The notes beneath the pieces were generated by a model, which ran no database searches, was not told the origin of the DNA, and saw nothing but the letters and a program-made list of their open reading frames with translations. 64,000 nt of DNA from Flavobacteriaceae bacterium PS02337 (lineage in GTDB: Bacteria > Bacteroidota > Bacteroidia > Flavobacteriales > Flavobacteriaceae), in contig JASCOE010000005.1 of the NCBI GenBank assembly GCA_029959285.1, forward strand, positions 295,626-359,625, given 5' to 3'. Made by a program: the position numbers and the translations under genes. Of the stretch, positions 1 through 64,000 are shown in pieces; the first letter of the stretch is position 1, and the number at the start of each line of letters is the position of its first letter.

Positions 1-88
1 GAATAAGAATTAGTTAAAACAAAAATAATTTATTTAGATTTGAAATCTATATGATTAACATATAATTATGTACTATTAAAAATAATAG

Positions 89-96
89 TATATTTG
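89..96 (+). promoter_or_regulatory. Promoter -7 element for greA
   Basis: TATATTTG matches the Bacteroidota -7 consensus TAnnTTTG. I do not see a clear -33 TTG at the usual distance. Transcription from here would begin around 100-103, just before a hairpin. The box therefore argues against a start codon at 96 and for greA starting at 153. Confidence 0.6.
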
Positions 97-103
97 TGGT
101 AAG

Positions 104-129
104 AAAATCCCGTCGCGATGGGATTTTTT
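104..129 (+). promoter_or_regulatory. Terminator-like hairpin in the greA leader
   Basis: A perfect 8-bp stem (AAAATCCC at 104-111 with GGGATTTT at 120-127) is followed by a run of T. It sits between the -7 box at 89-96 and the greA start at 153, so it would lie at the very 5' end of the transcript. It may be an attenuator of greA or the terminator of a gene lying before the window. I infer the first because a promoter precedes it. Confidence 0.6.
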
Positions 130-152
130 GTATTTATATAAACGATGAAGTT

Positions 153-629
153 ATGAGTAAAGTATCTTATTATACAGCAGAAGGATTAAAAAAATTAAAA
201 GATGAATTGGAGCATTTAAAAAGTGTAATGCGTCCAAAGGCATCTCAAGATATAGCAGACGCAAGAGATAAAGGAGATTTGTCTGAAAATGCGGAATATG
301 ATGCAGCAAAAGAAGCACAGGGTTTATTAGAAATGAGAATTGCTAAACTAGAAGAAGTTTATTCAAATGCACGATTAATTGACGAATCTCAATTGGACGT
401 TTCTAAAGTTTTGGTTTTATCTAATGTAAAAATCAAAAACCAAAGCAACGGAATGGAAATGAAATATACGCTTGTAGCTGAAAGTGAAGCAGATTTAAAA
501 ACAGGAAAAATCTCTGTAACTTCTCCAATCGGAAAAGGTTTACTAGGAAAATCTGTTGGAGAAGTGGCTGAAATCACAGTTCCAAACGGAGTTTTGAAAT
601 TTGAAATCCTTGAAATTTCAAGAGACTAA
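153..629 (+). CDS. greA: Transcription elongation factor GreA
   Basis: GreA rescues backtracked RNA polymerase by stimulating cleavage of the 3' end of the transcript through the secondary channel. The 158-residue product has the usual family length. An N-terminal coiled coil (about residues 8-75) carries the acidic tip motif GDLSENAEY with D42 and E45, the residues that coordinate the catalytic metal in the family. A C-terminal FKBP-like domain follows and ends in the typical LKFEIL strand. I start it at the ATG at 153. An upstream in-frame GTG at 96 would overlap the promoter box and add 19 residues that look like translated terminator. A HIT protein gene follows 66 bp downstream. Confidence 0.95.
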   Translation: MSKVSYYTAEGLKKLKDELEHLKSVMRPKASQDIADARDKGDLSENAEYDAAKEAQGLLEMRIAKLEEVYSNARLIDESQLDVSKVLVLSNVKIKNQSNGMEMKYTLVAESEADLKTGKISVTSPIGKGLLGKSVGEVAEITVPNGVLKFEILEISRD

Positions 630-642
630 ATTTTAGTTTAAC

Positions 643-668
643 CGTTTAACCGTTAAATCGGTTAAACG
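643..668. repeat. 10-bp perfect inverted repeat between greA and the HIT gene
   Basis: CGTTTAACCG at 643-652 pairs with CGGTTAAACG at 659-668 across a 6-nt loop. No T-run follows on either strand, so this is not a classical terminator. It may be an mRNA-processing or pausing hairpin between greA and the HIT gene, or a small dispersed repeat. Confidence 0.55.
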
Positions 669-695
669 AATCAACGATTAAACAAATAAACAAAA

Positions 696-1085
696 ATGGC
701 ATCAATTTTCACTAAAATAGTAAACGGAGAAATTCCTGCTTATAAAATTGCTGAAGACGATAAATATTTAGCCTTTTTAGATGTAAATCCAAACGCTAAA
801 GGGCACACGCTTTGTATTCCAAAACAAGAAATCGATAAGATTTTTGATATGGAAGAAGAAGATTATTTAGGTTTAATGAAATTCTCTAAAAAAGTTGCAG
901 CAGCTTTAGAAAAAACAGTTCCATGCAAAAGAGTCGGAATCGCAGTTGTTGGACTCGAAGTGCCTCATGCACACGTACATTTGATTCCATTAAATGAAAT
1001 GGATGAAATGCGTTTTCAGAATAAAGTTTCGCTTTCTAAAGAAGAATTTGAAGCTTTAGCAAAATCAATTCAAGCGAATTTATAA
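696..1085 (+). CDS. HIT family protein (histidine triad nucleotide hydrolase)
   Basis: The 129-residue protein carries the histidine triad HAHVHLIPL, with H91, H93 and H95, near its C-terminus. The central histidine acts as nucleophile in HIT proteins. The N-terminal IFTKIVNGEIPAYK motif is typical of HinT/protein kinase C inhibitor-like members, which hydrolyse AMP-lysine or other adenosine phosphoramidates. The physiological substrate cannot be told from sequence. It follows greA in the same direction and is probably co-transcribed. A strong bidirectional terminator follows. Confidence 0.9.
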   Translation: MASIFTKIVNGEIPAYKIAEDDKYLAFLDVNPNAKGHTLCIPKQEIDKIFDMEEEDYLGLMKFSKKVAAALEKTVPCKRVGIAVVGLEVPHAHVHLIPLNEMDEMRFQNKVSLSKEEFEALAKSIQANL

Positions 1086-1094
1086 CGGTTTTAC

Positions 1095-1122
1095 GAGTGT
1101 CAGGCTGAGCGAAGTCGAAGCC
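1095..1122. repeat. Dispersed repeat-like element (CAGGCTGAGCGAAGTCGAAG core)
   Basis: The stretch around 1098-1122 has the form GGCTGAGCGAAGTCGAAGCC, with short self-complementary ends (GGCT and AGCC). From memory this motif is scattered through intergenic regions of many Bacteroidota genomes. Only one copy is visible here, so calling it a repeat rests on that knowledge. Confidence 0.4.
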
Positions 1123-1136
1123 TTTCTTATTTATAT

Positions 1137-1170
1137 AAAGTGCAGTAAAATTATTTACTGCACTTTTTTA
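1137..1170. terminator. Bidirectional terminator between the HIT gene and the sensor kinase
   Basis: A 13-bp perfect stem (1137-1149 with 1154-1166) has a 4-nt loop and T-runs on both strands. It closes the rightward greA-HIT unit and the leftward kinase gene. The kinase stop codon at 1155-1157 lies inside the stem. Confidence 0.9.
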
Positions 1171-2306
1171 TTTAATGAAATCTGGAAAGTAGTTCCTTTT
1201 CCAATTTCAGAACTTAAAACTTTAATTTTTCCGTTGTGATATTCTTCTACAATTCTTTTCGTTAAAGAAAGGCCAAGTCCCCAACCGCGTTTTTTGGTTG
1301 TAAAACCAGGTTCAAAAATCGTTTTAAATTGTTTTTTAGAAATTCCAGTTCCAGAATCTTTAATATTGATTTTTACATGATGCGCATCTTGCTCAATTTG
1401 AAGATCTAAAGTTCCTTTTCCTTTCATGGCATCAATGGCATTTTTTACCAAATTTTCAATAGTCCAACTATGCAATGTCGGATTGATCATTCCTAAAATT
1501 GCTGTTTCTGGAGCTTTAAACGAAAAAGCAACTTGTTTAGAAAAACGTGATTGTAGATATTCGTATGCATTTTTTGTTTCTTCCACAATATCATGAAGTC
1601 CTAAAACTGGAATTGAACCAATTTTAGAAAAACGATCTGTAATAGTTTGTAAACGTTCAATATCTTTTTCGATTTCTACAGAAATAGACGGATCAATTTC
1701 TTCTGTTTTCAAAATTTCAACCCAGCCAATTAATGAAGACAAAGGCGTTCCGATTTGATGCGCCGTTTCTTTTGCCATTCCCGCCCAAAGTTTGTTTTGG
1801 GTCGCCATTTTTGTGCTTTGATAAAAGTTATAAATTAAAGCAATACACAAGAAAATAATCAGCGCTAAAGCAATCGGATAATATTTAAGTTTATTTAGTA
1901 ATTCTGAATTTCCATAATATAATGTCTGATATTTTCCCGGTGCATATTCAAAAGTAATCGGTTCATTTTCGCTTTTTAGTTTATTTAAAAAAGCATTTCT
2001 TTTTTTCTGGTCGTTAAGAATTTCATCCGGAACATTTTTGGCACTTACGACTTTATCGTACAACATTATTATTCCCGGAATAGAAGTATTATTGTTGAAA
2101 ATCTGAAGCGGAAGTTCAACATCGGTGTTTTCATCTGCATTTACAATTGTAATTTGAGCGTTTACAAAAAGTTTCATTTTTAAGCGCTCTTCATTTTTAA
2201 AAATCTGGAAGAAAGTATAAGTGTTCCAGAGAATTAGAGAGATGATAATAAAGCAAACCGAAATAATAATCCAGCGGGTTGTATTTGTTCTTTCAGAAAA
2301 AGACAT
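1155..2306 (-). CDS. Membrane sensor histidine kinase, orphan
   Basis: The protein has about 383 residues. A transmembrane segment (12-34), an extracytoplasmic region of about 105 residues and a second transmembrane segment (142-163) lead into an H-box, AKETAHQIGTPLSSL, with H183 as the likely phosphoacceptor. An N-box (NLVKNAIDAM), G1 box (DSGTGIS) and G2 box (GWGLGLSLTKR) of the HATPase domain follow. No response regulator lies next to it, so its partner is unknown. I start it at MSFSERT (2306). An in-frame ATG at 2345 would add a short tail close to the promoter. A divergent promoter pair separates it from the flavin reductase gene. Confidence 0.9.
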   Translation of the reverse strand: MSFSERTNTTRWIIISVCFIIISLILWNTYTFFQIFKNEERLKMKLFVNAQITIVNADENTDVELPLQIFNNNTSIPGIIMLYDKVVSAKNVPDEILNDQKKRNAFLNKLKSENEPITFEYAPGKYQTLYYGNSELLNKLKYYPIALALIIFLCIALIYNFYQSTKMATQNKLWAGMAKETAHQIGTPLSSLIGWVEILKTEEIDPSISVEIEKDIERLQTITDRFSKIGSIPVLGLHDIVEETKNAYEYLQSRFSKQVAFSFKAPETAILGMINPTLHSWTIENLVKNAIDAMKGKGTLDLQIEQDAHHVKINIKDSGTGISKKQFKTIFEPGFTTKKRGWGLGLSLTKRIVEEYHNGKIKVLSSEIGKGTTFQISLNKKVQ

Positions 2307-2388
2307 ATCAATTATTTTGAAGTATAAATATAACGAAATATACACATTTTATATTTTGCGAATGTCGAAAGATTTTTAGTTTTATCTG

Positions 2389-2420
2389 CAAAAGTATTTC
2401 TTCTAATTAAACGATTTCAA
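2389..2420 (-). promoter_or_regulatory. Promoter of the orphan histidine kinase
   Basis: On the minus strand TTG (2420-2418) is followed after 21 nt by TACTTTTG (2396-2389), a full match to the Bacteroidota TTG-N17-23-TAnnTTTG form. Transcription would start near 2383, leaving a leader of about 75 nt before the kinase start at 2306. Confidence 0.65.
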
Positions 2421-2428
2421 TACTTTTG
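2421..2428 (+). promoter_or_regulatory. Promoter -7 element of the flavin reductase gene
   Basis: TACTTTTG matches TAnnTTTG, about 38 nt upstream of the ATG at 2467. No TTG lies at the ideal distance. The box is the mirror image of the divergent kinase -7 box, forming a 12-bp inverted repeat (2387-2398 with 2419-2430). Confidence 0.6.
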
Positions 2429-2466
2429 CATTTACCAAAATGAGGTTTGGTTAAAAAGAAAAAATT

Positions 2467-3342
2467 ATGATTAGCATCGATCCAAAAGAGATTCCGACAG
2501 CCAAATTGCATGGATATTTGCAAAGTGCAGTAGGGCCGAGACCAATTGCTTTTGCAAGCACAATGAGTGCAAAAGGAATTCCGAATTTGTCGCCTTTTAG
2601 TTTCTTTAATGTTTTTAGTGCCAATCCGCCAATTTTGGTTTTTTCGCCTGCCCGACGTGTAAGAGATAATACGGTCAAACATACCTTAATAAATGCCGAA
2701 GCCACGCGTGAAGTAGTTATTAATGTGGTGAATTTTGATTTGGTACAACAAACATCGTTAGCGAGTACAGAATATGCGGAAGGTGTAAACGAGTTTATAA
2801 AAGCTGGTTTAACGCAAATTCCTTCAGATATTGTAAAACCATATCGAGTAAAAGAATCTCCAGTTCAGTTTGAATGCAAGATAACGCAGATTATTCCGTT
2901 AGGAACAGAAGGAGGAGCAGGAAATTTGATTTTGTGTGAAGTGGTGAAAATGCACATTCACGAATCTATTTTAGATGAAAATGGAGCAATAGACCAACAT
3001 AAAATTGATTTGGTTTCAAGGTTAGGAAAAGATTGGTATTCAAGATCTAATCAAGGACTTTTTGAAGTAGCAAAACCCTTGACAACGCTGGGAATAGGCG
3101 TAGATGCGATTCCAGATGTTGTAAAAGAAAGCGCTGTTTTTGATGGAAATGATTTAGGAAAATTAGGCAACATCGAAGTATTGCCTACAACGGAAGAAGT
3201 TAGTATATTTGTGAAGGAAAATTTTTCTGTGAAAGGAGTTTTAAGTTCCGATGACCAGCAAAAAGTGCACTTAGAAGCAAAAAAATACTTGGATAAAGGT
3301 GATGTAGAATCGGCTTGGAAAGTACTTTTAGCGAAAAAATAA
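2467..3342 (+). CDS. Flavin reductase family protein (FMN-binding split barrel)
   Basis: This 291-residue protein belongs to the flavin reductase-like/DIM6-NTAB family, which binds FMN in a split-barrel fold. The signature is in the first 75 residues: SAVGPRPIAFAS, then NLSPFSFFNVFSANPPILVFSPA. About 100 extra residues follow the core and end in a helical segment. The family reduces free flavin or uses bound FMN. The substrate here is unknown. A DUF3127 gene begins 33 bp downstream on the same strand and may share the transcript. Confidence 0.88.
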   Translation: MISIDPKEIPTAKLHGYLQSAVGPRPIAFASTMSAKGIPNLSPFSFFNVFSANPPILVFSPARRVRDNTVKHTLINAEATREVVINVVNFDLVQQTSLASTEYAEGVNEFIKAGLTQIPSDIVKPYRVKESPVQFECKITQIIPLGTEGGAGNLILCEVVKMHIHESILDENGAIDQHKIDLVSRLGKDWYSRSNQGLFEVAKPLTTLGIGVDAIPDVVKESAVFDGNDLGKLGNIEVLPTTEEVSIFVKENFSVKGVLSSDDQQKVHLEAKKYLDKGDVESAWKVLLAKK

Positions 3343-3375
3343 AAAGAATAGAAACAATAATTAATATAAACGAAG

Positions 3376-3747
3376 ATGGAAGTTATAGGAAAAGTAAAAG
3401 TGGTTAACCCAGAGCAGCAAGTTAGTGCATCATTCAAAAAAAGAGAATTGGTTGTAACTACAGATGAGCAGTATCCACAACACATTTTAATCGAATTTAC
3501 ACAAGATAAATGCGATTTATTGAGTAGCTATAAGCAAGGAGAGCCGGTGAAAGTTTCTATCAATTTAAGAGGAAGAGAATGGGTTAATCCACAAGGAGAA
3601 ACTAGATATTTCAACAGTATTCAAGGTTGGAGAATCGAAAGAGTAGGTAACGAAGCGCCAACACAAGCGCCACCAATGCCAACTGCACAAACTTTTGCTC
3701 CAGCAACAAATGTAAACGAAGACGAACCAGACGATTTACCGTTCTAA
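3376..3747 (+). CDS. DUF3127 protein with an SSB-like acidic C-terminal tip
   Basis: The 123-residue protein matches the DUF3127 family common in Bacteroidota. A compact beta-rich domain (1-95, with SINLRGREWVNPQGE and IQGWRIERV) is followed by a Pro/Ala/Thr-rich linker and the terminal sequence NEDEPDDLPF. That end closely resembles the conserved C-terminal peptide of single-stranded DNA-binding protein (DDDIPF), which recruits DNA repair and replication enzymes. The domain may be an OB-fold nucleic-acid binder. This is inference from the tail and the size, as no function is established. Confidence 0.85.
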   Translation: MEVIGKVKVVNPEQQVSASFKKRELVVTTDEQYPQHILIEFTQDKCDLLSSYKQGEPVKVSINLRGREWVNPQGETRYFNSIQGWRIERVGNEAPTQAPPMPTAQTFAPATNVNEDEPDDLPF

Positions 3748-3770
3748 AAAAGTTCAAATTCTAAAATTAT

Positions 3771-3820
3771 AAATTCCAAATTCCAATTCATTTACGTGAT
3801 TTTGGGATTTGGAATTTTTT
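3771..3820 (+). terminator. Terminator after the DUF3127 gene
   Basis: AAATTCCAAA at 3771-3780 pairs perfectly with TTTGGAATTT at 3808-3817 and runs into six T. The loop is long (27 nt), so the efficiency is uncertain. Confidence 0.6.
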
Positions 3821-3835
3821 ATATACGACATAGTT

Positions 3836-3941
3836 TTGTCATTCTGAGGAACGAAGAATCACACTCGTATATCTACAAAGATTATAAAAACATATTCTTT
3901 ACGGAATTTCTAGTGTGATTCTTCGTTCCTCAGAATGACAA
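3836..3941. repeat. 30-bp perfect inverted repeat, dispersed element
   Basis: Positions 3836-3865 and 3912-3941 are perfect reverse complements over 30 bp, with a 46-nt centre. They start and end with TTGTCATTCTGAGG / CCTCAGAATGACAA. It lies in the gap between DUF3127 and aat and contains no gene. From memory this sequence recurs in intergenic regions of Flavobacterium genomes. Confidence 0.8.
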
Positions 3942-3986
3942 GATTGTGAAAGTTTGAGAATTTGAAATTTAATTATTGAAATTTAG

Positions 3987-4631
3987 ATGTATTATTTATT
4001 CAACGATTTATTTTTTCCTCCAGTAACCGAAGCCGATGAAGAAGGCGTTTTGGCAATTGGTGGCGATTTAAGTTCAGAACGTTTACAGTTGGCTTACAAA
4101 AGCGGTATTTTTCCTTGGTTTAATGAAGGAGAACCGATTCTTTGGTGGGCGCCAGATCCGAGAATGGTTTTGTTTTTGGATGAATTAGTGGTATCAAAAA
4201 GCATGAGAAATATTCTCAATAGAAAAATGTTTAAGGTAACTTATAATAAAAATTTCAAAGAAGTTATTTCGAATTGCCAACAAATAAAACGCGATGGACA
4301 AAACGGAACTTGGATTTCTAACGAAATGATCGATGCCTATTGTAAATTAAATGAAGAAGGAATTGCAAAATCTGTTGAGGTTTGGCAAGATGAAAAATTA
4401 GTTGGCGGTTTGTACGGAATCGATCTAGGAAAAGGAAATATTTTTTGCGGAGAAAGTATGTTCTCTAAAGTTTCAAATGCTTCAAAGGTTGCTTTTATTG
4501 CTTTAGCTTTATATTTGCAGAAAGAAAATTACAAATTACTAGACTGTCAAGTTTATAATCCACATTTAGAGAGTCTTGGCTGTCGCGAAATTGACCGCGA
4601 AGAGTTTATGTCCATTTTAAAAAGTAAATAG
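3987..4631 (+). CDS. aat: Leucyl/phenylalanyl-tRNA--protein transferase
   Basis: Aat transfers Leu or Phe from aminoacyl-tRNA to proteins that begin with Lys or Arg, marking them for ClpS/ClpAP degradation (N-degron pathway). The 214-residue protein has the full family signature: FFPPVTEADEEGVLAIGGDLS at the N-terminus, then KSGIFPWFNEGEPILWWAPDPR, and GGLYGIDLG plus GESMFSKVSNASKVA in the catalytic GNAT-like domain. The length is close to E. coli Aat. The MOSC gene starts 2 bp after its stop, so the two probably form an operon. The functional link between them is not obvious. Confidence 0.95.
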   Translation: MYYLFNDLFFPPVTEADEEGVLAIGGDLSSERLQLAYKSGIFPWFNEGEPILWWAPDPRMVLFLDELVVSKSMRNILNRKMFKVTYNKNFKEVISNCQQIKRDGQNGTWISNEMIDAYCKLNEEGIAKSVEVWQDEKLVGGLYGIDLGKGNIFCGESMFSKVSNASKVAFIALALYLQKENYKLLDCQVYNPHLESLGCREIDREEFMSILKSK

Positions 4632-4633
4632 AA

Positions 4634-5428
4634 ATGAGTGCAGTTTACAGTGTAAAAGAAATTTATATTTATCCGATAAAAAGTTTGGCAGGCATTAGTT
4701 TAAAAAGCGCCAATGCAGAAGAAATGGGTTTTGAAAATGATCGCCGATGGATGTTAATTAATGCTGAAAATGTTCACGTTACGCAAAGAGAATATCCAAA
4801 AATGAGCCAGTTTTATCCTGAAATTGCTGGAGATAAAATTAAAATTGTTTTTGAAGGCGAAACTCACGAATTTTTAATAAATGAACATCTTGAAAATGCA
4901 ATAGATTCGCAAGTCTGGGATGATAAAAGTGAAGTTTTTGAAGTCAATAAAAATTCATCAAAATGGTTTAGCAATAAATTAGGTTTTGAGTGTAAACTGG
5001 TGAAAATTATTAAAAATGGCGACAGAAAACATGAAAGTTCTAAATTAAAAGAAACCTTCAATGTTAGTCTCGCCGATGGATATCCGTATTTATTAATCGG
5101 AACAGAAAGCCTAGATTTTTTGAATGAAAAATTAGAAGAAAAAATCACCATTAAAAGATTTCGTCCTAACATTGTTGTCAGCACAAAAAATGCTCACGAA
5201 GAAGATGATTTTGAGGCTTTTAAAATAGGCGAAGTTCAATTTAAAAATATAAAACCTTGCGGAAGATGTATCATGGTAAACAATGATCCGCAAAAAGGAA
5301 TTGTAAAAAAAGAACCTCTAAAAACGTTGAGCAAATACAGAAATGTAAATAATTCTGTTTTATTCGGAACCAATATTGTGAGCCTAAATTCTGGTATTAT
5401 TAGCGTTGGTGATGAGGTTGTTTTTTAG
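4634..5428 (+). CDS. MOSC domain protein, YcbX/mARC-like
   Basis: The 264-residue protein has an N-terminal beta-barrel MOSC_N domain (VKEIYIYPIKSLAGISL, then GFENDRRWMLIN) and a C-terminal MOSC domain with RFRPNIVV and KPCGRCIMVNNDP. The cysteine in that last motif corresponds to the one that ligates the molybdenum cofactor in YcbX and eukaryotic mARC. Members reduce N-hydroxylated compounds. The ferredoxin domain of E. coli YcbX is absent, so a separate electron donor is expected. Its stop codon overlaps the convergent thiF stop by a few bases. Confidence 0.88.
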   Translation: MSAVYSVKEIYIYPIKSLAGISLKSANAEEMGFENDRRWMLINAENVHVTQREYPKMSQFYPEIAGDKIKIVFEGETHEFLINEHLENAIDSQVWDDKSEVFEVNKNSSKWFSNKLGFECKLVKIIKNGDRKHESSKLKETFNVSLADGYPYLLIGTESLDFLNEKLEEKITIKRFRPNIVVSTKNAHEEDDFEAFKIGEVQFKNIKPCGRCIMVNNDPQKGIVKKEPLKTLSKYRNVNNSVLFGTNIVSLNSGIISVGDEVVF

Positions 5429-6135
5429 AAATTCAATTTTGTGAAGTTCCAATTTAGCGTATTAAAAAGTATTAATTCATTTTTTAAAGAAGGCAATTCG
5501 ATAATCAATTTTAATGTTTCGTGCGCCATCATATTCCCAATAATTCCGGGCAGAGTTCCTAAAACTCCATTCAAATCACAATTCGGAACATCTTTTGGAT
5601 CTGGCATTTCTGGAAATAAATCACGAAGATTTTTACTTCCTTTATGATTGAAAACTGCAATTTGTCCTTCAAACTTCAAAATACTTCCATAAACTAAAGT
5701 CTTTTTTAGTTTAACACAAATATCATTTACCAAATAACGTGTCGAGAAATTATCAGATCCATCGACAATAATATCAAATTGTTCTATAATTTTTGATGCA
5801 TTTTCTGCTGTTAATTTTTCATTAATTGCGACAGCTTCAATCAATGGATTTAGTTTTGAAACTACTTTTTGTGCCACAATTGCTTTTTGCTGACCAATTT
5901 CATTTTCAGTGTATAAAATCTGTCGGTGAAGATTGTGAATCTCAATCGTATCAAAATCCATAATTCCGATAAAACCAACTCCAGCCGTTGCAATATATTG
6001 TAAAATAGGACACCCTAAACCACCAGCGCCAATTACTAAAACCTTTGCTTTTTTTAATTTTTCCTGACCTTCATCGCCAATTTCAGGAAGAATGGTTTGT
6101 CTGTTGTAACGCAGGAATTCTTGTATAATACTCAT
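5425..6135 (-). CDS. thiF: ThiF/MoeB/HesA-type adenylyltransferase, ThiS-activating enzyme
   Basis: ThiF adenylates the C-terminal glycine of ThiS before sulfur transfer. The 236-residue E1-like fold shows the nucleotide-binding loop GAGGLG (36-41), DFDTIEIHNLHRQ, VDGSDNFSTRYLVND, and the C186-containing motif VPNCDLNGVLGTLPG, where the cysteine equals the acyl-disulfide cysteine of E. coli ThiF. The CxxC pairs that bind zinc in E. coli ThiF and MoeB are missing. It is the last gene of the thi operon, which argues for ThiF over MoeB. Four copies of a heptanucleotide precede its start. Confidence 0.9.
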   Translation of the reverse strand: MSIIQEFLRYNRQTILPEIGDEGQEKLKKAKVLVIGAGGLGCPILQYIATAGVGFIGIMDFDTIEIHNLHRQILYTENEIGQQKAIVAQKVVSKLNPLIEAVAINEKLTAENASKIIEQFDIIVDGSDNFSTRYLVNDICVKLKKTLVYGSILKFEGQIAVFNHKGSKNLRDLFPEMPDPKDVPNCDLNGVLGTLPGIIGNMMAHETLKLIIELPSLKNELILFNTLNWNFTKLNF

Positions 6136-6142
6136 TTTTTTA

Positions 6143-6170
6143 ATTGTGAATTGTGAATTGTGAATTGTGA
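6143..6170. repeat. Tandem heptanucleotide repeat upstream of thiF
   Basis: ATTGTGA is repeated four times without change at 6143-6170, ending 8 nt before the thiF start codon (minus strand). A change of copy number would alter the spacing in the translation-initiation region without shifting the reading frame. Confidence 0.8.
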
Positions 6171-6224
6171 ATTTTACATGTTAAGTTTCCAAACCTAAAA
6201 ACTAAAACTAAAACTTGAAACCTT

Positions 6225-7337
6225 TCAATTATAAACTTTACTCCAATCTTTCCAAACTGGTTCGTAGCCTGCATTTTTTATAATTTTTGAAATTTCCTCG
6301 GCAGAACGTTCATCACTAATTTCAAATTGTTCCAAAGATTGCGGATCGACAACATAACCGCCCGGATTTGTCTTCGAACCTGCGCTCATACTCGTAACGC
6401 CAATCGGAATAATATTGTTTCTGAATTTTTCGTTTTCTCTAGTTGAAATTGAAATTTCGAGATCCTCATTCCATAAACGATAAGCGCAAATAAGTTGTGT
6501 CAAATCTTTATCATCCATAATAAAATTGGGTTCAATAATACCTTCAGCAGGACGAAGACGAGGAAAAGAAACCGAATATTTGGTTTGCCAATATTTTTTC
6601 TGAAGATAATCTAAATGCAATGCATTAAAAAAACTATCGGTTCGCCAGTCTTCTAAACCTAATAACACACCTAATCCTATTTTATGAATTCCAGCCGTTC
6701 CAATTCTGTCGGGAGTTTCTAATCTATATTCAAAATTTGATTTTTTGCCTTTTGTATGATATTTTTTGTAAACTTCTTGATGATACGTTTCCTGATAAAC
6801 CAAAACCGAATACACTCCAGCTTCATGTAAACGTTCATAATCTTCTGTAGAAAGTGGTTGTACTTCAACAGAAATAATCGAAAAATCTTCTTTAATTTGA
6901 TGAATTGCGTTTAAAAAATAATTGATGTTTACCGTATAATTTGCTTCTCCAGTAACCAACAAAACATGATCGAAACCTGTTTTTTTCAAAGCTTCGACTT
7001 CGAGTTTTATCTCAGCATCAGAAAGTGTTTTTCTTTTGATTTTATTGTCTAAACTAAATCCGCAATACGTACAAATGTTTTGACATTCGTTGCTTAAATA
7101 CAGCGGCGCATACATTTGAATAGTTTTTCCGAAACGCTTTTTGGTGATTTCATGGCATTTTTGAGCCATTTGTTCTAAATAATTTTGAGCGATAGGAGAA
7201 ATCAAAATTAGAAAATCATCAAGATTGTATTTGGTTTTAGACAAAGTTCGTTCGACATCTGTTGATGTGGTTTTATATATTCTGGTTTGAATTTCATCCC
7301 AATTATATTGTTCGAAAATAAATTTAAATGTGTTCAT
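6225..7337 (-). CDS. thiH: 2-iminoacetate synthase ThiH, radical SAM
   Basis: ThiH cleaves tyrosine with S-adenosylmethionine to give dehydroglycine (2-iminoacetate) for thiazole synthesis, releasing p-cresol. The 370-residue protein has the radical SAM cluster motif C85xxxC89xxC92 (ECQNICTYCGF) and later family blocks such as YETYH, GLGVLLGLEDWRTD, SFPRLRPAEG and MSAGSKTNPGGY. I start it at MNTFKF (7337). A longer reading from 7379 would begin inside an inverted repeat arm and add residues unlike the family. Using ThiH rather than the oxidase ThiO makes the pathway dependent on an oxygen-sensitive cluster. Confidence 0.95.
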   Translation of the reverse strand: MNTFKFIFEQYNWDEIQTRIYKTTSTDVERTLSKTKYNLDDFLILISPIAQNYLEQMAQKCHEITKKRFGKTIQMYAPLYLSNECQNICTYCGFSLDNKIKRKTLSDAEIKLEVEALKKTGFDHVLLVTGEANYTVNINYFLNAIHQIKEDFSIISVEVQPLSTEDYERLHEAGVYSVLVYQETYHQEVYKKYHTKGKKSNFEYRLETPDRIGTAGIHKIGLGVLLGLEDWRTDSFFNALHLDYLQKKYWQTKYSVSFPRLRPAEGIIEPNFIMDDKDLTQLICAYRLWNEDLEISISTRENEKFRNNIIPIGVTSMSAGSKTNPGGYVVDPQSLEQFEISDERSAEEISKIIKNAGYEPVWKDWSKVYN

Positions 7338-7352
7338 GTTAATGTTTTTTAC

Positions 7353-7501
7353 CGCAAAGCACGCCAAGTTTTTTCGCAAAGTTCGCTAAGTATTGTGTTG
7401 TTGTTTTTAATTGTAAAGAACGCAAAGCTTTGAGCTCTTATTTGTAAAACAAAGTCCGATAAGCTTTGTGAACTTTGCGAAAAAACTTGGCGTGCTTTGC
7501 G
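7353..7501. repeat. 32-bp perfect inverted repeat between thiG and thiH
   Basis: Positions 7353-7384 and 7470-7501 are exact reverse complements over 32 bp, with ends CGCAAAGCACGCC / GGCGTGCTTTGCG. The 85-nt centre contains further AAAGCTTTG-type repeats. It fills most of the 187-bp gap inside the thi operon, so it could form a stable hairpin in the operon mRNA. No gene is present here. Confidence 0.85.
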
Positions 7502-7524
7502 TTAAAAAAATCTTTCAGTTAAAA

Positions 7525-8301
7525 TTATTCATAAAGAAATGAAGTCAAAGGACTAGAAGCCGAAGCATAACTTTGCTGATTGGCAATTTTTGCTTCAAAA
7601 GCTTTTCTTCCTGCAACAACAGCTTCTTTAAAAGCCTCAGCCATTAATTTAGCATTTCCAGCCACAGCAATTGCGGTATTGACCAAAACAGCATCGGCGC
7701 CAATTTCCATTGCTTTTGCAGCGTCAGAAGGAGATCCGATTCCTGCGTCTACAATAACAGGCACAGTACTTTGTTCAATTATAATTTCAAGAAAATCAAT
7801 TGTTTTTAAACCTTTATTGCTTCCAATTGGCGATCCTAAAGGCATAACGGCAGCAGTTCCGGCGCTTTCTAAATGTTTGCACAAAACAGGATCGGCATGA
7901 ATGTAGGGAAGAACAACAAAACCGAGTTTAGCCAATTCTTCTGTCGCTTTTAAAGTTTCGATTGGATCAGGCATTAAATATTTCGGATCTGGGTGAATTT
8001 CCAGTTTTACCCAGTTTGTTTCTAAAGCTTCACGAGCCAATTGCGCCGCAAAAATGGCTTCTTTAGCATTTCTTGCTCCAGATGTATTGGGCAATAAATT
8101 GATTTTTGGATGTTGTAAATGAGATAAAATTGCATCTGTATCGGTTTCTAAATCAATGCGTTTTAATGCAACTGTAACCAATTCGCTTTCAGAAGCTAAA
8201 ATCGCTTGTTCCATTTCTTCATTCGAACCAAACTTTCCTGTTCCTAAAAACAAGCGAGATGTAAAGGTTTTATTTCCTATGTTAAGCAATGATGTTTGCA
8301 T
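7525..8301 (-). CDS. thiG: Thiazole synthase ThiG
   Basis: ThiG builds the thiazole phosphate ring from deoxyxylulose 5-phosphate, 2-iminoacetate and ThiS thiocarboxylate. The 258-residue TIM barrel contains [10 protein letters not shown] at the N-terminus, [11 protein letters not shown], and WVKLEIHPD with K99 as the expected Schiff-base lysine. [32 protein letters not shown] forms the phosphate-binding end. Its start overlaps the thiE stop by 20 bp, indicating translational coupling. A 32-bp inverted repeat separates it from thiH downstream. Confidence 0.96.
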
Positions 8302-8920
8302 ATAATTTTTCGTTTAATTGTTGAATCAATTTCTCTTTTTCTTCACTCTCTGTGATGATTCCAGAAACGGCAATTCCGTAAATTCCAGTTTCCATTAACG
8401 GACTTACATCGCGTAATGTGATGCCTCCAATTGCATAAACTGGAATCTCTATTTTGTTTCTCTTTAATTTTTCAAGGATATCAAAATAACCTGCCAAGCC
8501 CAAAAACGGACTTAGTTTTTCCTTTGTGTTCGTAAATCGAAAAGGTCCCAAACCAATATAATCGCAGCCGTTTTTGACATGGTTTTCAATATCTTCAAAA
8601 GTATTTGCCGTTCCTCCAATTATTTTAGTTGAACCTAAAATCGCTCTTGCTTCGTCGATTTTAGTATCGGTTAAACCTAAATGAACACCATCTGCAGCAA
8701 TTTGTTTAGCAAGATTTAAGTCGTCGTTTACAATAAAATTCGCAAGATATTCTTCGCACAAAGATTTTACCGCTTCTGCTAAAGTGAAAGTATCTTTGGA
8801 AGTTTGATTTTTAAATCGCATTTGCACCCAATTGCATCCTGAATCGAGTGCCTGATGAATATTACGCAATTGTTGTTCGATAGTTTCGCCTTGCGAGATG
8901 TATTGCAGTTTGTTATACAT
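8282..8920 (-). CDS. thiE: Thiamin-phosphate synthase ThiE
   Basis: ThiE joins hydroxymethylpyrimidine diphosphate with thiazole phosphate to give thiamin phosphate. The 212-residue TIM barrel shows [31 protein letters not shown], the pyrophosphate-binding [13 protein letters not shown] and [13 protein letters not shown]. The TxTK motif, typical of true synthases, is kept here and absent from the paralogue at 9632-10231. I therefore assign the synthase role to this copy. It overlaps thiD upstream by 8 bp and thiG downstream by 20 bp. Confidence 0.93.
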
Positions 8921-9665
8921 AATGATATCCGATTAAGGTTGAGGTTGAACTTAGATAGTTTTCAATGTAATTTTTGCCATTTTTGCAAGCCTCTTCTAAA
9001 CTTTGATTTAAAGCTAAATTTGAAGCGATTGCAGAAGAAAGTACACAGCCAGAACCATGTTTTTCAAAGCATTTTTTATTTGATGGAAGCAATTCTAAAA
9101 TTTCATTTTTTAGAAATAAAAGATCCGTTCCAAGAGCAGTTTCGTTATGCCCGCCTTTTAAAAGAATATTCGTTAAGAGTTGATTTTCTTTCCAATAATT
9201 TTTTGAAATAAAACCAGGAAACAGGATTTCGATTTCATGATAATTCGGTGTTATCAAATCGATTTTTGATATGATTTTATTCAAATCTAAGTAATCTTTT
9301 ATATTCAAAAATTCAAACTTAGTTGTCGATTTTAAAACAGGATCCCAAACAATTTTTGTTGAAGGAGAAAGTAATTTTATTGTTGAAATAATTTTGCTTA
9401 AATCATATAAAGAAGAAAGAATTCCGATTTTTACCACGCTTATTTTATAAGTTAAAAACAATGTTTCGATAGAACGAATGACAAAACTCAAATCTGTCCA
9501 TTGAATTTCATAAAATTGATTTTCGGTTTGAATAGTATTCGCTGTCGAAATAGCAAAACCATTTACTTTATGCTGTTCAACTGTTTTGATATCAGCCAAA
9601 ATTCCAGCGCCTCCCGAAGGATCTAAACCAGCTATTGTAAGTACGAAAGGACGATCTTCTGACAT
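8913..9665 (-). CDS. thiD: Hydroxymethylpyrimidine/phosphomethylpyrimidine kinase ThiD
   Basis: ThiD phosphorylates HMP and HMP-P to HMP-PP. The 250-residue ribokinase-fold protein has TIAGLDPSGGAGILADIKT at the N-terminus, KIGILSS, VWDPVLKSTT, DLITPNYHEIEIL and the anion-hole motif HGSGCVLSSAIASNLA near the C-terminus. Its first 34 bp overlap the end of the TenI-like gene, and it overlaps thiE downstream by 8 bp, so the genes are tightly coupled. The length is slightly below that of E. coli ThiD. Confidence 0.93.
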   Translation of the reverse strand: MSEDRPFVLTIAGLDPSGGAGILADIKTVEQHKVNGFAISTANTIQTENQFYEIQWTDLSFVIRSIETLFLTYKISVVKIGILSSLYDLSKIISTIKLLSPSTKIVWDPVLKSTTKFEFLNIKDYLDLNKIISKIDLITPNYHEIEILFPGFISKNYWKENQLLTNILLKGGHNETALGTDLLFLKNEILELLPSNKKCFEKHGSGCVLSSAIASNLALNQSLEEACKNGKNYIENYLSSTSTLIGYHYV

Positions 9666-10231
9666 AATTTAAATTGTTTTAAAGGATTTTCATTTTTCCA
9701 AATTGTTCCTAAAAGTGCCACATCATCAAAACCATTTTCAAGTGTTTTTTGAATGTTTTCTGAATTAATTCCGCCTAAAGCGACGACTTTTGTTTTATAA
9801 TTTTTTCTTGATTTTAATGCTTCAAAAAGGTCAGTTTTTGGATGATAATCTTCTTTGGAAATACTTTTAAAAACCGGACTTAAAAAAGCGTAATCGAAAT
9901 TTTCAAGAGAATTAAAGTCATCAATTGAATGTGTTGACGTTGATTTATACCTACAAGGTTTTGAAAACCTTGCAGGAAATTCAATAAGATGTTTTCTTTC
10001 TTTTTCTGAAAAATGAATTCTGCTAATTCCAAAATCTTCGCTTAAAAAATGATGACTATGTAAAACAATTCGATCTCTAAATTCTAATTTTATTTGATTA
10101 ATAAATTGCGCCATTTCTAACTCAGAAAAATCAGGTTTCCGAATATGAAGCAAAGACAATCCTTCTTCCAACAAAGAATGAAGAATTTGAATTTCATCTT
10201 CAATAAAAAAAGGATTTGTAATTACTATCAT
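9632..10231 (-). CDS. TenI-like thiamin-phosphate synthase paralogue with a repeat-derived insertion
   Basis: The 199-residue protein is a second ThiE/TenI-family TIM barrel: LLHIRKPDFSE, VLHSHHFL, the STSTHSIDDF block, YAFLSPVFKSISKEDYHP and VVALGGINSENI. The synthase TxTK motif is replaced by KSISKE, which fits TenI, a thiazole tautomerase in Bacillus, better than ThiE. The assignment is tentative. The segment FPARFSKPCRYK before STSTHS is encoded by a near-perfect palindrome (9950-9976) that looks like an inserted dispersed repeat in frame. The gene lies 9 bp after thiC and overlaps thiD. Confidence 0.85.
   Translation of the reverse strand: MIVITNPFFIEDEIQILHSLLEEGLSLLHIRKPDFSELEMAQFINQIKLEFRDRIVLHSHHFLSEDFGISRIHFSEKERKHLIEFPARFSKPCRYKSTSTHSIDDFNSLENFDYAFLSPVFKSISKEDYHPKTDLFEALKSRKNYKTKVVALGGINSENIQKTLENGFDDVALLGTIWKNENPLKQFKLCQKIVLSYLQ
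9950..9976. repeat. Palindromic repeat inserted within the TenI-like coding sequence
   Basis: CCTACAAGGTTTT at 9950-9962 pairs with AAAACCTTGCAGG at 9964-9976, with one mismatch and a single-base centre. It is translated in frame on the minus strand as part of PARFSKPCR. From memory this motif is a frequent intergenic palindrome in Flavobacterium, so it is probably a transposed repeat. Confidence 0.7.
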
Positions 10232-10240
10232 AATTTTTAC

Positions 10241-12082
<1,842 letters not shown>

Positions 12083-12100
12083 TTATGATTTATGAGTTAT

Positions 12101-12128
12101 TGTAGAGGCGCACTGCTGTGCGTCTACA
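12101..12128. repeat. Imperfect palindrome between thiS and thiC (GCGCACTGC/GTGCGTC type)
   Basis: TGTAGAGGCGCAC and GTGCGTCTACA form an imperfect hairpin with a two-base bulge in the gap between thiS and thiC. A related sequence, AAGACGCATCGCAGTGCGTC, occurs at 25664-25687 inside the MITE-like element, so the two belong to one dispersed family. Confidence 0.6.
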
Positions 12129-12160
12129 TCGAGTGTGTAATTGGAATTTAGAATCTATTT

Positions 12161-12367
12161 CTAACCTCCTTGAGTGGCAGAAATAATCAGAATTTCGTCA
12201 GTTTCTTGTACGAAGAATTCGTTCCATTTAGTTTTTGGAACAACGGTATTGTTGATAGCAACAGCGATTCCGTTTTGTTTGTGCGGAATTTCGAGATCGA
12301 GCAATGATTGAACGCTTAGCGATTCAGCATTGAATTTTTTTGTTTGTTGATTGATTTTTAGTTCCAT
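12161..12367 (-). CDS. thiS: Sulfur carrier protein ThiS
   Basis: ThiS is a ubiquitin-like carrier whose C-terminal Gly-Gly is adenylated by ThiF and turned into a thiocarboxylate that supplies sulfur to ThiG. The 68-residue protein has the beta-grasp pattern (MELKINQQTKKF, then GIAVAINNTVVPKTKWNEFFVQETDEILIISATQGG) and ends in GG as required. It is the first gene after the TPP riboswitch. Its start codon lies within an 8-bp inverted repeat (12364-12371 with 12399-12406) that probably forms the switch's expression platform. Confidence 0.95.
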   Translation of the reverse strand: MELKINQQTKKFNAESLSVQSLLDLEIPHKQNGIAVAINNTVVPKTKWNEFFVQETDEILIISATQGG

Positions 12368-12406
12368 TCCTTGTAAGTTTAGTGTATAGTTACACGTTAG
12401 GAATGG
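12364..12406 (-). promoter_or_regulatory. Hairpin covering the thiS start codon, probable expression platform
   Basis: In the minus-strand mRNA, CCATTCCT (12406-12399) can pair with AGGAATGG (12371-12364), which holds the AAGG ribosome-binding stretch and the thiS ATG (12367-12365). An inner GTGTA/TACAC pairing (12395-12391 with 12387-12383) extends the hairpin. The aptamer lies about 40 nt upstream. This fits translational control by TPP. Confidence 0.7.
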
Positions 12407-12444
12407 CTACAATTACGCATAAAAATGCGCGCAGAAGTCATCTT

Positions 12445-12525
12445 ACTTTTCCCTACGCTAGTATGAACTAGATCAGGTTCAGAGGGTAAAATCTCAGCCT
12501 ACAAGTTTGTAGACACCCCTAAAGT
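12445..12525 (-). promoter_or_regulatory. TPP riboswitch (THI element)
   Basis: Read on the minus strand, the element has the conserved THI-box segments in order: GGGGTG, the GCTGAGA pyrimidine-binding loop, ACCC, GAACCTGATCTAGTT and TAGCGTAGGGAA. The variable arm CTACAAACTTGTAG forms a small hairpin. A closing helix ACUUU/AAAGU pairs 12525-12521 with 12449-12445. It precedes thiS and would repress the operon when thiamin pyrophosphate is bound. Confidence 0.95.
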
Positions 12526-12531
12526 GTGAAG

Positions 12532-12539
12532 CAAATGTA
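12532..12539 (-). promoter_or_regulatory. Promoter -7 element of the thi operon
   Basis: On the minus strand TACATTTG (12539-12532) matches TAnnTTTG. Transcription would start near 12526, the first base of the riboswitch closing helix. No TTG lies at the expected -33 distance. Confidence 0.6.
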
Positions 12540-12638
12540 ATGATTTTTTTTAAGTTTTCAGTCTCGGTCTCAGTTTTCAGTCTTTAACTTAAAAATATCG
12601 CGTTCAAAAAATCTGAAAACTGTCACTGAAAACTGCGA

Positions 12639-13202
12639 CTATTTACCTTTTCTAGTAAAGCAATCTTCGATATGATCATTGACCATTCCGGTTGCTTGCA
12701 TGTGTGCGTAAATAACGGTTGAACCTACAAATTTAAATCCGCGTTTCTTTAAATCTTTGCTGATTGCATCAGAAATTGGCGTTGTTGCAGGAACATCTTT
12801 TAAAGTTTTTGGGTTATTGTTAATGGGTTTTCCGTCAACGAATTTCCAGATATATTTAGAGAAAGTTCCGAATTCGTCCTGAATTTTCATAAAAGCCTGA
12901 GCGTTTGAAACAGCAGATTTGACTTTAAGTTTATTGCGGATAATTCCAGTATTTTGAAGTAATTCTTCAATTTTATCTTCAGAATAATTGGCAATCTTTT
13001 TATAATCAAAATTGTCAAAAGCAGTTTTGAAGTTTTCCCGTTTATTCAAAATCGTAATCCAACTTAAACCAGCTTGAAAAGTTTCTAAAATTAAAAATTC
13101 AAAAATAGTTGGATCGTCATAAACAGGAACGCCCCATTCTTCATCGTGGTATTTTTTATATAAATCACTTGCTGAACACCAACCACATCTTATTTGTTCC
13201 AT
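12639..13202 (-). CDS. tag: DNA-3-methyladenine glycosylase I
   Basis: Tag removes 3-methyladenine from alkylated DNA as the first step of base excision repair. The 187-residue protein matches E. coli Tag in length and signature: RCGWCSASDLYKKYHDEEWGVPV at the N-terminus with the zinc-binding Cys and His, then FEFLILETFQAGLSWITILNKRENF for the helix-hairpin-helix glycosylase core, IRNKLKVKSAVSNA, and FVGSTVIYAHMQATGMVNDH with the C-terminal zinc ligands. The transporter gene upstream ends 16 bp before it, so both probably share a transcript. Confidence 0.95.
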   Translation of the reverse strand: MEQIRCGWCSASDLYKKYHDEEWGVPVYDDPTIFEFLILETFQAGLSWITILNKRENFKTAFDNFDYKKIANYSEDKIEELLQNTGIIRNKLKVKSAVSNAQAFMKIQDEFGTFSKYIWKFVDGKPINNNPKTLKDVPATTPISDAISKDLKKRGFKFVGSTVIYAHMQATGMVNDHIEDCFTRKGK

Positions 13203-13218
13203 TTCTGTAAAAATTAAA

Positions 13219-13884
13219 TTAAGAAGTTTTATTTGAAGGATCGTTATCTAAATACTTTTTAATTAAATGATGCCCTAAGTAAATCGCTGGAGTTAAAACA
13301 ATAGCTATAGCTAATTTAAAAGTATATCCAACTAATCCTGAAGATATAAAAGTATCAAAATCAATTTTTCCTGGAAGCCAAAAAGCAATTCCTAATACAA
13401 TAAACGAATCAAAAAGTTGTGATATTACAGTTGATCCTGTAGTTCTAAGCCATATTTTTTTATGTCCTGTTCGGTTTCTAAAGAACCAAAAAACGCTCAC
13501 ATCTATTAATTGTGAAACCATAAAAGCAATTATACTTCCCACGATAATCCACATACTTTGTCCGAAAACAGCTTGAAATTGCTCGTCATTTACTGGACTG
13601 ATTCCTTTTGCGGCGGGAATTACAATTGCCATAAATAAAATCAGAAAAGCGTAAGCGATTAGACAGGCAGTTATGAAAGAAAGTTTTTTTACACCTTTTT
13701 CTCCAAAATACTCATTAATTAAATCAGTTGTTAAAAATACAATTGGCCAAGGTAAAATTCCGATACTCATTACAAATGGACCAATCTGAATTAATTTTCC
13801 TCCAATAAGTTCAGCAACAACGGCGTTGGTTATAAATATTCCTGCAAGAATTACAAAAACAATTTCTTTTCTGGTTTTAAACAT
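13219..13884 (-). CDS. Queuosine precursor transporter, YhhQ family
   Basis: The 221-residue integral membrane protein belongs to the COG1738/YhhQ vitamin-uptake-like family, which imports preQ0 or preQ1 in E. coli. It shows about six hydrophobic segments and the family features IGPFVMSIGILPWPIVFLTTDLINEYFG and SQLIDVSVFWFFRNRTGHKKIWLRTTGSTVISQLFDS. Import of the precursor would feed queuosine formation in tRNA, for which queG lies at 58.3 kb. A TATTTTTG box (13914-13907) lies 23 bp upstream of its start. tag follows it in the same direction. Confidence 0.9.
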   Translation of the reverse strand: MFKTRKEIVFVILAGIFITNAVVAELIGGKLIQIGPFVMSIGILPWPIVFLTTDLINEYFGEKGVKKLSFITACLIAYAFLILFMAIVIPAAKGISPVNDEQFQAVFGQSMWIIVGSIIAFMVSQLIDVSVFWFFRNRTGHKKIWLRTTGSTVISQLFDSFIVLGIAFWLPGKIDFDTFISSGLVGYTFKLAIAIVLTPAIYLGHHLIKKYLDNDPSNKTS

Positions 13885-13906
13885 AATATTTTGGATATTG
13901 ATCTTT

Positions 13907-13914
13907 CAAAAATA
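13907..13914 (-). promoter_or_regulatory. Promoter -7 element of the YhhQ-family gene
   Basis: On the minus strand TATTTTTG (13914-13907) matches TAnnTTTG and would start transcription about 15-20 nt before the ATG at 13884. No well-spaced TTG was found. Confidence 0.5.
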
Positions 13915-14037
13915 AACTATTTATTCAAATCTTAGAAATGATTGATTTTATAATCCTGCCGAATTTGAAGTTTGCCTTTGATTGGTTAATTTTGGAATTC
14001 TGCCATTATTTTGAAAAATGACAGAACAATTCAATTA

Positions 14038-16113
14038 ATGTCTTTAATTATGAAAACACCGATAAATTTAAATAATCCATTATTAAGAGATTGGACTGGC
14101 CCATATGGAGGAGTTCCGGATTTCTCAACTTATACCATTTCAGATTTTAAACCAGCGATAGAATTTGCGATTCAGGAAAAATTAGAAGAAATAGATAAAA
14201 TCGCCAATAATCCTGAAAGACCTTCATTCGATAATACAATCAAAGCTTTAGAGATTTCTGGCGAAAAATTAGACAGAATTCATTCGGTTTATGGAATTTA
14301 TCGTTCTAATTTAAGTAGTCCAGAATTTAATATTGTTGATACCGAAATGTCTCCAAAACTGGCTGAAATAAGCGATAAATTGTATCAAAATGAAAAACTT
14401 TTTTCAAGAATTGAATCTTTATACAAATCAGAAAACAAGGAAAATTTAAGCAACGAACAAAAACGTCTACTTTGGGTTTATTACTCTGATTTTGTGAGAG
14501 AAGGTGCGGAGTTGAATAAAAACGAAAAGGAAAAAGTCGCCAAAATAAATCAAGAGCTTGCGGGACTTTTTACATTATTCAGTCAGAAGTTATTAGCAGA
14601 AGAAAACGATCAATATTTGGAGTTAAAAACAGAAGCCGATTTTAATGGACTTCCTGAGGAATTTAAAAATGCTGCGATTGCTGAGGCCAAAGAGAGAAAT
14701 TTAAATGTTTTAGGCTGTATCGGAAATACAAGATCTTCTATAGAACCCTTTTTGACTTTTTCAAATCAGAGAAATTTAAGAGAAAAAGCGTTCGATATTT
14801 TTGTAAAACGAGGAGATAACGGAAATGAAAATGATACAAATGAAACATTAATTTCTATTTTACGTTTAAGATCTGAAAAAGCTAAAATTCTTGGATTTAA
14901 TAATTTTGCAGAATGGAGTTTGTCTAATAAAATGGCAAAAGACCCACAGAAAACGCTCGATTTGATGCATTCTGTTTGGAAACCTGCTGTTGAAAAAGTG
15001 AAAAACGATGTTGCATCTATGCAAGGAATGGTTGATGGAGAAAATGAAAATTTTAAAATTCAGCCTTGGGATTATCGTTTTTACGCAGAGAAAGTTCGAA
15101 AAGCAAAATACGATTTAGATCAAAATGAGATTAAGCAATATCTACAATTAGAAAATTTGCGTGAAGGAATGTTTTGGACAGCAGGCGAATTGTTCGATTT
15201 GGGTTTTAAACAATTATTTGATGTTCCAGTTTATCATTCAGATGTTCGTGTTTGGGAAGTGAATAATAAAAATACAGGAGAACCAATCGGATTATGGTAT
15301 TTTGATCCTTACGCACGTCTAGGAAAACGTTCAGGCGCTTGGATGAATTCTCATCGAGATCAGCAGAAAATAAACGTAAATGTGCTTCCAATTGTATCCA
15401 ATAATTGCAATTTTATAAAAGGAAATAGCGACGAACCAGTTCTGATTTCTTGGGATGATGCGACAACTTTATTTCACGAATTTGGGCATGCACTTCACGG
15501 ATTATGCTCGAATGTGACTTATCCAAGTCTTTCGGGAACTTCTGTTGCGAGAGATTATGTTGAGTTTCCTTCGCAGTTATTAGAACATTGGTTAGCAACT
15601 CCAGAAGTATTAAACAAATTTGCACTTCATTATAAAACAAATGAACCGTTATCTGGATCTTTAGTAGAAAGAATAGGGCAGGCAGCTAATTTTAATGAAG
15701 GTTTTGCAACTGTAGAAACCATTTCGAGTTCATTTGTTGATATGAAATTGCATTTAAGAACAGAAACGATAAATCCACATGATTTTGAAAAAGAGGTTTT
15801 AAAAGAAATTAATATGCCTTCTGAGATTGTAATGCGACATAGAATTCCACAATTTGCACACATTTTCTCCAGTGATGGGTATGCCGCTGGATATTACAGT
15901 TATTTATGGGCAGATGTAATTAATGCAGATGCTTACGAGGCCTTTTTAGAAGGAAACGGACCTTTTGATAAAGTTATTTCAAAACGCCTTTATGATACTG
16001 TTTTAAGCGTTGGAAATACGATTGATAACGAAGAGATGTATGAAAATTTTAGAGGACATGCTCCGCAATCTGATGCTTTGATGCGCGCAAGGAATTTTCC
16101 TGTTGAAAGTTAA
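14038..16113 (+). CDS. M3 family metallopeptidase (peptidyl-dipeptidase Dcp/oligopeptidase A-like)
   Basis: M3 peptidases cleave short peptides with a zinc ion held by HExxH and a downstream Glu. The protein has 691 residues counted from the ATG at 14038. The zinc site is FHEFGHALHGL (H480, E481, H484), preceded by the large helical N-terminal part. VEFPSQLLEHWL, the tyrosine-rich GYAAGYYSYLWADVINADAYEAF block and the C-terminal FRGHAPQSDALMRAR are typical of the Dcp/OpdA branch. It is probably cytoplasmic because no signal peptide is seen. An ATG at 14050 is an equally possible start. A strong terminator follows. Confidence 0.93.
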   Translation: MSLIMKTPINLNNPLLRDWTGPYGGVPDFSTYTISDFKPAIEFAIQEKLEEIDKIANNPERPSFDNTIKALEISGEKLDRIHSVYGIYRSNLSSPEFNIVDTEMSPKLAEISDKLYQNEKLFSRIESLYKSENKENLSNEQKRLLWVYYSDFVREGAELNKNEKEKVAKINQELAGLFTLFSQKLLAEENDQYLELKTEADFNGLPEEFKNAAIAEAKERNLNVLGCIGNTRSSIEPFLTFSNQRNLREKAFDIFVKRGDNGNENDTNETLISILRLRSEKAKILGFNNFAEWSLSNKMAKDPQKTLDLMHSVWKPAVEKVKNDVASMQGMVDGENENFKIQPWDYRFYAEKVRKAKYDLDQNEIKQYLQLENLREGMFWTAGELFDLGFKQLFDVPVYHSDVRVWEVNNKNTGEPIGLWYFDPYARLGKRSGAWMNSHRDQQKINVNVLPIVSNNCNFIKGNSDEPVLISWDDATTLFHEFGHALHGLCSNVTYPSLSGTSVARDYVEFPSQLLEHWLATPEVLNKFALHYKTNEPLSGSLVERIGQAANFNEGFATVETISSSFVDMKLHLRTETINPHDFEKEVLKEINMPSEIVMRHRIPQFAHIFSSDGYAAGYYSYLWADVINADAYEAFLEGNGPFDKVISKRLYDTVLSVGNTIDNEEMYENFRGHAPQSDALMRARNFPVES

Positions 16114-16120
16114 CAAAATA

Positions 16121-16155
16121 AAAAAGCCCGAATAAATAAATATTCGGGCTTTTTA
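16121..16155. terminator. Bidirectional terminator between the M3 peptidase and tsf
   Basis: AAAAAGCCCGAATA and TATTCGGGCTTTTT form a long perfect stem with a 6-nt loop and U-runs in both directions. It closes the rightward peptidase gene and the leftward ribosomal operon. Confidence 0.95.
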
Positions 16156-16172
16156 AATATTGAAATAATATA

Positions 16173-17135
16173 TTAACCTAAAGTAACTCTTTTGAAACCA
16201 GTGATTTCAACATTGTATCCTTTAACATAGTCACCAACTTTTTTACTGTCATCTTTGATGAAGTTTTGATCAAGTAAAGCTTTTTCTTGATCTAAAGTAG
16301 TATTGTCAGAAATGAAACGTTGAACTTTTCCAGGAATAATTTTATCCCAAATTTGCTCTGGTTTACCTTCAGCTTTTAATTCAGCTTTAGCATCTTCTTC
16401 AGCTTGTTTTAAAACTTCTTCAGTTAATTGAGAGAAAGAAATATATTTAGGAACATTTTTTAAAGTTTTTCCTAAACGTTTTGCTTCTTCATTATCTTTT
16501 TCGATAACAGCAATACGAGCAGCAAGTTCTGATTCAACGAAAGCTGGATCAAAATCTTTGTAAGATAATGTATCAGCTCCCATAGAAGCTACTTGCATAG
16601 AAACATCTTTAGTTAAAACGTCAGCGTTAGGAATTGCAGTAGAAATTGCAGTTAATGCAGCAATTTTGTTAACGTGAACATAAGATCCAACGAAAGCACC
16701 TTCTAAAATTTCAAAACCACCGATTTCGATTTTTTCACCGATAACACCTGTTTGCTCGATTAATTTTTCAGCAACAGTAATTCCGTTGAAATCTGAAGCT
16801 AAAAATTCTTCTTTAGAAGAGAAGTTAATAGCTTTTTCAACTAAATCTTTAGCTAAAGTAACGAAAGCTTCATTTTTACCTACGAAGTCAGTTTCACAGT
16901 TTAAAGTGATAATAGCTCCTTTAGTGTTATCTGCATTGATAAAAGAAACAGCAGCACCTTCAGAAGACTCACGGTCAGAACGGTTAGCAGCAACTTTTTG
17001 TCCTTTTTCTCTAAGGACTTGTATAGCTTTATCGAAATCTCCATCAGCTTCAACTAAAGCTTTTTTACAGTCCATCATTCCGGCACCTGTAGATTGTCTT
17101 AATTTATTTACGTCTGCAGCAGTAATTGTTGCCAT
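16173..17135 (-). CDS. tsf: Elongation factor Ts
   Basis: EF-Ts recycles EF-Tu by exchanging GDP for GTP. The 320-residue protein begins with the UBA-like domain (TAADVNKLRQSTGAGMMDCKKALVEADGDFDKAIQVLREKG), followed by the TDFVGKNEAF motif that contacts EF-Tu. The coiled-coil/core region continues to the C-terminal PGKVQRFISDNTTLDQ. It is longer than the E. coli factor because of extra sequence in the C-terminal half, which I believe is usual for Bacteroidota. It is the last gene of the rplM-rpsI-rpsB-tsf series, 140 bp after rpsB. Confidence 0.96.
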   Translation of the reverse strand: MATITAADVNKLRQSTGAGMMDCKKALVEADGDFDKAIQVLREKGQKVAANRSDRESSEGAAVSFINADNTKGAIITLNCETDFVGKNEAFVTLAKDLVEKAINFSSKEEFLASDFNGITVAEKLIEQTGVIGEKIEIGGFEILEGAFVGSYVHVNKIAALTAISTAIPNADVLTKDVSMQVASMGADTLSYKDFDPAFVESELAARIAVIEKDNEEAKRLGKTLKNVPKYISFSQLTEEVLKQAEEDAKAELKAEGKPEQIWDKIIPGKVQRFISDNTTLDQEKALLDQNFIKDDSKKVGDYVKGYNVEITGFKRVTLG

Positions 17136-17275
17136 AATATTTTAAGTTTTAATTTGTTTAAAAGTAAAAAATTCCAGCTTTTAAATCCCAAACTCCAATT
17201 TTAATAAATTATCAACATAACGTTTTTAATTCTAGTTGGACTTTGGAATTTAAAATTTGGAATTTAAATTTTGAT

Positions 17276-18040
17276 TTATTCTTCAGTTGCAGGAGCAGCT
17301 TCAGCTTCAACAGCAGGAGCTTCTTCAGCAGTTTCAACTTCTTTTTCAGCACCTCTGTCAGAAAGACCTTCGATTACTGCAGTAGTTACTAAAGATAAAA
17401 TTTTGTCAATTGATTTAGAAGCATCATCATTTGCAGGAATAACGTAATCAACCTCTCTTGGGTCAGAATTCGTATCAACCATTGCGAAAACTGGAATGTT
17501 TAATTTTTGTGCTTCTTTTATTGCGATGTGTTCAGCTTTGATATCTACTACGAACAATGCTGCAGGTAGTCTAGACATATCAGCAATTGAACCTAAGTTT
17601 TTCTCTAATTTAGCACGTAGACGATCAACTTGTAAACGCTCTTTTTTAGAAAGAGTCATGAAAGTACCATCTTTCTTCATTTTATCAATAGAAGACATTT
17701 TTTTAACTGCCTTTCTGATAGTTACGAAGTTAGTTAGCATTCCACCTGGCCATCTTTCAGTGATGTAAGGCATGTTTGCAGCTTTTGCTTTATCAGCAAC
17801 GATGTCTTTAGCTTGTTTTTTGGTAGCTACGAATAAGATTTTTCTACCTGATGCAGCGATTTTTTTCAAAGCTTCGTTAGCTTCTTCAATTTTAGCTGCA
17901 GTTTTATATAGATTGATAATGTGAATACCATTACGCTCCATATAAATGTAAGGAGCCATGTTTGGATCCCATTTTCTAGTCATGTGTCCGAAGTGAACAC
18001 CTGCTTCTAGTAATTCTTTTACTTCTATTTTGTTTGCCAT
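17276..18040 (-). CDS. rpsB: 30S ribosomal protein S2
   Basis: S2 binds late to the 30S subunit and anchors S1. The 254-residue protein carries the family signature from LLEAGVHFGHMTRKWDPNM through ITERWPGGMLTNF, PALFVVDIKAEHIAIKEA, FAMVDTNSDPREVDYVIPANDDA and KSIDKILSLV. A terminal tail of about 28 residues is rich in Ala, Glu and Pro (EVETAEEAPAVEAEAA...), is probably disordered and is absent from the core family. The preceding 176-bp gap contains several hairpins that may act as its leader. Confidence 0.97.
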   Translation of the reverse strand: MANKIEVKELLEAGVHFGHMTRKWDPNMAPYIYMERNGIHIINLYKTAAKIEEANEALKKIAASGRKILFVATKKQAKDIVADKAKAANMPYITERWPGGMLTNFVTIRKAVKKMSSIDKMKKDGTFMTLSKKERLQVDRLRAKLEKNLGSIADMSRLPAALFVVDIKAEHIAIKEAQKLNIPVFAMVDTNSDPREVDYVIPANDDASKSIDKILSLVTTAVIEGLSDRGAEKEVETAEEAPAVEAEAAPATEE

Positions 18041-18072
18041 TTTTGTACTAGTTTACGTTCTGTTGATTAGCA

Positions 18073-18209
18073 ATGTATAAATGGCGATTTCTCTGGCTTT
18101 ATACATTTAGATGCTAAACTATATCCTACCTCGATAGGAGAGCAACAATAACTGTGTTTTTTAATTTCAATAAATAATTGATAATGTCTTGTCCCATCTG
18201 AACAAGACA
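18073..18209 (-). promoter_or_regulatory. Structured leader region upstream of rpsB
   Basis: Three inverted repeats lie between rpsI and rpsB: ATGTATAAA/TTTATACAT (18073-18081 with 18098-18106), TCCTA/TAGGA (18124-18128 with 18135-18139) and TGTCTTGT/ACAAGACA (18185-18192 with 18202-18209). None has a terminator T-run. An S2-binding autoregulatory leader, as known for other rpsB genes, is a reasonable but unproven reading. Confidence 0.45.
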
Positions 18210-18216
18210 GGTAATA

Positions 18217-18603
18217 TTAACGTTTAGAGAATTGGAATCTCTTACGAGCTTTCTTCTGACCGAATTTCTTACGTTCAACCATTCTTGGGTCTCTTGTTAA
18301 TAAACCTTCTGGTTTAAGGATTGCTCTGTTTTCAGCGTTAACTTCACACATTACGCGTGCTAATGCCATTCTTACAGCTTCTGCCTGACCAGTTGTACCA
18401 CCTCCGTAAACGTTTACTTTTACATCAAAGTTACTAGCGTTTTCTGTCATAGAAAGCGGTTGTAAAACTTTATATTGTAAAGTTGCAGTTGGAAAGTAAG
18501 TTGCGAATTCTTTTTTGTTTACAGTGATGTTTCCAGTTCCTTCAGAAACATAAACACGTGCAACAGCGGTTTTTCTTCTACCGATTTTGTGAATAACTCC
18601 CAT
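18217..18603 (-). CDS. rpsI: 30S ribosomal protein S9
   Basis: S9 sits in the head of the 30S subunit, and its C-terminal tail reaches the P-site tRNA. The 128-residue protein has the expected HKIGRRKTAVARVYVSEGTGNITVNKKE, GGGTTGQAEAVRMALARVM, LTRDPRMVERKKFGQKKARKRFQFSKR pattern, and its last residues SKR match the conserved tRNA-contacting end. It starts at the stop codon of rplM, so the pair is translationally coupled as in most bacteria. Confidence 0.98.
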   Translation of the reverse strand: MGVIHKIGRRKTAVARVYVSEGTGNITVNKKEFATYFPTATLQYKVLQPLSMTENASNFDVKVNVYGGGTTGQAEAVRMALARVMCEVNAENRAILKPEGLLTRDPRMVERKKFGQKKARKRFQFSKR

Positions 18604-19058
18604 TACTTAAGATCATTTAGGTTAACAGTTCTAGGTTTTTGAGCTCCGTGAGTATGCTCAGCACCTACAACAACATTTAGATTTCTAAAAAGTTCAGCTC
18701 CTAATTTGTTTTTAGGTAACATTCCTTTTACAGCTTTTTCTACTAATAATGCAGGGTTTTTAGCTTGCAATACTTTAGCAGTTAAAGTTCTTTGTCCTCC
18801 TGGGTAACCTGTATGACGCATGTAAATTTTGTCATTCAATTTTGTACCTGTAAGGTTAATTTTTTCTGAGTTGATAACAATTACGTTATCTCCACAGTCA
18901 ACGTGCGGTGTGTAACTTGGCTTGTACTTACCTCTTAAGATCATTGCAACTTTAGAAGCAAGACGTCCTAAGTTATGACCTTCAGCGTCAACAACAATCC
19001 ACTCTTTAGTTACAGTGGCTTTGCTAGCTGAAACTGTTTTGTAGCTTAATGCGTCCAT
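18603..19058 (-). CDS. rplM: 50S ribosomal protein L13
   Basis: L13 is an early-assembling 23S rRNA-binding protein. The 151-residue sequence has the normal family length and blocks: WIVVDAEGHNLGRLASKVAMILRGKYKPSYTPHVDCGDNVIVINSEKI, YMRHTGYPGGQRTLTAK and VKGMLPKNKLGAELFRNLNVV with an AEHTHGAQKP end. It is the first gene of the leftward operon rplM-rpsI-rpsB-tsf. A good promoter lies 45-75 bp upstream, with a palindrome over the likely start site. Confidence 0.98.
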   Translation of the reverse strand: MDALSYKTVSASKATVTKEWIVVDAEGHNLGRLASKVAMILRGKYKPSYTPHVDCGDNVIVINSEKINLTGTKLNDKIYMRHTGYPGGQRTLTAKVLQAKNPALLVEKAVKGMLPKNKLGAELFRNLNVVVGAEHTHGAQKPRTVNLNDLK

Positions 19059-19081
19059 AATATTATTTTAATTAAACATTC

Positions 19082-19131
19082 CATCCCCAATAAAGGGGAT
19101 GCAAAAGTACAATTAATTATTTTAAAACCAA
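19082..19131 (-). promoter_or_regulatory. rplM promoter with a start-site palindrome
   Basis: On the minus strand TTG (19131-19129) and TACTTTTG (19109-19102) are separated by 19 nt, a full Bacteroidota promoter match. Directly after the -7 box lies CATCCCC-N6-GGGGATG (19101-19095 with 19088-19082). It has no T-run, so it is not a terminator. It could structure the extreme 5' end of the mRNA or be a protein site. Confidence 0.7.
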
Positions 19132-19193
19132 ATACCTGAAAGAATATTTTATCTGCTGAAAATCAGGGCTTCAGTTTTTTAATTAATTAAGGA

Positions 19194-19230
19194 ATAAAAA
19201 AACCGCCTTCACAATAAAGTGAAGACGGTT
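19194..19230 (-). terminator. Terminator of the ferritin-like gene pair
   Basis: In minus-strand RNA AACCGUCUUCAC pairs with GUGAAGGCGGUU, with one U-G wobble, and is followed by six U (19200-19195). It begins 21 bp after the stop of the downstream ferritin-like gene. Confidence 0.85.
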
Positions 19231-19251
19231 AAATATTTAGAAAAAAAGTGA

Positions 19252-20064
19252 CTATACAATAAATATATTAGCGATATCGACTACTTGTTGTGTCGTAAGT
19301 GGCTCATCATAAGCTTCTGAGCCTGCTGCTGCACCAAAAGCGGTTGCAGTATTAAATCCTGCCTGCATTGTTACACCTTCGCCATCGTAAACAGCTTGTG
19401 TAGCTGCGGGCATACCTGCACCTCTTTCTGAATTAGAAATCCATCCTTTTAAACCTCGTAATCTTCTAACTTCAGAAGCGTGACGAGCTTCAACAGAATG
19501 TATCTGTAATGCTGCTGTCAATAAATCGGGTGTAGTAATTAGGTTTGCCGCTTGTCCTTTATATGCTCTAACTCCTGTGTCTTCAAAAGCTTGTGCTAAA
19601 GCTAAAAACGTTGGGTAATCTCCAAACGGATTAAAAGCGCCTCCAACAGTAAAGTCAAAAGTTGGTTTTGGAACAAAATTGGCACTTGCAGAACCTCCTA
19701 AACCTGCAATTAAAAATTTTACGTGATCAGATTCGTGTGCAGCAATTTGTTGAAACACTTTTAAATCGCGGCCGCCATTTTCAGAAGCTGGAATTACGCC
19801 AGAATCTAATGCCATTGCATAAAACTCGTTTTCAAGATATTCTAAGGTTAAAGCAAATTGCAAAGCTCCAATTGGAGTTGCTGGAGTTGCTGTAATGTCT
19901 TTAGCGAAAGCTTTATTGGTAAGAGCAGACAATCCGAATGGAATTGATGCTAAGGCTAAATTTTTTCCGATGTTCCCAAACTGCGAAAAACTGTCTCTTC
20001 GAGAACCAGTACTATTCATTAAATTGTCGTCAGTAAAGGATTCTATAAATTTTAAAATATTCAT
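19252..20064 (-). CDS. Ferritin-like domain protein with a Tat-like signal, second of a pair
   Basis: The 270-residue protein has the four-helix diiron pattern of the ferritin-like family: a Glu in LEYLENEFY, ExxH in HESDHVKFL, a Glu in AFEDTGVRAY and ExxH in VEARHASEVRRLRGLKGW. The N-terminal region holds a twin-arginine-like motif (SRRDSFSQFG) followed by a hydrophobic stretch ending in AFAKD, suggesting export in folded form. The function is unknown: iron binding or oxidative stress defence are only possibilities. It lies 25 bp after its paralogue at 20090 and is presumably in the same operon. Confidence 0.85.
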   Translation of the reverse strand: MNILKFIESFTDDNLMNSTGSRRDSFSQFGNIGKNLALASIPFGLSALTNKAFAKDITATPATPIGALQFALTLEYLENEFYAMALDSGVIPASENGGRDLKVFQQIAAHESDHVKFLIAGLGGSASANFVPKPTFDFTVGGAFNPFGDYPTFLALAQAFEDTGVRAYKGQAANLITTPDLLTAALQIHSVEARHASEVRRLRGLKGWISNSERGAGMPAATQAVYDGEGVTMQAGFNTATAFGAAAGSEAYDEPLTTQQVVDIANIFIV

Positions 20065-20089
20065 AATTTCTAAGTTTTAACGGTTAAGA

Positions 20090-20836
20090 TTAAGGTAAGT
20101 AGTTAGCTGTGAATTTTGTAGTAATAAAACCAGCAGCAATCGGCAGGATTTTAGAAGGATCTTTTGCATCATCTAAACCTGTTGACATATTTACAATATC
20201 ATCTCCAGCAAAATCTTTAGAATTCGGATTAATCAAACTTCGTATTGCAGCGGCATGTCTTGCTTCTACAGAAACAATTTTTCCTGCTAATAATAAGTAG
20301 TCAGCTGTTTTAATTAATTTTCCAGCACCGTTATAGGCTGCTACTCCTGTATCTTCTAATGCTTTTGCAGTAGCTAGAACTTCGGTACGGCTGTTAAAAT
20401 TTAAAGAGCCATAATTAAAAGCTAGAGTTGGAAGTAATTGAGTGCTCGGATTTGGAAGTAATGCATTTAGAGTAGCTTTAAAAAAATCTCTGTGAACTAC
20501 TTCGTGGTGGTACAAATCTGTTAGTACTTCACGCTCGACACTACTGAACACAGAATTAAAACCACTTCCATTAACTACTTTAGTATAAAAGTCGGCTTCT
20601 AATTGTTCTAGAGCATACGCATAGGTTAATACTCCAAAATCTCCAGAGCCTAAATCGAAAACACCATTTCTTATTCCTGGCAAAGAAGTGTCTGGCATAT
20701 CATTATCATCATTATTGTCGCTGCAGCCAGCTAGAATCAAACCTGTTGTTGCAAGGGTTAATCCACTGAGCTTAAGAAAGCTCCTTCTACTATTCAATGA
20801 AGGGTCTACTTCATGAATTTTAACTTCGTTTTTCAT
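20090..20836 (-). CDS. Ferritin-like domain lipoprotein with Tat signal, first of a pair
   Basis: The 248-residue protein carries the Tat motif SRRSFLKLSG followed by a hydrophobic segment and the lipobox LAGCS. It should therefore be exported folded, then lipidated. An Asp/Asn-rich linker (DNNDDNDMPD) follows. The ferritin-like domain shows Glu in LEQLEADFY, ExxH in HHEVVHRDFF, Glu in ALEDTGVAAY and ExxH in VEARHAAAIRSL, so all metal ligands of the fold are kept. I start it at the ATG at 20836 rather than an upstream TTG. It is divergent from a LacI-family regulator that could control it. Confidence 0.87.
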   Translation of the reverse strand: MKNEVKIHEVDPSLNSRRSFLKLSGLTLATTGLILAGCSDNNDDNDMPDTSLPGIRNGVFDLGSGDFGVLTYAYALEQLEADFYTKVVNGSGFNSVFSSVEREVLTDLYHHEVVHRDFFKATLNALLPNPSTQLLPTLAFNYGSLNFNSRTEVLATAKALEDTGVAAYNGAGKLIKTADYLLLAGKIVSVEARHAAAIRSLINPNSKDFAGDDIVNMSTGLDDAKDPSKILPIAAGFITTKFTANYLP

Positions 20837-20987
20837 AATCAAGTTTTTTAATAGTTAACAACAGTTGGTCTCTAGTTATCTGGTATTTAATTATTAACGA
20901 AATTTTTGTAAGTGCGGTTTTAAAATATTGGGTTATTTCATTATTATTTCGAAAAGACTGACATTTTTAAATACTAATAGCTTCTTT

Positions 20988-21019
20988 TTGTTTTATTTTC
21001 GGTAATTCTACTATATTTG
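20988..21019 (+). promoter_or_regulatory. Promoter of the LacI-family regulator
   Basis: TTG (20988-20990) and TATATTTG (21012-21019) are separated by 21 nt, matching the Bacteroidota consensus. The predicted leader is only about 20 nt before the ATG at 21045. Confidence 0.75.
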
Positions 21020-21044
21020 TATTAATTACATAAAATTCAATTGG

Positions 21045-22070
21045 ATGAAAGCTAAAGCAACTCTAAAACAAATTGCCAAGGAACTAGGTGTTTCGGTTTC
21101 GACTGTGTCTAAAGCATTGAATGACAGTCCAGAAATTAGTGAACAAACGAAGGTTAAGATTAAGGAGTATGCCAAACTCAAAAATTATAAGCCGAATGTT
21201 ATTGGTCTGAATTTAAAGAATCGTAAGACAAAAACTATAGGAGTAATTATTCCTAATATTTTAAATTCTTTCTTCGCGAAAGTTTTTAGCGGTATTGAGA
21301 AAGTTGCCGATAAAAAAGGATACAATGTAATTACGTGTATTTCTAATGAATCTCTAGAGAAAGAAGTTCATACTTTAGAAATGTTAAGTAACGGAACAAT
21401 CGACGGATTCATTTTGTCGGTTTCGCAAGAAGCGCAAAAACTTCAAGATTACAATCATTTTTCTGAAATCATTAATGATGGAACTCCAATTGTAATGTTC
21501 GATCGTATTGCAGACGAAGTAGATTGTGATAAAGTTGTGGTTGATGATTTTGATTCTGCAATAAATTCTACTCAACATTTAATTGATTTAGGATGTAAAA
21601 ATATTGCTTTGATTTCTTCTGTAGATAATATAAGTGTTGGAAGATTGAGAACAGAAGGATATTTGAAAGCTTTAAAGGATAATAATATTCCGGTTAACGA
21701 AAAAATTATTCTTCGTACCGATTCTGAAGAAGACATGAAAGCTAAAATTGAAGGCATTTTTGATCATAAAATTGACGGAATTTTTGCTTTGGATGAAAAT
21801 GATTCAGTTGCAGCGTTAAGAGTAAGTTTGAAAAAAGGTTTCAGAGTTCCAGAAGATATCTCAATTATTGGTTTCGCAGACGGAATTTTAGCTTCAAGAC
21901 GTTTATCGCCAAGTTTGACAACAGTAAGTCAGCACGGAGTTGAAATTGGAGAAGTTGCCGCTAAAAGATTAATCGAAAGATTAGAAGAACCAGAAGGAAC
22001 GGTTTCAGAATATGAAACGATTGTCATCAAAACAAAATTGAAAGAAAGAGAATCTACTCGAAAAAAATAG
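21045..22070 (+). CDS. LacI family transcriptional regulator
   Basis: The 341-residue protein has the N-terminal helix-turn-helix and hinge of the family (TLKQIAKELGVSVSTVSKALNDSPEISEQTKVKIKEYAKLKNYKPNVIGLNLKNRKTKTIGVIIPNI, residues 6-70) followed by a periplasmic-binding-like sensor domain (PNILNSFFAKVFSGIE, GFILSVS, VDDFDSAINSTQHLIDLG, GFADGILASRRLSPSLTTVSQ). The ligand is probably a sugar or other small molecule but cannot be named. It is divergent from two ferritin-like genes across 208 bp. No catabolic or transport gene lies beside it, which is unusual for this family. Confidence 0.93.
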   Translation: MKAKATLKQIAKELGVSVSTVSKALNDSPEISEQTKVKIKEYAKLKNYKPNVIGLNLKNRKTKTIGVIIPNILNSFFAKVFSGIEKVADKKGYNVITCISNESLEKEVHTLEMLSNGTIDGFILSVSQEAQKLQDYNHFSEIINDGTPIVMFDRIADEVDCDKVVVDDFDSAINSTQHLIDLGCKNIALISSVDNISVGRLRTEGYLKALKDNNIPVNEKIILRTDSEEDMKAKIEGIFDHKIDGIFALDENDSVAALRVSLKKGFRVPEDISIIGFADGILASRRLSPSLTTVSQHGVEIGEVAAKRLIERLEEPEGTVSEYETIVIKTKLKERESTRKK

Positions 22071-22073
22071 AAT

Positions 22074-22101
22074 AAAAAAACCATCAGCTGATGGTTTTTT
22101 T
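22074..22101. terminator. Bidirectional terminator after the LacI-family gene
   Basis: CCATCAGCTGATGG is a perfect palindrome flanked by seven A and seven T, giving a terminator usable in both directions. It serves the rightward regulator and the leftward exported protein gene. Confidence 0.9.
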
Positions 22102-22122
22102 ATGAAAATAGATTTGCAGTTT

Positions 22123-22632
22123 TTAATTCGTTCCGTCAAATACGAGATTGTCTCCATAAGCATTTTTGCATGCAACGTAAATTTCTTTCGGCAATCCATT
22201 TTTGAAACTAATTTTTGAAATAATCTTTTTGTCGCATTCGTGATCTTTATTAGCAAAGATTAAAATGCCATCTTTAATTTCCGTAGGTAAATTACTTTCT
22301 CTTGGAGCGTAATAATTTCCTAAATATTGATTTTTGCCATTAAATACTAATATTCTACTTGTGCTTCTACATGACATGCCCCACGTCCAGATATAATTCA
22401 TGATTTTGTAGGTTCTTCCTTTGTCGGTTTTTAAAATACCTAAATAGGTTAAAGAAGTTTCTGTTCCGCCTTTCTCATTCCATTTTCCAAAAACAAATTC
22501 TTTTCCCACAACATTTTTACGAAGAACTTCCAATCTAATGTTTTCATCGTTTACTTGGGCATATCCTAATTCAGAAACTCCCATTGTAATTAAAACAAAA
22601 AATAGCTTATTTATGATTGTTCTCTTTATCAT
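22123..22632 (-). CDS. Small exported protein of unknown function
   Basis: I do not recognise this 169-residue protein. It begins with a basic stretch and a hydrophobic signal peptide (INKLFFVLITMGVSELGYAQ) likely cut after GYA. The mature part, of about 145 residues, looks beta-rich and has four cysteines (in WGMSCRSTS, HECDKK and VACKNAYG among others), which may form disulfides outside the cytoplasm. Motifs such as FVFGKWNEKGG and RILVFNGKNQYLGNYYA suggest a lipocalin-like or jelly-roll fold, but this is guesswork. It lies alone between two convergent or co-directional neighbours, 62 bp after polA. Confidence 0.65.
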   Translation of the reverse strand: MIKRTIINKLFFVLITMGVSELGYAQVNDENIRLEVLRKNVVGKEFVFGKWNEKGGTETSLTYLGILKTDKGRTYKIMNYIWTWGMSCRSTSRILVFNGKNQYLGNYYAPRESNLPTEIKDGILIFANKDHECDKKIISKISFKNGLPKEIYVACKNAYGDNLVFDGTN

Positions 22633-22694
22633 TAAAAGGTACAGTTTAGTTTATTTAGAAATCTAAAATCAACAATCTGAAATCTAAAATAAAA

Positions 22695-25538
22695 TTAATG
22701 CGCTTCTAACCAATCTTTTCCTAAACCTAATTCAACTTCCAACGGAACAGACATTATAAAGGCATTTTCCATTTCTTGTTTAATCATTGGCTGAATTTTT
22801 TCAAGTTCATCATTGTGAACATCAAACACAAGCTCATCATGCACTTGAAGCAACATTTTAGATTTCCAGTTTTCTTCACGAAGTTTTTTATGAATGTTGA
22901 TCATTGCAATTTTAATCACATCGGCTGCACTTCCTTGAATTGGTGCATTTACAGCATTTCTTTCGGCAGCGCTTCTTACGACAGCATTTGCAGAATTAAT
23001 ATCTTTTAAATAACGACGACGACCTAAAATTGTCTGAACATAACCTTTTTCGCGTGCAAATTCTACTTGCTCAGAAATGTATGATTTTAATCTCGGATAC
23101 GTTTTGTAATAAGCATCGATCAAAGCGGCACTTTCACTTCTTGAAAGAGAAGTTTGGTTGCTCAAACCAAAAGCGGAAACACCGTAAATAATTCCGAAGT
23201 TTACGGTTTTGGCGTTACTTCTTTGTTCGCGCGAAACTTCTTCTAAAGCCACATCAAAAACTTTTGCAGCAGTTGCTCTGTGAATATCTTCTCCGTTTTG
23301 GAAGGCGGCAATCATATTTTCTTCTCCACTCAAAGCAGCAATAATACGTAGTTCAATTTGCGAATAATCGGCAGAAATTAAAGTATGGTTTTCATCGCGT
23401 GCGATAAAAGCTTTACGAATCTGGCGTCCTCTTTCGGTACGAATTGGAATATTTTGTAAGTTCGGATTATTAGAACTTAAACGACCTGTAGCCGCAACAG
23501 TTTGCATATAATCGGTATGAACACGTAAAGTCTTTTTATCAACTTGTTCTGGTAAAGCCAAAATATAAGTACTTTGTAATTTTACCATTTGACGCCAATC
23601 TAGAATTTGTTTTACAATCGGATTGTCATTCGCCAAATAAGTCAAAACTTCTTCGCCAGTCGCATATTGACCCGTTTTGGTTTTCTTTTGTTTTGCGCCG
23701 CCAATCTTCATTTTATCAAATAAAATATCTCCTAATTGTTTTGGAGAAGCCAAGTTGAATTTCTCGCCCGCAGTTTCGTATATTTTTTCTTCTAAAGATT
23801 TGATCTCAACTTCCATTTCTGAAGACATTGCTTTTAAGAAGTTTACATCCAAACGAATACCTTCTGTTTCCATATCGGCTAAAACGCTAACTAACGGAAT
23901 TTCGATTTCGTCAAATAATTTTTTAGTTTCAGTTTTGTCTAATTCACTAGTAAAGATTTCTTTTAACTGTAAAGTTATATCAGCATCTTCGGCAGCGTAT
24001 TCTTTAATATCTTCTAAAGCAACATCACGCATCGAAAGCTGATTTTTCCCTTTTTTACCAATTAAAGTTTCAATAGATTTTGGAGAATATTTCAAATACG
24101 TTTCTGCCAAAATATCCATATTATGACGCATATCTGGATTAATCAAATAATGCGCAATCATCGTATCAAAAAGTTTTCCTTTTACCGTAACGCCGTAATT
24201 AGCAAGAATTTTTAAATCGTATTTTAAGTTTTGTCCAATTTTCTCAATGTTTTCATTTTCAAAAAAAGGAACAAATTTATTAATCAAAATTTGAGCTTCT
24301 TCTTGGCTTTCTGGAAACGGAACGTAAAATGCTTTTCCTTTTTCATAAGAAAAAGACATTCCGACTAATTCTGCATGAAGCGCGTCAATTCCTGTTGTTT
24401 CTGTATCGAAACAAACTGAAGTCTGTTTTTCTAAATTTTGTAAAAGCAATTTAATTCCTAAATCACCTTGAATAGTTTGGTATGAATGTTCAGTGTTTTC
24501 TAAAGTGCTGTAAAATGAAGTTCTTTCGATTTCAGCATTTTCTCCATTCGTATTTCCGCCTCCAAAAAGATCGAATTGATCTTCATTTTTTGGCTGTGGT
24601 TTCTTATATAATTTTGCGTCCGAAACTTCTGGTGCAGTAGTTTGTGTTCCATCTGTTTTAAACAAATTATCAAACTGTTCTGCCATTCTTCTAAATTCCA
24701 ATTCCTGAAAAATGGCATCTGTTTTTTCAATATCTGGACGAGAAAGTTCATAATCATCTTCATTAAAAGCAACATCACAATCGCAAATAATTGTAGCTAG
24801 TTTTTTAGATAAAATACCTTTCTCTTTATTGGCTTCAATATTTTCTTTCATTTTGCCTTTTAGTAGATGCGTGTTATCTAAAAGGTTTTCCATTGTACCG
24901 AATTCTTTCAGGAATTTTTTAGCTGTAACTTCGCCAACTCCTGGTAATCCGGGGATATTATCGACAGCGTCGCCCATCATTCCAAGAAAATCAATTACTT
25001 GTTCGGGTCTTTCAATTTCAAATTTTGCCAAAACCTCAGGAACTCCCCAGATTTCTATTCCGTTACCCATACGGGCAGGTTTGTACATGAAAATATTCTC
25101 AGAAACCAATTGTGCAAAATCTTTATCTGGCGTTACCATGTAGACCTTATAATTTTGTTTTTCTGCTTGTTTTGCAATTGTTCCAATCAAATCGTCGGCT
25201 TCGCAACCTGCAATTTCAATAATAGGAATATGCATTGCTTTTAATAATTCTTGTATATAAGGTATAGCAATTTTAATAGCTTCTGGCGTTGCATCACGAT
25301 TGGCTTTATATTCTGCAAACATTTCGGTTCTAACCTGACTGCCTTCTTTATCAAAAGCAACAGCCAAATGATCTGGTTTTTCTCTTTTAATAACATCCAA
25401 AAGTGAGTTCATAAAACCCATAATTGCAGATGTGTCCATTCCTTTTGAATTGATTCTCGGGTTTTTTATAAAGGCATAATAACCACGAAAAATTAATGCG
25501 TAAGCATCTAGAAGAAAAAGGCGTTTTTGAGTCGACAT
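22695..25538 (-). CDS. polA: DNA polymerase I
   Basis: PolA fills gaps and removes RNA primers during replication and repair. The 947-residue protein has all three domains: an N-terminal 5'-nuclease (about 1-290, with FLLDAYALIFRGYYAF, VTPDKDFAQLV and GVGEVTAKKFLKEFG), a 3'-5' exonuclease (about 350-545) that keeps DTETTGID and GQNLKYDLKIL and so looks active for proofreading, and the polymerase domain (about 550-947) with motif A DYSQIELRIIAALS, motif B RSNAKTVNFGIIYG and motif C QVHDELVFDV. The length is normal. It is transcribed leftward on its own. Confidence 0.97.
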   Translation of the reverse strand: MSTQKRLFLLDAYALIFRGYYAFIKNPRINSKGMDTSAIMGFMNSLLDVIKREKPDHLAVAFDKEGSQVRTEMFAEYKANRDATPEAIKIAIPYIQELLKAMHIPIIEIAGCEADDLIGTIAKQAEKQNYKVYMVTPDKDFAQLVSENIFMYKPARMGNGIEIWGVPEVLAKFEIERPEQVIDFLGMMGDAVDNIPGLPGVGEVTAKKFLKEFGTMENLLDNTHLLKGKMKENIEANKEKGILSKKLATIICDCDVAFNEDDYELSRPDIEKTDAIFQELEFRRMAEQFDNLFKTDGTQTTAPEVSDAKLYKKPQPKNEDQFDLFGGGNTNGENAEIERTSFYSTLENTEHSYQTIQGDLGIKLLLQNLEKQTSVCFDTETTGIDALHAELVGMSFSYEKGKAFYVPFPESQEEAQILINKFVPFFENENIEKIGQNLKYDLKILANYGVTVKGKLFDTMIAHYLINPDMRHNMDILAETYLKYSPKSIETLIGKKGKNQLSMRDVALEDIKEYAAEDADITLQLKEIFTSELDKTETKKLFDEIEIPLVSVLADMETEGIRLDVNFLKAMSSEMEVEIKSLEEKIYETAGEKFNLASPKQLGDILFDKMKIGGAKQKKTKTGQYATGEEVLTYLANDNPIVKQILDWRQMVKLQSTYILALPEQVDKKTLRVHTDYMQTVAATGRLSSNNPNLQNIPIRTERGRQIRKAFIARDENHTLISADYSQIELRIIAALSGEENMIAAFQNGEDIHRATAAKVFDVALEEVSREQRSNAKTVNFGIIYGVSAFGLSNQTSLSRSESAALIDAYYKTYPRLKSYISEQVEFAREKGYVQTILGRRRYLKDINSANAVVRSAAERNAVNAPIQGSAADVIKIAMINIHKKLREENWKSKMLLQVHDELVFDVHNDELEKIQPMIKQEMENAFIMSVPLEVELGLGKDWLEAH

Positions 25539-25600
25539 ATAAAAAATATTAGTCCGTAAAAATAAACAATTGAGGTTTGAAAAATTAGACTAATAAGATT

Positions 25601-25746
25601 TTTTTTCCACCATATAAGTTATATCAGTTCATTTTAACACTGTGCACGAAATAGAGATGTATCTGTAAAGACGCATCGCAGTGCGTCTAATTATTAAGAC
25701 AATATATTTTATGGACTTATATAACTTATATGGTAGAAAAAACAAG
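25601..25746. repeat. MITE-like element with about 28-bp imperfect terminal inverted repeats
   Basis: The ends contain a perfect 16-bp inverted repeat (ACCATATAAGTTATAT at 25609-25624 with its complement at 25719-25734), extending with two mismatches to about 28 bp (TTTTTTCyACCATATAAG...). The 90-bp interior holds no ORF but includes a nested palindrome AAGACGCATCGCAGTGCGTC (25664-25687) related to that at 12101-12128. It occupies the first half of the gene-free stretch 25539-25864. No target-site duplication was identified. Confidence 0.7.
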
Positions 25747-25785
25747 AAGAGTTAATGTGAAGTTAAAATTTTGTATTAGGCGGTT

Positions 25786-25821
25786 TCTTCATTTTTTCTT
25801 CATGTTGTGAAGGTAATTTTG
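25786..25821 (+). promoter_or_regulatory. Activator-type promoter of small secreted protein 1
   Basis: A direct repeat TCTTCAT-N4-TCTTCAT (25786-25792 and 25797-25803, 11-bp period) is followed after exactly 10 nt by the -7 box TAATTTTG (25814-25821). There is no ordinary -33 TTG in the gap. The ATG lies 44 nt after the end of the box. The same layout recurs at 28294-28329. The arrangement resembles binding sites of OmpR/PhoB-type regulators. Confidence 0.75.
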
Positions 25822-25864
25822 ATCTGTAAAATAAAAGGTTATTAATTCTTAAATCTTAGAAATC

Positions 25865-26074
25865 ATGAGAAATTTATTAATGTTACTAGTAGCAGTTTTA
25901 GGAACAAGCGCAATGGTTCAAGCATTTCCAGCAAAAGCAGGAAAAGAAGTTGCAGCAAAAGAAGTAAAAGCAACAAAACATCCTAAACACAAATCTTCTA
26001 AAAAAGCTAAAGCAGAAAAAACTGAAGCTAAAACAGAAGCCCCAAAAACAGAAACTGCAAAAATGAAAAAATAG
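25865..26074 (+). CDS. Small secreted Lys/Ala-rich protein 1
   Basis: The 69-residue product has a signal peptide (MRNLLMLLVAVLGTSAMVQA) and a mature part of about 49 residues that is mostly Lys, Ala, Glu, Thr and Pro, strongly basic and surely disordered. It shares KEVKATKHPKH...KKAKAEKTEA with the protein at 28373-28558, so the two are paralogues. The composition recalls E. coli Asr, an acid-shock periplasmic protein, but there is no evidence of descent. It is expressed from an activator-type promoter, has its own terminator and lies 181 bp before the response regulator gene. Confidence 0.8.
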   Translation: MRNLLMLLVAVLGTSAMVQAFPAKAGKEVAAKEVKATKHPKHKSSKKAKAEKTEAKTEAPKTETAKMKK

Positions 26075-26149
26075 TATGTTTTTTGTTTTGTTTTCAATGC
26101 ATTGTTTGAAAGCAAAACAGGAAGGATAATTATGAAGAATGCAGGTGTT

Positions 26150-26182
26150 AAAAGCTGATAAAGAAATTTGTCAGCTTTTTTC
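26150..26182 (+). terminator. Terminator after small secreted protein 1
   Basis: AAAAGCTGA and TCAGCTTTTTT form the stem with a T-run. The core AAGCTGA/TCAGCTT is the same as in the terminator after the second small gene (28609-28640), supporting duplication of the whole transcription unit. Confidence 0.85.
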
Positions 26183-26255
26183 GTTAATATTTTAAAAACG
26201 CATAATTTGGTTTTTTATAAATGATTACTTTTAATTGTGCTTAACACTTTTGGTT

Positions 26256-26930
26256 ATGAATGTTTTGATTGTAGAAGATAATCGAGAACTTGCGGTAGAA
26301 GTTTATGATTTTTTATGTAATGCGGGTTATATCTGCAAAATCACGCACACTTGTGCTGATGCTTTGGAAGAATTTAACAGCAACGATTACGATGCTATGC
26401 TTCTAGATTTAGGACTTCCGGACGGCGATGGTTTTGAAGTTTTGCAAACCGTTAGAAAAACAAAATCTAAAATGGCAGTAATTGTTTTAACAGCTAGAGG
26501 AGAACTAGATGACAGAATAAATGGTCTGCATCTCGGAGCCGACGATTATCTAACGAAACCTTTTGCTCTTACCGAACTTAGTGCTAGATTATTTGCCGTT
26601 ATTAGAAGAATTCATGGTTTTACTTTAAATAATCTTTCTATTAATGGCTTTGTTTTGCAGCTTCAGGATTATAAAGTGAGTTTTAATGAACAGCCGATTA
26701 ATTTAACTAAAAAAGAATTTGATATTTTTCAATATTTGGTTTTGAATAAAAATCGAGTAATAACGCGTCTTCAGCTTACAGAACATATTTGGGGAGATAT
26801 TTTAGAAGTCAATTCAGATTCGAATTTTATTGATGTTCACGTTCGAAACCTTAGAAAAAAACTAGACAAACACGCACCTATAGATTGGTTTGAAACCGTT
26901 CGAAATGTAGGTTATCGTATAAACGAATAA
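26256..26930 (+). CDS. OmpR-family response regulator
   Basis: The 224-residue protein has a receiver domain (MNVLIVEDNRELA, phosphoacceptor D51 in MLLDLGLPDGDGFEVL, conserved T and K in VLTARGE and DDYLTKPF) and a C-terminal winged-helix DNA-binding domain (LTKKEFDIFQYLVLNKNRVITRLQLTEHIWG, then DVHVRNLRKKLDKHAPIDWFETVRNVGYRI). I start it at ATG 26256, where the family's MxVLIVEDN begins. Family members bind 11-bp-period direct repeats as tandem dimers, which fits the repeats before the flanking small genes. The kinase gene follows 9 bp downstream. Confidence 0.95.
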   Translation: MNVLIVEDNRELAVEVYDFLCNAGYICKITHTCADALEEFNSNDYDAMLLDLGLPDGDGFEVLQTVRKTKSKMAVIVLTARGELDDRINGLHLGADDYLTKPFALTELSARLFAVIRRIHGFTLNNLSINGFVLQLQDYKVSFNEQPINLTKKEFDIFQYLVLNKNRVITRLQLTEHIWGDILEVNSDSNFIDVHVRNLRKKLDKHAPIDWFETVRNVGYRINE

Positions 26931-26939
26931 TATATTCTT

Positions 26940-28274
26940 GTGAAAATAAAACATCAATTAGCCATTTTTAATGCACTGACAAGATTGTTGGTAATTGTAA
27001 TTTTATGGCTAATGCTTCCTATTTTAGTTCAAAATGTAGTTTATCATCATATAAATAATAGTCTTCTCGAAAAAAAGAAGAAATTTATTGAACATCTGAA
27101 TCAGGAAGAAATCAATGATTTTATAGAAAATCCAGATGATTCTACTGAAACTTTTTCCGAGTTTTCGACACTTCATAGCGAGTTTTTAGTTTTATCTCGC
27201 GTTCCAATCAAACCACATCAAAAGAAAACCACTTTTACAAATGAGTATCGCAAAATTGAAAATGAAGAAAGCGAATATCGAATTCTGCAACATCATTTTA
27301 CTTACGAAGCCGAAGATTATCAGCTAGAAATTGGAAGCAGTTTAGCAGAAGTCAACGATTTGACTTTTGTGATTCGTTTCTTTATACTGATTGTTTTTGT
27401 TGTCATCTTATTTATTACTTTCTTGGCTGATACTTTTTATATAGAATATCTTCTCAAACCATTTTATAAAATTATTGATACAAAAATTAGGCGTGTAAAC
27501 GAACCTGAAACTTTCGATCATACTCCGATAAAAGCGGCTTCTCGAGATTTTAGAGAATTAGATTTTGTTTTAAATCAAATGATGGATCGTATTTCGGAAG
27601 TTTTTAAAAAAGAGAAACAATTTATTTCGAATGTTTCTCATGAATTGCTAACGCCAATTGCGCTTCTTAAAAACAAACTCGAAAATTTATTGCAAAATGA
27701 ATCTTTAGATGATAACGCAGTTGATAAAATTGCAGGTTCGTTGAAGACTTTAGATATGCTGAAAAAAATCATTAATAATTTATTGCTGATTTCCAGAATA
27801 GACAATAATCAATATGAAGCAAATGAAGAAATCAATCTTCGAGAAATAGTTACAGATTTGCAAGAAGATCTTCAAGATCGTATTGATGATAGAGAAATTC
27901 AGTTTGTAAATAAAATGCAAAACAGTTTTATCTTTTTAGGAAACAAAACTTTAATTCATATTTTGATTTATAATTTGGTTACCAATGCCGTAAAATACAA
28001 TAAGCCTAACGGAAATATTACGATAGAAGATGGTTTTGCTGAGGAACTATATTTTATTAAAGTAAAAGATTCTGGAATTGGAATGGACGAATCGCAATTA
28101 GAAAAAATCTTCAGCAGATTTGCCAGAATTAGTTCAGATCAAGAAGGGCAGGGGCTTGGGCTTGCTATTGCGCAAAGTATTGCGGCTTTTCACCACATAG
28201 AAATTAAAGTAGAATCTAAATTAGGCAAAGGAACTTCTTTTGTTTTATGGTTTCAAAAGCCAATTAAAAGTTAA
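26940..28274 (+). CDS. Sensor histidine kinase, partner of the OmpR-type regulator
   Basis: The 444-residue protein starts with GTG at 26940, nine bases after the regulator gene. Transmembrane segments at about 13-33 and 143-163 enclose a periplasmic sensor of about 110 residues rich in Glu, Asp and His, with no named domain. Then come a HAMP-like linker, the H-box FISNVSHELLTPIALLKN (H234), the N-box HILIYNLVTNAVKYN, the G1 box KDSGIGMDE and the G2 box GQGLGLAIAQSI. The operon arrangement makes it the cognate kinase. Charged residues in the sensor may sense pH, metal or cationic peptides, but this is inference. Confidence 0.94.
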   Translation: MKIKHQLAIFNALTRLLVIVILWLMLPILVQNVVYHHINNSLLEKKKKFIEHLNQEEINDFIENPDDSTETFSEFSTLHSEFLVLSRVPIKPHQKKTTFTNEYRKIENEESEYRILQHHFTYEAEDYQLEIGSSLAEVNDLTFVIRFFILIVFVVILFITFLADTFYIEYLLKPFYKIIDTKIRRVNEPETFDHTPIKAASRDFRELDFVLNQMMDRISEVFKKEKQFISNVSHELLTPIALLKNKLENLLQNESLDDNAVDKIAGSLKTLDMLKKIINNLLLISRIDNNQYEANEEINLREIVTDLQEDLQDRIDDREIQFVNKMQNSFIFLGNKTLIHILIYNLVTNAVKYNKPNGNITIEDGFAEELYFIKVKDSGIGMDESQLEKIFSRFARISSDQEGQGLGLAIAQSIAAFHHIEIKVESKLGKGTSFVLWFQKPIKS

Positions 28275-28293
28275 AATTTCCTGTAAGACTTTT

Positions 28294-28329
28294 TCTTCAT
28301 TTTGTCTTCATTTTACGATTATATCTTTG
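28294..28329 (+). promoter_or_regulatory. Activator-type promoter of small secreted protein 2
   Basis: TCTTCAT-N4-TCTTCAT (28294-28300 and 28305-28311) stands exactly 10 nt before TATCTTTG (28322-28329), and the ATG is 44 nt after the box. All spacings equal those at 25786-25865, while the surrounding bases differ. It begins 20 bp after the kinase stop codon. Confidence 0.75.
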
Positions 28330-28372
28330 ACTTATAAATAATGAAATAATAATAATCATAAAATTTAAAGTC

Positions 28373-28558
28373 ATGAAAAAATTAGCAATTTTAGCAGTAG
28401 CAGTATTAGGAACATTCTCAATGGTAAACGCTCAAACAACTCCAGCAGCAGCGCCAGCAAAAGAAGTAAAAGCACCTAAACACGAGAAAAAAGCACACAA
28501 AAAAGCAAAAGCTGAGAAAACAGAAGCTGCAAAAGCTGAAACTCCAAAAGCAAAATAA
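28373..28558 (+). CDS. Small secreted Lys/Ala-rich protein 2
   Basis: The 61-residue product has a classical signal peptide (MKKLAILAVAVLGTFSMVNA, cut before QTTP) and a mature part of about 41 residues made almost wholly of Lys, Ala, Glu, Pro, Thr and His (KEVKAPKHEKKAHKKAKAEKTEA...). It has no cysteine or aromatic residue in the mature chain and must be disordered and basic. It is a paralogue of the protein at 25865-26074. It sits directly behind the kinase gene under a promoter with the shared direct repeat and is closed by its own terminator. Confidence 0.8.
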   Translation: MKKLAILAVAVLGTFSMVNAQTTPAAAPAKEVKAPKHEKKAHKKAKAEKTEAAKAETPKAK

Positions 28559-28608
28559 GACAACATTAAATGTTGAAGATTAAATAGTTTTAAAAAGGTT
28601 GGTAGGAG

Positions 28609-28640
28609 AAAAAGCTGAAAGAGCCATCTTTCAGCTTTTT
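28609..28640 (+). terminator. Terminator after small secreted protein 2
   Basis: A 14-bp stem AAAAAGCTGAAAGA/TCTTTCAGCTTTTT with loop GCCA ends in a T-run. It resembles the terminator of the first small gene. Confidence 0.9.
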
Positions 28641-28697
28641 CTATTTAAGAGCGTTAAATTTTTTATAATAATAAGCGATAGCATTTTCAATCTTTGT

Positions 28698-28705
28698 TAC
28701 TTTTG
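28698..28705 (+). promoter_or_regulatory. Promoter -7 element of the metallophosphoesterase gene
   Basis: TACTTTTG matches TAnnTTTG, 16 nt upstream of the ATG at 28722. The leader would be very short, roughly 12 nt. No TTG lies at the expected distance. Confidence 0.5.
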
Positions 28706-28721
28706 TTTAAAACTATAACAA

Positions 28722-29957
28722 ATGATCTTTCGTTTTGTAATTCTATGCGCTCTTTTTATATTTATTGAGTTCTATTCTTATCAAGCCTTTCGCACTTTAA
28801 TTAAACTTAGATGGGTTTTGGTTAGTTATCAGGTTATAAGCCTGCTAATTCTATTATTTATTATCTATTCATTTTCTCAGGTCGATCGCTCAGTAGGGCA
28901 GACTCGCCAATTTATGTTTACTACGGGTTTAATGCTTTTGGTTTATGTGCCAAAAATTGTTCTTACTTTGGTAATGTTTGGAGAAGATATTATTAGAATT
29001 GGAGCAAGTATTTTAAACTATTTTATTTACAATACGCCGCGTAAAGAAATGATGCCAGACAGGCGAAAGTTTGTAAGTCAGATCGCTTTAGGTTTAGCTG
29101 CAATTCCGTTTTTATCTTTGATTTATGGAATTTTTGAAGGGAAATATAATTTTAAAGTTTTTAAACAAACTATATTTTTTCCAGATCTTCCAGATGCATT
29201 TGATGGTTTTAAAATCACTCAGATTTCAGATGTTCACAGCGGAAGTTTTGATAATCCTGAAAAAATAAATTATGCGATTGATTTAATAAATCAGCAAGAA
29301 TCTGATATGATTCTTTTTACTGGAGATATTGTAAATACGCATGCAAAAGAAATGCATCCTTGGTTGGAGACTTTCAATCGAATAAAAGATTATAAATACG
29401 GAAAATTTTCTGTTTTAGGAAATCATGATTACGGGGAATATGTGACGTGGCCTTCTGAAAAAGAAAAAGATGAAAACTTCCAGCAAATTAAAAAGCTTTA
29501 CGGGCAAATTGGTTTCAAACTTATGCTGAATGAACATACTTATATTCAAAAAGGCGATGACAAAATTGCCTTAATTGGAGTAGAGAATTGGGGAGTGAAT
29601 TTTAAAAAAGCGGGAGATTTAAATAAAGCTTCGCAAAATGTGCATCAAGATGATTTTAAAATTTTGATGAGCCACGATCCAAGCCATTGGGATGCTGAAA
29701 TTAAAGAACATCCAAAGAACTTTCATTTGACATTGGCAGGTCATACACATGGTATGCAATTCGGAATTGAAATTCCAGGATATTTCAAATGGAGTTTAGC
29801 ACAATATATTTATAAACAATGGGCGGGCTTGTACGAAAACCTCGGAAGATACGTTTATGTTAACCGCGGGTTTGGTTTTCACGCTTATCCAGGACGAGTT
29901 GGAATTATGCCAGAAATAACAGTCATTGAACTAAAAAAAGGCCGTAATGTCGCTTAA
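28722..29957 (+). CDS. Membrane-bound metallophosphoesterase
   Basis: The 411-residue protein has an N-terminal membrane part (hydrophobic segments at about 3-22, 32-52, 66-90 and 118-140) and a calcineurin-like phosphoesterase domain (about 160-405). The dimetal motifs are all present: QISDVHSG, FTGDIVNTH, LGNHDYGEY, LMSHDPSHW and LAGHTHGMQFG. This layout matches the YkuE/YaeI-like family, some members of which act on UDP-diacylglucosamine or other phospho-substrates at the membrane. The substrate here is unknown. It is 73 bp upstream of the thioredoxin-like gene and has its own -7 box. Confidence 0.9.
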   Translation: MIFRFVILCALFIFIEFYSYQAFRTLIKLRWVLVSYQVISLLILLFIIYSFSQVDRSVGQTRQFMFTTGLMLLVYVPKIVLTLVMFGEDIIRIGASILNYFIYNTPRKEMMPDRRKFVSQIALGLAAIPFLSLIYGIFEGKYNFKVFKQTIFFPDLPDAFDGFKITQISDVHSGSFDNPEKINYAIDLINQQESDMILFTGDIVNTHAKEMHPWLETFNRIKDYKYGKFSVLGNHDYGEYVTWPSEKEKDENFQQIKKLYGQIGFKLMLNEHTYIQKGDDKIALIGVENWGVNFKKAGDLNKASQNVHQDDFKILMSHDPSHWDAEIKEHPKNFHLTLAGHTHGMQFGIEIPGYFKWSLAQYIYKQWAGLYENLGRYVYVNRGFGFHAYPGRVGIMPEITVIELKKGRNVA

Positions 29958-29971
29958 TTCGTTAAAAATGC

Positions 29972-29979
29972 TAAATTTG
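29972..29979 (+). promoter_or_regulatory. Promoter -7 element of the thioredoxin-like gene
   Basis: TAAATTTG matches TAnnTTTG, about 51 nt before the ATG at 30031. No well-placed TTG is visible. Confidence 0.5.
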
Positions 29980-30030
29980 TATTATATTTAATTCTATTAA
30001 TAGATTTAAAAACTTAAAATTTTTGGTTTT

Positions 30031-30333
30031 ATGTCAAAATTTGGAGAACTAATAAATGCTCAAGTTCCAGTGTTAATTGATTTTTACACCGATTGGAATG
30101 AATCTTCAGTTTCTATGCATCCTGTAATTAAGGATGTTGCTGCGGCGCTTGGTGATAAAGCCAAAGTGATTAAAATTGATGTAGATAAAAATCAGGAACT
30201 AGCTGAAGCACTTCGTATAAAAGGACTTCCGACTCTAATGATTTATAAAGAAGGACAAATGATCTGGAGACAATCTGGAGAACTTGACGCGAATACTATA
30301 ATCGGAATTGTTCAAGATCAATTCACTGTTTAA
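30031..30333 (+). CDS. Thioredoxin-fold protein lacking both active-site cysteines
   Basis: The 100-residue protein has the complete thioredoxin fold pattern: VPVLIDFYTDW, KVIKIDVDKNQELAEALRIKGLPTLMIYKEGQMIWRQSGEL, including the cis-proline in GLPT. The canonical WCGPC is WNESS here (residues 22-26), so Asn23 and Ser26 replace the two redox cysteines and no cysteine remains in the chain. It cannot act as a dithiol reductase. A binding or chaperone-like role is possible. The reading frame is intact and well conserved elsewhere, so it does not look like a decaying pseudogene. Confidence 0.9.
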   Translation: MSKFGELINAQVPVLIDFYTDWNESSVSMHPVIKDVAAALGDKAKVIKIDVDKNQELAEALRIKGLPTLMIYKEGQMIWRQSGELDANTIIGIVQDQFTV

Positions 30334-30356
30334 ATAACTTCTTTTATTGATGTTAT

Positions 30357-30998
30357 TTAGTGAATAATATCAAACTTATATCCGTTTTCTTTTAAAAAAT
30401 GCAGTGTTCTAGGTAAAGCGAATCTCAAATTAGGAGAAGCTTTAATACTGTCGTGAAATACAATTACGCTTCCCGATTTTACATTTTTTGTCACGTTTTC
30501 TAAACATTTTTCAGGCGTAATACTTTGATCGAAGTCCGCGCTTAAAACGTCCCACATTACTATTTTATAACCTAATTTTCTAAGAACCTTAGATTGTGCT
30601 TTTTTGATTTTTCCGTAAGGCGGACGAAATAATAAACGGTGTGGTGCTTTTTCTTGTTCGTCTAAAACTTCAGCGCAGTTTTTTACATTTTCGATATAAT
30701 CATTAGTATGAATTTTCCATCCATTTACATGATTCATGGTATGGTTGCCAATTGAATGGCCTTCTGTAATTAATTTTTCAAATAAAGCCAAATTAGCTTT
30801 AATGTTTTTACCGATGCAGAAAAAAGTAGCTTTTGCATCAAATTTCTTCAATTCAGATAAAACCCAGTCTGTAATTTCTGGAGTCGGGCCGTCATCAAAC
30901 GTTAGGTATATCTTCTTTTCATTGTTAGGAATATCCCAACAATATTTAGAAAACACCGTTTTGATAAATGAGTTCGTTTTTACCCAATAAAAGCCCAT
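30357..30998 (-). CDS. Polysaccharide deacetylase family protein (NodB homology domain)
   Basis: The 213-residue protein is almost entirely one NodB domain of carbohydrate esterase family 4. Visible motifs are TFDDGPTPE (catalytic Asp and metal Asp), HSIGNHTMNH (metal-binding His residues), RPPYGK, WDVLSADFD and VIVFHDS with the catalytic-base His. Such enzymes remove acetyl groups from N-acetylglucosamine in peptidoglycan, chitin-like or surface polymers. There is no clear signal peptide, only a short hydrophobic N-terminus, so location is uncertain. The gene is convergent with the thioredoxin-like gene. Confidence 0.92.
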   Translation of the reverse strand: MGFYWVKTNSFIKTVFSKYCWDIPNNEKKIYLTFDDGPTPEITDWVLSELKKFDAKATFFCIGKNIKANLALFEKLITEGHSIGNHTMNHVNGWKIHTNDYIENVKNCAEVLDEQEKAPHRLLFRPPYGKIKKAQSKVLRKLGYKIVMWDVLSADFDQSITPEKCLENVTKNVKSGSVIVFHDSIKASPNLRFALPRTLHFLKENGYKFDIIH

Positions 30999-31030
30999 CT
31001 TAAATTGAATTTGATTATAGGTATAAAATT

Positions 31031-31072
31031 AAAAAATGCAGCGCTATTTATCAAACAGCGCTGCATTTTTTT
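31031..31072 (-). terminator. Terminator of the DUF2723 gene
   Basis: AAATGCAGCGCT and AGCGCTGCATTT form a long stem with an 11-nt loop, with T-runs on both strands. It begins about 22 bp after the leftward DUF2723 stop codon. Confidence 0.9.
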
Positions 31073-31093
31073 AATTGTTAAAATTTTCGTATA

Positions 31094-34000
31094 TTATTCT
31101 TTTTCACGTCCAAAACGCTCAAAAACATTTACGTAAGTGTTAAACGTTGTTTTGTGTTTATTGTAAAATGCAGTGTCTTTATTTTCTTGCATCACGTGTA
31201 ACAAACTTCTATAACGCTCAATATCTGTAATAATATCTATTGCTAAATCAGTTTGATCAGAAGGAGTTAATGTACTGTAATAGTTTAAGTTTTCCTTGTA
31301 TTTCTCAACCAATTTGTTCAAAAGATCTTGCGCTTTAGCAGTTTCTCCGACTTTATAATAACCGCCCGCAAAAGGCTCAACTAGAGAATAATATCCATAT
31401 TTGTCTAAAGGTAGTTTTGTCATCGCTAAATTGATTACATTTTTAGCTTTGTCAATTTTACCTTCTGCAATAAGCTGATCCATTAATCTAGAAAGATTTG
31501 TACGGTATGTAATACTGTTTCTTCTTGTTTCAGGGTCGTGATAGATGTTTCCATTGCTATTTCCCCAATCCCATTTCATTACAATATTATACATTTTTTC
31601 TGCATCAATTTGTCCCATGTCTAATGGTCCACCTTCTTTAGAAGAAGTCGTTTTTACAGGAACTAATTTGTAAACCATTCCGTCTAATTGCAGATAATCT
31701 TTTAACCATAAATAATCTTCATCATCAAAAGCACCTCCGCTGAAATAAATTGGTCTTTTCCAATTATTGTTTGCTAAGATGTCAAGCATCATCAAACGGT
31801 TTTTGTATAATGCACTTCCTTTAATATCAATGTCTAAATAAGGAACAATAGAATCATTGTATTTAGGATTAACCACTTTGTTTTGGATAATGACATTTTT
31901 GTCAACATTTACCCTAATTTTATTTGTTGGATAAAAGTGAATAGTCTGTCCGTTTTGTAATCCAACAGTTGATTTAGGGTTTTTAATGAAATCAATAAAA
32001 TCCTTAATATTCCAACGCGTATCAATTTTTTGGATAAAAGCGGTATAATCTAAGTTGTCTCCAACATATTCTTTATGTGTAAAAGAAATTGGAAGCGGGT
32101 TAGATTCGTACGATTTGGCTTTCATTTGGTCAATATACCAATCCGTCATAAATAAACTCGTATTTACAATCTTAACGTCTGTTCTAAAATGCTCAATTTC
32201 CTGCGCATACCAAAGTGGGAACGTATCGTTATCTCCAATAGTAAATAAAATTGCGTCTTTGTCGCAAGAACTTAAATAAGCTTTTGCCATTGCAACAGCC
32301 GTATATCTGCCAGATCTATCGTGATCATCCCAGTTTTGAGAAGCCATTAAAATAGGAGCGGCCAATAAACTTCCGGCAATAATAACTGGACCTGCAATTT
32401 TTGGTGCCACATATTTTTGGAGGCTTTCATAGAGAGAATACACTCCAAATCCGATCCAAATGGCAAAAACATAGAAAGAACCTACAAGGGCATAATCTCT
32501 TTCACGAGGCTCAAAAGGTCTTTCATTTAAGTATATTTTTAATGCAATTCCGGTAAATAAAAATAAAGCCAAAAGAACATAAAAACTCTTTAAATCTTTA
32601 TTAGCATGGTACATTAAACCAATTAAACCTAATATAAACGGTAGGAAATAATAAGCATTACGCCCTTTATTATTCAATACATCTTGAGGAAGATTGTCTT
32701 GCGATCCTAAATGAACTGAGTCTAAAGCTTTAATACCGCTGATCCAGTTTCCGTCTAAATTGTCATATTTACCTTGAACGTCATTTTGGCGTCCAACAAA
32801 ATTCCACATTAAATATCTCCAGTACATATATCCGAATTGGTATTCAAACATAAAACCAAAATTATCTCCAGCAGAAGGTTTTTCAATAACTAAATAATCT
32901 TTATAACTGCTTAAAAACTTAACATAACCTTCGTTGTCAATTTGTTTTTGAGCGTAAGCTTTTCTAAATTCAGAAATCGTTTTTTCAACTTCGTTGCGTA
33001 ATTGAGCAGTTGCTTTGTTGTATTCTTCTTCGCTCAATTGGCTTGCGTCAATTCCGTATTTTGCCAAATCTTCATCAAAATCGTGATTTGGATCGATTTT
33101 GAATTTAGGAGGATTTGTAAAATTGATATAGTTTTGAATATGACCAGTTTCGGTACTCCATAATCTAGGCAGAAAAGTTTTTTGATTGTCATCAGAATTC
33201 TGCTCTGCATTTTTATAATTGTTGGTAATAACGTATTTACCTGTTTTGTAATCTCTTTCGTAGTTTGGTTTTTTGTCCGAATATGGATGTTTAGCATCAA
33301 GTCCTGCATAAACCTCAGTATATTGAGGGCCATAAAATAAAGGATTTACACCATATTGTTCACGATTGTAATAAGCTAAAACCTCTGTAGCATCTGAAGG
33401 TTTGTTTTCGTTGATTACTGTATTGGCGTTTGCTCTCACTGGAAGCATCATCCAAGTTGAGAAACCAATCAGAATAAACAGAATGCATAAAATAATAGTG
33501 TTGTAAAATATTAAGCCTTTTTGTTTCGTGTATTTTAATCCAAAATAAAAGAAAGCAATAAATACTAGCGCCACAAATATAGTTCCTGAATTAAAAGGAA
33601 GTCCCATGTTGTTTACCATGAATATTTCGGTTTTTCCGAAAAATGCCATGGTTAATGGAAGGAGTAAAATGAAAATAAACAATAAAATTCCAACCACTAC
33701 AAGGTTAGCAATTATGAAGTTTTTGATCGTAACTTTTTCGTAATGTTTAAAATAGTATAAAAATCCGATAGAAGGAATTGTCAAAAGTGCCATAAAGTGA
33801 ACTCCAAATGAAAGTCCGACAACTAATGAAATAATTAAAAGCCATTTGTTTCCTTTCGGTTTATCCATGTCTTGTTCCCAACGTAAACCAAGCCAAAAAA
33901 GTAATGCAATTAATAAAGAGGCCATTGCATAAACTTCAGCTTCTACAGCATTAAACCAGAAACTATCAGAAAAGGTATAAGCTAAAGCACCAACAAAAGA

Positions 34001-34372
34001 ACTTCCTAAAATAACAACTGAATTGTTTTGGTCAATTTCGGCAAAGCGAGCTACAATTTTTTTCAAAACCATAGAAGATGACCAAAACATAAATAATATG
34101 GTAAATGCGCTAGAAAAAACAGACATCATGTTAACCATTAGAGCGACATGTTGAGCATCTATAGCAAACATGGCAAAAAATGCGCCCATCATTTGGAAAA
34201 GTGGAGCTCCTGGTGGGTGACCTACTTCAAGTTTGGCTGCGGTAGCGATATATTCTCCGCAATCCCAAAAGCTCATTGTAGGTTCAACTGTTAAAGTGTA
34301 AGTGATTAAAGCGATTGCAAATGCAAACCAACCAATAACGGTATTCCATTTATTGAAATTGAATTGTGCCAT
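31094..34372 (-). CDS. DUF2723 membrane protein, glycosyltransferase family 117
   Basis: This 1092-residue protein begins with the DUF2723 signature TYTLTVEPTMSFWDCGEYIATAAKLEVGHPPGAPLFQMMGAFFAMF, with the acidic DCGE motif and conserved HPPGAPL of GT-C type transferases. About twelve transmembrane helices fill residues 10-330 and 590-700. A large soluble part follows (AILFTIGDNDTFPLWYAQE, then the C-terminal helical TPR-like region LPLDKYGYYSLVEPFAGGYYKVGETAKAQDLLNKL). Family members are thought to glycosylate proteins outside the cytoplasm in Bacteroidota. The donor and acceptor are not known from sequence. Confidence 0.88.
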   Translation of the reverse strand: MAQFNFNKWNTVIGWFAFAIALITYTLTVEPTMSFWDCGEYIATAAKLEVGHPPGAPLFQMMGAFFAMFAIDAQHVALMVNMMSVFSSAFTILFMFWSSSMVLKKIVARFAEIDQNNSVVILGSSFVGALAYTFSDSFWFNAVEAEVYAMASLLIALLFWLGLRWEQDMDKPKGNKWLLIISLVVGLSFGVHFMALLTIPSIGFLYYFKHYEKVTIKNFIIANLVVVGILLFIFILLLPLTMAFFGKTEIFMVNNMGLPFNSGTIFVALVFIAFFYFGLKYTKQKGLIFYNTIILCILFILIGFSTWMMLPVRANANTVINENKPSDATEVLAYYNREQYGVNPLFYGPQYTEVYAGLDAKHPYSDKKPNYERDYKTGKYVITNNYKNAEQNSDDNQKTFLPRLWSTETGHIQNYINFTNPPKFKIDPNHDFDEDLAKYGIDASQLSEEEYNKATAQLRNEVEKTISEFRKAYAQKQIDNEGYVKFLSSYKDYLVIEKPSAGDNFGFMFEYQFGYMYWRYLMWNFVGRQNDVQGKYDNLDGNWISGIKALDSVHLGSQDNLPQDVLNNKGRNAYYFLPFILGLIGLMYHANKDLKSFYVLLALFLFTGIALKIYLNERPFEPRERDYALVGSFYVFAIWIGFGVYSLYESLQKYVAPKIAGPVIIAGSLLAAPILMASQNWDDHDRSGRYTAVAMAKAYLSSCDKDAILFTIGDNDTFPLWYAQEIEHFRTDVKIVNTSLFMTDWYIDQMKAKSYESNPLPISFTHKEYVGDNLDYTAFIQKIDTRWNIKDFIDFIKNPKSTVGLQNGQTIHFYPTNKIRVNVDKNVIIQNKVVNPKYNDSIVPYLDIDIKGSALYKNRLMMLDILANNNWKRPIYFSGGAFDDEDYLWLKDYLQLDGMVYKLVPVKTTSSKEGGPLDMGQIDAEKMYNIVMKWDWGNSNGNIYHDPETRRNSITYRTNLSRLMDQLIAEGKIDKAKNVINLAMTKLPLDKYGYYSLVEPFAGGYYKVGETAKAQDLLNKLVEKYKENLNYYSTLTPSDQTDLAIDIITDIERYRSLLHVMQENKDTAFYNKHKTTFNTYVNVFERFGREKE

Positions 34373-34568
34373 ATTTAGGTGTTAAAAATTTGAATGTTTT
34401 TCTATCCTACAAAGAAAATGTTTTTTTATGTAAAGAAAAGGTCATTAACAAAAAATTCTACAAAACTATCATTTAAAAGTAATGTGTTGTTTATGAGGTG
34501 TTTTTGATTCTGATGCAGGTTTTTAAAGAAAAAAAATAAAAAAAAGTGATTTTTTTTGCCCAAAAAGT

Positions 34569-34598
34569 TTGCGTAAACTAAATAAAGCCTTAAATTTG
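34569..34598 (+). promoter_or_regulatory. Promoter of the first tRNA-Gln gene
   Basis: TTG (34569-34571) and TAAATTTG (34591-34598) are spaced 19 nt apart, 20 nt before the tRNA. Confidence 0.75.
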
Positions 34599-34618
34599 CA
34601 CTCGCTTAACAGCACTGC

Positions 34619-34689
34619 TGGTCTATGGTGTAATGGTAACACAACTGTTTTTGGTGCAGTCTTTCAAGGTTCGAGTCCTTGTAGACCAA
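34619..34689 (+). tRNA. tRNA-Gln (anticodon UUG), first copy
   Basis: A full cloverleaf can be folded: acceptor TGGTCTA/TAGACCA with discriminator A, a D-arm with GGTAA, the anticodon arm ACTGT-TTTTGGT-GCAGT giving anticodon TTG, and the T-arm CAAGG-TTCGAGT-CCTTG. No CCA is encoded: the next bases are C then A-T. It has its own promoter and terminator and an identical copy 180 bp downstream. Confidence 0.96.
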
Positions 34690-34692
34690 CAT

Positions 34693-34724
34693 AAAAAGCC
34701 TCTCAGAAATGAGAGGCTTTTTTT
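34693..34724 (+). terminator. Terminator of the first tRNA-Gln gene
   Basis: AAAAAGCCTCTCA-GAAA-TGAGAGGCTTTTT is a perfect stem followed by further T. Confidence 0.9.
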
Positions 34725-34748
34725 ATGCAAAAAAGTTTCATAAAAAAT

Positions 34749-34778
34749 TTGCATAAATTAAATAAAGTTCTAATTTTG
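34749..34778 (+). promoter_or_regulatory. Promoter of the second tRNA-Gln gene
   Basis: TTG (34749-34751) and TAATTTTG (34771-34778) are spaced 19 nt apart, the same layout as the first copy with a few base differences. Confidence 0.75.
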
Positions 34779-34798
34779 CACCCGCTTAACAGCATTGC

Positions 34799-34869
34799 TG
34801 GTCTATGGTGTAATGGTAACACAACTGTTTTTGGTGCAGTCTTTCAAGGTTCGAGTCCTTGTAGACCAA
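34799..34869 (+). tRNA. tRNA-Gln (anticodon UUG), second copy
   Basis: The sequence is identical to that at 34619-34689 over all 71 bases. The whole unit of promoter, tRNA and terminator is repeated with a 180-bp period, so it is a tandem duplication, with divergence only in the flanks. Confidence 0.96.
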
Positions 34870-34872
34870 CAT

Positions 34873-34903
34873 AAAAAGCCTCTCAATCGAGAGGCTTTTT
34901 TTT
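34873..34903 (+). terminator. Terminator of the second tRNA-Gln gene
   Basis: AAAAAGCCTCTC-AATC-GAGAGGCTTTTT followed by T. The loop differs from the first copy. Confidence 0.9.
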
Positions 34904-34929
34904 ATGGAATAAATTTAAGTTGTGAGTTG

Positions 34930-35733
34930 TCAATGTTTTAAAGAAGAAGGAACAACTCCGAATTTCTTTTTAAATGAAAATGAAAAGTGTGAAAGATCTT
35001 CAAAACCCACTCCGATATATACTTCAGATGGCGAACTTCCTTGTTTAATTAAGTAATAAGCTTCCTGAAGTCTTTTGTTTAATAGCCATTTTCCAGGCGT
35101 TTCTTGAAAAACTTTTTGAAAATCTCTTTTAAATGTTGCTAAGCTTCTTCCCGTTAGATACGCAAAACGCTGCGTTTGAACATTAAAATGGAAATTTTTA
35201 TTCATAAATGCTTCCAGATCAATTTTACCAGGTTCGTTAAAATCAAATAGAATGTCTTTTAGCTCTGGATTTACTTTCAATAAAAGATGAACAGCTTCTT
35301 TAATTTTTAAATTGAATAAAGCTTCGTTAGTTTCTTGTTCAACTTCAAGATAAGAAATTAGAGATTCCATAAAAGATTGGTAAAGCGGATTTGGAGCTAA
35401 TGAAAACATGGCTTCAGAATCGACTTTTTTTTCTGCTTTCAAATCGTATTCTTTGCTAATCTCTCGTAAAATTTCTTGATCTAAAAAAAGTGATATGGTT
35501 TTGAATTCTCCATCTTCTGGCGGAATTTTGGTAAACTTTGCCAAATGATTTCTTCTGCTAAAACGAAAATCTCCCGGTTTTGAATGAAATGTGTTTTTAT
35601 TATCTGAAGCGATCATTTCTCCAGAAATCTGATAACTAAAAACGTGTTCGGGAATAAAATGCTCGCCTTCGCGACTGCGCGCGTAATAACACGAGTAGAG
35701 TATTTTTGGTTTTGTATTTGAATTCAAGTTCAT
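34930..35733 (-). CDS. AraC family transcriptional regulator
   Basis: The 267-residue protein has an N-terminal cupin-like sensing region (HVFSYQISGEMIASDNKNTFHSKPGDFRFSRRNHLAKF) and a C-terminal AraC DNA-binding domain of about 95 residues with two helix-turn-helix units (TQRFAYLTGRSLATFKRDFQKVFQETPGKWLLNKRLQEAYYLI and SEVYIGVGFEDLSHFSFSFKKKFGVVPS). The ligand is unknown. It lies 60 bp after the aldehyde dehydrogenase gene in the same direction, so control of that gene is likely but not shown. Confidence 0.92.
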   Translation of the reverse strand: MNLNSNTKPKILYSCYYARSREGEHFIPEHVFSYQISGEMIASDNKNTFHSKPGDFRFSRRNHLAKFTKIPPEDGEFKTISLFLDQEILREISKEYDLKAEKKVDSEAMFSLAPNPLYQSFMESLISYLEVEQETNEALFNLKIKEAVHLLLKVNPELKDILFDFNEPGKIDLEAFMNKNFHFNVQTQRFAYLTGRSLATFKRDFQKVFQETPGKWLLNKRLQEAYYLIKQGSSPSEVYIGVGFEDLSHFSFSFKKKFGVVPSSLKH

Positions 35734-35751
35734 AATTGTAAAATTACTAAA

Positions 35752-35786
35752 AGATCTGAAAATCTTTTGTGAAGAATTTCAGATCT
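35752..35786. repeat. 10-bp inverted repeat between the aldehyde dehydrogenase and AraC genes
   Basis: AGATCTGAAA (35752-35761) and TTTCAGATCT (35777-35786) are perfect complements with a 15-nt centre. On the minus strand TTTT follows, so it may be a weak terminator of the dehydrogenase gene. An operator for the AraC protein is also possible. Confidence 0.5.
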
Positions 35787-35793
35787 TGAAATG

Positions 35794-37215
35794 TTATTTT
35801 TGTTGAATCAGGGCTTTTGGTTCTAAATAGGCTTCAAGTCCTAAAATTCCAAATTCGCGCCCAATTCCAGATTGTTTAAATCCACCGAATGGCGCCATTG
35901 GATCGTGACCAATTCCATTTATTTGAACACGTCCCGCATTAATTTGAGAGGCAACGCGATGTGCTCTTTTTTCGTCAGATGAACTTACATAAGCTTGCAA
36001 TCCGTAAGTAGTATCGTTGGCGATTTCTATTGCTTCTTCTTCAGTTTTATAAGTAATAATAGATAAAACCGGTCCAAATATTTCTTCTTTGGCAATTTGC
36101 ATTTGATTTTTCACATTGAAGAAAACAGTTGGTTTTATAAAATTTCCGTTTTCTAATCCTTTGGGTTTTCCTAATCCGCCAATTAAAATTTCTGCGCCTG
36201 CATCCATTCCGATTTGAATATAATCTTGAACACGACTAAATTGTTTTGCGCTTACCATTGGTCCGACCGCTGTTGTTGGATTTTTAGGATCGCCAACAAT
36301 TAAATTAGAAACTACTTCTTTTATAATGTTTTTTGTTTCTTCTAATTTGTTTTCAGGAATCAATAATCTTGTTCCGGCTATACAAGCTTGTCCGTTGTTC
36401 ATAAATGCGGCGCTAACAGCGAGTGGAATTGCTTTTGAAAAATCGGCATCATCTAAAATGATATTTGGCGATTTTCCTCCAAGTTCCAGAGTAACTCTTT
36501 TCATGGTATTGACTGCTTCTTTTGCAATGATTTTTCCAACTGTTGTTGAGCCTGTAAAAGAGATTTTTGCAACATCTGGATTACGGCTGATTTCTGCCCC
36601 AACAATTTCTCCTAATCCGTTAACGATATTGACGATTCCTTTTGGAAGTTTCGCGTCATGCAAACATTCAATCATTAATTGTGTTTGTTGCGCGCTCATT
36701 TCACTTGGTTTAATAACCGTGGTGCAGCCTGCGACAATTGCAGTTGAAAGTTTGCTACTGATAAAACCATTGCTTGAATTCCACGGAATGATAATTCCGA
36801 CAACGCCAATTGGTGTCATTTGAACTTCAGATTCTCCCATTGTTTTGGTAAAATCATAAGTGTTTAATAAATTGATTGCTGAATCAAAACCTTTTAGCAT
36901 ATATTCAAAACTTATACTTGAAAATTGAAAAGTTCCTCCGTATTCTTCGGTCATGATATTTATAAAATCGGTTTTTCTTTTTTCGACCGAAGTTTTGATG
37001 TTTTTAAGAAGTTGAATTCTTTCTGAAACTGTAGTTTTTGAAAAGGTTTTAAAAGCATTTTTAGCGGCTTCAATTGCTTTTTGGGTATCTTCTGTATTTC
37101 CTAAAAGCACTTCGCCAAGTTTTTCATTTGTTGTTGGGCTGATAAGGTTAAAATATTCTGTTCCTTTTGGTGTTACAAATTCGCCGTTAATGTAAATTTT
37201 GTCTATTGTTTTCAT
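35794..37215 (-). CDS. NAD(P)-dependent aldehyde dehydrogenase
   Basis: The 473-residue protein is an aldehyde dehydrogenase superfamily member. IIPWNSS and KPSEMSAQQT form the cofactor site, FTGSTTVGKII is the Rossmann loop, ELGGKSPNI carries the catalytic Glu and NNGQACIAGTRLLIP the catalytic Cys. EEIFGPVLSIITY and the C-terminal PFGGFKQSGIGREFG are also present. I start it at MKTIDKIY (37215). An in-frame start at 37248 would add 11 atypical residues. The substrate is unknown. The neighbouring AraC gene is the probable regulator. Confidence 0.93.
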   Translation of the reverse strand: MKTIDKIYINGEFVTPKGTEYFNLISPTTNEKLGEVLLGNTEDTQKAIEAAKNAFKTFSKTTVSERIQLLKNIKTSVEKRKTDFINIMTEEYGGTFQFSSISFEYMLKGFDSAINLLNTYDFTKTMGESEVQMTPIGVVGIIIPWNSSNGFISSKLSTAIVAGCTTVIKPSEMSAQQTQLMIECLHDAKLPKGIVNIVNGLGEIVGAEISRNPDVAKISFTGSTTVGKIIAKEAVNTMKRVTLELGGKSPNIILDDADFSKAIPLAVSAAFMNNGQACIAGTRLLIPENKLEETKNIIKEVVSNLIVGDPKNPTTAVGPMVSAKQFSRVQDYIQIGMDAGAEILIGGLGKPKGLENGNFIKPTVFFNVKNQMQIAKEEIFGPVLSIITYKTEEEAIEIANDTTYGLQAYVSSSDEKRAHRVASQINAGRVQINGIGHDPMAPFGGFKQSGIGREFGILGLEAYLEPKALIQQK

Positions 37216-37337
37216 GTTGCAATGATTTAATGAATTTTTATTTGACAAATTTCTATATTAATAACGCTTTCGACTTTGTTGAAAAGCTCAAATTAACTTT
37301 GTTGCAAAGCTCATTTTTTAAGTTGAATTTTATATAT

Positions 37338-37366
37338 AAAAAAAGCCTCTCAATTGAGAAGCTTTG
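37338..37366 (-). terminator. Terminator of the universal stress protein gene
   Basis: On the minus strand AAGCTTCTCAATTGAGAGGCTT is a near-perfect palindrome followed by seven T, located 20 bp after the stop at 37388. Confidence 0.8.
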
Positions 37367-37387
37367 GTTTATTTGTAGATGTTTTTG

Positions 37388-38212
37388 TTATATTTTTAAA
37401 GTTATTACGGGTCTAACAGCGTGATTAACTAAGCCTTCGCTGATGCTTCCGTTAAAGAAATGAGCAAAACCTGTTCTTCCGTGGGTGCACATTCCGATAA
37501 TATCAGCGTCTATTTTGTTGGAGAAATTTATAATTCCTTTTTCAATATTTGTATCATTATAAATTTGAGTAGTATAATTGCTGATATTGAATTGAGATGC
37601 AAAATCATTCATGGCTTTTTCGCTAACATGAGTTGGTTTGAAGCTGTTTGGTGTGCAGATTGTGACTAAATGTAATTTTGAATCAAATAGATTGGTGAAA
37701 TTTAAAAGTTTTTCGAATGGTTTTTTTGCTTCTTCTGAAAAATCAGAGGCAAAAACAATATTGGCAGCATTAAAATTTGAAATGCTTTTTTTGATGACTA
37801 AAACAGGTATTTCAGAATTCCGAACTACTTTTTCGGTGTTAGAACCAATTAATAATTCCTCAACTCCAGACGATCCGTGCGAACCCATTATAATTAAATC
37901 AACATCATAATCTTTACTTATCTGAGTGATGCCGTGTATGGGCTTGTCCATTTTTACGATTTCTGTTATAGAAATGTCGTCCAGATAGGATCTTCCAGCT
38001 ACTTCATCAAGCATTTCGTTTGCTTTTTTCATAAAAAGCATGCTTTCAGGAATACTGATTCCACCCATTATCGCATCATTTGATTGATGCGGTAATTCGA
38101 GCATGTGAAGAATGATAATCTCAGAATTGTTTTTTTTTGCGATTTGGGCGGCAACTTTTAAAGCATCTTCTGCGTGTTCTGAGAAGTCGGTAGGTACTAA
38201 AATTCGTTTCAT
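37388..38212 (-). CDS. Universal stress protein, tandem UspA domains
   Basis: The 274-residue protein consists of two UspA domains (about 1-140 and 148-274). The first has RILVPTDFSEHAEDAL and the nucleotide-binding motif GSHGSSGVEELLIGSNTEKVV (G-x2-G-x9-G-S/T), so it should bind ATP. The second has IVFASDFSEEAKKPF and CTHGRTGFAHFFNGSISEGLV, also with most of the motif. Such double-domain proteins support survival in stress or low energy. It is divergent from rimP. A TACCTTTA sequence about 50 bp upstream may be a weak -7 box. Confidence 0.93.
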   Translation of the reverse strand: MKRILVPTDFSEHAEDALKVAAQIAKKNNSEIIILHMLELPHQSNDAIMGGISIPESMLFMKKANEMLDEVAGRSYLDDISITEIVKMDKPIHGITQISKDYDVDLIIMGSHGSSGVEELLIGSNTEKVVRNSEIPVLVIKKSISNFNAANIVFASDFSEEAKKPFEKLLNFTNLFDSKLHLVTICTPNSFKPTHVSEKAMNDFASQFNISNYTTQIYNDTNIEKGIINFSNKIDADIIGMCTHGRTGFAHFFNGSISEGLVNHAVRPVITLKI

Positions 38213-38295
38213 AATTTTAAAGTTAATAATATGAATAATTCTCTATTTTAATGCTCTTATAAAGGTAAGAAATATTTTTAGAGCAATCAATTTAT

Positions 38296-38323
38296 TTGAT
38301 TTATAAAAAAAACACTATATTTG
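38296..38323 (+). promoter_or_regulatory. Promoter of the rimP-nusA-infB operon
   Basis: TTG (38296-38298) and TATATTTG (38316-38323) are 17 nt apart. Transcription would start near 38328, giving a leader of about 58 nt that contains a terminator-like hairpin. Confidence 0.8.
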
Positions 38324-38351
38324 CACAGTTATTTATTAAAATCTAAATAAT

Positions 38352-38377
38352 GAGGGGACTAAGTGTCCCCTCTTTTT
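38352..38377 (+). promoter_or_regulatory. Terminator-like hairpin in the rimP leader
   Basis: GAGGGGAC (38352-38359) pairs perfectly with GTCCCCTC (38365-38372) over a 5-nt loop, then five T follow. It lies between the promoter and the rimP ATG at 38386, eight bases before the start codon. It has all the marks of an intrinsic terminator and so may attenuate the operon. Confidence 0.75.
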
Positions 38378-38385
38378 ATAAAATT

Positions 38386-38850
38386 ATGACATTCAAAGAA
38401 AAAGTAAACGGATTAATTACGGAAGCTCTTCTGGAAAAACCATCGATCTTTTTGATTGATTTGGCAATCTCAGATTCTTTTAAAATTAGTGTTGGTTTAG
38501 ACGGAGATAATGGAGTGGCGCTGCAAGATTGTATTGATATTAGTCGTGCAATCGAGAATAATCTAGATCGTGAAGAACAAGATTTTTCGTTAGAAGTGGC
38601 ATCAGTTGGAGTAGGATCGCCTTTGAAATTTACGAGACAATACATCAAAAATATTGGTAGAACGCTGATTGTTACTACAAATACTGAAAAAATCGAAGCA
38701 GAATTGATAGAAGCTAACGATGTTTTTATAATTTTGTCTTGGGAAGCAAGGGAACCGAAAAAAGTAGGAAAAGGAAAAGAAACAGTTCAAAAAGAGCAAC
38801 AAATACCTTATACAGAAATTAAAGAGGCAGTTGTTACAGTAACATTTTAA
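38386..38850 (+). CDS. rimP: Ribosome maturation factor RimP
   Basis: RimP assists maturation of the 30S subunit. The 154-residue protein shows the family core [59 protein letters not shown] followed by the SH3-like C-terminal domain. I start it at ATG 38386 (MTFKEKVNG). An in-frame ATG at 38350 would translate the leader hairpin as MRGLSVPSF and is unlikely. It heads the conserved rimP-nusA-infB cluster, 19 bp before nusA. Confidence 0.94.
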
Positions 38851-38869
38851 TTTTAATTAAAGAATTCGC

Positions 38870-40123
38870 ATGGAAAATTTAGCATTAATCGATTCATTCT
38901 CAGAGTTTAAAGATAATAAACTTATTGATCGTGTAACGCTTATGGCAATTTTAGAGGATGTGTTTAGAAATGCATTGAAGAAAAAATACGGATCTGATGA
39001 TAACTTCGATATTATTATAAATCCTGATAAAGGAGATATGGAGATATGGAGAAGAAGAGTAATCGTTGCTGATGAAGATCTTGATTTTGAAAACGAAGAA
39101 ATTACCTTGACGGAAGCAAGAATGATCGAAGCGGATTTTGAAATTGGCGAAGAAGTTTCTGAAGAAGTTAAATTGATTGATTTAGGAAGAAGAGCGATTT
39201 TAGCACTTCGTCAGAACTTAATATCTAAAATTCACGAACACGATAATACTAATCTTTACAAGCAATTTAAAGATATTATCGGTGATATTTATACAGCAGA
39301 AGTGCATCACGTACGTCCAAGAGTAGTAATCTTGGTTGATGATGAAGGAAACGAAATCGTACTTCCAAAAGAAAAACAAATTCCATCTGATTTCTTCCGT
39401 AAAGGAGATAATGTTCGTGGAATTATTGAAAGTGTAGAATTAAAAGGAAATAAACCTCAAATTATTATGTCTAGAACTTCTGAGAAGTTTTTAGAAAAAT
39501 TATTTGAGCAAGAAATTCCAGAAGTTTTCGACGGATTAATTACAGTTAAAAATGTAGTTCGTATTCCAGGTGAAAAAGCAAAAGTGGCAGTTGATTCTTA
39601 TGATGATAGAATTGATCCAGTTGGAGCTTGTGTGGGAATGAAAGGTTCTCGTATTCACGGAATTGTTCGCGAATTAGGAAATGAAAATATTGACGTAATA
39701 AATTATACAAACAATATTCAATTGTTTATTACAAGAGCATTAAGCCCTGCTAAAGTTTCTTCTATTAAAATTGATGAAGAAACAAAAAGAGCAGAAGTGT
39801 TCTTGAAATTAGAAGAGGTTTCTAAAGCGATTGGTAGAGGTGGACACAACATTAAATTAGCAGGTCAATTGACAGGTTATGAGTTAGATGTTATCCGTGA
39901 AGGAGATGTTGCCGGTACAGTTGCAGATGAAGATGATGTTGAATTAACAGAGTTTTCAGATGAAATCGAAGAATGGGTAATTGAAGAGTTTGCTAAAATA
40001 GGTTTGGATACTGCAAAAAGTATCTTAAAACACGACGTAGAAGATTTAGTAAGAAGAACAGACTTGGAAGAGGAAACTATTCTAGATGTTATGAAGATAC
40101 TAAAAGAAGAGTTTGATAGTTAG
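38870..40123 (+). CDS. nusA: Transcription termination/antitermination factor NusA
   Basis: NusA binds RNA polymerase and affects pausing, termination and antitermination. The 417-residue protein has the N-terminal polymerase-binding domain (1-125), an S1 domain (about 135-200, GDIYTAEVHHVRPRVVILVDDEGNEIVLPKEKQIPSDFFRKGDNVRGI) and two KH domains (GACVGMKGSRIHGIVRELGNENIDVI and AIGRGGHNIKLAGQLTGYELDVI). A short acidic C-terminal helix region follows. The C-terminal acidic repeats of E. coli NusA are mostly missing, as is usual outside Proteobacteria. It is co-transcribed with rimP and infB. Confidence 0.96.
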   Translation: MENLALIDSFSEFKDNKLIDRVTLMAILEDVFRNALKKKYGSDDNFDIIINPDKGDMEIWRRRVIVADEDLDFENEEITLTEARMIEADFEIGEEVSEEVKLIDLGRRAILALRQNLISKIHEHDNTNLYKQFKDIIGDIYTAEVHHVRPRVVILVDDEGNEIVLPKEKQIPSDFFRKGDNVRGIIESVELKGNKPQIIMSRTSEKFLEKLFEQEIPEVFDGLITVKNVVRIPGEKAKVAVDSYDDRIDPVGACVGMKGSRIHGIVRELGNENIDVINYTNNIQLFITRALSPAKVSSIKIDEETKRAEVFLKLEEVSKAIGRGGHNIKLAGQLTGYELDVIREGDVAGTVADEDDVELTEFSDEIEEWVIEEFAKIGLDTAKSILKHDVEDLVRRTDLEEETILDVMKILKEEFDS

Positions 40124-40182
40124 GCTATAGCTGAATATCTGCTCTAACAACACAACGAAAAAGGTAATAATAAAAAGGTTAT

Positions 40183-43068
40183 ATGTCTGAAGAGAGAGTA
40201 ATTAGAATAAACAAGGTTTTAAGGGAATTAAATATTTCGTTAGAAAGAGCTGTAGATTATCTAAAAGATAAGGGAATTGCTATTGATGCAAATCCAAATG
40301 CAAAAATTTCTGATAGTGAATTTAATATCCTTCAAAGCCAATTTGCGGGCGATAAGGGGAATAAAGAGGCTTCTAAAGAGGTTGGAGAAGAGAAAAGAAA
40401 AGAAAAAGAGGCATTACGTGTAGAGCGTGAGAAAGAAATTGAAGACAAACGCAGACAAGAAGAAGAACGTCAAAAACAGCAAGAAATAATCAAAGCAAGA
40501 GCGGTTGTTTCGGGACCTGTGCAAGTTGGAAAAATTGACTTAAATCCAAAAAAACCTGCGATTACTCCTTCTGAAGAAACTGCTAAGGTTGAAGAGCCAA
40601 AAGCTGTTGTTGCACCTGTGCAACCAGAAAAACCAGTTCAGAATGAAACTGTAAAACAGGATCCAGTTGTGGCTCCGCCAGTTTCAGAAACGAAAAAAGA
40701 AGAAAAACCGGTTATTACTGAGAAAAAAGAAGTTAAAACAGAATCTCCTAAAGTTGCTCAAGAGCCAATTGTCTCTACTGATCCAGCAACTTCAGAAGAA
40801 ACTATTACTACTCAATATCAAAAACTTTCAGGAACAACTCTTACTGGTCAGACAATTGATTTATCTCAATTCAACAAGCCTAAGAAAAAGAAAGAGGATC
40901 CTAAAGCGGCTCAAAACAATAAACCTGGAGTTCCTGGAGCAGGTAATAATAACGCTAATAAAAATAAGCGTAAAAGAATTGCTCCTAAACCAGGTGCGCC
41001 TGGTGCGCCAAAACCTATTCAAGGAAATAATAATGCGCCTGGAACACCAAATCCAAATAAGATTACGCCTAATAATAATGGTGGAGGTTTTAATGCTAAC
41101 AGAAGTTCTAGACCTGGTTTTGTAAAAGGAAATCGTCCAGCAATTGTGGCTAAAGTTGAGCCAACGGAAGAAGAAGTAAAAAACCAAATTAGAGAAACTC
41201 TTGAAAAACTTCAAGGTAAAGGAGGGAAATCTAAAGCGGCTAAATATAGAAGAGATAAAAGAGAAACGCACCGTCAGAAATCTGATGATGAGCAAAGGGC
41301 TCTTGACGAAGGAAGTAAAACAATTAAGGTTACAGAATTCGTTACAGTAGGTGAAATTGCTATTATGATGGATGTGCCGATTACTAAAGTAATTGGAACT
41401 TGTATGTCTCTTGGGATCATGGTTACCATGAACCAACGTCTAGATGCTGAAACATTAACAATTGTAGCAGATGAATTCGGTTATGAAGTTGAATTTATCA
41501 CAGTTGATATCGAAGAAGCTATTGAGGTAGTTGAAGATAGAGAAGAAGATTTAGTTACTAGAGCACCTATTGTTACTGTAATGGGTCACGTCGATCACGG
41601 TAAAACATCATTACTAGATTATATTCGTAAAGAAAATGTTATCGCTGGTGAGTCTGGAGGTATTACACAGCACATTGGAGCATATGGAGTAACATTAGAT
41701 AACGGACAAAAAATCGCATTCTTAGATACACCGGGTCACGAGGCGTTTACCGCGATGCGTGCACGTGGAGCTCAAGTTACAGATATAGCTATTATCGTTG
41801 TAGCGGCGGATGATGACATCATGCCACAAACAAAAGAGGCAATTTCTCACGCACAAGCTGCGGGAGTGCCAATTATATTTGCAATCAATAAAATTGATAA
41901 ACCAAATGCTAATGTTGATAAAATTAAAGAGCGTTTGGCTGGTATGAATTTACTTGTTGAAGATTGGGGTGGAAAAATTCAGTCACATGATATTTCTGCT
42001 AAAGTTGGAACAGGGGTTAAAGAATTGCTAGAAAAAGTTTTATTAGAAGCTGAAATTTTAGATTTAAAAGCAAATCCTAATAAAGCAGCTCAAGGAACAG
42101 TTGTTGAGGCTTTCCTTGATAAAGGAAAAGGATACGTTTCTACAATTTTAGTTCAACAAGGGACATTGAAAATTGGTGATTATATGTTGGCTGGAAAGCA
42201 TCATGGAAAAGTTAAAGCAATGCATGACGAAAGAGGCCATACGGTTTTATCTGCTGGTCCTTCAACTCCGGTATCAGTTTTAGGTTTAGATGGAGCTGCA
42301 ACAGCTGGTGATAAATTCAATGTTTTTGAAGACGAAAAAGAAGCAAAACAAATCGCTTCTAAGCGTTCTCAATTAATGCGCGAACAATCAGTTCGTACAC
42401 AAAGACATATTACGCTTGATGAGATTGGTCGTCGTATCGCTCTTGGTCAGTTTAAAGAATTGAACGTAATACTTAAAGGAGACGTTGATGGATCTGTTGA
42501 AGCATTATCAGATTCGTTCTCTAAACTTTCTACTGAAGAAGTTCAAATTAATATCATCCATAAAGGAGTTGGTGCAATTACAGAAACTGACGTTAACTTG
42601 GCTTCTGCATCAGATGCAATCATTATTGGATTTAATGTTCGTCCTGCAGGAAATGCTAGACAACTTGCTGATAAAGAAGAAATCGATATTCGTTACTACT
42701 CTATTATCTACGCGGCTATTGATGACTTGAAAGATGCGATGGAAGGAATGTTAGCTCCAGAGATGAAAGAGGAAATTTTAGGAAACGCTGAAATTCGTGA
42801 GATTTTCAAAATTTCTAAAGTAGGTTCAATCGCTGGTTGTATGGTAACAGATGGTAAAATCCTAAGAACTTCTAAGATCAGAGTTATTAGAGACGGAGTT
42901 GTAGTTCATACAGGTGAACTTGTGGCATTAAAACGTTTCAAAGACGATGTTAAAGAAGTTACAAAAGGTTATGATTGCGGTATTCAAATCAAAGGATTTA
43001 ATGACATTGAAATTAGTGATGTTATTGAAGCTTACCACGAAGTAGCAATTAAAAAGAAATTGAAATAA
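40183..43068 (+). CDS. infB: Translation initiation factor IF-2
   Basis: IF-2 is the GTPase that places initiator tRNA on the ribosome. The 961-residue protein has an N-terminal IF2N helix-turn region ([25 protein letters not shown]), then a long low-complexity stretch (about 75-340) rich in Lys, Pro, Asn and Gln. A second IF2N domain ([31 protein letters not shown]) follows, then the G domain with [33 protein letters not shown] and NKIDKP. Domains II, III and IV follow, ending in [23 protein letters not shown]. The order and length are typical. A strong terminator follows. Confidence 0.97.
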
Positions 43069-43085
43069 TATTCAATACTATATTT

Positions 43086-43116
43086 AAAGTCCCAATGAGA
43101 ATTGGGACTTTTTTTA
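43086..43116 (+). terminator. Terminator of rimP-nusA-infB
   Basis: AAAGTCCCAAT-GAGA-ATTGGGACTTT forms an 11-bp perfect stem followed by T residues, 18 bp after infB. Confidence 0.95.
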
Positions 43117-43169
43117 TGGAAAAAATTAAAGAATTTCCTTTTGTTTTAATTCGTTTAAAGTTTTAATAT

Positions 43170-43177
43170 TATTTTTG
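43170..43177 (+). promoter_or_regulatory. Promoter -7 element of the DUF4920 gene
   Basis: TATTTTTG matches TAnnTTTG, 23 nt before the ATG at 43200. The nearest TTG upstream is too far away. Confidence 0.5.
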
Positions 43178-43199
43178 AAAAAATTAAATTAAAAGTAAG

Positions 43200-43709
43200 A
43201 TGAAATTAGGTATATATTCAGTTGTTTTGTTTTTAAGTTTTTCGACTTTGTGTTTTGCGCAAGAAGACGTAGAAAAACCTGCGCCACCGTCAGGTAATGC
43301 GCTAGTAGGAGATTATTATGGAGCTGATGTTTCTAATGTTGCTGTGAAAAACGCTATTTCAGTTGAAAAACTAGATGATAAATTGCAGGTTTCAAGTAAA
43401 ATTGAAAATATAGCAGTGAAAGGTGAAGTGACAGGTGTTTGTCCAAAAAGAGGATGCTGGGTGAGTGTAAAGACTGAAGATGGTTCTTCGTTCTTTGTTA
43501 AAATGAAAGATTATGGTTTTTTTGTTCCAACTGCCTTAAAAGGTAAAAATGTGGTTTTAGAAGGTAATGCTGAGAGAAAAGTAACTTCTGTTGAAGAATT
43601 AAAGCATTATGCAAAAGATGCTAAAAAATCAAAGGCAGAAATAGATGCTATTAAAGCGCCAAAAGTAGAAATACGATTTTTGGCTAGCGGCATTAAAGTT
43701 GTAAATTGA
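43200..43709 (+). CDS. Exported DUF4920 protein
   Basis: The 169-residue protein starts with a signal peptide (MKLGIYSVVLFLSFSTLCFAQ) and matches the DUF4920 family. The core is GEVTGVCPKRGCWVSVKTEDGSSFFVKMKDYGFFVPTALKGKNVVLEG (about 80-130), with a CPKRGCW pair of cysteines that could bind a metal or form a disulfide. The domain looks like a small OB-type barrel. Function is unknown. It is placed just before the alternative complex III operon, which makes a role in cytochrome or copper maturation conceivable but unproven. Confidence 0.85.
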   Translation: MKLGIYSVVLFLSFSTLCFAQEDVEKPAPPSGNALVGDYYGADVSNVAVKNAISVEKLDDKLQVSSKIENIAVKGEVTGVCPKRGCWVSVKTEDGSSFFVKMKDYGFFVPTALKGKNVVLEGNAERKVTSVEELKHYAKDAKKSKAEIDAIKAPKVEIRFLASGIKVVN

Positions 43710-43731
43710 TGGCAGAAAACTCAGTTTAAAA

Positions 43732-43770
43732 ACAAAAAAAGCGGAATATAATCCCGCTTTTTTTGTTTTT
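43732..43770. terminator. Bidirectional terminator between DUF4920 and SPOR genes
   Basis: AAAAAAAGCGG and CCGCTTTTTTT pair around a small loop, with T-runs in both directions between two convergent genes. Confidence 0.9.
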
Positions 43771-43778
43771 AAAACTTC

Positions 43779-44168
43779 TTATTTCCCTGGTTTAAGCAAG
43801 AAAACAGTTTTGTATCTTTTTTTAATCTCGGCTAGATTTCTTTCAGCTTCGATTCTCGTTTTAAAATTACCAACTATTACCTTGTAGTTTGGAGTGCTGA
43901 AAATTATCGTCCCGTCGATGTTGGAATTTTCTCTCTTAAAATCAGATAGTGTTTTTTTTGCTTCATCGCTTTTGCCACTAAAGATTTGAATTCTATAGGT
44001 GTCGTTTGTATTTATTGACGTGTTAATTTTACGCTTCTCGTTTAACAATTGCTCAAATTTAGGGTCTTGGTTCAATGTTAAATTTTGGTCTTGTGCGTTA
44101 ATATTGTGTGTAAAAGCAATCGATGTAATTGTTAATAACAGATTTTTTGAAGGACTTAAAATTCTCAT
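43779..44168 (-). CDS. Small exported SPOR domain protein
   Basis: The 129-residue protein has a short signal-like N-terminus (LLLTITSIAFTHNINAQ) and a C-terminal SPOR domain of about 70 residues (TYRIQIFSGKSDEAKKTLSDFKRENSNIDGTIIFSTPNYKVIVGNFKTRIEAERNLAEIKKRYKTVFLL). SPOR domains bind denuded peptidoglycan strands, often at the division site. I start it at ATG 44168, because an in-frame ATG at 44189 would overlap the -7 box at 44194-44187. The SPOR region spans residues 60-126. Confidence 0.9.
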   Translation of the reverse strand: MRILSPSKNLLLTITSIAFTHNINAQDQNLTLNQDPKFEQLLNEKRKINTSINTNDTYRIQIFSGKSDEAKKTLSDFKRENSNIDGTIIFSTPNYKVIVGNFKTRIEAERNLAEIKKRYKTVFLLKPGK

Positions 44169-44186
44169 AATGTGATGGTTTTTGTG

Positions 44187-44194
44187 CAAAAATA
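44187..44194 (-). promoter_or_regulatory. Promoter -7 element of the SPOR gene
   Basis: On the minus strand TATTTTTG (44194-44187) matches TAnnTTTG, 18 nt before the ATG at 44168. No matching TTG was found upstream. Confidence 0.5.
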
Positions 44195-44271
44195 CTATTT
44201 AAAGTTTGAGTGTAAAATTTTAATATTATTTAGAATTGATATAAATTGATATTTAAGGGTATTTTAAGGTT

Positions 44272-44300
44272 TTGAGAATAGTTCATAAGTCGTATTTTTG
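44272..44300 (+). promoter_or_regulatory. Promoter of the act-cox operon
   Basis: TTG (44272-44274) and TATTTTTG (44293-44300) are 18 nt apart. The leader to the actA ATG at 44388 would be about 80 nt. Confidence 0.75.
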
Positions 44301-44387
44301 TGCAAGTTTTAAAAGAGGGTGTGTGTTTTTCCTGCTTTAGTACAGAAAAAATCATACCAAAAATTAGTAGACAATTATTTATACTAT

Positions 44388-45716
44388 ATGAAAAAGGTGG
44401 GTAACCATAATTCGATCTCAAGAAAATTGCTGTTTGGCTTATCGCTGACGTTAATTTTCTCCCTAACTTCATTTGCTCAAGATGCTGCTGCTCCGGCGGC
44501 GCCTGAAGCTGCGGCTGCTGCTCCTGCTGCAGGTGGCGGTGATTCAGTAAAAGGGAAGGAACTTTTTAATGCAAATTGCGCTGCATGTCACAAATTAGAT
44601 GCTAAATCAACTGGTCCTGCTTTAAGAGGAGTAGCTGCTAAGCATGATATGGCTTGGATTTACAAGTGGGTGCATAACAGTTCTGACATGATTAAGTCAG
44701 GTGATGCTGTTGCTGTTAAGCTTTTTGAAGAAAATAACAAATCTGTTATGACTTCTTTTCCTCAGTTATCTGAAGGTGATATTGATAACATTATAGCATA
44801 TACTTCTGAAGTAAAAGCTGAGCCTGCTAAGGTTCCTGGAGCTTTGCCAACTGGTGATGTTCAACAAGGTGGTGGAATTTCAAACAACATTATTTTAGGA
44901 GCTCTTGCTCTTGTAATGGCTATTTTGGTTGTGATGTTGTTCATGGTGAACAAAGTATTAACTAAAGTTGCGAATAAAAACGGTATTGAAGTTGCTCCAA
45001 AAGAAGCTAGAACGCCAATTTGGAAAGCTTTCGTTAAAAATCAATTTTTGGTTTTAGTGACTTCTATATTTTTGCTTTTGGCAAGTGGTTATTTCGTTTA
45101 CGGATACTTAATGCAAGTAGGTGTAGATCAAAATTATGAGCCAATTCAGCCAATTCACTATTCTCACAAAATTCACGCTGGTGATAATGAAATCAATTGT
45201 AAATATTGTCACTCTGCTGCTCGTGTAAGTAAAACTGCTGGTATTCCTTCTTTAAATGTTTGTATGAATTGTCATAAAAATATTTCTGAGGTTGCTGAAA
45301 CAACTGCTACTCCTGAGTACAGTAAAGCTTTCTATGATGCACAGATTCAAAAATTATATGATGCTGTTGGATGGGATAAAGCGAAACAAGCTTATACTGG
45401 GAAAACACAGCCTGTAAAATGGGTTCGTATTCATAACTTACCTGACTTTGTTTACTTTAATCACTCACAACACGTTTCTGTTGCAGGTATTGAATGTCAA
45501 ACTTGTCACGGACCAGTGCAAGAATTTGAAATCATGAAGCAATACTCTAAATTAACAATGGGATGGTGTGTTGATTGCCATAGAAAAACTGATGTTAAGA
45601 TGGAAGGTAATGCTTACTATGACAAAATTCATGCTGAACTTTCTAAAAAATACGGTGTAGAGAAATTAACTGCAGCGCAAATGGGAGGTTTAGAATGCGG
45701 TAAATGCCACTATTAA
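44388..45716 (+). CDS. actA: Alternative complex III multiheme cytochrome c subunit ActA
   Basis: ActA carries electrons inside alternative complex III, the quinol:cytochrome c oxidoreductase that replaces bc1 here. The 442-residue protein has a signal peptide ending LTSFAQ, an Ala/Pro linker, a monoheme domain (CAACH, about residue 70), transmembrane segments near 165-185 and 205-230, and a C-terminal multiheme domain with CKYCH, CMNCH, CQTCH, CVDCH and CGKCH. That gives six CxxCH motifs, one more than the pentaheme form described in Rhodothermus. I start it at MKKVGNHN (44388). It heads the operon. Confidence 0.93.
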   Translation: MKKVGNHNSISRKLLFGLSLTLIFSLTSFAQDAAAPAAPEAAAAAPAAGGGDSVKGKELFNANCAACHKLDAKSTGPALRGVAAKHDMAWIYKWVHNSSDMIKSGDAVAVKLFEENNKSVMTSFPQLSEGDIDNIIAYTSEVKAEPAKVPGALPTGDVQQGGGISNNIILGALALVMAILVVMLFMVNKVLTKVANKNGIEVAPKEARTPIWKAFVKNQFLVLVTSIFLLLASGYFVYGYLMQVGVDQNYEPIQPIHYSHKIHAGDNEINCKYCHSAARVSKTAGIPSLNVCMNCHKNISEVAETTATPEYSKAFYDAQIQKLYDAVGWDKAKQAYTGKTQPVKWVRIHNLPDFVYFNHSQHVSVAGIECQTCHGPVQEFEIMKQYSKLTMGWCVDCHRKTDVKMEGNAYYDKIHAELSKKYGVEKLTAAQMGGLECGKCHY

Positions 45717-45748
45717 TCGATTTATTAAGATTTTAATATATATATACA

Positions 45749-48700
45749 ATGTCATCAAACAAAAAATACTGGAAAAGTGTTGAAGAGCTAGAAAATAGCT
45801 CTATTGTTGAGGCGCTTAGAAATAACGAATTTGTTGAAGAAATTCCTACTGATGAGTTTTTAGGTAATGCTGATGCTTTATCTACATCTGGGACTTCACG
45901 TCGTGACTTTTTAAAGTACGTAGGGTTTAGTACTGCAGCTGTTACATTAGCTGCTTGCGAAGGTCCGGTTCACAAGTCTATCCCTTATGTTTTACAACCA
46001 GAACAAATCATTCCTGGTGTTGCAGATTATTATGCAACTACTGTTTTTGATGGTTTTGATTTTGCTAACCTTTTGGTAAAAACTCGTGAGGGTCGTCCAA
46101 TTAAAATTGAAAACAATACAATTGCTGGAGCTAAATTTGCAGCGAATGCAAGAATTCATGCTTCTATCTTAGGATTGTATGATAGCGCTCGTTTGAAAGA
46201 GCCAAAAGTTGATGGTAAAAATGCTACATGGTCAGCAGTTGATTTAAGAATTAAATCAAGTTTAGCTGATGCAAAAGCTAAAGGTGGACAAGTAGTATTA
46301 TTGACTAATACTTTAGCGAGTCCATCTACAGAAAAATTAATCGGAGAGTTTATTGCTAAAAATCCAAATGCTAAGCATGTGGTATATGATGCAGTTTCTT
46401 CATCTGAAGCTTTAGATGCTTTTGAATCTGTCTATGGTCAAAGAGCTTTAGTTGATTACGATTTTTCTAAATCTTCTTTAATTGTTTCTGTTGGTGCTGA
46501 TTTCTTAGGAGACTGGCAAGGTGGTGGATATGATTCTGGATATGCAAAAGGACGTATTCCTCAAAATGGTAAAATGTCTCGTCATTTCCAGTTTGAATCA
46601 AATATGACATTATCTGGAGCAGCGGCTGATAAGCGTGTTCCAATGACTACTGCTGTTCAGAAACAAGCTTTAGTTCAAATTTATAATATTATTGCAGGTG
46701 CATCTGTATCTGTAGCTTTAGATGAAAAAGTTAAAGCTGAAGTAGTAAAAGCTGCTCAGCAACTTAAAGCTGCTGGTTCAAAAGGAGTTTTAGTATCTGG
46801 AATTGAAGATAAAAATGCTCAATTATTAGTTTTAGCTATCAACCAAATATTAGCAAGTGAAGCTTTTACTACTGCTGGGGCTAGACAAATTAGAAAAGGT
46901 TCTAATGCTGTTGTTTCTCAGTTGATTAAAGATTTGAATGCGGGAAGTGTTCATACTTTAATTATGAGTGGTGTTAATCCTGTTTATACATTAGCTGATT
47001 CTAATGCTTTTGTATCTGGATTGAAAAAAGTTAAAACATCGGTTTCTTTTTCATTAAAAGAAGATGAAACTGCATCTGTTGTTACAGTTGCTGCTCCGGC
47101 TCCTCACTATTTAGAGTCTTGGGGTGATGTTGAAATAACAAGCGGAACTTATAGTTTAACTCAGCCTACAATTCGTCCAATCTTTAATACGAAACAATTT
47201 CAAGATGTTTTATTGTCATTAAATGGTGCTGCAGGTACTTTTTATGATTACTTAAAAGCTAACTCTGGAGTATTTACTGCAGGTTCTTCTTGGAATAAAG
47301 TATTACATGATGGTGTAGCTGTTGTTGGAACTACGGCTTTATCTGGTGGTGCTATAGATGCTGCTTCTGCTGCTAATGCTATTGCAAAATCTAAATCAGC
47401 TGGAGATTTCGAATTAGTATTATATACTAAAACAGGATTAGGTGACGGGCAACATGCTAATAACCCATGGTTACAAGAGTTTCCAGATCCAATTACTAGA
47501 GTTTCTTGGGATAACTATGTTACAGTTTCAAATGCTGATGCTAAAAAACTTGGTTTATCTAATGAAATTGTTGCAAACGGTGGTTTAAATGGTAGCTATG
47601 CTACAATTACGACAGCTGATGGTGTTAAATTGGAAAATGTTCCAGTTATCGTTCAGCCAGGTCAAGCAGTTGGAACTTTAGGTTTAGCTCTTGGATACGG
47701 TCGTAAAGCTGCTTTGAAAGAAGAAATGCAAGTAGGTTTAAATGCTTACGCCTTATATAAAGGATTTAATGGAGTTCAATCTGTTTCTATCGTTAAAGCT
47801 GTTGGAGAACATGAGTTTGCTTGTGTTCAAGGTCAGAAAACATTAATGGGTAGAGGGGATATTATTAAAGAAACTACATTAGAAGTATTTAATAGTAAAG
47901 ATGCAGAACATTGGAATGAAAAACCAATGGTATCTTTAGATCACCAAGAAGTAGAGGCTACAACTGTTGACTTATGGGAATCTTTCGATCGTTCGACAGG
48001 TCATCACTTTAACCTTTCAATCGACTTAAATGCTTGTACTGGATGTGGGGCTTGTGTTATTGCTTGTCACGCTGAAAACAACGTTCCTGTTGTAGGTAAA
48101 GCAGAAGTTAGAAGAAGTCGTGATATGCACTGGTTGCGTATCGATAGATACTATTCTTCTGAAAGTACTTTTGAAGGTGATAACGAAAGAAAAGAAGGAA
48201 TTGCTGGTTTATCTAGTTCATTGTCTACATTCAATGAAATGGAAAAACCTGGAGATAATCCACAGGTTGCATTCCAACCAGTAATGTGTCAGCACTGTAA
48301 TCACGCTCCTTGTGAAACTGTATGTCCAGTAGCTGCAACATCTCATGGTCGTCAAGGTCAAAATCACATGGCTTATAACAGATGTGTTGGTACTCGTTAT
48401 TGTGCAAACAACTGTCCTTATAAAGTTCGTCGTTTCAACTGGTTCTTGTACAACAAGAATAGTGAATTCGATTATCATATGAATGACGATTTAGGTCGTA
48501 TGGTGTTAAACCCAGACGTAAACGTTCGTTCTCGTGGAGTTATGGAAAAATGTTCTTTCTGTATCCAAAGTACCCAAGCTGTGATTCTTCAGGCAAAACG
48601 TGAAGGTAGAGTAGTGGCGAAAGATGAGTTCAACAATGCTTGTGCTTGTTCTGCAGCTTGTTCTTCTGGAGCTATGGTCTTTGGAGACGTAAATGATAAA

Positions 48701-48808
48701 GAAAGTGAAGTTGCTAAACTTGCTGAAAGCGAAAGAGCATACCACTTATTAGAGCATGTTGGTACAAAACCAAATGTTTTCTATCATGTAAAAGTTAGAA
48801 ACACTTAG
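45749..48808 (+). CDS. actB: Alternative complex III subunit ActB, molybdopterin-oxidoreductase-like with iron-sulfur domain
   Basis: ActB combines a domain related to molybdopterin oxidoreductases, which in ACIII carries no cofactor, with a C-terminal ferredoxin-like domain. The 1019-residue protein has a Tat motif TSRRDFLKYVG (R51 R52) and a hydrophobic stretch to LAACE. The first 730 residues are the MopB-like part. The last 290 hold the cluster ligands CTGCGACVIACHAENN, CQHCNHAPCETVCPVAATSH, CVGTRYCANNCPYKVRRFNW and CSFCIQSTQ, as expected for three [4Fe-4S] and one [3Fe-4S]. It is second in the operon, 32 bp after actA. Confidence 0.94.
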   Translation: MSSNKKYWKSVEELENSSIVEALRNNEFVEEIPTDEFLGNADALSTSGTSRRDFLKYVGFSTAAVTLAACEGPVHKSIPYVLQPEQIIPGVADYYATTVFDGFDFANLLVKTREGRPIKIENNTIAGAKFAANARIHASILGLYDSARLKEPKVDGKNATWSAVDLRIKSSLADAKAKGGQVVLLTNTLASPSTEKLIGEFIAKNPNAKHVVYDAVSSSEALDAFESVYGQRALVDYDFSKSSLIVSVGADFLGDWQGGGYDSGYAKGRIPQNGKMSRHFQFESNMTLSGAAADKRVPMTTAVQKQALVQIYNIIAGASVSVALDEKVKAEVVKAAQQLKAAGSKGVLVSGIEDKNAQLLVLAINQILASEAFTTAGARQIRKGSNAVVSQLIKDLNAGSVHTLIMSGVNPVYTLADSNAFVSGLKKVKTSVSFSLKEDETASVVTVAAPAPHYLESWGDVEITSGTYSLTQPTIRPIFNTKQFQDVLLSLNGAAGTFYDYLKANSGVFTAGSSWNKVLHDGVAVVGTTALSGGAIDAASAANAIAKSKSAGDFELVLYTKTGLGDGQHANNPWLQEFPDPITRVSWDNYVTVSNADAKKLGLSNEIVANGGLNGSYATITTADGVKLENVPVIVQPGQAVGTLGLALGYGRKAALKEEMQVGLNAYALYKGFNGVQSVSIVKAVGEHEFACVQGQKTLMGRGDIIKETTLEVFNSKDAEHWNEKPMVSLDHQEVEATTVDLWESFDRSTGHHFNLSIDLNACTGCGACVIACHAENNVPVVGKAEVRRSRDMHWLRIDRYYSSESTFEGDNERKEGIAGLSSSLSTFNEMEKPGDNPQVAFQPVMCQHCNHAPCETVCPVAATSHGRQGQNHMAYNRCVGTRYCANNCPYKVRRFNWFLYNKNSEFDYHMNDDLGRMVLNPDVNVRSRGVMEKCSFCIQSTQAVILQAKREGRVVAKDEFNNACACSAACSSGAMVFGDVNDKESEVAKLAESERAYHLLEHVGTKPNVFYHVKVRNT

Positions 48809-48842
48809 TAAAATTATTAATTAAGAAACAATATAAAGGATT

Positions 48843-50246
48843 ATGTCGTCTCACTACGAAGCACCCATTAGAAAACCTTTAGTTATAGGTGATAAATCTT
48901 ATCACGATGTAACTGTAGATGTGGCAGCACCTGTTGAAGGTCCTGCAAATAAACAATGGTGGATTGTATTTTCAATCGCATTAATAGCCTTCCTTTGGGG
49001 GTTAGGTTGTATAATTTACACCGTATCTACCGGTATCGGAACATGGGGATTAAATAAAACAGTTGGTTGGGCTTGGGATATTACTAACTTCGTTTGGTGG
49101 GTTGGTATTGGTCACGCTGGAACTTTGATTTCTGCAGTACTATTACTTTTCCGTCAACGTTGGAGAATGGCAATTAACCGTTCTGCAGAAGCTATGACTA
49201 TCTTCTCAGTAGTTCAAGCAGGTTTATTCCCAATCATTCACATGGGACGTCCATGGTTAGCATACTGGGTATTACCTATTCCAAATCAATTTGGATCTTT
49301 ATGGGTAAACTTTAACTCACCATTGCTTTGGGACGTATTTGCAATTTCTACTTATCTTTCAGTATCATTAGTTTTCTGGTGGACTGGGTTATTGCCTGAC
49401 TTTGCAATGCTACGTGATAGAGCTATAACTCCATTTAATAAAAGAGTTTATTCTATCTTAAGTTTTGGATGGAGCGGTAGAGCAAAAGACTGGCAACGTT
49501 TTGAAGAAGTATCTTTAGTATTAGCTGGTTTAGCTACTCCTCTTGTACTTTCTGTACACACTATTGTATCTATGGACTTTGCTACTTCTGTAATTCCTGG
49601 ATGGCATACAACAATTTTCCCTCCTTACTTCGTTGCAGGAGCGGTTTTCTCAGGATTCGCAATGGTAAATACCTTGTTGATTGTTATGAGAAAAGTTTCT
49701 AATCTTGAAGCATATATTACATTGCAACATATCGAATTAATGAATATCATTATTATGATTACAGGTTCGATTGTAGGGGTGGCATATATCACAGAGCTAT
49801 TTGTAGCTTGGTATTCAGGAGTAGAGTATGAGCAATATGCATTCTTAAACAGAGCTACTGGGCCTTACTGGTGGGCATATTGGTCGATGATGACTTGTAA
49901 CGTTTTCTCTCCACAATTTATGTGGTTTAAGAAATTAAGAACAAGTATCATGTTCTCATTCATCATCTCGATTGTAGTAAACATCGGTATGTGGTTTGAA
50001 AGATTCGTAATTATTGTTACTTCTTTACATAGAGATTACCTTCCATCTTCTTGGACAATGTTCTCACCAACATTTGTTGATATTGGAATTTTCATTGGAA
50101 CAATTGGTTTCTTCTTTGTATTGTTTTTATTATACTCTAGAACATTCCCTGTAATTGCTCAGGCAGAGGTAAAAACAATTTTGAAAGGAACAGGAGATAA
50201 TTACATTAGAGAAAGAGCAAATAGTAAAGATTCACATCATGAGTAA
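48843..50246 (+). CDS. actC: Alternative complex III subunit ActC (NrfD-like quinol-binding protein)
   Basis: ActC is the NrfD/PsrC-type membrane subunit thought to bind quinol. The 467-residue protein has about ten transmembrane segments and the family motifs WAWDITNFVWWVGIGHAGTLISAVLLLFRQRWRMAINRSAEAMTIF, LSVHTIVSMDFATSVIPGWHTTIFPPYFVAGAVFSG and WWAYWSMMTCNVFSPQFMW. Its stop overlaps the actD start by 8 bp, so translation is coupled. It sits between the iron-sulfur subunit and the DUF3341 subunit, as in other ACIII operons. Confidence 0.95.
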   Translation: MSSHYEAPIRKPLVIGDKSYHDVTVDVAAPVEGPANKQWWIVFSIALIAFLWGLGCIIYTVSTGIGTWGLNKTVGWAWDITNFVWWVGIGHAGTLISAVLLLFRQRWRMAINRSAEAMTIFSVVQAGLFPIIHMGRPWLAYWVLPIPNQFGSLWVNFNSPLLWDVFAISTYLSVSLVFWWTGLLPDFAMLRDRAITPFNKRVYSILSFGWSGRAKDWQRFEEVSLVLAGLATPLVLSVHTIVSMDFATSVIPGWHTTIFPPYFVAGAVFSGFAMVNTLLIVMRKVSNLEAYITLQHIELMNIIIMITGSIVGVAYITELFVAWYSGVEYEQYAFLNRATGPYWWAYWSMMTCNVFSPQFMWFKKLRTSIMFSFIISIVVNIGMWFERFVIIVTSLHRDYLPSSWTMFSPTFVDIGIFIGTIGFFFVLFLLYSRTFPVIAQAEVKTILKGTGDNYIRERANSKDSHHE

Positions 50247-50763
50247 TAAAGTAATATACGCCATTTATAATGACGATGATATTTTGATGAATGCAGTTAA
50301 GAAAACTAGAGCTGCACATCATCATATTGAAGAAGTTTTTACTCCATTCCCAGTTCACGGATTGGATAAAGCTATGGGCTTAGCGCCAACAAGATTAGCA
50401 ATTTGTGCGTTCCTTTATGGATGTGTTGGTATTTCTGTTGCAACAACAATGATGAGTTATATTATGATTCATGATTGGCCACAGGATATTGGAGGTAAAC
50501 CAAGTTTTAGTTTCATTCAAAACATGCCTTCTTTCGTGCCAATTATGTTCGAGATGACTGTATTTTTTGCAGCTCACTTAATGGTAATTACTTTTTACAT
50601 GAGAAGTAGATTATGGCCATTTAAAGAAGCTGAAAATCCAGACGTAAGAACAACTGATGATCACTTCTTAATGGAAGTAGCAGTAAATGACAACGAAGCT
50701 GAATTAGTTTCTTTCTTTGAAGGGACAGGAGCTGTTGAAGTTAAAGTAATAGAAAAGAATTAA
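50239..50763 (+). CDS. actD: Alternative complex III subunit ActD (DUF3341)
   Basis: The 174-residue protein matches DUF3341, the small ACIII subunit with a cytoplasmic N-terminal domain (IYAIYNDDDILMNAVKKTRAAHHHIEEVFTPFPVHGLDKAMGL) and two transmembrane helices (RLAICAFLYGCVGISVATTMMSYIM and PIMFEMTVFFAAHLMVITFYM). A short soluble end with TDDHFLMEV follows. It has no cofactor motif and contributes to the membrane arm. It overlaps actC by 8 bp and ends 8 bp before actE. Confidence 0.94.
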   Translation: MSNKVIYAIYNDDDILMNAVKKTRAAHHHIEEVFTPFPVHGLDKAMGLAPTRLAICAFLYGCVGISVATTMMSYIMIHDWPQDIGGKPSFSFIQNMPSFVPIMFEMTVFFAAHLMVITFYMRSRLWPFKEAENPDVRTTDDHFLMEVAVNDNEAELVSFFEGTGAVEVKVIEKN

Positions 50764-50771
50764 TTGTAGCT

Positions 50772-51317
50772 ATGAAAAGGATATATAAAATAACACTTTT
50801 AGTTGGTATAACTATTTTAGTTTCATCTTGCCACAATAATTCGGCACCAAACTATCAGTATTTCCCAAATATGTATGAATCTGTTGCTTACGAGCCATAT
50901 ACAGAAGCAAAAATATTTAAAGGAGGAAAAGAAGGACAGCTTCCTGTTGCAGGAACTATCAATAGAGGTTTTGAGCCTTATGAGTATGAAAATTCAACTG
51001 CTGGTTATGAGTTGGCTAAAGCTAATTTGAAATCACCTTTGGATTCTATTGAAAGAAATTCTGGAAAAGGAAAAGAACTTTTCGAAATTTACTGTATCAG
51101 CTGCCATGGTGCAACTGGAAATGGTAAAGGTAAATTGGTTGAAAGAGAAAAATTTCTTGGAGTACCTAGCTATAAAGACAGAGTTATCACTGAAGGAAGT
51201 ATCTTTCACGTTGAGACTTATGGTTTAAATGCAATGGGTTCACATGCAAATCAATTAAGTGCTCACGAACGTTGGTTAGTTGCTGACTATGTTCTGAAAC
51301 TAAAAAGCCAATTATAA
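50772..51317 (+). CDS. actE: Alternative complex III monoheme cytochrome c lipoprotein ActE
   Basis: ActE is the monoheme cytochrome c subunit that hands electrons on toward the oxidase. The 181-residue protein has a lipoprotein signal peptide with lipobox LVSSC (C20), a linker with FPNMYESVAYEPY, and one haem-binding motif C108-I-S-C111-H112 in GKELFEIYCISCHGATGNGKGKL. A later Met in LNAMGSHANQ is a possible axial ligand. It lies between actD and actF with 8 bp or less on each side. Confidence 0.93.
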   Translation: MKRIYKITLLVGITILVSSCHNNSAPNYQYFPNMYESVAYEPYTEAKIFKGGKEGQLPVAGTINRGFEPYEYENSTAGYELAKANLKSPLDSIERNSGKGKELFEIYCISCHGATGNGKGKLVEREKFLGVPSYKDRVITEGSIFHVETYGLNAMGSHANQLSAHERWLVADYVLKLKSQL

Positions 51318-51344
51318 TTGTTGAACAAACTGATCGTAATAGAT

Positions 51345-52742
51345 ATGTATACATTTTCAAGTAAATTAAAAACTTTTTCTATCATCTTAATGGCCGTTGG
51401 TTTATTAGGAATTGGGTATGGTTTTTTAAGTGCACCAAAAGATATTCAAGAAGTTGAAAAAATACTAGCTGCAGATGAACATGGTTCTCATGGTACTGCA
51501 CATGAAGAAAAAGCGGAGGCATCTCACAAAGAAGCGGGTCATCATGAGGCTGCTGCTGAGGCATCACATGATTCTCACAAAGGAGCTGAACATGCTGAAG
51601 TTTCTGGTGCAAATGAGCACGAAAAACATTTAGAGCATGTATTGCACCAATTGCAAAACAAACCTTGGTCTGCATTATACGTAGCTTGTATTTTCTTTTT
51701 ACTACTTTCAATGGGAGTTTTAGCTTTTTATGCTATTCAACAAGTTGCACAAGCAGGTTGGTCTCCAGTTTTATTTAGAGTTATGCAAGGTATTACAGCT
51801 TACTTGCCAGCTGGTTCTGTAATCTTTTTTATAATTTTAGTATTATGTGGACTACATTTCAATCATATTTTTGTATGGTTAGGTGAAGGGGTAACAGATC
51901 CTAAAAGTCCAAACTATGATGCAATTATTGCAGGTAAGTCAGGATATTTAAACTTTCCTTTCTGGATTGCTAGAGCTTTTATCTTTTTATTAGGATGGAA
52001 CATTTACCGTCATATTTCTAGAAAAAACTGTTTAGCACAAGATGAGGCAAATGATGATCTTTACTACAAAAAGAATTTCAAAGCTTCTGCTGGATTCTTA
52101 GTTTTCTTTATCGTTTCTGAGTCTATTATGTCTTGGGACTGGATTATGTCTTTTGATCCACACTGGTTTAGTACTTTATTCGGATGGTATGTATTTGCTT
52201 CTTTCTTTGTAAGTGGTATTACTACTATTGCTTTAGTAACAATATATTTAAAATCAAAAGGGTATTTAGAGTATGTAAATACAAGCCATATTCACGATTT
52301 AGCTAAATTTATGTTTGGTATTAGTGTTTTCTGGACTTATTTATGGTTTTCTCAATTTATGCTAATCTGGTATGCTAACATTCCAGAAGAGGTTACTTAT
52401 TTTGTAACAAGAATTCAATTATATAACTTGCCTTTCTTTGGAGCGGTTCTTATGAATTTTGTTTTCCCATTATTAATATTAATCAACACAGACTTCAAAC
52501 GTCTTAGCTGGGTTATTGTTATGGCGGGTGTTGTAATATTATTAGGTCATTATGTTGATTTCTTTAATATGATTATGCCTGGTACTGTTGGAGACAAATG
52601 GTTTATCGGAGTTCCTGAAATTGCGTCGATTCTTTTCTTCTTAGGTTTATTTATATTTGTTGTATTTACTGCATTAACTAAATCTCCTTTGCTTGCAAAA
52701 AGAAATCCTTTCATTGAAGAAAGTAAACATTTCCATTATTAA
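51345..52742 (+). CDS. actF: Alternative complex III subunit ActF with a His-rich insertion
   Basis: ActF is an ActC-related membrane subunit with about ten helices. The 465-residue protein starts at MYTFSSKLKTF (51345). The upstream in-frame TTG at 51318 is unlikely. Between the first helix (9-29) and the second, at about residue 108, lies a hydrophilic stretch with 13 histidines in residues 46-101, written as runs such as EHGSHGTAHE, HKEAGHHEAA and EHEKHLEHVLHQ. The rest has DWIMSFDPHWFSTLFGWYVFASFFVSG and LPFFGAVLMNFVFPLLILIN. It is the last act gene, followed 19 bp later by coxB. Confidence 0.92.
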   Translation: MYTFSSKLKTFSIILMAVGLLGIGYGFLSAPKDIQEVEKILAADEHGSHGTAHEEKAEASHKEAGHHEAAAEASHDSHKGAEHAEVSGANEHEKHLEHVLHQLQNKPWSALYVACIFFLLLSMGVLAFYAIQQVAQAGWSPVLFRVMQGITAYLPAGSVIFFIILVLCGLHFNHIFVWLGEGVTDPKSPNYDAIIAGKSGYLNFPFWIARAFIFLLGWNIYRHISRKNCLAQDEANDDLYYKKNFKASAGFLVFFIVSESIMSWDWIMSFDPHWFSTLFGWYVFASFFVSGITTIALVTIYLKSKGYLEYVNTSHIHDLAKFMFGISVFWTYLWFSQFMLIWYANIPEEVTYFVTRIQLYNLPFFGAVLMNFVFPLLILINTDFKRLSWVIVMAGVVILLGHYVDFFNMIMPGTVGDKWFIGVPEIASILFFLGLFIFVVFTALTKSPLLAKRNPFIEESKHFHY

Positions 52743-52761
52743 TATTTAAAGAAATAAACAG

Positions 52762-53952
52762 ATGACAAGTTTGTTGGTAATTATAGTTGTAGTTTTATTA
52801 GCAGTTGCATTATGGCAATTGACCAAGATATTTGATCTTACTCAAGTAGGAGCATCTTCGGACGATTCTCAAGTTGCATCGGATAATGATAATAATATTC
52901 AAGGATATGTTATGTTTGGCTTCTTGGCATTCATATATATATTTACTATTTATGGTTTACTAAAATGGGGTGGTTTAGCACTTCATACTCCTGCTTCTGA
53001 GCACGGACTTTTAGTAGATAATTTAATGAATATTACTTGGGTTTTAATTTTTGTAGTTCAATTTATCACTCAAGGTTTGCTATATTGGTTTTCTTTTAAA
53101 AATAGAGGACATAAAGATAAAAAAGCATTATTTTTTGCAGATAGTAATAAATTAGAAGCAATTTGGAGTATTATTCCATCTGTAGTATTAGCTTGTTTAA
53201 TTCTTTACGGATTGTATGCTTGGAACAATATTATGTTTGTAGACAAGGATGAAGATGTTATTGAGATTGAATTATATGCACAACAATTTAAATGGACTGC
53301 AAGATATGCAGGTGCTGATAATACTTTAGGAAAAGCAAACGTAAGATTGATTGAAGGGGTAAACACTTTAGGTGTTGATATGTCAGATAAGAATTCTGAA
53401 GATGATATTGTCGTAACTGAATTGCATATACCGAAAGGAAAGAAAGTTCATTTCAAAATGCGTTCTCAAGACGTTTTACACTCAGCTTATTTTCCTCACT
53501 TTAGAGCACAAATGAACTGTGTACCAGGTATGGTAACTGAGTTTGCTTTTGTTCCAACTTATACAACTGCAGAATATAGAGAGTTACCTTTTATGGTAGA
53601 AAAAGTTGCACATATCAACAAACTTAGAGCTGAAAAAAGCGTTGAGTTAGTTGCTAAAGGTGGTACAGCTTTAGATCCTTATACTTTTGATTATTTATTA
53701 TTATGTAATAAAATTTGTGGAGCTTCTCATTACAATATGCAAATGAAAGTTGTGGTTGATACTCCAGAAGATTACAAAAAATGGTTAAGTGAAAAAACTA
53801 CTCTAGCACAGGATATTGCAGCAGCAAAAGCAGCTGAGAAACCTGCTGAAGGAGCTGCACCAGCTGGAGATAGCGCTTCTAAAGTTATTGATACTGTTAA
53901 AGCAGTAGTTGATACTGTTAAAGCAGCTGTAGCTAAAGTTGCAATGAAATAA
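52762..53952 (+). CDS. coxB: Cytochrome c oxidase subunit II
   Basis: CoxB accepts electrons from cytochrome c at its CuA site. The 396-residue protein has two or three N-terminal transmembrane segments, then the cupredoxin domain with EIELYAQQFKWTARYAG, MRSQDVLHSAYFPHFRAQMNCVPGMVTEF and the CuA ligand motif CNKICGASHYNMQMKV. A C-terminal tail of about 45 residues is Lys/Ala-rich and contains two similar VDTVKA units (IDTVKAVVDTVKAAVAKV). There is no fused cytochrome c, so it is aa3 rather than caa3 type. coxA follows 30 bp later. Confidence 0.95.
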   Translation: MTSLLVIIVVVLLAVALWQLTKIFDLTQVGASSDDSQVASDNDNNIQGYVMFGFLAFIYIFTIYGLLKWGGLALHTPASEHGLLVDNLMNITWVLIFVVQFITQGLLYWFSFKNRGHKDKKALFFADSNKLEAIWSIIPSVVLACLILYGLYAWNNIMFVDKDEDVIEIELYAQQFKWTARYAGADNTLGKANVRLIEGVNTLGVDMSDKNSEDDIVVTELHIPKGKKVHFKMRSQDVLHSAYFPHFRAQMNCVPGMVTEFAFVPTYTTAEYRELPFMVEKVAHINKLRAEKSVELVAKGGTALDPYTFDYLLLCNKICGASHYNMQMKVVVDTPEDYKKWLSEKTTLAQDIAAAKAAEKPAEGAAPAGDSASKVIDTVKAVVDTVKAAVAKVAMK

Positions 53953-53982
53953 TATTATTAAGAAAATTTAAAGTACACATAT

Positions 53983-55785
53983 ATGTCAGCAGAAGCGCAC
54001 GATCACGATCACGGACACGATCACGAGCACGAACATCATCATAAAGATACGTTCATTACTAAATATATTTTTAGTATTGATCATAAAATGATTGCTAAAC
54101 AATACTTGATTACTGGTATTATTATGGGAATCATTGGTATCGTAATGTCTTTGCTTTTCAGAATGCAATTAGCGTGGCCAGAAGAGTCTTTCAAGATATT
54201 TAATGTTTTATTAGGAGATAAATTTGCACCAGATGGTGTAATGGCAAATGATATTTATTTAGCTTTAGTTACAATTCACGGTACCATAATGGTATTCTTT
54301 GTACTGACGGCTGGTTTAAGTGGAACATTTAGTAACTTACTTATTCCACTTCAAATTGGAGCAAGAGATATGGCTTCTGGATTCATGAATATGATTTCAT
54401 ACTGGTTGTTTTTCTTGTCAGCTGTTATTATGTTATGTTCTTTATTTGTTGAAGCTGGACCAGCTTCTGCAGGTTGGACAATCTATCCACCTTTAAGTGC
54501 ATTGCCACAAGCTATTCCTGGTTCAGGAACTGGTATGACTTTATGGTTGGTATCTATGGCTATTTTCATCGCATCTTCATTGATGGGATCTTTAAATTAC
54601 ATTGTTACAGTAATTAATTTAAGAACAAAAGGAATGTCTATGACTAGACTTCCTCTTACAATCTGGACTTTCTTTGTAACAGCTATTATTGGTGTTATTT
54701 CATTCCCAGTATTATTATCTGCAGCTTTATTATTGATTTTTGATAGAAGTTTTGGAACTTCATTCTTCTTATCTGATATTTATATTGCTGGTGAAGTTTT
54801 ACATTATCAAGGTGGATCTCCAGTATTATTCGAACACTTATTTTGGTTCTTAGGACACCCTGAGGTTTATATTGTAATTTTACCTGCAATGGGTCTTGTT
54901 TCTGAAATTATGTCTACGAATGCTCGTAAACCAATTTTCGGATATAGAGCGATGATTATGTCAGTTCTTGCAATTGCATTTTTATCAACTATTGTATGGG
55001 GTCACCATATGTTTATTTCAGGTATGAATCCATTCTTGGGATCTGTATTTACTTTTACAACTTTATTGATTGCGATTCCTTCTGCTGTAAAAGCTTTTAA
55101 CTGGATTACAACTTTATGGAAAGGTAACTTACAATTTAATCCTGCAATGTTATTTTCTATCGGAATGGTTTCTACTTTCATCACTGGAGGTTTAACTGGA
55201 ATTATTTTAGGAGATAGTACATTAGATATTAACGTTCATGATACTTATTTCGTAATTGCTCACTTTCACTTAGTAATGGGTATTTCTGCACTTTACGGAA
55301 TGTTTGCTGGTATTTACCACTGGTTCCCTAAAATGTACGGAAGAATGTTGAATAAAAACTTAGGATATATTCACTTTTGGGTAACAGCAGTTTGTGCTTA
55401 TGGGGTTTTCTTCCCAATGCACTTTATTGGATTAGCTGGTTTACCAAGACGTTACTATACAAACACAAACTTCCCATTATTTGATGATTTACAAAATGTG
55501 AATGTTTTAATTACAACATTTGCTCTTGTAGGAGGTGCGTTCCAATTAGTATTCTTATACAACTTCTTTAGTAGTATTTTCTACGGTAAGAAAGCGGTTC
55601 AGAATCCATGGAGATCAACAACTTTAGAGTGGACAACTCCTGTTGAACATATTCACGGTAACTGGCCAGGTGAAATTCCTCACGTATATCGTTGGCCGTA
55701 TGACTACAGTAACCCAAATCATGATGTAGATTTTGTTCCTCAAAATGTACCAATGAAAGAAGGTGAAGAAGTTTTACACCACTAG
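53983..55785 (+). CDS. coxA: Cytochrome c oxidase subunit I with a His-rich N-terminus
   Basis: CoxA holds haem a, haem a3 and CuB and reduces oxygen. The 600-residue protein has about twelve helices and the expected motifs: TIHGTIMVFFVLTAG with a haem a ligand His, FWFLGHPEVYIVILPAMG with the CuB His and cross-linked Tyr, TIVWGHHMFISGMNPFLG with the CuB His pair, and HDTYFVIAHFHLVMGISALYG with the haem ligands. The first 20 residues contain nine histidines (HDHDHGHDHEHEHHH), which may bind copper. Subunits III and IV are not in the window. The operon ends here with a terminator. Confidence 0.97.
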   Translation: MSAEAHDHDHGHDHEHEHHHKDTFITKYIFSIDHKMIAKQYLITGIIMGIIGIVMSLLFRMQLAWPEESFKIFNVLLGDKFAPDGVMANDIYLALVTIHGTIMVFFVLTAGLSGTFSNLLIPLQIGARDMASGFMNMISYWLFFLSAVIMLCSLFVEAGPASAGWTIYPPLSALPQAIPGSGTGMTLWLVSMAIFIASSLMGSLNYIVTVINLRTKGMSMTRLPLTIWTFFVTAIIGVISFPVLLSAALLLIFDRSFGTSFFLSDIYIAGEVLHYQGGSPVLFEHLFWFLGHPEVYIVILPAMGLVSEIMSTNARKPIFGYRAMIMSVLAIAFLSTIVWGHHMFISGMNPFLGSVFTFTTLLIAIPSAVKAFNWITTLWKGNLQFNPAMLFSIGMVSTFITGGLTGIILGDSTLDINVHDTYFVIAHFHLVMGISALYGMFAGIYHWFPKMYGRMLNKNLGYIHFWVTAVCAYGVFFPMHFIGLAGLPRRYYTNTNFPLFDDLQNVNVLITTFALVGGAFQLVFLYNFFSSIFYGKKAVQNPWRSTTLEWTTPVEHIHGNWPGEIPHVYRWPYDYSNPNHDVDFVPQNVPMKEGEEVLHH

Positions 55786-55796
55786 AAATATAATTA

Positions 55797-55827
55797 AAAG
55801 GCTATCAGAAATGATAGCCTTTTTTGT
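55797..55827 (+). terminator. Terminator of the act-cox operon
   Basis: AAAGGCTATCA-GAAA-TGATAGCCTTT forms an 11-bp stem followed by T residues, 11 bp after coxA. Confidence 0.95.
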
Positions 55828-55882
55828 TTAGTTAAAGTTTTAAACGTTCTGCTTTACTGTTTTACAAACTAATTACTTTACA

Positions 55883-55890
55883 TATCTTTG
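55883..55890 (+). promoter_or_regulatory. Promoter -7 element of ruvB, possibly leaderless
   Basis: TATCTTTG matches TAnnTTTG and ends 4 nt before the ATG at 55895. If transcription starts 4-7 nt after the box, the mRNA begins at or next to the start codon. No well-placed -33 TTG is present. Confidence 0.5.
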
Positions 55891-55894
55891 TAGT

Positions 55895-56917
55895 ATGAAT
55901 GAAAATCTAGATCCTACTACAAAAGGCTATAATTCTGAAGAATTAGATCTTGAGAAAAAACTTCGTCCGCTGTCATTTGATGATTTTGCTGGACAAGATC
56001 AAGTTTTGGAAAACTTAAAAGTATTTGTTGCTGCCGCCAATCAAAGAGGTGAGGCGCTTGATCATGCTTTGTTTCATGGACCTCCAGGATTGGGTAAAAC
56101 TACGTTGGCAAATATTCTTGCAAATGAATTAGAAGTAGGTATTAAAATTACTTCTGGACCAGTTTTAGACAAACCTGGTGATTTAGCAGGTTTACTGACT
56201 AATCTGGATGAAAGAGATGTATTATTCATTGACGAGATTCATCGTTTAAGCCCTGTAGTTGAAGAATATTTGTATTCAGCTATGGAAGATTTTAAAATTG
56301 ATATTATGATCGAATCTGGTCCAAATGCTAGAAGTGTTCAAATCAATTTAAATCCTTTTACTTTAATAGGAGCTACAACACGATCAGGACTTCTGACTGC
56401 TCCAATGCGTGCTCGTTTTGGAATTTCTTCAAGATTACAATATTATACTACAGAACTTTTAACAACGATTGTTGAAAGAAGTGCTTCTATATTAAAAATG
56501 CCAATTTCGCTCGATGCTGCAATTGAAATCGCAGGCAGAAGTAGAGGTACACCTCGTATTGCAAATGCTTTGCTTCGTAGAGTTCGTGATTTTGCGCAAA
56601 TTAAAGGTAATGGTACTATTGATTTAGAGATTTCTCGTTATGCATTAAAAGCCTTAAATGTTGATGCGCATGGACTAGATGAGATGGATAATAAAATATT
56701 GTTGACCATCATAAATAAGTTTAAAGGCGGCCCGGTCGGGCTTTCGACTTTGGCAACAGCTGTTAGTGAAAGCAGTGAAACAATTGAAGAAGTTTATGAG
56801 CCATTTTTGATTCAAGAAGGGTTTATTATGAGAACTCCACGCGGTAGAGAAGTTACCGATAAAGCTTATAAACATTTAGGAAAAATAAACACAAACATTC
56901 AGGGTGGCTTGTTTTAA
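55895..56917 (+). CDS. ruvB: Holliday junction branch migration ATPase RuvB
   Basis: RuvB drives branch migration of Holliday junctions with RuvA. The 340-residue protein is of normal length with [26 protein letters not shown], Walker [12 protein letters not shown], Walker [24 protein letters not shown], the sensor [17 protein letters not shown] and the arginine-finger region [19 protein letters not shown]. The C-terminal winged helix contains [27 protein letters not shown]. The P450 gene begins 11 bp after its stop, so the transcript continues. ruvA and ruvC are not in the window. Confidence 0.97.
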
Positions 56918-56928
56918 TTTCAGTAGAA

Positions 56929-58275
56929 ATGTCTGTTAGTAAAAAATATAACTATCCTCAAAAATTATCCATACTAAGATTTTTTTTGGATGCTGAAGGA
57001 GTTCGTAGAAATCCGATACCATATCACAAACTATACTTTGAACGTTTTGGTGATTCTTTTTCAATAAGAATTGGTAGAACGCAGCACATTATCTTATCAA
57101 GAGATAATGAAGTGGCTCAATATATATTGCAGAAAAATCAAAAGAACTATCATAAATCTAAATTTCAATCTGTCTACTTATCAAAATATTTAGGAAAAGG
57201 ACTTTTAACAGTTGATGGAGATTTTTGGTTAAAGCAAAGAAGACTTATTCAACCGGCTTTTCATAAACAAAAAATGAATCAGCTGGTTGATAATATGAAA
57301 TCGACTATTTTGTCAGAATTAAAAAATATTAAATCTGATACAAAGGTTGATCTTTTTCCAATAATGAGTGAATTAGCATTTAATGTCGTGGCTAAATCAT
57401 TATTTCAATTTTCTATTGAAGAAGAAAAACTAGAGCGTATTAAATACATTATTGAAGCAGTTCAGAATTTTTTAATTAAAGAAATTAGACTTCCTCATAA
57501 AGCATGGTGGTTTTCGATTAGCGGTCAAGTAAAAAAACATCTTGAATTGGCTGAAGAGAATAATAAAATCATTAAAGGAATTATCGAAGAAAGGACTAAT
57601 TCAAAGATTGAAATTAATGACTTGCTTAATATGCTTCTTGAAACTCGATATGAAGACACGGGAGAAGGAATGTCTGTTGAGCAATTAATTGATGAAATAA
57701 AAATTCTTTTTATAGCAGGACACGAAACTACAGCCAATGCTTTGACTTTTACTTTGCATTTGCTAGGTAACCATCAAGATGTGCAGCAGAAAATATTTGA
57801 TGAAATTGTTCAGATAGAATCAGAAACTGATGATATTGTAGAACAACTTCAAAAAATGACTTACACTAATGCTGTTTTAAATGAATCTATGCGATTGTAT
57901 CCGCCTGCTTGGATTACAGATCGTCAAAATGTCGAGGATGATAGTTTAGGAGAGTTTAGAATCAAAAAAGGTACTTTAATAGGTGTTTCTTTTTATGAAT
58001 TACATCGTAATGAGAAATACTGGAAAAACCCAAATGATTTTATTCCAGAGCGATTTTTAGGAGATCAAAAAAAGCAATCTATGCAGTATTTTTATCCATT
58101 TGGCGCTGGACCTAGAATGTGTATTGGAGCAGGTTTTGCTATTTATGAAATGTGTTTAGCAATTTCTCACATTGTTAAAAAGTACAAAATAAATTCAGTT
58201 GATACAGATGTGAATTTTAATCCTTTAATCACATTAAAACCTCTTGGACTCGAAGTTATATTTTCTGAAAGATAA
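56929..58275 (+). CDS. Cytochrome P450
   Basis: The 448-residue protein is a soluble bacterial P450. It has the oxygen-binding I-helix AGHETTANAL, the K-helix NESMRLYPPAW with ExxR, the PERFLGD meander and the haem loop FGAGPRMCIGAGFAIYEM with the axial cysteine. There is no N-terminal anchor. The NPIPYHKLYFERFGDSFSIRIG start is similar to fatty-acid or terpenoid P450s related to CYP102/CYP4-like clans, but the substrate is unknown. It lies between ruvB and queG with 11 bp and 0 bp gaps, probably a common transcript without a shared function. No ferredoxin partner is nearby. Confidence 0.93.
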   Translation: MSVSKKYNYPQKLSILRFFLDAEGVRRNPIPYHKLYFERFGDSFSIRIGRTQHIILSRDNEVAQYILQKNQKNYHKSKFQSVYLSKYLGKGLLTVDGDFWLKQRRLIQPAFHKQKMNQLVDNMKSTILSELKNIKSDTKVDLFPIMSELAFNVVAKSLFQFSIEEEKLERIKYIIEAVQNFLIKEIRLPHKAWWFSISGQVKKHLELAEENNKIIKGIIEERTNSKIEINDLLNMLLETRYEDTGEGMSVEQLIDEIKILFIAGHETTANALTFTLHLLGNHQDVQQKIFDEIVQIESETDDIVEQLQKMTYTNAVLNESMRLYPPAWITDRQNVEDDSLGEFRIKKGTLIGVSFYELHRNEKYWKNPNDFIPERFLGDQKKQSMQYFYPFGAGPRMCIGAGFAIYEMCLAISHIVKKYKINSVDTDVNFNPLITLKPLGLEVIFSER

Positions 58276-59199
58276 ATGATTAATTCTAAAGAAAAATATT
58301 CGAAATTTATTAAAGCTGAAGCCAAAAGACTCGGCTTTCTTTCTTGTGGTATATCTAAAGCTGGATTTCTAGAAAAGGAAGCTCCTCGACTTGAAAATTG
58401 GTTGAAAAACAATCGCAATGGTCAAATGGCATATATGGAAAACCATTTTGATAAACGATTGGATCCTACTTTATTGGTAGATGATGGAAAAAGTGTAGTC
58501 TCGCTTTTGCTTAATTATTATCCAGAAGTTTCGCAGAATGATGAAAGTTTTAAGATTTCAAAATATGCTTATGGACAGGATTATCATTTTGTGATTAAAG
58601 ATAAATTAAAAGAGTTTTTACATTCTATTCAAGAAAATATTGGAGAAGTTTCAGGCCGTGCTTTCGTTGATTCAGCACCAGTTTTGGATAAAGCTTGGGC
58701 TGCGAAAAGCGGCTTAGGCTGGATTGGAAAAAATAGTAACTTAATTACTCAGAGAGTTGGCTCTTTTTACTTTATTGCTGAACTTATAATAGATCTAGAT
58801 TTAGAATATGATAGTGCTGTAACAGATCATTGCGGAACATGTACAGCTTGTATAGACGCATGCCCGACACAGGCGATTGTCGCTCCTTATATAGTTGATG
58901 GTAGTAAATGTATTTCTTACTACACAATCGAATTAAAAGAAAATCTTCCTAATGAAATGAAAGGAAAATTTGATGAATGGATGTTTGGCTGTGACACTTG
59001 TCAAGACGTTTGTCCGTGGAATCGATTTTCAAAACCTCACTCCGAACCTTTGTTTAATCCTAATCCAGAACTTCTCTCTTTTACTAAAAAAGATTGGACT
59101 GAAATTACAGAGGAAACTTTTAAACTTGTATTTAAAAACTCACCAATAAAAAGAACAAAATTTGATGGTTTAAAGCGAAATATTAAGTTTTTAGAATAG
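58276..59199 (+). CDS. queG: Epoxyqueuosine reductase QueG
   Basis: QueG reduces epoxyqueuosine to queuosine in tRNA using cobalamin and two [4Fe-4S] clusters. The 307-residue protein has the N-terminal part ([45 protein letters not shown]), [25 protein letters not shown], and cluster ligands [16 protein letters not shown] and [13 protein letters not shown]. It is shorter than E. coli QueG because the C-terminal HEAT-like part is missing, which is common in Bacteroidota. Its ATG follows the P450 stop directly. The preQ transporter lies at 13.2 kb. Confidence 0.95.
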
Positions 59200-59718
59200 A
59201 AATTTAAGAAAAACTGCTTTTTTGTAAGTATTTGTTTTTTAGTTATTTATATTGTTTTATGTGAGTAAATGCTTATTTTTAATTCTTACATAATTTTGAT
59301 TATTTGTCAATAAATTCTGTAAGAATATTGTTTATTCGCAATTCTTTAAGAATTTTTGACCCATTCATTATCAATTCGTTACAGTTTTCTGTCGTAATTT
59401 ACGCTTAACAGTTGTTAAATATTGCTGTTTGACGATTTTCTATGCAGTTTATCGAGTAATGTCGTTGGAATTTCAAGGTTTATCTACTTTCGTCCTTCCA
59501 AAACTACTTTTATAAACTAAATAACACAATTTTGTGTATTGAACCTATCATGACTATGGTCCAAACGCTACAATGCTCATTTAGAAATCATTCCAAGATT
59601 TTTAATGTTTTTGCGAAATCCAATTTTTTATTTTTTTCGTATTTCACTTATATGCTAAAAACAACTATCATCAGTTTTTTAGCATTTCAATTTTCTGTTC
59701 CACAAACTCAAGTTGTCT
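59200..59718. other. Gene-free 519-bp region upstream of the repeat adhesin
   Basis: I see no gene here that I can support. TTG (59465-59467) and TACTTTCG (59485-59492), 17 nt apart, form a near-consensus promoter with one mismatch. ACACAATTTTGTGT at about 59524-59538 is a short palindrome. Close to the adhesin start, ATGCTAAAAA (59652-59661) pairs perfectly with TTTTTAGCAT (59676-59685), a hairpin 33 nt before the ATG. The last 65 bases could be read as a signal-peptide-like peptide, which I do not trust. Confidence 0.6.
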
Positions 59719-62700
59719 ATGCGTAACTCTACTTTTAACCAGTCTGGATTTTTCAGACTAATTTTACTTATTGTTTTTTTATTACTAAGCGCACATAATG
59801 TGTCAGCTCAGTTTTATACAAAACATTACATTGCACCTGCTCCTTGGCAGTATTTTAATAATGCTAATGAAATTGTTATAGCAACAAATTCTACAAGTTC
59901 TGTAAACATTACTGTATCAAAAAGTGATGGAACATTAGTAACGAACTTAACCGCAATTAAAGGAACCCCAGCTGTATACAGATTTACTGGTACTCCTAGC
60001 ACGACAAAAGCATATGCTTTTAATACTATTTTAAATGGTGCAGGATTAATTGTAGAAGGTAATGCTCCAATTTCAATCAATTTAAGAAACGTCGCTTCAG
60101 ATGCTTTAAGTGGTACTGATGTAGATAAGGATATTAAGGGAAATGCTGCATTGACAAGTTTTGGAGATGCTGGAATTGGAATAAGATTTAGAGTAGGATA
60201 TTATAGAGATGGTTCTTTAGGGAATTTTAATAATTACGGTGATCAGCGTCCTATTTATAGTATTATGGCTACTGTTAATAATACAACAGTAAAAATTAAT
60301 AGTACTGTCACAACTACTTTAAATGCTGGGCAGAGTTATTTATTTAAAGCGCCAATAGGAACGTTGGTTGAATCTTCAAATCCTGTTGTGATGAACACCT
60401 CTGCTGCGATTGATACTCCTGGTGGTTGTGGAGATAGTGCATATAATCAAGTTCCACCAGAAGCTGTTTTAGGGACAGAATATTTTTTGGAAAGAGGAAC
60501 AGGTAATAGTACAGCAGAGCAAACTACTGTTGTAGCAACAAAAGACGATACAACTATAACTATTGAGAGCTATTCTACTACGGGAGCATTGGTAGCTACA
60601 AATACTGTTAAATTAGCGTTAGCAGGTCAATTTCATACTTTTGTGAATGGTTCAACTAATACCAATTTTACAGCGTCGCATATTATTGCTGATAAAAGAG
60701 TGGCTGTATATTCGGGAACAGCACAAGGTTGTGAGGTTGATATTTCAACGATTGCACCAGTTTCTGAATGTGGGGGATCTAATTTTATAGAGACAGCAAA
60801 ATTTAGAAGTTATAATTCAGGAACATTAGATTATTTTGGATATATTCTTTTAAGAAGTGCCACAGAGATTGTAACTGTAAATGGTGTGAATATTGCCACG
60901 ATATCTGGTGTTCCGGCACGTTATCAGATAGGAACAACTGGTTGGTATATTATTAACTTTAATAGTGTTCAGATAGGAAGCCCAAATTTTCTTTCTATCG
61001 CCAGTAATTCCAAATTAACAGTTTCGATTGTACAGCAGTCAGGAGGATTCTCTATGGCAGGATTCTTTTCAAACTTTGCTGTACAGCCAGAAGATCCAAC
61101 ATTTACCTATGTTTCAGGCGGAGGATGTACTAATAGTACAGCTTTATTATCTACGCCTTCTGGACTTTCTCCTTATCAATGGTATTTAAATGGGGTTGCT
61201 ATTAGTGGTGCAACATCCGATACTTACACAGCTACTAAAACAGGAGCATATTCAGTTGCTTCAACATTAACTTGTGGTGCTCAAACTCAATCTAAACCCG
61301 TTTCAGTTACATTGTGTACAGATTTAGAGGTTAAAAAAACGGTTAACATTGCAACACCTTGTGTAGGATCAAATGTTGAATTTACTGTTATGCTAAATAA
61401 TTTAGGGGTTAATAATTCTACGGGAGTTTCGGTTAATGATTTACTTCCGACTGGATATACTTTTGTTAGTTCAACAGCATCAGTTGGGGCATATAATTCT
61501 ACAACAGGTGTATGGAGTATTGGCGATGTTAACGGAGGAGCTGCTGAAACATTAAAAATTACAGCAAGAGTTAACGCTTCTGGAGTTTATAATAATACAG
61601 CATCATTGCCATCTACAATAACTGATAGTAATTCTGCAAATAATTCAGCAAGTGTTTCAACGACCCCAAATCCGTTGCCAACACTTACGATAAATAATCC
61701 GGCATCTGTTTGTTCTCCATCAACAGTAAATTTAACTGCACCAGCTGTTACAGCGGGCAGTTCGTCTAATCTGACTTTTACTTATTGGACTAACTCAACT
61801 GCAACAACAGCCTATGCAACACCAACTGCAGCTACAGCAGGGACATATTATATTAAAGCAACAACGACTTCTGGATGTTCAGATGTTAAACCAGTTGTTG
61901 TGACGGTTGCGACACCTCCGAATGCTGGAACATTATCAGGAACACAGTCAATTTGTGCTGGAAGCAGTACAACTTTTTCATCAAATGGAAATACAGGCGG
62001 AGCATGGACAAGTGATGATAATGCTATTGCTACAGTTACATCTGCAGGAGTTGTTAACGGACTTTCTGCTGGTACAGCGACAATCACATATAGAGTAACA
62101 GGAACCGGAGGTTGCTCAGACGCTATATCTACAAGAACAGTTACTGTAAAGGCATTACCAGCAGCACCAGCAGCGTCAGCACAATCATTCTGTTCGGTAG
62201 ATGCTAAAAAGGTAAGTGATTTGCTTCCTTTTGGAACTGCTTACAAGTGGTACGATGTTGCTACATTGGGTACTGCTTTGCAAGGAACAGATGTACTTAC
62301 TACAAAAACATATTACGTAAGTGAAACATCAAATGGATGTGAAGGACCGAGAAGATCAGTTGCTGTAACCGTGACAACGACCCCTTCAGCTCCAACAGTT
62401 GGCACTATTACTCAGCCAACTTGTTCTTCAGCTACAGGAAGTTTTACAATTACAAATTATAGTTCATCTTACAGCTACATTATAACTCCGTCAACAGGAG
62501 TTACAAGAACAAATGATGTAGTTACGGCGCCTACAGGAAGTTATACAATTAAGGCTTCTCTTAATAGTTGTGAATCATTAGCAACAAATTTTACTGTTGA
62601 TTCTCAGATTTGTGCTGTTGCTGAAACTTTTACAACACCAGTAAATGGGCTTCCGGGCGGAAACACGACACAATCTCTCATTTTAGGAGATAAATTGAAT

Positions 62701-64000
62701 AACGCTCAGGCAGTAATCGGAACAAATCCAGGACAGGTGAGCATTCACCCGGTAACTCTTCCGACAGGATTTACAATCAACGCAGACGGAACAGTAAAAG
62801 TTCCTGCGAACACAAAAGAAGGAAATTACAATGTTGAATACAGAATCTGTGAAATCAACAATACTGGCAACTGTTCAACAGCAACATCTGTTGTTAAAGT
62901 AAGCGCGCCGGTTATTTTAGCGGCAGCGGAAACTTTCACAACACCAGTAAACGGACTTCCGGGCGGAGACACTGCAGAATCCCTGATTTTAGGAGATAAA
63001 TTAAATAATGTTCAAGCAGTAATCGGAACGGCAGCAGGACAGGTGAGCATTCACCCGGTAACTCTTCCGACAGGATTTACAATCAACGCAGACGGAACGG
63101 TAAAAGTTCCAGCGAACACAAAAGAAGGAAATTACAATGTTGAATACAGAATCTGTGAAATCAACAATACTGGCAACTGTTCAACAGCGACATCTGTTGT
63201 TAAAGTAAGCGCACCGGTTATTTTAGCGGCAGCGGAAACTTTCACAACACCAGTAAACGGACTTCCGGGCGGAGACACAACAGAATCTCTTATTTTAGGA
63301 GATAAATTAAATAATCTTCAGGCAGTAATCGGAACGGCAGCAGGACAGGTGAGCATTCACCCGGTAACTCTTCCGACAGGATTTACAATCAACGCAGACG
63401 GAACGGTAAAAGTTCCAGCGAACACAAAAGAAGGAAATTACAATGTTGAATACAGAATCTGTGAAATCAACAATACTAGCAACTGTTCAACAGCAACATC
63501 TGTTGTTAAAGTAAGCGCGCCGGTTATTTTAGCTGCAGCGGAAACTTTCACAACACCAGTAAACGGACTTCCGGGCGGAGACACGGCAGAATCTCTTATT
63601 TTAGGAGATAAATTAAATAATGTTCAGGCAGTAATCGGAACGGCAGCAGGACAGGTGAGCATTCACCCGGTAACTCTTCCGACAGGATTTACAATCAACG
63701 CAGACGGAACGGTAAAAGTTCCTGCGAACACAAAAGAAGGAAATTACAATGTTGAATACAGAATCTGTGAAATCAACAATACTGGCAACTGTTCAACAGC
63801 GACATCTGTTGTTAAAGTAAGCGCACCGGTTATTTTAGCGGCAGCGGAAACTTTCACAACACCAGTAAACGGGCTTCCGGGCGGAGACACGGCAGAATCT
63901 CTTATTTTAGGAGATAAATTAAATAATGTTCAGGCAGTAATCGGAACGGCAGCAGGACAGGTGAGCATTCACCCGGTAACTCTTCCGACAGGATTTACAA
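59719..64000 (+). CDS. Large secreted repeat protein, adhesin-like; 3' end beyond the window
   Basis: An open frame from ATG 59719 runs to the window end, at least 1427 codons, without a stop. It has a signal peptide (30 residues, ending NVSA). An IgGFc-binding-like beta region (about 240-450) carries GTEYFLERGTGNSTAEQTTVVATKDDTTITI and SNFIETAKF. A DUF11-type repeat (DLEVKKTVNIATPCVGSNVEFTVMLNNLG, about 535-640), Ig-like/BIG2 modules (about 650-800) and several cysteine-containing modules follow. From residue 969 come 102-residue tandem repeats. It is likely a surface or gliding-related protein with a C-terminal type IX secretion signal, which is not visible here. Confidence 0.88.
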   Translation, partial: MRNSTFNQSGFFRLILLIVFLLLSAHNVSAQFYTKHYIAPAPWQYFNNANEIVIATNSTSSVNITVSKSDGTLVTNLTAIKGTPAVYRFTGTPSTTKAYAFNTILNGAGLIVEGNAPISINLRNVASDALSGTDVDKDIKGNAALTSFGDAGIGIRFRVGYYRDGSLGNFNNYGDQRPIYSIMATVNNTTVKINSTVTTTLNAGQSYLFKAPIGTLVESSNPVVMNTSAAIDTPGGCGDSAYNQVPPEAVLGTEYFLERGTGNSTAEQTTVVATKDDTTITIESYSTTGALVATNTVKLALAGQFHTFVNGSTNTNFTASHIIADKRVAVYSGTAQGCEVDISTIAPVSECGGSNFIETAKFRSYNSGTLDYFGYILLRSATEIVTVNGVNIATISGVPARYQIGTTGWYIINFNSVQIGSPNFLSIASNSKLTVSIVQQSGGFSMAGFFSNFAVQPEDPTFTYVSGGGCTNSTALLSTPSGLSPYQWYLNGVAISGATSDTYTATKTGAYSVASTLTCGAQTQSKPVSVTLCTDLEVKKTVNIATPCVGSNVEFTVMLNNLGVNNSTGVSVNDLLPTGYTFVSSTASVGAYNSTTGVWSIGDVNGGAAETLKITARVNASGVYNNTASLPSTITDSNSANNSASVSTTPNPLPTLTINNPASVCSPSTVNLTAPAVTAGSSSNLTFTYWTNSTATTAYATPTAATAGTYYIKATTTSGCSDVKPVVVTVATPPNAGTLSGTQSICAGSSTTFSSNGNTGGAWTSDDNAIATVTSAGVVNGLSAGTATITYRVTGTGGCSDAISTRTVTVKALPAAPAASAQSFCSVDAKKVSDLLPFGTAYKWYDVATLGTALQGTDVLTTKTYYVSETSNGCEGPRRSVAVTVTTTPSAPTVGTITQPTCSSATGSFTITNYSSSYSYIITPSTGVTRTNDVVTAPTGSYTIKASLNSCESLATNFTVDSQICAVAETFTTPVNGLPGGNTTQSLILGDKLNNAQAVIGTNPGQVSIHPVTLPTGFTINADGTVKVPANTKEGNYNVEYRICEINNTGNCSTATSVVKVSAPVILAAAETFTTPVNGLPGGDTAESLILGDKLNNVQAVIGTAAGQVSIHPVTLPTGFTINADGTVKVPANTKEGNYNVEYRICEINNTGNCSTATSVVKVSAPVILAAAETFTTPVNGLPGGDTTESLILGDKLNNLQAVIGTAAGQVSIHPVTLPTGFTINADGTVKVPANTKEGNYNVEYRICEINNTSNCSTATSVVKVSAPVILAAAETFTTPVNGLPGGDTAESLILGDKLNNVQAVIGTAAGQVSIHPVTLPTGFTINADGTVKVPANTKEGNYNVEYRICEINNTGNCSTATSVVKVSAPVILAAAETFTTPVNGLPGGDTAESLILGDKLNNVQAVIGTAAGQVSIHPVTLPTGFT
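62623..64000 (+). repeat. 306-bp tandem coding repeats, about 4.5 copies to the window end
   Basis: The repeat starts at GAA-ACT positions 62623, 62929, 63235, 63541 and 63847, each exactly 306 bp apart. Each 102-residue unit reads ETFTTPVNGLPGG, then SLILGDKLNN.QAVIGT, GQVSIHPVTLPTGFTINADG, VKVPANTKEGNYNVEYRICEINN, TSVVKVSAPVILAAA. Copy 1 differs most (NTTQ, NAQ, TNPGQ). Copies 2-4 and the partial copy 5 are nearly identical at the DNA level, including silent positions. Real copy number is unknown because the window ends within the array. Confidence 0.97.

Follow-up and report, generated by a model that had tools for sequence, protein, structure and literature searches.

Organization of the Locus

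The window, the whole stretch of 64,000 nucleotides analysed here, carries a two-component operon (26256-28274) lying between two genes for small secreted proteins, and all four genes were found at or near the positions given for them in a preliminary description of this DNA. The features of the locus, in order of position, are as follows.

25786-25803, + strand: putative operator 1, direct repeat TCTTCATTTTTTCTTCAT with two CTTCAT halves and an 11-bp period (exact match)
25814-25821, + strand: −7 promoter box TAATTTTG, at an offset of 27 nt from the repeat's first base (TAnnTTTG consensus)
25865-26074, + strand: small1, predicted exported Lys/Ala-rich protein, 69 aa (ORF, paralogue search, composition)
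26150-26179, + strand: intrinsic terminator hairpin of small1 (folding, z −4.5)
26256-26930, + strand: OmpR-type response regulator, 224 aa, ATG start (domain and NCBIfam profile matches)
26940-28274, + strand: membrane histidine kinase, 444 aa, GTG start, with an acidic extracytoplasmic sensor region at about residues 30-146 (profile matches)
28294-28311, + strand: putative operator 2, direct repeat TCTTCATTTTGTCTTCAT (exact match)
28322-28329, + strand: −7 promoter box TATCTTTG, at an offset identical to that of the operator 1 site (TAnnTTTG consensus)
28373-28558, + strand: small2, predicted exported Lys/Ala-rich protein, 61 aa, paralogue of small1 (ORF, paralogue search, composition)
28607-28642, + strand: intrinsic terminator hairpin of small2 (folding, z −3.7)

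The response regulator falls in the OmpR/PhoB family, with Response_reg (88 bits) and Trans_reg_C (81 bits) both over their Pfam cut-offs, and the kinase is of the HisKA type (HisKA 42.3 bits and HATPase_c 82 bits, likewise over cut-off). The two small proteins are paralogous, as had been proposed: they share 63% identity (E 2.3e-8), and a search of the whole genome with small2 (E up to 1) matched only itself (E 2.3e-30) and small1. Their terminators are also similar, both folding as hairpins with a common AAAAGCTGA/TCAGCTTTT stem; a simple terminator scan flagged neither hairpin.

A Putative Operator Shared by the Two Small Genes

A CTTCAT-N5-CTTCAT direct repeat, new here and absent from the preliminary description, is a candidate operator of both small genes. 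The repeat, TCTTCATTTT[T/G]TCTTCAT, lies 5′ of each gene at an equal offset to a TAnnTTTG box, which is the −7 consensus of Flavobacterium sigma-A (PMC9723704). The exact operator has two sites in the 5.7 Mb genome, both at this locus. With up to two mismatches allowed, it is not commoner than its reversed control (14 versus 17 matches), and the composite of operator and promoter with up to three mismatches has two perfect sites and two weak ones (two and three mismatches), with one site in the reversed control. A larger regulon in this genome was considered and rejected, as the relaxed composite pattern adds only the two weak sites, and the detectable regulon is limited to the two adjacent small genes. 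One weak site precedes a gene for a PepSY-like protein that itself scores below its Pfam cut-offs; this is too weak to claim.

Conservation within the Genus

Among 101 genomes of the genus, 27 carry the kinase (cut-off E 1e-60, with up to 17 candidates scored per genome, such that some kinases may be missed). The exact operator occurs in 24 of the 101, all of them kinase-positive, and 37 of its 38 sites adjoin the kinase locus; the reversed pattern gave a single site across all 101 genomes. The lone stray site (G094:C39) precedes an unrelated gene, by our reading an apparent tRNA methyltransferase. Just 3′ of the kinase, 27/27 kinase-positive genomes have the repeat together with a small Lys-rich gene, an upstream small gene is present in addition at 22/27 loci, and seven of the 27 have a second upstream copy. 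The repeat and small gene were likewise found 3′ of the kinase at 73/80 named GTDB loci, and the 27-nt offset between repeat and promoter is kept at 138 of 149 repeat sites. Conserved association across relatives, the sequence-based test that the preliminary description had set for itself, thus came out in favour of a regulon. That the small genes are simply unrelated neighbours of the two-component system is rejected as extremely improbable, because the operator is exclusive to the locus in the genome and the arrangement, with its fixed promoter geometry, is conserved across genera.

Candidate Operators and Targets beyond the Genus

In the family, only one of 199 genomes, the window's own, has the kinase at E 1e-100 (up to eight candidates scored per genome; some kinases may be missed). 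We scanned 395 genomes of the class blindly with the exact composite of repeat plus promoter and obtained 36 sites, 4 in the host genus and 32 in nine genomes of one genus from another family. Of these 32, 29 unique sites were read, and 28 precede small exported basic proteins, versus 3/35 control boxes. In this second genus, the operator is found in trans, ahead of scattered Lys-rich genes, and 9/11 genomes carry the kinase; the two genomes that have the pattern but gave no kinase match at the cut-off have completeness values of 57% and 52%. The DNA-recognition segment of the regulator is conserved in other genera, the second genus included.

Related kinases in several other families adjoin, or co-occur in the genome with, such operators and proteins. 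At 22 further loci in other families, the repeat and a Lys-rich gene lie directly 3′ of the kinase in seven (three families), five more have a small basic gene but no repeat, and the remaining ten have no small basic gene beside the kinase, one of which, L264, has the repeat. Among class genomes with a related kinase (up to four candidates scored per genome, with some kinases possibly missed), 37/46 have no exact composite site.

In six Pedobacter genomes and the genome of L144, sites with up to two mismatches number 52, versus seven in the control. The Pedobacter sites precede a Lys-rich gene and an RND adaptor gene in 6/6 genomes and an HtrA-like protease gene in 5/6, the HtrA-like starts lying about 253-404 nt from the site, and none of the six kinase loci has an adjacent small gene. 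The RND adaptor and HtrA-like protease appear to be co-regulated in Pedobacter, through candidate sites that carry up to two mismatches. The earlier proposal of a self-contained regulon is strongly supported by the common operator and its conservation, but is too narrow in one point, given the apparent targets in trans in the second genus and the envelope quality-control genes in Pedobacter.

Properties of the Small Proteins

Both small1 and small2 have a signal sequence with an AxA motif and are predicted to be Sec-exported. When cut after AxA, which is our own reading of the mature ends, they have a calculated pI of about 10 and net charges of +10 and +7, respectively, and each is Lys-rich with two His; they are thus small, exported, basic and of low complexity, as is Asr. 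Their composition suggests that they are probably disordered. At the genus loci, the small genes look coding yet fast-changing, because third codon positions vary most (0.366 versus 0.263 and 0.207 in downstream genes at 26/27 loci; 0.360 versus 0.247 and 0.211 in upstream genes at 21/22 loci, nearest copy only; a filter removed the rest) and amino-acid-changing codon differences outnumber silent ones. Within otherwise variable sequences a short KEVKA core recurs, repeated in some proteins, and His pairs are present in a number of them. The second-genus products are many, scattered and diverse, with no common core discerned, and two of them (L175 and L178) are His-rich.

Small proteins that are exported, basic, repetitive and sometimes tandem, as at the seven loci with a second upstream copy, could act extracellularly as matrix, DNA-binding or antimicrobial polycations. 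We consider this very unlikely, since the Pedobacter co-targets look like envelope maintenance genes, and reading, rather than a dedicated search, of one stretch of the window brought no immunity, processing or secretion gene to notice.

The Acidic Sensor Region and the Role of the Small Proteins

The sensor region has a net charge of −10 in the window kinase, is negative in 67/69 relatives and is likewise acidic in the Pedobacter kinases; such acidity may be a frequent trait of kinases generally. A fold search with this region gave middling matches only, and the absence of a PhoQ or PmrB sensor among the matches listed is uninformative either way. The model of the whole kinase has a mean pLDDT of 68.3.

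CpxP, MgrB and SafA tune the activity of other kinases. By analogy, the exported polycations could bind the acidic sensor region and damp or amplify kinase activity, tuning being their main role. The opposite charges of sensor and peptides, the recurrent KEVKA core and the near-exclusive placement of exact genus operators at this locus all agree with such feedback. However, the number and diversity of the second-genus products fit bulk effectors more readily than a single specific ligand, and Pedobacter kinases with an acidic sensor appear to have further, different targets; we therefore regard feedback as the main role as unlikely.

Alternatively, the proteins could be periplasmic buffers of protons or metal rather than general protectants, with the kinase sensing low pH or a cation. 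The His pairs, the His-rich L175 and L178 and the acidic sensor region are in line with this, as is E. coli asr, which is strongly acid-induced and encodes an intrinsically disordered chaperone, as described in PMC10746267. Against it, the small proteins of the window are Lys-rich with two His each in the mature part, and Lys is no buffer near neutral pH; furthermore, the Pedobacter RND adaptor and HtrA-like protease point to an envelope cue of wider scope. An acid- or metal-specific response seems unlikely as well.

The reading that we favour, and consider probable on the sequence evidence, is a two-component system of the envelope-stress type, in which a polycationic protein of the periplasm, probably disordered, is the output that recurs most often. 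The envelope-stress label is based on the Pedobacter targets and not on the window's genome. The kinase would sense a cell-surface condition through its acidic extracytoplasmic domain and, by homology, phosphorylate the regulator. The regulator would bind the tandem CTTCAT-N5-CTTCAT operator, whose definition and geometry come from conservation and which covers the −33 region, and presumably activate the TAnnTTTG promoters of both small genes, the products being Sec-exported low-complexity polycations. Most likely, these would be protectants, abundant and disordered, which under stress would attach to polyanionic or misfolding components of the envelope and shield them, in much the way reported for E. 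coli Asr. A more speculative extension, which we hold to be doubtful, is a charge homeostat, in which the acidic sensor kinase and the induced disordered polycations form a closed loop, the polycations neutralising exposed anionic envelope material and binding the sensor to switch the kinase off; the pair would then be an envelope-stress system that is widespread in the class Bacteroidia but has gone undescribed, and low-complexity proteins would be its ancestral output.

To our knowledge, the mapping of envelope-stress regulators in Bacteroidota is poor, and small exported proteins of low complexity mostly stay annotated as hypothetical. Searching with the promoter signature reveals such genes in more than one family, tied to one kinase lineage; this gives the regulon a definition and an operator that can be tested, and the physiological cue of its probably disordered proteins can be sought directly.

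Comparison with Known Systems

Among the open-access literature matches listed, we recognised no description of the locus, the operator or the protein family. One report lists a mutation in FJOH_RS14175, an OmpR-family regulator of F. johnsoniae that may or may not equal this regulator (PMC10197871).

The best NCBIfam match of the window kinase is PorY (NF052314; 262.9 bits over residues 3-423), a type known from Bacteroidota, but this is below the curated cut-off of 350, which four other kinases of the genome pass; no CTTCAT repeat was found within the 1.5-kb flanks of those four loci. The regulator resembles those of PmrAB and heavy-metal (CusRS-like) systems, its best NCBIfam matches being PmrA (184.7) and CztR/SilR/CopR (173.8), although it is far under their cut-offs of 330 and 279.2. 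Direct-repeat operators are usual for this regulator fold. Phosphate regulation was rejected, as the regulator scores 143.7 against a cut-off of 270 on the Bacteroidota PhoB model.

CpxAR with CpxP/Spy is similar in combining an envelope kinase with small periplasmic effectors, and the apparent Pedobacter targets include an HtrA-like protease and an RND adaptor. However, the window regulator reaches 124.9 bits on CpxR (cut-off 341) and the kinase 106.6 on CpxA (cut-off 486), and the small proteins of the window match no CpxP/Spy Pfam family. CpxP and Spy are folded helical proteins.

The likeness to RstBA-Asr of E. coli, drawn in the preliminary description, lies in a small exported basic low-complexity protein together with an OmpR-family two-component system, and RstBA, which regulates asr, is such a system. 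The analogy stands for size, charge and two-component control and not for family, since five small-protein members matched no acid-shock family among Pfam matches up to E 10, a search in which filters drop most weak matches. The operator of the Asr system is not known to resemble the CTTCAT repeat, and the 2-kb stretch read shows asr apart from its regulator genes, whereas the small genes of the window adjoin the kinase operon. The recurrent output would thus be Asr-like in kind rather than Asr by family.

The Locus and Its Exported Proteins

The regulator and kinase genes do lie between two paralogous small genes, as the preliminary description had it; all four were found, on the + strand, within 25865-28558.

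25865-26074, + strand: small1, exported Lys/Ala-rich protein
26256-26930, + strand: OmpR-type response regulator
26940-28274, + strand: histidine kinase
28373-28558, + strand: small2, exported Lys/Ala-rich protein

A search of the whole genome with small2 as query found small1 and small2 as the sole members of their family. Both have an N-terminal signal sequence with AxA at its end, and the mature proteins (49 or 41 residues, with the cleavage point read by eye) consist mostly of Lys and Ala, with a calculated pI of ~10. Neither matches a Pfam or NCBIfam family above its cut-off. The similar terminators described for the two genes are also present, as 3′ hairpins with an identical stem. In some small proteins the KEVK(A) core is doubled or tripled (loci L057 of genome G054, L079, and L150), as if the motif itself were the functional unit. 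Elsewhere in the window are a TPP riboswitch (12433-12530, − strand; Rfam RF00059, 74.2 bits) and tandem tRNA-Gln genes with identical anticodon (34619-34690 and 34799-34870, + strand).

A Repeated Operator at Fixed Distance from the Promoter

Alignment of the regions upstream of small1 and small2 reveals TCTTCATTTT[T/G]TCTTCAT in both. The operator consists of two CTTCAT halves, 11 bp apart, and at both genes it is followed by TAnnTTTG, the first base of which lies 27 nt past the first C. The main sigma factor of Flavobacterium is described as using TAnnTTTG as its −7 box (excerpt of PMC9723704). Because of the 27-nt offset, the repeat covers the −33 region. OmpR-type activators are expected to work from there. 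The exact repeat has two copies in the whole genome (5,697,118 bases), both at this locus; allowing up to two mismatches makes the repeat by itself uninformative (14 matches versus 17 for the motif read backwards, the reversed control). Among named GTDB loci, the offset is kept at 138 of 149 repeat sites.

In the window's genome, a composite site (operator plus box) with two mismatches (L159, contig C33, ~69906) stands 73 nt 5′ of a gene for an exported PepSY-like protein, and the neighbours of the paralogous kinases L154, L198, and L199 look PepSY-type; related regulators may therefore use related operators.

Conservation in the Genus and Beyond

The kinase (E 1e-60 or better) is present in 27 of the 101 genomes searched in the genus. 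Of the 101, 24 contain the exact operator, TCTTCATTTNNTCTTCAT, every one of them kinase-positive; 37 of its 38 sites adjoin the kinase, and the reversed pattern has a single occurrence in the whole set of 101. Composition filters for Lys/Ala-rich or basic ORFs and a crude signal test, used for all small-gene counts, put both the repeat and a gene for a small, exported, Lys/Ala-rich protein directly 3′ of the kinase at 27/27 loci, with an upstream small gene at 22 and a second upstream copy at 7. Constant adjacency, a question raised in the preliminary description, thus holds in the genus for the downstream small gene. Within 1.5 kb 3′ of the kinase, a small gene and a repeat (one mismatch allowed) are both present at 73 of the 80 best-scoring named GTDB loci (the best 80 of at least 516 relatives, so that the counts describe close kin). 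The two are lacking at six Pedobacter loci, where no small gene lies next to the kinase; at the seventh locus, L106, the contig stops just past the kinase. The 73 include L144, from a Sphingobacteriales assembly, with a kinase 41% identical. In the window's own family, a kinase search of 199 genomes (E 1e-100, up to eight candidates scored per genome) detected it in a single one, that of the window.

Across the class, 395 genomes were scanned for the bare, exact composite CTTCAT-N5-CTTCAT-N10-TANNTTTG, which has 36 sites there, four in two genomes of the window's genus and 32 in g53, a genus of another family, where they are spread over 9 of the 11 sampled genomes; no reversed-control composite was among the matches listed from the 395. 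We read 29 unique g53 sites out of the 32, and a small exported basic protein is encoded 3′ of 28, versus 3 of 35 ordinary TAnnTTTG boxes at the same loci, with the target ATG ~54–81 nt past the repeat start. At the exception, L182, the exported protein is 361 residues long and has a high content of Tyr, Trp, and Gly. Two members of the g53 regulon (L175 and L178) are rich in His instead of Lys, a hint that they may bind metal or protons. The kinase is present in nine of the 11 g53 genomes (at E 1e-102 or better), in a different gene context, and the g53 targets are therefore in trans; the remaining two have one weak, partial match and none, respectively. Regulators read from Flavobacterium, Pedobacter, and g53 (89 loci, five giving no regulator under the filter) share the segment DSN[FY][IV]DVH[VI][RK]NLR[KH]K, which we take to be the recognition helix.

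At E 1e-85, related kinases turn up in 46 of the 395 genomes and 21 of 196 genera, and 37 of these 46 genomes have no exact composite site. Exact composite sites were found in 11 genomes; nine have the kinase at this threshold, and the remaining two have a completeness of 57% and 52%. Among 22 newly fetched kinase loci from other families, seven, in three families, combine the repeat (up to one mismatch) with a gene for a Lys-rich exported protein immediately 3′ of the kinase. At five others the gene in that position encodes a small basic exported protein and the repeat is missing, at one (L264) the repeat is present and no gene of this kind is, and nine have neither. The association is patchier in more distant kin than in the best-scoring named loci.

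A Possible Wider Regulon in Pedobacter

Searching six whole Pedobacter genomes and the L144 genome with up to two mismatches gave 52 sites, versus 7 for the reversed pattern. Genes 3′ of 48 of the 52 were read, and one representative per kind was named by Pfam; the resulting candidate targets have imperfect sites that recur 5′ of orthologous genes.

Genes 3′ of Operator-Like Sites in Six Pedobacter Genomes
Lys/Ala-rich exported protein; 6/6; no Pfam family
RND periplasmic adaptor; 6/6; HlyD_D23
HtrA-like protease; 5/6; Trypsin_2, long leaders
GH18-like protein; 4/6; slightly under the Pfam cut-off
GH19 protein; 3/6; Pfam
CarboxypepD_reg protein; 2/6; Pfam

The other three genomes have a promoter like the GH19 one and no GH19 gene by the ORF rule. 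The leftover sites form a mixed set: some are shared by two genomes (L219 and L220, membrane protein), and others may be chance. It is this target list that leads to a reading of envelope stress.

At four Pedobacter loci (L212, L204, L244, and L245), a CTTCAT-type site has no ORF by rule, and the stretch seemingly ends in a terminator-like hairpin. Since the L244 and L245 stretches are alike, the regulon may include small RNAs.

Possible Autoregulation

In some lineages (e.g., L130, L133, and L150) a repeat also stands shortly 5′ of the regulator gene, which suggests autoregulation there. At L265 (genome G468), a repeat with one mismatch precedes the regulator gene and not the small basic gene 3′ of the kinase, and autoregulation is therefore suggested in that lineage as well. 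In the window, the regulator gene comes after small1 and its terminator and could be transcribed via read-through.

Sensor Region and Proposed Mechanism

The kinase sensor region (residues ~30-146) has a net charge of −10 in the window and is negative in 67 of 69 relatives (leaving out those >93% alike, L117, and L141), with conserved positions including R.IE, L, F.Y, and LEIG. Its predicted fold, at modest confidence, is a PAS/Cache-like mixed alpha/beta domain, and a structural search with it gave no decisive match.

The genes, the operator with its geometry and exclusivity, and their conservation are observed. As the cue we propose envelope damage, or a condition exposing anionic material. 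By homology, the kinase and regulator would form a phosphorelay and the regulator would bind DNA, presumably activating the small genes. Their products, probably periplasmic and disordered, would then act as induced polycations protecting the envelope, as is reported for E. coli Asr (excerpt of PMC10746267).

Comparison with Known Systems

The likeness to Asr drawn in the preliminary description holds for size, charge, and two-component control and not for protein family, as no Pfam match to a known acid-shock family was obtained. PorY, PmrA, and a heavy-metal system were rejected as identities, scoring below curated cut-offs. Searches of open-access papers gave no description of the effector family, operator, or regulon. 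Scanning the flanks of four PorY-type systems in the window's genome revealed no CTTCAT repeats. The system would work in the manner of a kinase that has its own small envelope effector, which is a known kind.
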